The notes beneath the pieces were generated by a model that saw only the letters and a list, made by a program, of their open reading frames with translations, was not told the DNA's origin and ran no database searches. The position numbers and the translations under genes were made by a program. Below are positions 1-25,251 of a DNA stretch of 25,251 nucleotides, piece after piece. The DNA comes from a virus. The stretch is taken from positions 1 to 25,251 of the IMG/VR virus record IMGVR_UViG_3300048125_000011; one strand, 5' to 3'. Each line of letters opens with the position of its first letter. The stretch's first letter is position 1.

Positions 1-53
1 AAATAACTGGAGCTGACTTCAAAGCACTTAAAAAGAAAAAGAGAAAGAAATGA
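1..53 (+). CDS. C-terminal end of an unidentified gene (partial)
   Basis: An open frame enters from the left edge. Its first complete codon is at position 3, and it reads ITGADFKALKKKKRKK before a TGA at 51-53. The stop overlaps the ATG of the next small gene as ATGA, the same close packing seen elsewhere in this window, which is the main reason to accept it. Only the lysine/arginine-rich end is visible. Such a basic tail would suit a nucleic-acid-binding protein, but the function cannot be told from 16 residues. Confidence 0.4.
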   Translation, partial: ITGADFKALKKKKRKK

Positions 54-223
54 AAATTAAAGGTGTAGATGTATCTAGTTTAACTAAAAGACAACAACAG
101 ACTATGAAAAAACATTCTGTGCATCATACAAAAAAACATTTACAATATATGACTAACTCTATGAAAAGAGGAACATCATTTAGTAAAGCACATAAAAATG
201 CACAAAAGAAAGTAGGAAAATAA
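50..223 (+). CDS. Small basic phage protein upstream of terminase
   Basis: This 57-residue ORF begins at ATG 50 and ends with TAA at 221-223. The protein is rich in Lys, His and Gln, with the C-terminal segment TSFSKAHKNAQKKVGK and a central cluster HSVHHTKKH. From memory, similar short His/Lys-rich proteins ending in a KKVGK-like motif sit next to terminase or structural genes in marine phages, but I cannot name a function. Strong positive charge suggests DNA binding or a head-associated role; that is inference. It starts inside the previous gene's stop (ATGA) and its own TAA overlaps the next ATG, so the three genes are probably translationally coupled. No strong Shine-Dalgarno is present beyond the purine-rich AGAAAGAAA before the start. 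Confidence 0.65.
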   Translation: MKIKGVDVSSLTKRQQQTMKKHSVHHTKKHLQYMTNSMKRGTSFSKAHKNAQKKVGK

Positions 224-354
224 TGGCAAGAGTAAGTTGGATGTGGGGTGGCAAGAGATACTATGGAACTCTAATTCCTAGTAGAGAAACGAAAACACAC
301 AGGTTTGCTAGAACAGAAAATGGAAAGATTAAAAGACTTCCAAAGAAAAAATAA
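223..354 (+). CDS. Very small basic hypothetical protein
   Basis: This 43-residue ORF starts at the ATG that overlaps the previous stop (TAATG at 221-225), and its own TAA (352-354) overlaps the terminase ATG in the same way. The protein is basic and aromatic at its start (MARVSWMWGGKRYYGTLIP) and ends KRLPKKK. No signal peptide or membrane segment is visible. I do not recognise the family. The exact TAATG junctions on both sides and continuous reading with the terminase support it as a real gene. A role in packaging is suggested only by position. Confidence 0.55.
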   Translation: MARVSWMWGGKRYYGTLIPSRETKTHRFARTENGKIKRLPKKK

Positions 355-2240
355 TGGCAGAACGTAAGACTTGTGCTAATCCAGGTTGTGAAAAAAAATT
401 TACAGCTAAACATAATAATAAAAAATACTGTACTGTTGAATGCAGTCGTAAAGCACAACACAAGAGATCTAAAGAAAAAAAGAAAAAAGATTTTACAACA
501 CAGATGACTGTTACTCGTGGAGAGTATTATCAGGATTATATAGAAAACTTTGCAGCAGAGGTAGAAGAAAAACTAATTGCTAAGAATGCTGTAGCTGATA
601 TATACGGAGTAAACAAATCAGTTGTAACTAAGATGCACGAAGCATACTTAGTAGATAAAGATAATTTAGAGTTACAAAAAGAATGGGCAACACCTGATGA
701 AGCTGTTAAGTCATTAGGTAAGTTTGAAGATTTTAGAGATAGATACTTCCAAACAGAAACAGGCGATCCATACGAAACAGCAGACTTTCATCAGAAATGG
801 ATTAAATCAATATTAAAAGCTATTGATGAAGGTGGCGAACAAATGATTCTCTCTCCACCACGACACGGCAAAACAGACTTACTTACACACTTTGCTGTAT
901 GGCAGATATGTAAAAACCCTAATGTAAGAATTATGTGGGTTGGTGGTAATGAGGAGATAGCAAAAAACGCAGTAGGTTCTGTTGTAGATCATTTAGAGCA
1001 TAACGAAAAACTTATAGAGGATTTCTGTGGTCCTAGCAAAACATTTAAACCTAAGAGTAGATCTGGTAAATCTTGGACATCAGGACAGTTTACTGTAGCT
1101 AACAGAACTGTAACTGGTATTAAGTCACCTACTATGGTTGCTGTAGGTAAAGGTGGTAAGATTCTTTCACGTGACTGTGACTTGATTATTGCAGATGACA
1201 TTGAGGATCACAGCACAACAATACAACCTAGTGCTAGAGAACAAACAAGACAATGGTGGACAACAACTCTATCATCTCGTAAAGAGGAACACACAGCTAT
1301 TGTTGTTATAGGGTCAAGACAGCACCCAGAAGATTTATATAATTTTCTTTTAGAAAACCCACAGATGGAAAAGATAGTAGAAGAAGCACATAGTACAGAG
1401 TGTGTACTGCCAGAAAATGATGTAGAACTACATAAAGATTGTATGTTATGGTCTAGTAAGCGTAGTTACAAATGGTTACTATCTCGTTTACAAGCTGCTG
1501 AAACTACAGGTGGTAAAGCAATATTTGAAATGGTGTATCTAAACAAAGCGTTTGTTGATGGTATTACAATGTTTGATGTAGAAGAAGTAGATATGTGCAG
1601 AGATGTAAATAGAACTATTGGGCAGATACCAGCAGGTACACAACTTATTGCAGGACTTGACCCAGCTTCTACAGGTTTCCAAGCGTGTTTCTTGTGGGCA
1701 GTAAATACTGAAACAGGAAAAATGTATATGGTAGATATAGAAAATGAAGAAGGTGGTGGCATAATACAAGCCAAAGACACTATAAAGAAATGGTATGAGA
1801 AGTATCATCTTGCACATTGGGTTATAGAGGAGAATGGATTTCAGAGAGCCATACGACAAGATAAAGATTTAAAAGAGTATTGTGCAAGAATGGGTATTTA
1901 CTTAGAAGGACATCAGACACAAAAAAACAAGTTTGATCCTATCTTTGGTGTTGGAAGTATGAGAGAATTGTTTAAAGAGGAATTAATTAGTTTGCCTTAT
2001 GGTAGTGCAGAAAGTGAAACTAAGAGTAATATATATCGTAGACAACTAATTTATTTTTCTACAGGTGCTAGTAAGCAATCTGGTAGAAATAACAAGAGTG
2101 ATGTTGTTATGGCTAGTTGGTTTCCTATGAGAGTTATTAGGAGATTACAAAAAGAAAGACTAGCTGAAGTAGGATTAGATTATGAACCAAGTTTTGGAGA
2201 GTGGGATTTAAGCGATATGAACGAAAGCCCTTGGGGTTAA
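354..2240 (+). CDS. terL: Terminase large subunit (ATPase and nuclease) with N-terminal zinc finger
   Basis: The 628-residue protein is the motor that cuts and pumps phage DNA into the procapsid through the portal. The ATPase half has a Walker A motif SPPRHGKT at about residues 167-174 and a Walker B strand LIIADDIED at about 277-285. The C-terminal RNase H-like nuclease is recognisable from LIAGLDPAST (Asp436), VIEENGFQ (Glu492) and SDVVMA (Asp583), which would form the metal-binding acidic triad. Ahead of the ATPase lies an unusual first 45 residues with Cys7-x4-Cys12-x13-Cys26-x3-Cys30, a likely zinc finger, then a Lys-rich stretch and a helix-turn-helix-like segment at about 66-96. That arrangement could let one protein do DNA recognition normally left to a separate small subunit; no small terminase gene is seen here. 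The start at 354 overlaps the upstream TAA. The portal gene follows after one base. Confidence 0.95.
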   Translation: MAERKTCANPGCEKKFTAKHNNKKYCTVECSRKAQHKRSKEKKKKDFTTQMTVTRGEYYQDYIENFAAEVEEKLIAKNAVADIYGVNKSVVTKMHEAYLVDKDNLELQKEWATPDEAVKSLGKFEDFRDRYFQTETGDPYETADFHQKWIKSILKAIDEGGEQMILSPPRHGKTDLLTHFAVWQICKNPNVRIMWVGGNEEIAKNAVGSVVDHLEHNEKLIEDFCGPSKTFKPKSRSGKSWTSGQFTVANRTVTGIKSPTMVAVGKGGKILSRDCDLIIADDIEDHSTTIQPSAREQTRQWWTTTLSSRKEEHTAIVVIGSRQHPEDLYNFLLENPQMEKIVEEAHSTECVLPENDVELHKDCMLWSSKRSYKWLLSRLQAAETTGGKAIFEMVYLNKAFVDGITMFDVEEVDMCRDVNRTIGQIPAGTQLIAGLDPASTGFQACFLWAVNTETGKMYMVDIENEEGGGIIQAKDTIKKWYEKYHLAHWVIEENGFQRAIRQDKDLKEYCARMGIYLEGHQTQKNKFDPIFGVGSMRELFKEELISLPYGSAESETKSNIYRRQLIYFSTGASKQSGRNNKSDVVMASWFPMRVIRRLQKERLAEVGLDYEPSFGEWDLSDMNESPWG

Positions 2241-2241
2241 A

Positions 2242-3987
2242 GTGACACCAGAAGAAATACAATATCAAATAACACAGTTGCACTATGACAATCAAAGTGC
2301 ATACTCTACTAGAGGTCGTATTCGTGCAATTATGAATGGTGGTCCTGATGGCATTATGGCTTTACTTGGTGATCAACTTACAGGTTTTCAAGATTTTCAA
2401 ATACCTGTACCTAACTTAATGATGTCAGGTTTAGAACACTTGTCACAAAAGATAGGTCGTATTCCTAACTTAAAAGTAGATGTACCTAACAATAAAGATT
2501 CTGACAGAGCTAGAGCTAAAGCAGATAAGATAGCTCGTATCGTAACTTCGTATGATGACACACAAAAACTAGATTTACAAATGCCACAAGTAGGTAGATG
2601 GCTACCTGGTTATGGTTTTGCTGTATGGGTTATTAGAGAGAAAAAAGGACCTGATGGTACGCCATATCCTTGTGCAGAATTAAGAGACCCTTACAACTGT
2701 TTCCCTGGTTATTTTGGTGCAGACCAACAACCAAAAGAAATGGCTATTGTTCGTAGAGTTCCTAAAGAAGCTCTAGCAAGAACTTATCCAAAATTTGCAG
2801 AAAAGATTATGGATAAAGATGGATATGCAACTAATACATTAGGTATAGGTAATGCGTATGCTTCTGCTTATACAGATTCTTACAATGGTAGTTGGGCTAA
2901 CTCAAATGGCGAAGGTGACTTATTAGCAGAGTATTATAACGAAGAAGGTACATACATATTCCATATGACCTCTGCAACTATTCTTGACTTTATACCAAAC
3001 CCACTAGATAGTGGACCTTCATTTGTTGTTGCGAAGAAATTTGCTTTTGACAGATTACAAGGACAGTATGACCAGATCATAGGACTTATGGCTTCTATGG
3101 CAAAGATTAATGTGATGTCAATAATAGCTATGGAAGATGCAGTCTTTACAGAAACAAACATATCTGGTGAGATAGAATCAGGACAGTATCGTAAAGGTAG
3201 ATTTGCTGTAAACTATTTAGCTCCAGGTACACAAGTTAGCAAACCTGCATCAAATGTTCCTTATCAAATATTTCAACAAATAGACAGAATAGAACGACAA
3301 CTACGTGTTGGTGGTTCTTATCCTGTATCTGATGATTCACAAAGTCCACTTAGCTTTGCAACAGGTAGAGGATTAGAAGAACTAGGTGCAAGTATGTCAC
3401 TTATGATTAGAGAGTATCACACAGTTATGGCTGATGCTATAGAGATGATTGATGCTAAAAGATTAGAGTGGGATCAGAAAATGTATGGTGGAGAATCTAA
3501 AGACTTATCTGGTTATTACAACAATCAGTTTTTTAGTGAAAAGTATGAACCATCAAAAGATATACAAGGTGCATACAAGACACGCAGAGTTTATGGTGCT
3601 ATGGCTGGATATGATGAGCCACAGAAGATTGTAACAGGGCTGCAATTACTCCAAGCAGGTATCATAGACACACAAACACTACAAGAGAACCTTGATGGGT
3701 TAGATAACCTCACAACTGTAAACAGTAGAATTACAAAAGAAAAAGCAGATAAAATACTTTTTGATACATTATTGGCTCAGGCACAACAAGGAGATCCTAA
3801 AGCAACAATGGCTGTTGTGCAGATAAGAAAGAATCCAGATGATATGCAAAATATTTTGGATAAGTTTTTTACTGCAGAAGAACCAGAAATACCAAATGCA
3901 GAACAAGAATTGCTTGGAGGAGGTTCCCTACCACCACAGGGTCCTCCACCAGGCATAGCACAGTTACTACAAGGTATGGGTGGATAA
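2242..3987 (+). CDS. Portal protein
   Basis: The 581-residue protein is probably the dodecameric portal at one capsid vertex, the channel through which terminase packages DNA. The call rests on its place directly after the terminase, its size, and a portal-like composition. There is an N-terminal helical region, a middle domain with DPYNCFPGYFGADQQP (about residues 150-165) and VRRVPKEALARTYP, a long helix-rich part (about 260-400), and a flexible Gly/Pro-rich tail. The start is GTG at 2242, one base after the terminase TAA, with GGGG at 2233-2236 as a possible ribosome site. The first in-frame ATG is about 30 residues in and would cut off conserved-looking sequence. The stop overlaps the next ATG (TAATG). 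The exact portal family is not assigned. Confidence 0.85.
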   Translation: MTPEEIQYQITQLHYDNQSAYSTRGRIRAIMNGGPDGIMALLGDQLTGFQDFQIPVPNLMMSGLEHLSQKIGRIPNLKVDVPNNKDSDRARAKADKIARIVTSYDDTQKLDLQMPQVGRWLPGYGFAVWVIREKKGPDGTPYPCAELRDPYNCFPGYFGADQQPKEMAIVRRVPKEALARTYPKFAEKIMDKDGYATNTLGIGNAYASAYTDSYNGSWANSNGEGDLLAEYYNEEGTYIFHMTSATILDFIPNPLDSGPSFVVAKKFAFDRLQGQYDQIIGLMASMAKINVMSIIAMEDAVFTETNISGEIESGQYRKGRFAVNYLAPGTQVSKPASNVPYQIFQQIDRIERQLRVGGSYPVSDDSQSPLSFATGRGLEELGASMSLMIREYHTVMADAIEMIDAKRLEWDQKMYGGESKDLSGYYNNQFFSEKYEPSKDIQGAYKTRRVYGAMAGYDEPQKIVTGLQLLQAGIIDTQTLQENLDGLDNLTTVNSRITKEKADKILFDTLLAQAQQGDPKATMAVVQIRKNPDDMQNILDKFFTAEEPEIPNAEQELLGGGSLPPQGPPPGIAQLLQGMGG

Positions 3988-4202
3988 TGAATATAAATAG
4001 TGACTTTGCAGAAATTGTACACAATTCTTTATATGATGTTGATGAACTAGGTGATGATATATTACTAGAAGAAGATGTATTACAACCTAGAATGTTTCAC
4101 GATCAAATGCCACCATTAGCTTTTCCTTTTGGATATATGATTATAAGTTCTACATTTATGTTTTACGAAGATGAGGATGAAGATGGCAACGAGAAGTTCT
4201 AG
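3987..4202 (+). CDS. Small acidic hypothetical protein
   Basis: This 71-residue ORF starts in the portal gene's TAATG junction. The protein is strongly acidic, ending YEDEDEDGNEKF, with a middle hydrophobic stretch (LAFPFGYMIISSTFMFY, about residues 44-60) that could be a buried strand or, less likely, a membrane segment. I do not recognise a family. Its 3' end overlaps the following gene by 20 bases if that gene starts at 4183. Its position between portal and head genes suggests a minor head or assembly factor, but nothing in the sequence proves this. Confidence 0.6.
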   Translation: MNINSDFAEIVHNSLYDVDELGDDILLEEDVLQPRMFHDQMPPLAFPFGYMIISSTFMFYEDEDEDGNEKF

Positions 4203-4575
4203 TAACAAAGGTACTGATAAAAGAGCATTAAATGTTCCACCTGCTGCTAGAAATTATCAAGATAATACACAAGCTGTACGTAGAATGCCTGGTGTTGCTT
4301 ATGGTGAACAAAAAGCATTAACAGAACAACAACAAGCTGCACCTTTGTCAAAAGATACAACTCCACAAGCACAACCTAGTGCTGCAAGACCTATGCCACA
4401 AATGGATGTATTTGCACAAACACAAAGACCAAGTGAACCTGTTACATCAGGATTACCTTTTGGTCCTGGTGTTACACCAATGACTACACCAGAACAAGGC
4501 ATTCAAGATGTTAAAAACTTTATTTATGAAAGTTGGTTAGCAACTGGAGATGATAGTTTACTAGAGTTTTTGTAA
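4183..4575 (+). CDS. Pro/Gln-rich post-portal protein, actinophage-like
   Basis: A 130-residue protein of unknown function, mostly predicted disordered: rich in Gln, Pro, Thr and Ala, with RPSEPVTSGLPFGPG near the middle-to-end and a short helix at the C terminus. From memory, small proteins with an 'EPVT-GLPFGPG' core follow the portal gene in many actinobacteriophages, which fits an actinobacterial host; a search would be needed to confirm. I chose ATG 4183 over the in-frame ATGs at 4171 and 4177 because GAGG at 4173-4176 lies six bases upstream, whereas 4171 has no spaced ribosome site. Its stop overlaps the next gene's ATG (TAATG). Confidence 0.7.
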   Translation: MATRSSSNKGTDKRALNVPPAARNYQDNTQAVRRMPGVAYGEQKALTEQQQAAPLSKDTTPQAQPSAARPMPQMDVFAQTQRPSEPVTSGLPFGPGVTPMTTPEQGIQDVKNFIYESWLATGDDSLLEFL

Positions 4576-7500
4576 TGGTTTATAACGATTTCTCACAAGA
4601 CAAAGCTGAAAAATTAAGCAAAATAAATCAAACAAGTTTTAGTGTACCAGAAACAGTTATGGTACAAATGGCTAAAAATAATACTGATGATTCTTTTATA
4701 GAAAAAATGACTACTTTTTTTACTAGAAATAAAGTAGGTCCTTTTGAAAGATTAAAAAACTCTATTGCAACACAAACAGGTATAAATCCAGACACAGTAT
4801 CTTCTTTAAGAGAACTAGGATTAAAAACTACTTTTATGGGAGCACGATCTTTGTGGGAAGATACATTTCCTAGAGTAGGTAGAGCTATATCTTTAAAACA
4901 ACAAGGTGTATCTGATCCTTGGAAAAAAGCAGATGTTAGTCCTTTTGGCGTATGGAAAGCAGAAAGAGAAAAAGGAAATGTAATTGATTTTGGTTCAGCA
5001 ATTTTTGGTGACACAAATCCTGAAGATACACAAGAGTATAAAGATTTAATTGACAAAGGTTTTAGTACAGAACAAGCTAGAGCAAAAGTATTGAAAAACA
5101 AAGGTAAAAATATATGGACTTTAATAGAAGAAGAATCAAAAAAAGTAGATTTACCAGAAAGTACATCAAGAGCTTTAGCAGCTAGAGGCAAAGGAACACA
5201 AGCTACTTTTGGTAGAGTTATGTGGCAACCATTACATTTTATTGTAGGTCCAGAGGATGAAGCATATGATTTTTGGACAGGAACTGTTGATTTAGCTGCA
5301 AATATTCTTGACCCTACTTTTATAGTAGGTAAAGCTGTTAAAACTGTAAAAGCAGGTACAAAAATGTTAGCATTGTCAGATGATGCTGCAGCTAGTGTGG
5401 GTTTATTAAATGGTTTTGTAAGAAAGTCATTTAGTAAAAGAACAGTAGAGCAAGTAATAGATTCTAAAGATGGCGACAAAATTGCAGAGTTTTTATTAAA
5501 TAATAAAAACAATCCTGCCACAATACTAGAAAAATCTAATTTTAAATTTGTAAATAAATATATTATGCGTGACCAACAATTAGCAGATACAACAACAAAA
5601 TTTATGTTAGATTTGCAAACTATAGAAGAAACAGGAGATGCAGGATTAAAAGCTGTTAAAGAACTTTTAAAAACTAATACAAAGGTTGTTGTGTCTGCTA
5701 CAGAAGGTATGGTTCCTAAATTACAAAAAAATGGAAAACTTACACAGTATTTAGATACTTACTTTGGTCCACAATACAATACAAAATTAAGAGCTAGTAA
5801 TCCTGATCAGTTGCTTGTCAATTACAGTAAGTTTTTAAAACAAATAGACCCAACAGGTAAAATAGTAGATAGAAATAAAAGATTGTCTGATTTAATTGGT
5901 GAGCTAGATGCGTTAGGAACAAAAGACCCATTTTTAAAAGGAAACATAATTATTAATTCAGTTGTAAAAGATATGGGTTCATTAAGACAAGTTATAACAA
6001 AAAACTTTGAAGATACAGGTAAGTTAAATGACAGGTCAGAAAAATTAATTAAAAAGGTATTTACTAACTTAGGCAAATATATAGAAGAAGTACCAGACCA
6101 AGTAGGTAAAAACAAAAGAGTATATACACAATTAGGTAACTTACCTAATGAACTTAAAAGTCAATGGTCAAGAGAACTTAGTGATAGAGGTTGGTCATCA
6201 TCAGAAATAACAAAAGGTTTTGACACATTTGCTAATCAACCAATTATAGAATCTGTACTTACAAGAGATTTAACTTTGCCACAACCATCAGAGGTTATAA
6301 AACTTGTTAATAGTTTAGATAAAAGTATGAAAGGTAATTTTTTAAGAATGGCTGATATTGTTGGCGAAGTAGGCATAGACAATGCTTTAAATTTCTATGT
6401 TGGTAAAGTTTTTAAACCTATTGCATTGTTAAGACCTGCTTGGACAGTTCGTGTTATAGCAGAAGAACAATTAAGAGTTATAGCTGATGGTGTGTTAGGA
6501 ATTAGAGATAATTATTTAAGTCCTATGAATATATTAGGAAGAATGGGATTAATAGATGTAAGACCTTCTGCTGCTAGGTCTGGTTGGTTAAATAATGGTG
6601 TATTTGAAGCAGGTATAGGAGAAGCAGAATCAAGAGCATTTAATAACCTTACAGGTAGATTAAATAGACAAGGTATAGAGTTTGAAACAGTACAAAGAGT
6701 AGGTGGAGCAGGAACTGCAACACAAGCAAATACTTCTAAATGGAATCAAGGACAATTTAGAGTTATAAATAATTATTTAGATAGTAGGTTGACAAAAAAA
6801 ATTGCAGAAATAAAAATGTTAGGTCCTGACAATGCTGTATCACAACTAAAAAAATCTAAAGCTACTGAACAACTTATAGATGATTTGTTAGAAGAAGGTA
6901 ATGAATTAAGAGAAGCTATGTTAGCTATATCTACTAGCACAAACAAAGAAAACATATGGCAAGTATTAACTGACACTACTGACAGAAATTTAATTAAACA
7001 ATTTTTAAATACATTAGATGATGCAATAACAGCAGACTTATCTAAGAGTGGCGATCTTACAGCAGAGATGTGGGAGTTACTTGCTACTGGTAAATTTAAA
7101 AATGCTGATGGCACAGTTATAGACATAAAACAAATAACAAGAGGTTCTGCAACAAAAGCAGAAATAGAATTATTTAATGCTAATCAATTAGATTCAAAAA
7201 GAACTAGACAAATAGCAAAAACAAATGCAGATAATCAGAAAAAAGCTATTGATGAATACGTAGCTAAATTTGGTGATGGTTTAACTGAAGATGTAGGATT
7301 TAGAACAGTACCTATGGAACTTAAAAGTCCAGGCATAGGACAAAAAATAACCGAGCTAGGTATGGAGTGGTTAATGACTAGACCTACTAACAATATGTCA
7401 CGAATACCAGTATTTAAATCTACTTATTGGAACAAATCAGCAGAACTTATATCTATTAGTTCAGAAGCAGTAAAACAAAAAATATTAAAGGGTGCTAAAA

Positions 7501-9239
7501 AAGCTGGTATTAATGATAAACAAATAAAGAAATGGGATAAGTTATATAAATCTGCTGGTGATGAAGGAATAAATGATGCAGAACTTATAGAAATATTTGC
7601 TAAAGGTGCTGCTGTACAAAAAACAAAAGATTTATTGTACGACATAACTGAAAGCAGAAGATTCTGGGATGTTGCAAGGTGGATATTTCCTTTCGGTAAT
7701 GCGTATCAAGAAGTATTGACAACTTGGTTAGGATTGCTTGGTACAAACCCTGGTATTGTATCAAGAGGTTCAACTATATGGAATGGTGCAACACAACCAA
7801 CAGATACATTAGAAGATACAGGCAAAGGTTTCTTTTATGAAAATCCTACTAACGGATCAGTAGTATTTAATTATCCTGGTACAGGAATAGTACAAGATTG
7901 GATGTTTGGCGATTCAGAAAATCCTTTAGATGTTAATGTAAATTTACCTGTGTATGCACAAAGTTTAAATATAGCTGCGACAATACTTCCTGGTTTTGGT
8001 CCTGTCATAAGGCTACCTGCTGCATTTTACTTTAGAAATTACCCAGAAGATAGTTTTGCAAACGAAATTATTTTTGGTGACTTTCCTGCACCAAACATAA
8101 AAGAACCTGGAGATATAGCTAGAGCTGCTGGTGTTGTTCCTGCGTGGATGGATAAATTTTATAAAGTAGCTTTTAACAAAGAAGAAAACTCGCAAGGTAT
8201 ATTTGGTAATACTGTTATGGACACATACGAAGCATTATTATATGCAGGTCTTATTGATGACAGTAATGAAGATGGTTTTAAAAAAGGTATGAATTTAGCT
8301 GTAGATAAAGCAAAAGGATTATTTTATATTAGAGCAGTATCGCAGATGTTAGGTCCTTCAGGTGTTGCTACTCCAATATACGAAATAACACCAGGAAATT
8401 CTCGTATGTTTTTCTTGGAAACTCTAGCAGATGAATACAGAAGTATTAAAGCATCTAACAATTATGATGACACACAAGCATTAAAAGTATTTACTGATAG
8501 ATATGGATTTAATCCACTTGCTTTAACTGTATCTAAAACTATATCTATAGAAAAATTCCCAACTACAGAAGATAGTTATAAATGGTATCAGCAGAACAGA
8601 GAAGTCTATGAAGATTATCCTTATGTTGCTTGGTATTTAGACCCACCACCAGAATACGCAGAGTTTTCATTTACTGCATATAGAGAAGGATTGTTTGAGG
8701 GCAAAAGACAATATCGTACACCTGAACAATGGGCAATAGCTAAAAATAAATTACTTGGTGCTGTAGCATTAGATAAGTTTGAAAGAGATTTAGGTATTGT
8801 AGGAAACAGCACAGAAGCTGCTAGATATGTTAGAAACAGATACAAAAAAGAACTTATGGATAAGTATTGGGGTTATGGGCAACCTAACATTGTCGGATCA
8901 CCTAACAAACCAACTATAGATATGCAAATAACACAATTAGAAAAAATGGTAAATGACCCTAAATTACAAAACAATAAACAAGTTATTACAATAAATAAAT
9001 ATTTAAAGCAAAGACAAACTGTAATTGATTTATTAGTAGATCAGGGTGAATCAGAAACAGCTTGGAAACAATCTAATAAATATATTGCAGTAAGGCAAAT
9101 ATTAAGAAAATATGCTGATAATCTTGTAGATGAAAATCCAGATTTTGGTCCTATTTTTGACCAATTATTGGCAAAAGAGTTACAACCAGAATATGAAGAT
9201 GATTTGTTGCTACAATTAAATCAAGGTAATAATAGATAA
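4575..9239 (+). CDS. Giant internal virion / DNA-ejection protein (putative)
   Basis: At 1554 residues this is the largest gene in the window. By size, helix-rich composition and neighbours it is probably a virion-internal protein expelled with the DNA, comparable in role (not shown by homology) to the large T7-type ejection proteins. Visible landmarks: a charged N-terminal region; LRPAWTVRVIAEEQLR at about residues 619-634; an aromatic segment FWDVARWIFPFGNAYQEV at about 1030-1047; a hydrophobic stretch around 1125-1155 (SLNIAATILPGFGPVIRLP); and YPYVAWYLDPPPEY at about 1348-1361. The aromatic 'IFPFGNAY' region recalls the large polyvalent-type proteins of other phages, an impression only. 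No catalytic motif is evident: no Walker motif and no transglycosylase. It is coupled to the previous gene by TAATG and is followed by other putative internal proteins. A tape-measure role is less likely because no tail-tube genes are seen. Confidence 0.75.
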   Translation: MVYNDFSQDKAEKLSKINQTSFSVPETVMVQMAKNNTDDSFIEKMTTFFTRNKVGPFERLKNSIATQTGINPDTVSSLRELGLKTTFMGARSLWEDTFPRVGRAISLKQQGVSDPWKKADVSPFGVWKAEREKGNVIDFGSAIFGDTNPEDTQEYKDLIDKGFSTEQARAKVLKNKGKNIWTLIEEESKKVDLPESTSRALAARGKGTQATFGRVMWQPLHFIVGPEDEAYDFWTGTVDLAANILDPTFIVGKAVKTVKAGTKMLALSDDAAASVGLLNGFVRKSFSKRTVEQVIDSKDGDKIAEFLLNNKNNPATILEKSNFKFVNKYIMRDQQLADTTTKFMLDLQTIEETGDAGLKAVKELLKTNTKVVVSATEGMVPKLQKNGKLTQYLDTYFGPQYNTKLRASNPDQLLVNYSKFLKQIDPTGKIVDRNKRLSDLIGELDALGTKDPFLKGNIIINSVVKDMGSLRQVITKNFEDTGKLNDRSEKLIKKVFTNLGKYIEEVPDQVGKNKRVYTQLGNLPNELKSQWSRELSDRGWSSSEITKGFDTFANQPIIESVLTRDLTLPQPSEVIKLVNSLDKSMKGNFLRMADIVGEVGIDNALNFYVGKVFKPIALLRPAWTVRVIAEEQLRVIADGVLGIRDNYLSPMNILGRMGLIDVRPSAARSGWLNNGVFEAGIGEAESRAFNNLTGRLNRQGIEFETVQRVGGAGTATQANTSKWNQGQFRVINNYLDSRLTKKIAEIKMLGPDNAVSQLKKSKATEQLIDDLLEEGNELREAMLAISTSTNKENIWQVLTDTTDRNLIKQFLNTLDDAITADLSKSGDLTAEMWELLATGKFKNADGTVIDIKQITRGSATKAEIELFNANQLDSKRTRQIAKTNADNQKKAIDEYVAKFGDGLTEDVGFRTVPMELKSPGIGQKITELGMEWLMTRPTNNMSRIPVFKSTYWNKSAELISISSEAVKQKILKGAKKAGINDKQIKKWDKLYKSAGDEGINDAELIEIFAKGAAVQKTKDLLYDITESRRFWDVARWIFPFGNAYQEVLTTWLGLLGTNPGIVSRGSTIWNGATQPTDTLEDTGKGFFYENPTNGSVVFNYPGTGIVQDWMFGDSENPLDVNVNLPVYAQSLNIAATILPGFGPVIRLPAAFYFRNYPEDSFANEIIFGDFPAPNIKEPGDIARAAGVVPAWMDKFYKVAFNKEENSQGIFGNTVMDTYEALLYAGLIDDSNEDGFKKGMNLAVDKAKGLFYIRAVSQMLGPSGVATPIYEITPGNSRMFFLETLADEYRSIKASNNYDDTQALKVFTDRYGFNPLALTVSKTISIEKFPTTEDSYKWYQQNREVYEDYPYVAWYLDPPPEYAEFSFTAYREGLFEGKRQYRTPEQWAIAKNKLLGAVALDKFERDLGIVGNSTEAARYVRNRYKKELMDKYWGYGQPNIVGSPNKPTIDMQITQLEKMVNDPKLQNNKQVITINKYLKQRQTVIDLLVDQGESETAWKQSNKYIAVRQILRKYADNLVDENPDFGPIFDQLLAKELQPEYEDDLLLQLNQGNNR

Positions 9240-9241
9240 TT

Positions 9242-10258
9242 ATGGATGAACTGTTAAAAAAATTTAAAAATGAAATACTTACTCTTATAGATAGAGGAGT
9301 TGTTGGTAGTACAAGATTTGTACCTACTCCTGAACAAATTAACTCAATTATGTTAGCTGAAACTTATATGGATGCTAAAGAAGCTGCATTATCTTATGGC
9401 TGGAATGACTATGTAAGTATGTTTGAAGCAAGAAATGAAACTGATGTATCACCTGAAGAAGAAATGATTATGCAATTAAGTAAAGAATTGCAAGAGTTAC
9501 AAGCATCAGATAATCCATTTATAGGTGTTGAAGGCGATACAAAGATAATGTATCAAGGTGTAGAAACAACAATAGCTGATTATGGTGACAATTTCTATAA
9601 AAATAATGACAATGATTTTGAATTTGTTAATTCTACACCAGAACAAATAATGGAATTACAAGCTGACTTAGTTAATGCAGGATTGTTAGGTCCTAAAGTA
9701 GGAAAACCTTTTAGACCTGGTGTGTGGAATCCAAAATTAGAAGGCGATATAATGTTTAGTTTAATGTCACAAGCTAATGCTATAGGTATAGGTAAAAAAG
9801 AAAATGGTTGGCAAAATGTATTAGAAAGTTATATACAGAATCCTGTTGCTATGGGATTACAAGTTGATCCATACTTACCACCAGATTATGACAGTATTGC
9901 AACAAGTGTAAATAATTTATTTAAACAACAATTAGGCAGAGACCCAATGCCATACGAGTTAAAGTTGTTAGCTAATACTTATATGTCAGAAACAGAAAAA
10001 GCATATAACCAAAAAGTTATGTTATTAGAAGAAGCAAATAATATGGTTGCTACTCCTGATAACTTAATGGAGTATGGTAATCACATACAGAAAAAAATAA
10101 TAGAAGAACAAGGTTTAACAGAAATAGATCCTGGTGCTGGTATGTTTGCAAAGTTTCAACAAATAACTGCTGAAGAACAAGAAAGGTTAAAAGATTATGG
10201 TGATATTCAAAAAACTAATAGTCTCATTCTTAATAGCATCACAGGTGCTCCAAGGTAA
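9242..10258 (+). CDS. Putative internal virion protein (338 residues)
   Basis: I cannot assign a named family. The protein is mostly helical and acidic. A middle segment (about residues 130-170) with EQIMELQADLVNAGLLG, followed shortly by FRPGVWNPKLEGD, looks like a peptidoglycan-binding-type helical repeat: 'Q-L--AG---G---PG-W----'. A later segment DYDSIATSVNNLFKQQLGRD (about 216-235) resembles helical repeats in large virion proteins of actinobacteriophages, again from memory. It starts two bases after the giant gene's stop with no clear Shine-Dalgarno, so translation probably depends on coupling. The transglycosylase-like gene begins four bases after its stop. Context suggests a partner in the ejection machinery that may touch cell wall. 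Confidence 0.7.
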   Translation: MDELLKKFKNEILTLIDRGVVGSTRFVPTPEQINSIMLAETYMDAKEAALSYGWNDYVSMFEARNETDVSPEEEMIMQLSKELQELQASDNPFIGVEGDTKIMYQGVETTIADYGDNFYKNNDNDFEFVNSTPEQIMELQADLVNAGLLGPKVGKPFRPGVWNPKLEGDIMFSLMSQANAIGIGKKENGWQNVLESYIQNPVAMGLQVDPYLPPDYDSIATSVNNLFKQQLGRDPMPYELKLLANTYMSETEKAYNQKVMLLEEANNMVATPDNLMEYGNHIQKKIIEEQGLTEIDPGAGMFAKFQQITAEEQERLKDYGDIQKTNSLILNSITGAPR

Positions 10259-10262
10259 TATT

Positions 10263-10970
10263 ATGGAAGTAGATAGAGATATTATGAATACAAATCCAGC
10301 TTTAATAGATATATATTTAAGTGCATTGAAAATGAAAGAAAGCACAAACAATTATCTAGCTAAACACTCACCTAGTGTTATAGAAGATTTTGTTACAGGA
10401 AAACCTATACGAGTACAAGCATTAGGTGCTTATGGAATACTTGATATAAATTGGGATGTGTGGTCTAAACAAGCAGGACTTGCTGGTGCTGACTGGAAAG
10501 ATAAAGCTGCACAAGATGCAGTAGCTAAATACAAAGTACAAGAGTATTTTAATAAATTTGGTTCTTGGGATTTAGTATCTGTTGCTTGGTTTGCAGGACC
10601 TGGAGATGCAAGAGATTTAAAAAATACAGGAACATTAGATATGAGCCAACAAGATTCTAATGGAACAGATATTGCTGATTATATTGCTGGTATGAATAAA
10701 TTAATTGGTGAAGAACTAATGAATATAGAAGTTCCTATGGAAACTTTTGAAACACCAAGAATATACTCTGGTCCTGTAGAAGTACAAGGTGCTAATCAAG
10801 ATCAAGATACAGTATTTGCAGCACAAATTTTAAATTCATTAACTAAAGCAAATGCAGGTGGAGTAAGACCTAGTTTAGATGGTGATTATAAATCACAAGT
10901 ACCAGCAGCAGCAGGTGAAATGGATGTTACTAAACTTAAAACACAAATAAGAAGAAACGAGAAGAAGTAA
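10263..10970 (+). CDS. Lytic transglycosylase-like virion enzyme
   Basis: The 235-residue protein has a lysozyme-fold pattern in its first 120 residues: LKMKESTNNY (Glu26 as the likely catalytic acid), ALGAYGILDINWDVW (about 53-67), a DWKDKAAQDAVAKY helix (about 77-90) and SWDLVSVAWFAGPGDA (about 101-116). These match the 'ES-x-N-Y ... GAYGI ... W--A--AWF-GPG' layout of SLT-type transglycosylases, which cleave the glycan strands of peptidoglycan. Sitting among the internal virion genes, it probably opens the wall locally during DNA entry rather than lysing the cell at the end. The C-terminal half is low in recognisable motifs. I start at ATG 10263, with AAGG at 10252-10255. An upstream in-frame start at 10197 would overlap the previous gene by 62 bases and is not used. 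The stop overlaps the next ATG (TAATG). Confidence 0.8.
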   Translation: MEVDRDIMNTNPALIDIYLSALKMKESTNNYLAKHSPSVIEDFVTGKPIRVQALGAYGILDINWDVWSKQAGLAGADWKDKAAQDAVAKYKVQEYFNKFGSWDLVSVAWFAGPGDARDLKNTGTLDMSQQDSNGTDIADYIAGMNKLIGEELMNIEVPMETFETPRIYSGPVEVQGANQDQDTVFAAQILNSLTKANAGGVRPSLDGDYKSQVPAAAGEMDVTKLKTQIRRNEKK

Positions 10971-12511
10971 TGGCACAAGTTGTTGTATATGGACCTAATG
11001 GAGCTAGGACTACTGCTAATACAGAGAAAAGACCTGGTGAAAAAAAATCAGAGTATGAAAGACTGTTAGCTGGTGAAATAAAAGGTAGAGAAGGTTACGC
11101 AGGTGCAACACAAGCAGAACCATTAACAGAAGATTATCCTGGTGATTATGGTGGTGAAGATGCTTCTACTCCAGTAAATCAAAGAGAAAGTGTAGTAGGA
11201 GTAGGTAATACAGATTACGATAAGAAAGATTATTCTTTTGCTGGTCCTGGTCCAACACTAAATATTCCTGATCCATCTGGTACAGATGAACCAACAGCAA
11301 GTCCAGGACAAGCATCTGAACAGTTTTCACAACTTGTTGATTCTGGACAAAGAGATTTTTTAAACATACCTGAAAATGCTTTTTTATGGGATGTTGATGG
11401 AACACTATATTTAGCTTATGAAGTTCCTGGTTCTGGTGGAGAAGTATATGATGGAGAACCAATGTATATGGCATATACAGTTGTAGAAAACGATTTAATA
11501 AAAGCTGGTTTAGTATCTCCAGAAGCACCAACACCAGAAATAAATAGAACAATGCCTAAAGAATTATTTGATTCTACAACTATTGTATTTGGTAATACAA
11601 ATCAACTTACATCAGAAATAGATAATCCTTTTGCTAGTTTTAGAGAAACAATAAGTGAACAAGCACAAGTTGCACCTTGGATAAAAGATGAAGAAATGTT
11701 GTCTTTAATTGCAGAAGCTGCTTTAGAAGGTAGAACTGTTACTGATGCTGAATGGCAATCTACTACTTGGTATCAAACTAATAATGAAACACAAAGAGAA
11801 TGGCTAAGAACTTTTTACGGAGATCCTACAACTGCTACTGCATTAAAAACAGATGCAGAATTAGCAGTATCTAATTCTTTACGTGCTGCTGGTATAAACA
11901 ATGTACCAGAATCAGTTAGTAATTGGATGGCTAATCAGTTTGTTACTGGTGCTTGGACAGATGCTTACACAAGTGAACAAATTAAATTGTTTGCAGACCC
12001 ATTTGCACCAGGTGAAAGAGATAATTCTTTTCAAACATATTTAGATACTGTTACTTTGACTGGTTTAGACAGAACAACAGAAAGAGAAATGGAAGTTGAA
12101 GAACTATACAAAAAATGGTTAGGTCCACAATTAGGTCAATTAACTCAAGATGAGATAGCAGAAACAGCAGGTAAATTGAGAAGTGATCCTGACTATCGTG
12201 ATAAATTAATTAGTTCTCTTAAACAATCAAGACTTGCTGCTTTTAGTAATTACACAAATCCAGAACTTACATATGAAGATATTGCAAGACCTTGGAGAAA
12301 CTTAACAACTTCTGTTTGGGGTCAGACAGCAGATGAAACACAAGGTTGGTGGCAGGAAATGGTCAAGACTAATGACTTTGCTAAAGCACAAAATACACTT
12401 AGAGAAAAAGGTTTAGAACAAGATATTACACAAGTTACAACAGATGCAACACAAGCATTACAACAAGCACTAGGACAAGGCACAGTAAGCCAGTCAGGAG
12501 TTAATGTATAA
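10970..12511 (+). CDS. Putative internal virion protein (513 residues)
   Basis: The first 115 residues are low-complexity and Gly/Pro/Asp-rich, probably flexible. The middle part contains FLWDVDGTLYLAYEVPGSGG, a beta-rich piece, and the remainder is helical. Segments such as DAEWQSTTWYQTNNETQREW and the later SLKQSRLAAFSNYTNPELTY resemble repeated helical modules of actinobacteriophage internal or tape-like proteins; this is recalled, not computed. No catalytic motif is seen. It is joined to its neighbours at both ends by TAATG overlaps, so it is translated together with the transglycosylase-like gene and the 275-residue gene. The most likely role is an ejected or core protein in the same complex. 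Confidence 0.7.
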   Translation: MAQVVVYGPNGARTTANTEKRPGEKKSEYERLLAGEIKGREGYAGATQAEPLTEDYPGDYGGEDASTPVNQRESVVGVGNTDYDKKDYSFAGPGPTLNIPDPSGTDEPTASPGQASEQFSQLVDSGQRDFLNIPENAFLWDVDGTLYLAYEVPGSGGEVYDGEPMYMAYTVVENDLIKAGLVSPEAPTPEINRTMPKELFDSTTIVFGNTNQLTSEIDNPFASFRETISEQAQVAPWIKDEEMLSLIAEAALEGRTVTDAEWQSTTWYQTNNETQREWLRTFYGDPTTATALKTDAELAVSNSLRAAGINNVPESVSNWMANQFVTGAWTDAYTSEQIKLFADPFAPGERDNSFQTYLDTVTLTGLDRTTEREMEVEELYKKWLGPQLGQLTQDEIAETAGKLRSDPDYRDKLISSLKQSRLAAFSNYTNPELTYEDIARPWRNLTTSVWGQTADETQGWWQEMVKTNDFAKAQNTLREKGLEQDITQVTTDATQALQQALGQGTVSQSGVNV

Positions 12512-13338
12512 TGGCAACTTACGCTGAATTAGCACAGAGTTTATATCCCAATATGCCACCTGATGTATTAGCATTGTTTGCTAGTGAGTGGTCAAGAACA
12601 GGCGATCCACAAGTAGCTATTGCAGAAGTAAGAAGAAGTGATGTTTATGAGATAGCATTTCCAGGTAACAAAAGACCAGATGGAACAGTTAAGTTTGATG
12701 AAGTAACTTATACAGGACTTAAAGAAAGTTATATAGGTACATTAGCAGAGTATGGTATTCCAAGAAACACATCAGTTGATTTACTAACAGATAGATTTAC
12801 AGGATTAATAGAAGGTGAAGTATCTGCTAGAGAATTTGCACAGAGAGTAGATGCTGTGTATCAAGGCATACAAGAAAACATACCAGAAGTTACAGAGTTT
12901 TATAGAGAAAACTTTGGCTTAGAACTTACACCAGAAGCTATCTTTGTTGGTGCATTAGACCCAACAGTAGGCGAGGAAATAGTTGCAGGTAGAATAACTA
13001 CTGCACAGATTGGTGGAGAAGCTGCAAGAGCAGGATTTGAAATCACAGGTGATTTTGCACAGAGATTACAAAGAGCTGGTATATCACAAGCACAAGCTAG
13101 ACAGTTATTTACTTCTGCAGAAACAGAGCTACCAAGATTACAAGAACTACAAACAAGAGGTGGAGTAGAAACACCAGATCAGATATCATTAGAGGAATTT
13201 ACAGAAGCAGCAGTATTCCAAAGTCCTGAAGAACTAGAGGAGATACGACAACTTGAAGCAGAAGAAGCTAGTAGATTTGCACCTGTAGGTGGAGCTGCTA
13301 GGCGTGGTGCTAGAGTTACAGGATTAACCGAACAATAA
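12511..13338 (+). CDS. Putative internal virion protein (275 residues)
   Basis: A soluble helical protein with an actinophage-like pattern: LYPNMPPDVLALFASEW near the N terminus, then FPGNKRPDGTVKFDEVTYTG (about residues 50-69), LIEGEVSAREFAQRVDAVYQ (about 98-117) and EFYRENFGLELTPEAIF (about 128-144). The order 'FPG-KR-DG ... G-VS--EF--RV ... FY---FGL' recurs in my memory of phage internal structural proteins, but I cannot name the domain. The C-terminal end is acidic, then a short Gly/Arg-rich tail (GGAARRGARV). It is the last gene of the ejection block. Its stop is followed within four bases by the -35 element of the promoter that begins the capsid transcription unit. Confidence 0.7.
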   Translation: MATYAELAQSLYPNMPPDVLALFASEWSRTGDPQVAIAEVRRSDVYEIAFPGNKRPDGTVKFDEVTYTGLKESYIGTLAEYGIPRNTSVDLLTDRFTGLIEGEVSAREFAQRVDAVYQGIQENIPEVTEFYRENFGLELTPEAIFVGALDPTVGEEIVAGRITTAQIGGEAARAGFEITGDFAQRLQRAGISQAQARQLFTSAETELPRLQELQTRGGVETPDQISLEEFTEAAVFQSPEELEEIRQLEAEEASRFAPVGGAARRGARVTGLTEQ

Positions 13339-13341
13339 ACC

Positions 13342-13368
13342 TTGACATACTACATATAGTGGTATAAT
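13342..13368 (+). promoter_or_regulatory. Sigma70-type promoter upstream of scaffold/capsid genes
   Basis: A perfect -35 hexamer TTGACA (13342-13347) and perfect -10 hexamer TATAAT (13363-13368) are separated by 15 bases, one or two shorter than optimal. They lie directly after the last ejection-block gene, in the only sizeable intergenic gap, and point at the scaffold and capsid genes. Transcription would begin near 13374-13377. It probably gives extra transcription of the capsid genes by host RNA polymerase. The two perfect hexamers in a non-coding gap make chance unlikely. The short spacer could mean a weaker or regulated promoter. Confidence 0.7.
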
Positions 13369-13369
13369 T

Positions 13370-13495
13370 AAATTGTCGCATAGTGGTAGTCTGCGAATAT
13401 AAATTGACTCTGCACCTCCAGTTTATATCTGGCGTGTAAACTGTGTATTTCAATTCGCCTAGTATCTGAATAGCCGAAAGTGGCTGACAATTTTT
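13370..13495 (+). ncRNA. Candidate structured RNA or structured 5' leader
   Basis: About 125 non-coding bases contain several perfect complementary segments that fit one branched fold. P1: AAATTGTC 13370-13377 with GACAATTT 13486-13493. P2: TCGCA 13376-13380 with TGCGA 13392-13396, two bases shared with P1, so three pairs if both form. P3: AATTGA 13402-13407 with TCAATT 13450-13455. P3a, inside P3: CAGTTTA 13419-13425 with TAAACTG 13437-13443. P4: AGCC 13472-13475 with GGCT 13482-13485, next to P1. A run of five T follows P1. A competing hairpin (13397-13403 with 13422-13428) and a second partner for GACAA (TTGTC at 13514-13518) suggest alternative folds. It could be a stand-alone small RNA ending at the T run, or a regulatory leader for scaffold and capsid. 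Caveat: the predicted transcription start falls inside the 5' strand of P1. No known RNA family is recognised. Confidence 0.45.
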
Positions 13496-13580
13496 GTTAT
13501 TCTGTATTATTATTTGTCGCCTATCACATCATTATCCCAAGGATGGTGTAGCTAGTAGAAAACTTGGAGTAGGAGAAATA

Positions 13581-14039
13581 ATGGAAAACGAAGTAGAAAA
13601 TACAGTAGAGGATATGCAAGAAGATAACAATGCGATTAAGCAAATGCGTGAACGTATTAAAGAGCTTGAATCAGTAGAGAAAGAATTTAAGTCTGTAAAG
13701 ATGGCTAACGCTATCCAAGATGCAGGTTTTGATCCTCAATCTGGTGAAGGTAAAGCACTTAAAGACTTGTATAAAGGTGAGTTAGAAGCAAATGCTATAA
13801 AAGAGTTTGCATCTAATTATGGTTGGGGTAATGCTCCAGCTGAACCAACTCAAGAAGAACTACAAAGACAAAGAGTTGTTTCTGGTCAAGATAGTTTAGA
13901 TACTGTTATAGAAGCATCAGTTCCTGTAGAACCTGTAGGTCTTGATGACCAAATTGCACAAGCACAACAAGATGGTGATTGGCAAACAAGTTCTAATCTC
14001 AAAGCAGATAAATTAAGATCACTAACTCAAAAAAAGTAA
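13581..14039 (+). CDS. Putative scaffolding / capsid assembly protein
   Basis: The 152-residue protein is acidic at its start, then a probable coiled coil (about residues 19-45, IKQMRERIKELESVEKEFKS), and ends in a basic stretch (LKADKLRSLTQKK). A small, acidic, helical protein directly before the major capsid gene is the usual position and character of a scaffold, whose C terminus binds the capsid shell. Function is therefore inferred from context and composition, not homology. ATG 13581 was chosen because AGGAGA (13571-13576) sits just upstream. A longer reading from a TTG at 13494 would translate the structured leader and is rejected. The major capsid gene follows after 12 bases. Confidence 0.7.
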   Translation: MENEVENTVEDMQEDNNAIKQMRERIKELESVEKEFKSVKMANAIQDAGFDPQSGEGKALKDLYKGELEANAIKEFASNYGWGNAPAEPTQEELQRQRVVSGQDSLDTVIEASVPVEPVGLDDQIAQAQQDGDWQTSSNLKADKLRSLTQKK

Positions 14040-14051
14040 AGGAGATTTAAA

Positions 14052-14990
14052 ATGGGTGCAGTATCAGGATTGGGAGATTCATACGATCTTCCTAATTACG
14101 TGGGTGAGTTATTTAACATAACACCTAACGATACACCTTTCCTTTCTGCTATTGGTGGAATGACTGGAGGTAAATCAGTTACCTCTAAACAGTTCACCTG
14201 GCAAACAGTTGACAATGCAACAGCAGCTCAAACAGTAGTAGCTGAAGGTGCAGATGCAACTTTCGCAGAGAGAAGCAGATCTGAAGTAACTAACGTTACT
14301 CAAATTATGCAATATGGTGTACACGTTTCCTACACAAAACAAGCAGCTGTAGGCAACCTTAACGGAGAATCTATTATAGGAAATCAGCCAGTTCAAGATG
14401 AATTGTCTTTCCAACTAGATATGGCTATGAAAAGAGCAGCCAGAGACATTGAGTTCTCTTTCCTAAGAGGTTCATATGTTGCTGACACAAACGTAGGAAC
14501 AGCAAGAAAAACAAGAGGAATGTTATCAGCTATCGCTACTAACGAAGTAGCAGGTGGTAACGCAGCTCTTGATCAAGCAAAAGTAAATGCTTTGATGAAA
14601 GCTATGGCAGATTCAGGAGCTCCATTCGAGCAACCTGTAATTATGGCTAACGCTTTCCAAAAGCAAAAACTATCTTCAATCTATTCAAGTGCTTTAGCAC
14701 TTGCACCAAGAGATAGAAACTATGGTGGTGTTAATATCAACACTATAGAAACTGACTTTGGTGAAGTAGGTATTGTCTATAGCAGACACTTACCAGCTGA
14801 AGATTTAATTTGCGTTGACCTTGCTTATTGTAAGCCTGTATTCTTGGACATTCCTGGAAAAGGACACTTTTTCGCAGAACCACTTGCACAAACTGGTTCA
14901 GCTTATAAGTTCCAAATCTATGGAGAGGTCGGATTAGAATATGGTCCAGAGCAATTCCACGGCAAAATTACATCACTATCCACTTCCTAA
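14052..14990 (+). CDS. Major capsid protein, SU10/DUF5309-like
   Basis: The 312-residue protein probably forms the icosahedral shell with an HK97 fold. The N-terminal motif ELFNITPNDTPFLSAIGG (residues 19-36), followed by KQFTWQTV (about 47-54), is the pattern I associate with the SU10-type major capsid family (DUF5309). Length and position after a scaffold-like gene agree. It has the clearest translation signal in the region, AAAGGAG at 14038-14044 with a seven-base spacer. By hand count 12 of its 15 Phe codons are TTC, whereas none of the nine in the next gene are, and 11 of 16 Asn codons are AAC. This codon shift fits very high expression. A strong hairpin lies just downstream. Confidence 0.9.
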   Translation: MGAVSGLGDSYDLPNYVGELFNITPNDTPFLSAIGGMTGGKSVTSKQFTWQTVDNATAAQTVVAEGADATFAERSRSEVTNVTQIMQYGVHVSYTKQAAVGNLNGESIIGNQPVQDELSFQLDMAMKRAARDIEFSFLRGSYVADTNVGTARKTRGMLSAIATNEVAGGNAALDQAKVNALMKAMADSGAPFEQPVIMANAFQKQKLSSIYSSALALAPRDRNYGGVNINTIETDFGEVGIVYSRHLPAEDLICVDLAYCKPVFLDIPGKGHFFAEPLAQTGSAYKFQIYGEVGLEYGPEQFHGKITSLSTS

Positions 14991-15014
14991 TACGAAGTAA
15001 GATAGTATATTTAT

Positions 15015-15042
15015 TAGAGGGAGATAAATACTTCTCCCTCTA
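15015..15042 (+). other. Strong hairpin after the major capsid gene
   Basis: TAGAGGGAGA (15015-15024) pairs perfectly with TCTCCCTCTA (15033-15042), a 10-bp stem with an eight-base loop, in the 67-base gap between the capsid gene and the adaptor gene. There is no T run after it (GTAACATAGG follows), so it is not a classic intrinsic terminator. It may protect the capsid mRNA's 3' end, mark a processing point, or partly attenuate transcription so that capsid protein exceeds tail proteins. The 5' arm is purine-rich (GAGGGAG) and could mimic a ribosome site, hidden by the stem. Confidence 0.65.
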
Positions 15043-15057
15043 GTAACATAGGAATAT

Positions 15058-15960
15058 ATGGCAGCAGTAAGCACACTTATAGATAGAATTTATAGAGATT
15101 TTTTAAACAAACCAGATGATCTTTCTGCGTTTTCTCGTTTAGATGGAGCGATAGATAATACAACAACAACAATAATTTATGAAGATGGTTTATTAAGTTC
15201 AGAAGAAGAAAACCTTTTAGCTGGTGGTGCATTAATAGAAATTAATCAAGAGCTAATGTTAGTTACAAATATTGTTTCATCAACTAGAACATTAACTGTT
15301 GCAAGAGCATATGCAGGTACAACTGCAGCATCTCACGGAGATAAAACAAATATATTTATTAATCCAACCTTTCCTCGTAAGTCTGTATATGATGCAGTAT
15401 CAGATAACATATCAAGGTTATATCCAACTTTATACAATGTAACTACAACAAATGTTACATCTAACAGTACATACCAAGAAGTTCCTGCATCAACAGTAGA
15501 GGTACTTACTTCTTATGTACAAAATGCTACAGGAAATCAGTACACATCTGCTGGTATAGAATTACTTAGAGATTTTCCACCATCAAGTACCAATACAGCA
15601 GTACAGTTTTTTAATACTTCTAATGGTAAAACAGTACATTTAGTTGTTAAAAGAAAATTTGTTAGACCAACAGATGAATCATCAGACATAGAATCTGTAT
15701 GTTTAGTTGCTGCTGAGTATGAACAGATAGTTATGGTTGGTGCTGTAGCAGACATAATGGGTGCTACAGATGTAGATGCCTCAACACAAGAATTTATTAC
15801 AGAAAAACTAGCTGCTGAAAGTTACCCAGTAGGATCAGGAGAAAGACTTAGAAATGCACTACTTAGGCTTAGGTCATTGTTGATAGATGAAGCAAGAGGG
15901 AATTTGCGTTCTTTATATCCTGCACCTGTGTCAATTATGAACATAAACTATAGTGCATAA
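15058..15960 (+). CDS. Putative head-tail adaptor (connector) protein
   Basis: The 300-residue protein follows the capsid gene and probably joins portal to tail. Residues 35-103 form a beta module with EINQELMLVTN, TLTVARAYAGTTAASHGDK and IFINP. The pattern 'E--LV----TLTV-RAY-GT-AA-H--' recurs in phage adaptor and fibre N-terminal modules. It is followed by a helix (RKSVYDAVSDNISRLY, about 107-122), a beta-rich part with LVVKRKFVRP, and a C-terminal helical region (about 235-285). Assignment is by position and module resemblance. Start ATG 15058 has AGGAA at 15050-15054. All nine Phe codons are TTT, in contrast with the capsid gene just upstream. The stop overlaps the next ATG (TAATG). Confidence 0.65.
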   Translation: MAAVSTLIDRIYRDFLNKPDDLSAFSRLDGAIDNTTTTIIYEDGLLSSEEENLLAGGALIEINQELMLVTNIVSSTRTLTVARAYAGTTAASHGDKTNIFINPTFPRKSVYDAVSDNISRLYPTLYNVTTTNVTSNSTYQEVPASTVEVLTSYVQNATGNQYTSAGIELLRDFPPSSTNTAVQFFNTSNGKTVHLVVKRKFVRPTDESSDIESVCLVAAEYEQIVMVGAVADIMGATDVDASTQEFITEKLAAESYPVGSGERLRNALLRLRSLLIDEARGNLRSLYPAPVSIMNINYSA

Positions 15961-17876
15961 TGGCAGTATTACCTTCATCAGCCAATACATCTAACCCACA
16001 ATCTTTAGGATATGAAGCTAACTTAGATGATTTATTTCTAAGATTTGCTGTTGGTCCAGGCAGACAAATGAATATAAATACTGCTCCACTACAGGCACAA
16101 GCAATAGCTACATCAGAAACACCAGAGGATTTCCAACAGGAGTTTGGTCAAACTTATTCAAGAATAGATTTTTCAGGTGGATCAGGATTAGATAAAGCAC
16201 ATCAAAGAAATGCACCTGAAGGAGCTTTTAGTAGATTTTGGGATAGTAGTGGTGTTGATGTATTTAGTAACAAAGAACCTGGTAAAGAATACAAGTTATC
16301 GTTATTACATTCTACAGAAGAACCTACTAATGGTGATACTTTAGGCACTAATGGATATATGCAAGAGTTGGGTGGAGAGATATTTTATGCAGATGGTGCA
16401 GCATTAAAAAAGATAGCAACACCATTAACAGGTGACATATCTACAGATGGTACACCTAGTGCAGGTAACAACATTACAGGTATGGCTGTGCTTGGTAGCA
16501 AGTTGTATTTTGTAGCTAATGGTGATATTTATGTAAGAAATAGTGCAGGTAGTTACGCAACTTACAATACACACAAGACATTTGATAAGTTATGGTCTAT
16601 GAAAGGTAGATTAGTTGCTAGTGCTACTAATGGTGAGTTACACGAAGTAGCTGCTACATCAAGTCCTCCAACAATGAAAGCATTACCTAGTGGTAGTTCT
16701 TGGACAGATGTAACTGATGGTGGTGCAGTAGTGTTAGCTTGTGCAGATGATGGTTATATATATTCTTTTGCAGATGAATCATCAACATTAACACTTAAAG
16801 GTCAAACATTTATAGAAGGTGAAGTACCTAATGCAATAGATTCAGCACAAGGTTTTATATTTTATGGTACATATCAAAACACAGCTAGTGGAAAGATTGG
16901 CAGACTATATAGAGCAGAGCTAACTAATGCAAATAGTTTATATGTAATTGTAAATGCACAGTTAATTAAACAATGGGGTGATGGATCAACAACACTTAAT
17001 CAAGCACCTTATAAAATTGTATCAACTAGAGATAGCATATTTACAGGTGTTATAGATACAGCAAGTAAAACAAATCTGTGGCGATATTACTTACCAACAG
17101 GTGGTATAGCCAGAGATTTAGAGTTTGCAGAAAGTGGCATAGTAGAAGGCATATCAGTATTCTCTGATACAATATTTGCTACTGTAAGTGGTAAAGGTGT
17201 ATATAGAGAAACATCTAATTATGTAACATCTGGTTACTTAATATCTGCATTAGCTGACTTCTTTACATCAGAGAAAAAACAATGGGTTGGTGCAAAAGTA
17301 ACAACTAACTCTGTTACAGCAGGTCAGATTAAACTATCAACTTCTATTGTTCCATCAGATATTAATAATCCAACAGCAACAACTTGGACAGAGCAAGTAA
17401 ACATTGGTGGTGGTACAGGTGGTGAAGAACAGATTATGGAAAATGTAACTGGTAGATGGTTGTCTGCAAAGATAGATATAACAACAGATGATACATCTCT
17501 ATCACCAGAAGCATTAGCTTTTGCTATTAGAGGCTTCCAGTTAGTAGAGGATTTAGTTGTAGATATACCAGTAAACATATCAGATCAGATAGAAAGACCT
17601 AATAGAAAAAGGCTTAGAGTCAATGGTCAAGGAGATTTAATATATCAGGCACTTAGAAACAAAGAAGGTAAGAACGTTCAATTAGAGCTTTATAGACCAC
17701 AAACCTTTTTGCGTGGTATCATAGAAAATGTATCAGCTCCTGTAGAAGAAATATCTGCAAGAGGAAGTGTTACAGTATTTTGTTTGGTAAGATTTAGAGG
17801 AAGCAAGATATTTACTGTATCTTCTGCAAGTACAACACTAGGTACAGGACTATTAGGAGTAGAGAGATTAGGATAG
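15960..17876 (+). CDS. Large beta-rich tail (nozzle-like) protein
   Basis: The 638-residue protein is almost entirely beta strand by composition. Short strand-turn repeats such as GGEIFYADGAAL, GSKLYFVANGDIYVRN, GRLVASATNGELHEV and DDGYIYSFADES (about residues 135-275) look like blades of a beta-propeller. A C-terminal region from about 500 (WLSAKIDITTDD, RKRLRVNGQGDLIYQAL) is separate. Propeller-type proteins form the tail tube or nozzle in short-tailed phages, and the position after the adaptor and before the fibre fits, though no homology was established. Translation starts in a TAATG overlap with the adaptor. The fibre gene follows one base later. Alternatives are a minor tail protein or a receptor-contacting tip protein. 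Confidence 0.65.
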   Translation: MAVLPSSANTSNPQSLGYEANLDDLFLRFAVGPGRQMNINTAPLQAQAIATSETPEDFQQEFGQTYSRIDFSGGSGLDKAHQRNAPEGAFSRFWDSSGVDVFSNKEPGKEYKLSLLHSTEEPTNGDTLGTNGYMQELGGEIFYADGAALKKIATPLTGDISTDGTPSAGNNITGMAVLGSKLYFVANGDIYVRNSAGSYATYNTHKTFDKLWSMKGRLVASATNGELHEVAATSSPPTMKALPSGSSWTDVTDGGAVVLACADDGYIYSFADESSTLTLKGQTFIEGEVPNAIDSAQGFIFYGTYQNTASGKIGRLYRAELTNANSLYVIVNAQLIKQWGDGSTTLNQAPYKIVSTRDSIFTGVIDTASKTNLWRYYLPTGGIARDLEFAESGIVEGISVFSDTIFATVSGKGVYRETSNYVTSGYLISALADFFTSEKKQWVGAKVTTNSVTAGQIKLSTSIVPSDINNPTATTWTEQVNIGGGTGGEEQIMENVTGRWLSAKIDITTDDTSLSPEALAFAIRGFQLVEDLVVDIPVNISDQIERPNRKRLRVNGQGDLIYQALRNKEGKNVQLELYRPQTFLRGIIENVSAPVEEISARGSVTVFCLVRFRGSKIFTVSSASTTLGTGLLGVERLG

Positions 17877-17877
17877 A

Positions 17878-19803
17878 ATGACAGCACAAGAAACTAAGTT
17901 ATTAAATGCGTTTGAGACAACATTATCAACCACATTAGGAGCTTCAGGTACAAGTGTTACATTAACAGCAGTAACAGATTCTGCTAGTAATAATATTGTT
18001 GCTCCTTGTTATTTAGTCATAGAGCCAGATTCAGCAACAAACAGAGAATATGTTTTAGTATCTGCTGTAAATATAGGAACAAAAACTTTAACACTTGGAG
18101 ATGGTGGTTCATCTTATAGATACTTAACTGGATCAGCAGCAACATCAGGTTTATCACACGCATCAGGTGCAACTATTCGTTACGTTCCTATGGCACAACA
18201 TTTTGAAGATTTAAACGACAGAATAGATACAGTTATTAACGAAGCTGGTACAGCAGTTAATACAACATTATTTTTAGATGAAGATGATATGTCATCTAAC
18301 TCTGCTACTAAAGGTGTTACACAGCAATCAGTTAAGGCTTATGTAGATACACAACTTACAGCAGAGGACTTAGATATATCTGCTGATAGTGGTAGCAACA
18401 TAGCTATTGATCTGGATTCAGAAACATTAGATTTAGAAGGTGGCACAGGTATAGATACTGCCACAGGAACAAACAAAGTAACATTTGCAATAGATAGCAC
18501 AGTAGCAACTCTTGCAGGTTCACAAGCATTAACTAACAAAACTATAGATGTAGATAGCAACACAGTATCTAACATAGAAGTAGATAACTTAAAGTCTGGT
18601 GTATTAGATACAGACTTATCATCTACTGCTGGTACAGATACTACATTACCATCTGCAAAAGCAGTTAAAACTTATGTTGATGCACAAGTGACAGCAGAAG
18701 ATTTAGATATAACTGATGGTTCAACAACAAGTGCTGTTGATTTAGATAGTCAGACAATGACAATACAAGGTACTTCTAATGAAGTAGAAGTAGGATTATC
18801 AGGTCAAACATTTACTATAGGATTACCTGCAACAATTACAGCTAATGTTACTGGTAATGTATCTGGAACATCAGGTTCTACAACAGGTAATGCAGCAACT
18901 GCAACAGCTTTAGCAACAGCAAGAAATATTGGTGGAGTATCTTTTGATGGAACAGGTAATATTGATTTGCCTGGTGTCAATACAGCAGGAAGTCAGAACA
19001 CATCTGGAACAGCAGCAGGATTATCTGCAACATTAGCAGTAGCTAGTGGTGGTACAGGTGCAACATCAATGACAGATAAAGCAGTTGTCATTACACAAGA
19101 TACTGGAACAGATACTTTATCTTCAGTAGCTATGGATGCAAATGGTGAATTACTTATTGGTGGTACATCTGGTCCAGCAGTTGCAACACTTACAGCAGGT
19201 ACAGGTGTAACAATAACAAATGCAGATGGTTCTATAACTATTGCTGCTTCTGATGTTGGTGATATTACAGGTGTAACTGCAGGTACAGGTTTAACTGGTG
19301 GAGGTACATCTGGTGCAGTTACTTTAAATGTAGCTGACTTAGCAGTAGCACAAGGTGGTACAGGAGCAACTTCTTTTGCTGACAAAGCAGTAATTATTAC
19401 ACAAGATACAGGAACTGACACACTAGCAGCTGCAGCTATGGATGCTAATGGTGAACTCCTAATTGGTGGAACTTCAGGACCTGCAGTAGGAACATTAACT
19501 GCTGGGTCAAACATTACAATAACAAATGCTGATGGTGGTATTACTATCGCAGCAGCAGGAGGAGATGTAACTGCTTCTTCAACAACAACTTTTACAAACA
19601 AGACAATAGATGCTGATGGAACTGGCAATAGCATATCCAATATAGATATTGGAAATATGACAAGTGCTGTAGTTGTAACAGAATCTGATGGCATAGCAAG
19701 TAATGATAATGACACAACATTACCAACATCTGCTGCTGTCAAAGATTTTGTTGATTCACAAGCTGCTGGTGTATCATTAGGATTGGTATTAGCGTTAAGC
19801 TAA
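17878..19803 (+). CDS. Tail fibre protein with internal repeats
   Basis: The 641-residue protein is Thr/Ser/Gly/Ala-rich and low in aromatic residues, as in extended trimeric fibres. Residues 25-104 form a beta module (REYVLVS, KTLTLGDGG, LSHASGATIRYVP) like that in the adaptor gene, probably the attachment end. Three motifs of the form AVK-YVD-Q (about 151-159, 262-270, 619-628) and two LTN/FTNKTID motifs (about 218-223 and 572-578) punctuate the shaft. Residues 388-458 and 490-560 are a direct repeat with 58 of 71 residues identical by hand count. The C terminus is short and hydrophobic (GVSLGLVLALS) rather than a clear receptor-binding head, so the head may be supplied by the small genes downstream. 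Start ATG 17878 has AGGA at 17870-17873. Confidence 0.8.
   Translation: MTAQETKLLNAFETTLSTTLGASGTSVTLTAVTDSASNNIVAPCYLVIEPDSATNREYVLVSAVNIGTKTLTLGDGGSSYRYLTGSAATSGLSHASGATIRYVPMAQHFEDLNDRIDTVINEAGTAVNTTLFLDEDDMSSNSATKGVTQQSVKAYVDTQLTAEDLDISADSGSNIAIDLDSETLDLEGGTGIDTATGTNKVTFAIDSTVATLAGSQALTNKTIDVDSNTVSNIEVDNLKSGVLDTDLSSTAGTDTTLPSAKAVKTYVDAQVTAEDLDITDGSTTSAVDLDSQTMTIQGTSNEVEVGLSGQTFTIGLPATITANVTGNVSGTSGSTTGNAATATALATARNIGGVSFDGTGNIDLPGVNTAGSQNTSGTAAGLSATLAVASGGTGATSMTDKAVVITQDTGTDTLSSVAMDANGELLIGGTSGPAVATLTAGTGVTITNADGSITIAASDVGDITGVTAGTGLTGGGTSGAVTLNVADLAVAQGGTGATSFADKAVIITQDTGTDTLAAAAMDANGELLIGGTSGPAVGTLTAGSNITITNADGGITIAAAGGDVTASSTTTFTNKTIDADGTGNSISNIDIGNMTSAVVVTESDGIASNDNDTTLPTSAAVKDFVDSQAAGVSLGLVLALS
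19039..19251 (+). repeat. Fibre repeat unit, copy 1
   Basis: Codes for fibre residues 388-458 (VASGGTGATS ... ITIAAS). It matches the unit at 19345-19557, 306 bases downstream, at 58 of 71 residues. Silent differences are frequent, so the duplication is not recent, or codons have been freely changed while the protein was kept. Confidence 0.85.
19345..19557 (+). repeat. Fibre repeat unit, copy 2
   Basis: Codes for fibre residues 490-560 (VAQGGTGATS ... ITIAAA), the second copy of the unit at 19039-19251. Both copies keep ITQDTGTDTL, MDANGELLIGGTSGPAV and ITNADG, implying a repeated structural element in the fibre shaft. The 31 residues between the units are Gly/Thr-rich. Confidence 0.85.
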
Positions 19804-19817
19804 GGAAGGAATAGAAT

Positions 19818-20144
19818 ATGGCAGATACTCTACATTCAGTACAAGGTGTATTAGGAACATCAGCAGGAGATATTGTTGATGCAGTTCCTTCTTCAACTAC
19901 TGAAACTGTAATTGGTATCTTGGTATCTAATGTAAGTGGTTCTAGTGCTGATGTAACAGTTGATTTATCAGTTACAAAATCTGGTGGTACACTAAGACAC
20001 ATTTTAAATGATGTTTCATTACCATTTGGAACAACAATAGAAATCACAACAAAAATTACATTAGAAACAGGCGATAAGTTGCAAGGACTTTGTTCAGCAG
20101 CTTCAAGTGCAGAATATAACGTATCATTTCTTAGACAAACCTAA
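19818..20144 (+). CDS. Small beta-strand tail-associated protein
   Basis: A 108-residue protein, strongly beta by composition (VIGILVSNVSGSSADVTVDL; FGTTIEITTKITLETGDKLQ). The layout 'T-V-GI-VSNVS----VTV ... LP-G--IEI---I-LE-GD-L' is one I associate with short phage tail or capsid-decorating jelly-roll proteins. It lies between the fibre and the receptor-binding-like array, so a fibre cap or tail accessory role is plausible but not shown. It has a good ribosome site, AAGGAAGGAA, just before ATG 19818, and a gap of 14 bases after the fibre gene, so it can be translated independently. Confidence 0.65.
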   Translation: MADTLHSVQGVLGTSAGDIVDAVPSSTTETVIGILVSNVSGSSADVTVDLSVTKSGGTLRHILNDVSLPFGTTIEITTKITLETGDKLQGLCSAASSAEYNVSFLRQT

Positions 20145-20155
20145 AGGAGTTTTTT

Positions 20156-20782
20156 ATGGCTTACTTAGGTACGCAACCAAATGATGTAAAAAAGAATACA
20201 GGTTTATATACACCTAGTGAAATATTACAACTAACTAAAGAGGGTAGTTGGGGTGGTAGCTTAGAACTTATTGCTGAACAAACTACAAGTGGTGCAGTAA
20301 GTTATAATTTTCAATCAATAAAAGAAAATATATATGATGTACATTTTTTGCAAATAAGTGGCTTAACAGTTCCAGCAGGTAGTCAAAGTTGGGGTATTAG
20401 ATTTTTTGAAAGTGAAGTTTTAGAAACTGCAAGTGTATATCTATATGCTTACCAAGAAAATGGTATAAATAATGCTTATGAGAATAATAGCACAAGTGAA
20501 AGTTACATAAAATTTAATAATACAGGGTCTGAACAATGGGTAGCAAATATGTATGTATATTTTTATAATTTAGGAAATTCTAGCAAATACAGTTTTTGTA
20601 GTTTTCAAGGTATGCCTGAAAGGAAAACATCAGGTGGAAGTTATAATGATGCAGGTACTTATATGAGGTTTGGTGGTGGAGTATTACCACAGGCAAGTGT
20701 AGTTGATGGAATACAAATTTATAATTCAGCTACTACTTCAACAGGTGGAACTGCAAAACTCTATGGAGTAAAACAGATATGA
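20156..20782 (+). CDS. Receptor-binding-like protein A (first copy)
   Basis: The 208-residue protein starts with a short N-terminal segment GLYTPSEILQLTKEG (about residues 16-30), an anchor-like motif I associate with phage tail proteins. A beta-sandwich-like domain follows: LELIAEQTTSGAVSYNF, then ENIYDVHFLQI, MYVYFYNLGNSSKYSF and a terminal KLYGVK. The 'LYG' ending is common in C-terminal head domains of phage tail proteins. It is clearly the paralogue of the protein at 21823-22464, and less obviously of B and C. AAAGGAG at 20143-20149 gives the strongest ribosome site in the tail region and starts the six-gene run. Its stop overlaps the next ATG (ATGA). Likely role: tail adhesin or fibre head domain; receptor unknown. 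Confidence 0.7.
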   Translation: MAYLGTQPNDVKKNTGLYTPSEILQLTKEGSWGGSLELIAEQTTSGAVSYNFQSIKENIYDVHFLQISGLTVPAGSQSWGIRFFESEVLETASVYLYAYQENGINNAYENNSTSESYIKFNNTGSEQWVANMYVYFYNLGNSSKYSFCSFQGMPERKTSGGSYNDAGTYMRFGGGVLPQASVVDGIQIYNSATTSTGGTAKLYGVKQI

Positions 20783-21306
20783 GTAACCTAAGATTAATTA
20801 ATGAAACTACTGTAAGTACAAGCGTTAGTGAAGTAAATGTTACAGATGTATTTTCAGCAGATTTTGATATATATAAAATAACAATGAATAATTTTTCTAC
20901 TGTGGGTACAACGGCAACTGCTTTAGATTTAAGATTTATTAAAGCAAGTGGAAGTGTGATTACTGCTAGTGAATATGATTATGCTTATTTGAATATGAAA
21001 GCAGAAACAACATTTCAAGAGGTTAGAGCTACAAATCAAACTTTTATAGACAACTTTTTAGTATCAGACCAAAGTCCAGAGGGTGCAAGTTCAGTATCTT
21101 ATATATTTAATCCATTTTCAAGTTCATCATATAGTTTTGTAATAAATCAATCATCAAGAGCTGACGCAGGTAATTTTAGAAGTCAAAAATATATTTCAGT
21201 ATTAACACAAACTGCAAGTATGACAGGGTTTCAATTGTTTGAAACTAATACAAGACCATTTAATGAGGGTGTTATACGAACTTATGGACTAAGGGTTGAT
21301 ACATAA
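20779..21306 (+). CDS. Receptor-binding-like protein B (first copy)
   Basis: The 175-residue beta-rich protein starts LRLINETTVSTSVSEVNVTD and carries FDIYKITMNN, SEYDYAYLNMKAETTFQEVR and SSVSYIFNPFSSSSYSF. It ends in a TYGLR segment in place of LYG. Paralogue of the gene at 22464-22988 (shared TDVFSA, TTFQE/TSFQE, FNPFSSSSY). Unlike A it has no N-terminal anchor motif, so it may bind through A or through the tail. ATG 20779 overlaps A's stop, and its own stop overlaps C's start (TAATG), so A, B and C are coupled. Function is inferred from resemblance to fibre head domains and location. Confidence 0.65.
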   Translation: MSNLRLINETTVSTSVSEVNVTDVFSADFDIYKITMNNFSTVGTTATALDLRFIKASGSVITASEYDYAYLNMKAETTFQEVRATNQTFIDNFLVSDQSPEGASSVSYIFNPFSSSSYSFVINQSSRADAGNFRSQKYISVLTQTASMTGFQLFETNTRPFNEGVIRTYGLRVDT

Positions 21307-21821
21307 TGGGATTAGTACAAGTACGAACAAATACAGTAACAAGTGCAGTAGCTAGTGTGACCTTGACAGGCATAGATAGTGATGATGTTTATATGTGTGC
21401 TTGGAGTAATGTATTTTGTTCTGCTGATGATGATATAGGAATTAGAGTTACAACTTCGGGAACACCCGATAGTGATAGTGAATATGATTATGCAAGTAAA
21501 GATTTAAAAGCTAGTGGTACTTTTGGAAATACAACAGGCAGAGTTAATCTTGATGATTGGGATTTTTCAGCAGGTGTTGGTACAAGTGGTGCTAAAAGTG
21601 ATAATGGTATAATGTATTTATTAAACTTTAATAATTCAAGTGAATTTTCTTTTATAACTATGGAAAATGTAACTAATAGAAATGACGCAAATGACGATTT
21701 ATTTGGATTTCAAGGTGGAGGAGTTCATACAGTAGCAGAAACAAATGACGGAATAAGTTTTAGATGTCAATTGGGAAACAATTTTGTAAGTGGCACATAT
21801 ACACTTTACAGGATAATTTGA
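21306..21821 (+). CDS. Receptor-binding-like protein C (first copy)
   Basis: The 171-residue beta-rich protein has SAVASVTLTGIDS near its start, SEYDYASKDLKASGTFGN in the middle, MYLLNFNNSSEFSF, GGGVHTVAETNDGI, and ends TYTLYRII. It matches the gene at 22992-23507 at nearly every block. It keeps 'LY' but has lost the final G of the 'LYG' ending (LYRII), one of several signs that the two cassettes have diverged. The gene starts in B's TAATG, and A' begins one base after its stop. Likely an adhesin or fibre-head component; no enzymatic motif is seen. Confidence 0.65.
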   Translation: MGLVQVRTNTVTSAVASVTLTGIDSDDVYMCAWSNVFCSADDDIGIRVTTSGTPDSDSEYDYASKDLKASGTFGNTTGRVNLDDWDFSAGVGTSGAKSDNGIMYLLNFNNSSEFSFITMENVTNRNDANDDLFGFQGGGVHTVAETNDGISFRCQLGNNFVSGTYTLYRII

Positions 21822-21822
21822 T

Positions 21823-22464
21823 ATGAGTAGTGAATTTGGATATATACCAGAGAGCCCTGAACAAAGTTTTGGAAATAATAAAGGAATTTTTACACCTAAA
21901 GATATTTATGATCTAACAAGAGCAGATAAATACACTAACTATGGACAATTAGAATTAATTGAAACTCAAACAGTTAGTGGTGTTAGTGCAGTTAACTTTA
22001 CTTCAATACAAGAAAATAAATACAATGTTCATTTTTTAACTTTTAATAATATAACACCAACTGCAAGTGGTTTTCATTATCATAATGTAAGATTTTCAAA
22101 TGATGGTGGTAGTTCCTATGAAAGTTCTAATTATCAATATGCTAATCAATATGGTGGACCAGGTTTTAGTGAATTAAGAAGTGCAAGTGCTTCTGAAGTA
22201 GGAGACTTATTTGCACTTAATGGAAACACCTCAACTATTTCTGGCAATGGATATATGTACTTTTACAACTTAGGAGATAGCTCAAAATATAGTTTTACAA
22301 CTGACCAAAATGTAGTGCAAATAGATACTTCAAGTATGTATATATATTTTGGAAGTGGTGTATATGCACAAACTGAAACTATCAATGCTATCCAATGGTT
22401 TTCAGATAGTTCAGTAACATTTAATGGAGATTTTTCTCTTTATGGCATAAAGGAATATGCATAA
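21823..22464 (+). CDS. Receptor-binding-like protein A' (second copy)
   Basis: The 213-residue paralogue of the gene at 20156-20782. It shares the anchor-like GIFTPKDIYDLTRADKY (about residues 21-37), LELIETQTVSGVSAVNFTSI, ENKYNVHFL, MYFYNLGDSSKYSF and a terminal LYGIK. The middle (about 75-135: rich in Tyr, Ser, Gly and Asn) differs most from A, which is where surface loops contacting a receptor would be expected. The start at 21823 lies one base after C's stop with no strong ribosome site, so it depends on coupling. Having two anchored proteins (A and A') with different loops fits a two-specificity or mixed-adhesin design; this is inference. Confidence 0.7.
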   Translation: MSSEFGYIPESPEQSFGNNKGIFTPKDIYDLTRADKYTNYGQLELIETQTVSGVSAVNFTSIQENKYNVHFLTFNNITPTASGFHYHNVRFSNDGGSSYESSNYQYANQYGGPGFSELRSASASEVGDLFALNGNTSTISGNGYMYFYNLGDSSKYSFTTDQNVVQIDTSSMYIYFGSGVYAQTETINAIQWFSDSSVTFNGDFSLYGIKEYA

Positions 22465-22988
22465 TGAGTACTAATTTACAGTTTATAAAATCTCAAACTA
22501 TATCAAGTTCTGTTGCAAATATTTCTATAACTGATGTTTTTTCAGCAAATTATGATGTTTATAAAATGACAGTAAAAGCAGTTGGTTTAGCAGGTGGTAC
22601 TGCAAGTAGAATTGATGGCAGATTAATTAATAGTAGTGGAAGTGTTATATCATCAAGTAATTATGACAGAGCAGAATTAACTTTAAAAGCACATACATCA
22701 TTTCAAGAATTAAGAAGTGTTGGTGCAGATACTATGTTTGATTTTTTACCTGCAACAGATTTATCCCCACAAACATCTAGTTCAGTTGTATATTTCTTTA
22801 ATCCATTTTCATCTAGCAGTTATACATTTATGACAGTACAAGGTGCTTCATTTTTAAATTCTGAATTTAGAGGTAGTAAATCAATATTTGTTTTAAAAAC
22901 TACTGATAGTATTACAGGTGTTCAACTTATTACAGGTGGTGGGGATAATTTAGCAGAGGGCATAATATCAGTATTTGGAGTGAAATAA
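22464..22988 (+). CDS. Receptor-binding-like protein B' (second copy)
   Basis: The 174-residue paralogue of B (20779-21306): LQFIKSQTISSSVANISITD at the start, YDVYKMTVKAVG, SSNYDRAELTLKAHTSFQEL, VVYFFNPFSSSSYTFM, and a terminal SVFGVK. The identical FNPFSSSSY block and the equal length make the relation clear. The region between the fourth and fifth blocks (about residues 85-105) differs. It starts in A''s TAATG, and C' follows after three bases. No anchor motif. A tail adhesin role is inferred from the series. Confidence 0.65.
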   Translation: MSTNLQFIKSQTISSSVANISITDVFSANYDVYKMTVKAVGLAGGTASRIDGRLINSSGSVISSSNYDRAELTLKAHTSFQELRSVGADTMFDFLPATDLSPQTSSSVVYFFNPFSSSSYTFMTVQGASFLNSEFRGSKSIFVLKTTDSITGVQLITGGGDNLAEGIISVFGVK

Positions 22989-22991
22989 AAA

Positions 22992-23507
22992 ATGGCAGGT
23001 AGCTTAATAAAAATAGCAGAAACAACAGTTAGTTCAGCAGTAGCAAGTGTAACTTTAACAGGTATTGATAGCACTTATGATGTGTATCAACTTGTAATAA
23101 GAAATTTACAAAGTGCAAATGATAATACTGCTTCTAGGTATAGAGTAACAAAAGGTGGAACTGTACAAACAGATAGTGAATATGATAATGCTTATAAATT
23201 ACTAACTAATAGTGGAACTTTTGGTAATGGTTATGTAGCAAATATAGATAGGTGGTATTTAGACAATCAAGGCACAGGAACAGGGGAAGCATTTAATGCA
23301 AATATATATTTATTTAACTTTCCTAATGCAAGTGAGTACAGTTTTGCAACAAAAGAAACAGTAGGGTTGCAATCTACTCCTAACTTAACAGGTTTGCAAG
23401 GTGGAGATGTACATACTGTTGCAAGTGCAAGTGATGGTGTTAATATTTCAATGGATAGTGGAAATATTACAGCAGGAACTATCACTTTATATGGTTTAAA
23501 GAAGTAA
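22992..23507 (+). CDS. Receptor-binding-like protein C' (second copy)
   Basis: The 171-residue paralogue of C (21306-21821): SSAVASVTLTGIDS, DVYQLVIRNLQ, SEYDNAYKLLTNSGTFGN, IYLFNFPNASEYSF, GGDVHTVASASDGV and a complete terminal TLYGLKK, the ending that C has changed. It is the last gene of the array. The VTLTGIDS block is also visible at DNA level near 21354-21376 and 23043-23065, with mainly third-base differences. No separate ribosome site is clear. Confidence 0.65.
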   Translation: MAGSLIKIAETTVSSAVASVTLTGIDSTYDVYQLVIRNLQSANDNTASRYRVTKGGTVQTDSEYDNAYKLLTNSGTFGNGYVANIDRWYLDNQGTGTGEAFNANIYLFNFPNASEYSFATKETVGLQSTPNLTGLQGGDVHTVASASDGVNISMDSGNITAGTITLYGLKK

Positions 23508-23539
23508 GTATAAGAAATATATGGTAACATAGGAGAGAT

Positions 23540-23842
23540 ATGGCAACAAAAGATGAACTACAAGCGTTAGCAGACCAAGAGATTGAAGATGCTAAACCAA
23601 TGTATGCACAAGTTAATAACGAACGCAGAGAGTTTACTGATGCTGAGTATGCACAAGCTAAAGTAGATTTAGGTAATAGCAAGTGGGATGCACAACAGTT
23701 TGGTTATATACAAGCTAGGCAGGAAGCCTATGGATCAGTACAAGATCAGCTTGATATGCAGTACTGGGATAATGTGAACAGCACTACAACTTGGAAAGAC
23801 CACATAGCTAAAGTTAAATCAGATAATCCAAAACCAGCTTAA
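23540..23842 (+). CDS. Tail-assembly (XkdW/DUF4376-like) protein
   Basis: The 100-residue helical protein ends with RQEAYGSVQDQLDMQYWDNV ... WKDHIAKVKSDNPKP. The pattern 'aY-s--DQLD--Y-D ... W---I--VK---P-P' is typical of small proteins encoded beside phage tail-fibre genes (the C-terminal piece of XkdW/DUF4376-type proteins), thought to act as fibre or tail assembly factors. The N-terminal 50 residues are charged helices. AGGAG at 23531-23535 precedes ATG 23540. Its place directly after the adhesin array fits a chaperone for those proteins, though this is inferred. Confidence 0.65.
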   Translation: MATKDELQALADQEIEDAKPMYAQVNNERREFTDAEYAQAKVDLGNSKWDAQQFGYIQARQEAYGSVQDQLDMQYWDNVNSTTTWKDHIAKVKSDNPKPA

Positions 23843-23854
23843 TAAAAAAACCTA

Positions 23855-23863
23855 TGATACAAT
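23855..23863 (+). promoter_or_regulatory. Possible extended -10 promoter before the lysis genes
   Basis: TGATACAAT lies in the 27-base gap between the tail-assembly gene and the first small membrane-protein gene. TACAAT preceded by TGN is an extended -10 pattern, which needs no strong -35. No good -35 hexamer is seen at 16-18 bases upstream. The site is only seven bases before the next ATG, so transcripts would be nearly leaderless. Low confidence. Confidence 0.2.
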
Positions 23864-23869
23864 CGTATT

Positions 23870-24019
23870 ATGGATTATCTCGTTGGTTTTATTTTTGGAT
23901 TTATTGTAAAAGAAATATACAAATTATTACAGTATTTAAGCACATCTGAAACACTTATAATAGACCACGATTGGGATGAAGAATGGGATTGGATTACCAG
24001 ACCAGAGGACCTACCATAA
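23870..24019 (+). CDS. Small single-span membrane protein (possible lysis gene)
   Basis: A 49-residue ORF, MDYLVGFIFGFIVKEIYKLL at its start and DHDWDEEWDWITRPEDLP at its end. Residues 3-20 are a probable membrane helix; the rest is acidic and Trp-rich. It is followed immediately by the holin-like gene (its TAA touches the next ATG). Very small membrane proteins beside a holin often belong to the lysis group, but no family is recognised. The start may be leaderless or weakly served: no Shine-Dalgarno is visible. Confidence 0.5.
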   Translation: MDYLVGFIFGFIVKEIYKLLQYLSTSETLIIDHDWDEEWDWITRPEDLP

Positions 24020-24187
24020 ATGACACACAACAATGGCTATACTCAAAAAGAATTACTCAATATGGTCATTGAAAGACTAGATAGATTAGAAGAAAAGCTA
24101 GATGCAAAGCTAGATAAGGCAGAGTTTTATAAAGTATTAACATTACTTGTAGCACTTGGTGGAGTAGTTGCAGCGATTGTAATGTAA
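24020..24187 (+). CDS. Holin-like protein (XhlA-type layout)
   Basis: The 55-residue protein has a soluble coiled-coil-like N half (about residues 15-33, MVIERLDRLEEKLDAKLDK) and one membrane helix at its C terminus (about 38-55, KVLTLLVALGGVVAAIVM). This layout is that of XhlA-type phage hemolysin/holin helper proteins, which oligomerise in the membrane to allow endolysin action. The sequence is too short for a certain call. It starts one base after the previous stop and ends in TAATG with the next gene, so the three genes are probably coupled. An endolysin is not seen in the window and may lie beyond its right edge. Confidence 0.6.
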   Translation: MTHNNGYTQKELLNMVIERLDRLEEKLDAKLDKAEFYKVLTLLVALGGVVAAIVM

Positions 24188-25251
24188 TGCTAAGACTTAT
24201 CTTAGCTTTATTTTTATTAATACCTATGCCTGTATTGGCTGACCACGTACCAACACAAGAACCTTATGGTTATGAACAATCAATAAATGCAGAAACAGGT
24301 GACTTAACTATTAGGTTATTAGGTTCAGATGGTTTTGAAGATAGTCCACCAGAAAAATACACAATCTTTTTTGGTATGGCTACAGGTATAGATGAGAATA
24401 GTTTCTGTATATCTACAAGTTTTGGTCACGTACAAAACCAATGGAGTGATCAGGTCTTTAGTATTACTAATTTAAGGACATACTTTGAGTTACCAGTTGG
24501 TACATTTTATTACAGAGTTAGGTCAGACAATGACACAGATAATAGCTACAGCACAATATCTATAGAAAGAAGTATAGCTTTACCTGACCAAGTACCTTTT
24601 AATGAAACACAAACTGATTGGGTAACACCTACTTCTACTTGTGTAGATACATCTACCACTACAACTACCACATCATCTACAACTACATCAAGTACAACAA
24701 CAACTGTACCTGATACTACAACAACTACATCTTCTACTACAACTACTACTACAACTATACCTGAGCCACCTCCACCACCTCCACCACCAACTACAATTCC
24801 ATTTGTTGAGGTTGTAATGGATGATGGTAGTGTTAGTACATATAGTCAAGCAGATATTGATGATGGTACAGTAGAGAGAGATAACGAAAGGCAAACTAAT
24901 GAAGAGCTTTATGGTTGTTACATTACTAATGTTGCTTTGGAACGTGGTGATTGCGATATACCTGAAGAAATTATAGAAGAAGTAATTATAATTATTGTTG
25001 ATGAAGAATATGAAGATGAGATATACGAAGAAGAATACGATACCGAAGGAGAGTTTTATGATGATGATGATATGGTATTGGAGATGGATGATGATTATGA
25101 AGATGAAGAATTTATTGAACTTACTGAAGAAGAGATACTTGAACTTGAAAAACAAATGGAACTTGAAGTTGAGTTACTTGAACGTGAAGAAGAGTTTGAG
25201 ATATATGAGTTTGAAACTAAAGAGGAAGCAGAGGAGTTTCTTGAAGCCATA
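24187..25251 (+). CDS. Secreted Thr/Pro-linker protein with acidic C-terminal region (partial, 3' end cut)
   Basis: The frame is open from ATG 24187 to the window edge, 355 codons, with no stop. Residues 1-18 (MLRLILALFLLIPMPVLA) are a probable signal peptide, cleaved before DH. A beta-type domain follows (about 30-145), ending TYFELPVGTFYYRVRSDN, which resembles fibronectin-III or Ig-like folds. Then comes a linker (about 155-205) of Thr/Ser runs broken by VPD and IPE, with eight Pro in a row. After residue 215 the protein turns very acidic, with IIEEVIIIIVDEEYEDEIY, a run of Asp around 293-296, and Glu-rich helical sequence to the edge. Such Thr-rich linkers are common in exported proteins of marine actinobacteria. 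The likely role is an exported or envelope-associated protein made late in infection; the function is unknown. It begins in the holin-like gene's TAATG. Confidence 0.7.
   Translation, partial: MLRLILALFLLIPMPVLADHVPTQEPYGYEQSINAETGDLTIRLLGSDGFEDSPPEKYTIFFGMATGIDENSFCISTSFGHVQNQWSDQVFSITNLRTYFELPVGTFYYRVRSDNDTDNSYSTISIERSIALPDQVPFNETQTDWVTPTSTCVDTSTTTTTTSSTTTSSTTTTVPDTTTTTSSTTTTTTTIPEPPPPPPPPTTIPFVEVVMDDGSVSTYSQADIDDGTVERDNERQTNEELYGCYITNVALERGDCDIPEEIIEEVIIIIVDEEYEDEIYEEEYDTEGEFYDDDDMVLEMDDDYEDEEFIELTEEEILELEKQMELEVELLEREEEFEIYEFETKEEAEEFLEAI

Follow-up and report, generated by a model that had tools for sequence, protein, structure and literature searches.

A candidate structured RNA of four consecutive pseudoknots before the scaffold and capsid genes of a marine phage clade

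Introduction

Does the non-coding gap that precedes the putative scaffold and capsid genes in the virus record IMGVR_UViG_3300048125_000011 (IMG/VR) encode a structured RNA, and on which genes would such an RNA act? The whole stretch of DNA that was analysed, 25,251 nucleotides, is called the window below, and the gap occupies its positions 13339-13580. An earlier note, prepared from the letters alone, proposed that positions 13370-13495, downstream of a promoter, form an undescribed structured RNA, and called the gap the longest non-coding stretch, which is a fair description, as the longer gap at 23843-24186 contains two small open reading frames (ORFs). The alignment of related leaders and their covariation bear out an undescribed RNA before the scaffold and capsid genes, and strongly support a structure of four consecutive H-type pseudoknots (PK1-PK4). 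As delimited by the alignment of 62 leaders, the element spans about 190 bases, from around 13376 to around 13567, and thus runs on well beyond the 3' limit originally proposed. Its structure, conservation, single fixed location and placement relative to the promoter box and the ribosome site were read from the sequences.

Distribution of the Leader

The search with the capsid protein provided 80 viral loci, and a BLAST comparison of the gap with 99 loci gave usable matches in 89; 62 distinct leaders, including that of the window, were analysed. A pattern describing the core was present in 112 IMG/VR contigs, with one copy each, and a second pattern, derived from PK4, matched almost exclusively those same contigs. 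The scaffold gene was directly next in 164 of 182 pattern loci, and the other 18 loci end no more than 160 nt from the pattern start. A single copy per record was also observed in all 17 long records. All capsid relatives of at least 74% identity with enough upstream sequence carried the element, and locus L074 (43% capsid identity) was devoid of it. The capsid-alignment search revealed no relatives between the 74% and 43% identity levels, and this lack of intermediates between the carriers and L074 indicates that the element is a marker of a single, discrete clade of marine phages. No copy turned up among 84,980 genomes of bacteria and archaea, one per species. Homologous leaders were considered and rejected for the distant relatives with 43%–48% capsid identity, Mycobacterium phage Mendokysei, Propionibacterium phage B22 and Dulem virus 32, in which the gaps were, by eye, shorter or unrelated in sequence.

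Rfam 15 at the gathering threshold gave no family match in the window or in 11 related loci, and permissive covariance-model scans of three leaders yielded chance-level matches at most, in agreement with the earlier statement that no known RNA family is recognised. No earlier description of such an element was found in the literature searched, in which few subscription journals were represented.

The ends of contigs were distributed unevenly around the element core: among the 112 contigs, 20 ended within 200 nt downstream of it and one within 200 nt upstream. The downstream ends probably represent assembly breaks at the conserved capsid-side sequence.

Structure of the Leader

The proposed parts of the structure, all on the + strand of the window, are as follows.

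13376-13380 with 13392-13396, +, PK1 stem 1 (three pairs at E<0.05)
13383-13386 and 13388-13391 with 13406-13413, +, PK1 stem 2 (95% of cells paired)
13416-13419, +, linker CUCC between PK1 and PK2, the complement of GGAG in the scaffold Shine-Dalgarno sequence; possible sequestering helix
13419-13425 with 13437-13443, +, PK2 stem 1 (fully paired in 61 of 62 leaders)
13431-13434 with 13456-13459, +, PK2 stem 2 (paired in 62 of 62; nine different 5' strands)
13468-13472 with 13498-13502, +, PK3 stem 1 (paired in 62 of 62)
13472-13485, +, alternative or inserted hairpin AGCC/GGCU
13482-13484 and 13486-13490 with 13514-13521, +, PK3 stem 2, nearly invariant core (lower 5 bp formed in all 62 leaders)
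13522-13525, +, UAUC linker between PK3 and PK4 (100% conserved)
13526-13532 with 13543-13549, +, PK4 stem 1 (7/7 pairs in all 62 leaders)
13537-13541 with 13563-13567, +, PK4 stem 2 (paired in 62 of 62)

The four-pseudoknot structure was first read by eye and was evaluated on a sequence-only alignment (A1) of the 62 leaders. On this alignment 94.5% of cells were paired, in comparison to 37%–46% with the partner strands slid, and two-sided changes were found at 20 of 50 pairs, the number of cells with such a change being 159 versus 44 in column shuffles. Many of the pairs are G-U, in one strand sense. In a tree-based, R-scape-like test, which reassigned the substitutions to random columns while keeping the tree, 12 of 49 pairs reached E<0.05; they belong to six of the eight helices (PK1 stem 1, both stems of PK2, PK3 stem 1 and both stems of PK4) and represent all four pseudoknots. 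The number of compensatory two-sided events on the tree was 62, versus 0–2 with slid partners, and when column pairs were scored blind to the structure, the top three overall were helix pairs.

The helices differ in how far they have been challenged by variation. PK1 stem 1 occurs as TCGCA/TGCGA, TCGGA/TCCGA, ACGCA/TGCGT and TAGCC/GGCTN; PK2 stem 1 holds the top-scoring column pair of the alignment, and all four pairs of PK2 stem 2 were significant at E<0.05. The variants of PK3 stem 1 include GAATA/TATTC, GTACA/TGTAC, GAACA/TGTTC and CAACA/TGTTG, and those of PK4 stem 2 are CCAAG/CUUGG, CCCAG/CUGGG and CACAG/CUGUG. In a wider set, all 89 distinct leaders kept PK4 stem 1 (7/7) and stem 2 (5/5). 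The least tested helices are PK1 stem 2, with two-sided changes at two pairs and none individually significant, and PK3 stem 2, which barely varies: its strands are 98%–99% conserved, and a CAA/TTG to CTA/TAG swap was found in four rows. Overall, the paired changes in these sequences back all eight helices, PK1 stem 2 and PK3 stem 2 only weakly. The CUCC/GGAG helix was predicted by RNAalifold, without clear covariation, and CUCC or UUCC is kept in the linker of 56 of 62 leaders.

Each leader was additionally parsed into its strands. Since such a parse leans towards the structure, swap controls were added, in which 3' strands were exchanged between leaders with different 5' strands. After the exchange PK4 stem 2 was paired in none of 2242 combinations, PK1 stem 1 in 1%, PK3 stem 1 in 9% and PK2 stem 2 in 12%, while PK2 stem 1 and PK4 stem 1 remained paired in 42%–46%, because many of their changes are G-U tolerant. 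By the parse, PK1 stem 1 was fully paired in 50 of 62 leaders, and the remainder were mostly of the AGCC/GGCU type, imperfectly placed by the parser.

Folding energies gave a much weaker signal. The segment 13370-13498 folded modestly better than its shuffled copies (z -1.90, with 5 of 200 as good), but the whole leader did not stand out (z -0.34), and pseudoknot-chain scores of single sequences had a mean z of 1.44. Nested or single-sequence folding energy was therefore rejected as proof of the structure; with thermodynamics indecisive, it is the comparative evidence that decides.

The same evidence changes the shape proposed in the earlier note, a branched fold closed by helix P1. All four of its main helices, P1 (13370-13377/13486-13493), P3 (13393-13398/13453-13458), P3a (13419-13425/13437-13443) and P4 (13472-13475/13482-13485), are indeed perfect complements in the window. 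However, P1 and P3 are not conserved across the relatives. P1 was paired in 67% of cells and showed no two-sided change; among 61 leaders, its G-C pair was broken in 50, and two of its A-T pairs in 30 and 43, respectively. P3 was paired in 79% of cells with at most one two-sided pair, and one of its pairs is broken in 29 leaders. P3a is a real helix, with 97% of cells paired and four two-sided pairs, but as stem 1 of PK2 rather than as a part of the branched fold. P4 is kept as well (99.6% paired), with one-sided G-U changes only, and may be an alternative hairpin.

PK1 exists as two interchangeable types, which differ between L002 (3313-3530) and L003 (3317-3530), and despite these different types PK2-PK4 and the capsid are nearly identical in the two. 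This difference in PK1 type suggests recombination inside the leader.

At the sequence level, conservation of the leader exceeded that of fourfold-degenerate capsid-gene sites in 45 of 54 comparisons, and this gap grows with distance (0.75 versus 0.55 at 70%–78% capsid identity). The most conserved block (98%–100%) comprises GGCUGRCWA, UWGUCGCS and UAUC in PK3 and the adjacent linker. In comparison to the window, L002 and L003 have capsids 99% identical and leaders 88% and 76% identical, respectively, with the same PK3 core strands.

Promoter and Ribosome Site

The leader is flanked by the following elements.

13342-13347, +, -35 hexamer TTGACA (spacer of 15 to TATAAT, the same in 28 of the 48 leaders with TATAAT)
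13348-13364, +, imperfect inverted repeat TACTAC-ATATA-GTGGTA, which occupies the spacer and extends into the -10 hexamer; possible operator
13360-13368, +, extended -10 element TGG-TATAAT (TATAAT itself at 13363-13368)
13375-13376, +, predicted transcription start, seventh to eighth base past the -10 box
13571-13575, +, Shine-Dalgarno sequence AGGAG of the scaffold gene, conserved in most relatives
13581-14039, +, putative scaffold gene with an ATG start conserved in relatives
14052-14990, +, major capsid protein (PF17236 SU10_MCP, 4.6e-80; phrog_1328)

Both promoter hexamers are perfect, as stated in the earlier note, but the spacer of 15 lies outside the 16–18 accepted by the promoter scan. 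TATAAT is present in 48 of 62 leaders and preceded by TGn in 33. The distance from this box to PK1 stem 1 is exactly 7 bases in 44 of 62 leaders and 6 in another 4, and this spacing indicates that the transcript probably begins with PK1, so that the 5' end of the mRNA would be a stem. The concern that the expected start would cut into P1 falls away, as P1 is unconserved and the predicted start coincides with the first base pair of PK1. Additionally, 15 of the leaders have, around 25 bases before PK1, a strong hairpin that resembles a terminator (AAAATAGTGGGT/ACCCACTATTTT type) and belongs to the upstream unit, which supports a separate transcription unit for the leader. An inverted repeat similar to that in the promoter was found, with a loose pattern, in 37 of 62 leaders, and a late-gene regulator may use the repeat as an operator. 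In relative L011 the repeat is perfect (TACCAC-ATATA-GTGGTA).

At the other end, PK4 is followed by the scaffold start codon at a distance of 11–18 bases in 62 of 62 leaders. The Shine-Dalgarno sequence lies outside PK4, in the window 3 bases from its end. A TTG at 13494 was rejected as the scaffold start in favour of the conserved ATG at 13581. As in phage Mendokysei, this gene stands ahead of that for the capsid, and the scaffold function is proposed on this basis.

Comparison with Known Pseudoknots

The tmRNA contains several consecutive pseudoknots (PMC1168896). The leader resembles this array but is devoid of a tRNA-like domain and of a tag frame, and both ARAGORN, applied to the window and the relatives, and Rfam were negative for tRNA and tmRNA. 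Tandem pseudoknots also form STAXI (RF01728), with two to three units sometimes located near phage c4 RNAs (PMC2864571). STAXI is built of one repeated unit and occurs in Enterobacteriales near DNA-handling genes, whereas here four different pseudoknots stand before capsid genes; no pseudoknot-length repeats were found within the leader and cmscan gave no STAXI match. GOLLD and ROOL are pseudoknot-rich phage RNAs too (PMC12286853), but large, much longer than the leader and often near tRNA islands, and neither matched here.

Few descriptions of phage leader pseudoknots exist. The leader of gene 32 in T4 and RB69 is likewise a phage mRNA leader that acts in cis and has an H-type pseudoknot 5' of the ribosome site; the T4 pseudoknot is bound by gp32, which represses its own mRNA, and a 2010 review regarded it as possibly the sole viral pseudoknot in translational autoregulation (PMC3014915). 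It differs in being a single pseudoknot, 67 nt upstream, before a gene for a ssDNA-binding protein, and no shared sequence is apparent; here four H-type pseudoknots with covariation were found. Pseudoknots of rpsO, tmRNA and tisB bind ribosomal protein S1, and those of rpsO and tisB, also located in mRNA leaders, act by way of S1 and the 30S platform (PMC7708055). These are single pseudoknots of E. coli genes, and S1 is only a candidate binder of the leader described here. Tandem pseudoknots (STAXI, tmRNA) and the single leader pseudoknot (T4-type phages) are of an already known kind; four different pseudoknots chained before capsid genes are new as far as the literature was searched.

Possible Function

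The option of a leader controlling scaffold and capsid, raised in the earlier note, is supported. We consider it likely, judging from sequence, that the element is a cis-acting leader of the scaffold-capsid mRNA that would combine protection of the 5' end with control of translation, the PK3 core being occupied by a protein. Transcription would start about the base before PK1 and give an mRNA with a folded 5' end; the leader of around 190 bases, folded as four consecutive H-type pseudoknots, would act in cis on the scaffold-capsid operon, keep nucleases off the 5' end and control or assist 30S loading at the scaffold start. The expected outcome would be scaffold and capsid in large, balanced amounts, late in infection. 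Action in cis is proposed because the place is fixed, no terminator is present and the spacing to the ribosome site is tight. A folded mRNA 5' end slows 5'-end-dependent decay. The PK3 core and the UAUC linker would probably be bound by ribosomal protein S1 or by a phage protein such as the scaffold, the latter being a candidate because the scaffolding protein of P22 restrains its own synthesis post-transcriptionally. The transcription start, 5' protection, translational effect and binding partner are what we infer from the arrangement of the leader.

The position of the leader alone fits stabilisation and translational control alike. A pure stabiliser and ribosome loader, which would sense nothing, block decay from the 5' end, recruit S1 and 30S and so raise output, is a plausible alternative, if short of probable: the folded end lies at the predicted start, two PK1 types are interchangeable as if shape alone mattered, and S1 binds diverse pseudoknots (PMC7708055). 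Nevertheless, it leaves the near-invariant GGCUGACAA/UUGUCGCC/UAUC block unexplained.

Another alternative is an autoregulatory operator, in which scaffold or capsid protein that is not yet assembled would attach to the PK3 core and block translation until assembly consumes it. It is a specific form of the cis-acting leader proposed above, and we regard it as a tentative one. The leader occurs solely at one site, immediately ahead of scaffold and capsid, its PK3 core varies far less than the helices require, and in addition to the P22 case, gp32 is known to regulate itself via a leader pseudoknot (PMC3014915). On the other hand, the leaders of L002 and L003 have diverged from that of the window much further than their capsids, albeit with unchanged PK3 core strands. 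Equally tentative is the wider idea that the leader senses the state of head assembly via a protein at the invariant PK3 core and sets scaffold and capsid translation, which would constitute a new regulatory class.

A riboswitch-like leader sensing a small molecule is unlikely. Compact pseudoknots adjoining a ribosome site, the conserved core and the possible anti-Shine-Dalgarno CUCC would suit it, but the gene context is a single one, no Rfam riboswitch matched and no metabolic gene lies downstream. Still less do we favour a stand-alone small RNA or an RNA of the packaging machine, also suggested earlier. Its own promoter and extensive structure would be in keeping with such an RNA, but the element is never found away from the scaffold gene, the short distance to the scaffold start codon is fixed in all leaders, and a conserved terminator is lacking: the window has one terminator-like site, and its TTTTT run, taken for a terminator in the earlier note, reads TTCTA, TTCTC or TTCAA in most relatives. 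Least probable is a conserved DNA element (an operator, packaging or replication site) with complementarity reflecting protein sites, since the pairs interlock, G-U pairs are numerous in one strand sense, and promoter and ribosome site stand in a fixed relation to the element, despite the imperfect inverted repeat in the promoter and the single-stranded DNA option raised by the STAXI authors for tandem pseudoknots (PMC2864571).

A strongly covarying chain of four pseudoknots thus heads the capsid operon in a whole marine phage clade. With its dozens of natural variants, the leader offers a test system for RNA structure setting the supply of scaffold and capsid.

The Phage and Its Other Genes

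Three proteins are closest to those of actinobacteriophages, with 48% identity in the capsid, 24%–28% in the terminase and 23%–28% in a tail protein, which is annotated as tail tube in one relative. The G+C content is 31%–38%. WhiB, sought as a marker of an actinobacterial host, was found in none of 17 records; a marine actinobacterial host is possible, as a guess. Between the terminase and capsid genes, positions 4575-9239 encode a protein of 1554 aa with no Pfam or PHROG match. In the gap at 23843-24186, an ORF of 49 aa (23870-24019) is followed by one of 55 aa (24020-24187), whose charged start and single C-terminal hydrophobic stretch are reminiscent of small holin-like proteins.
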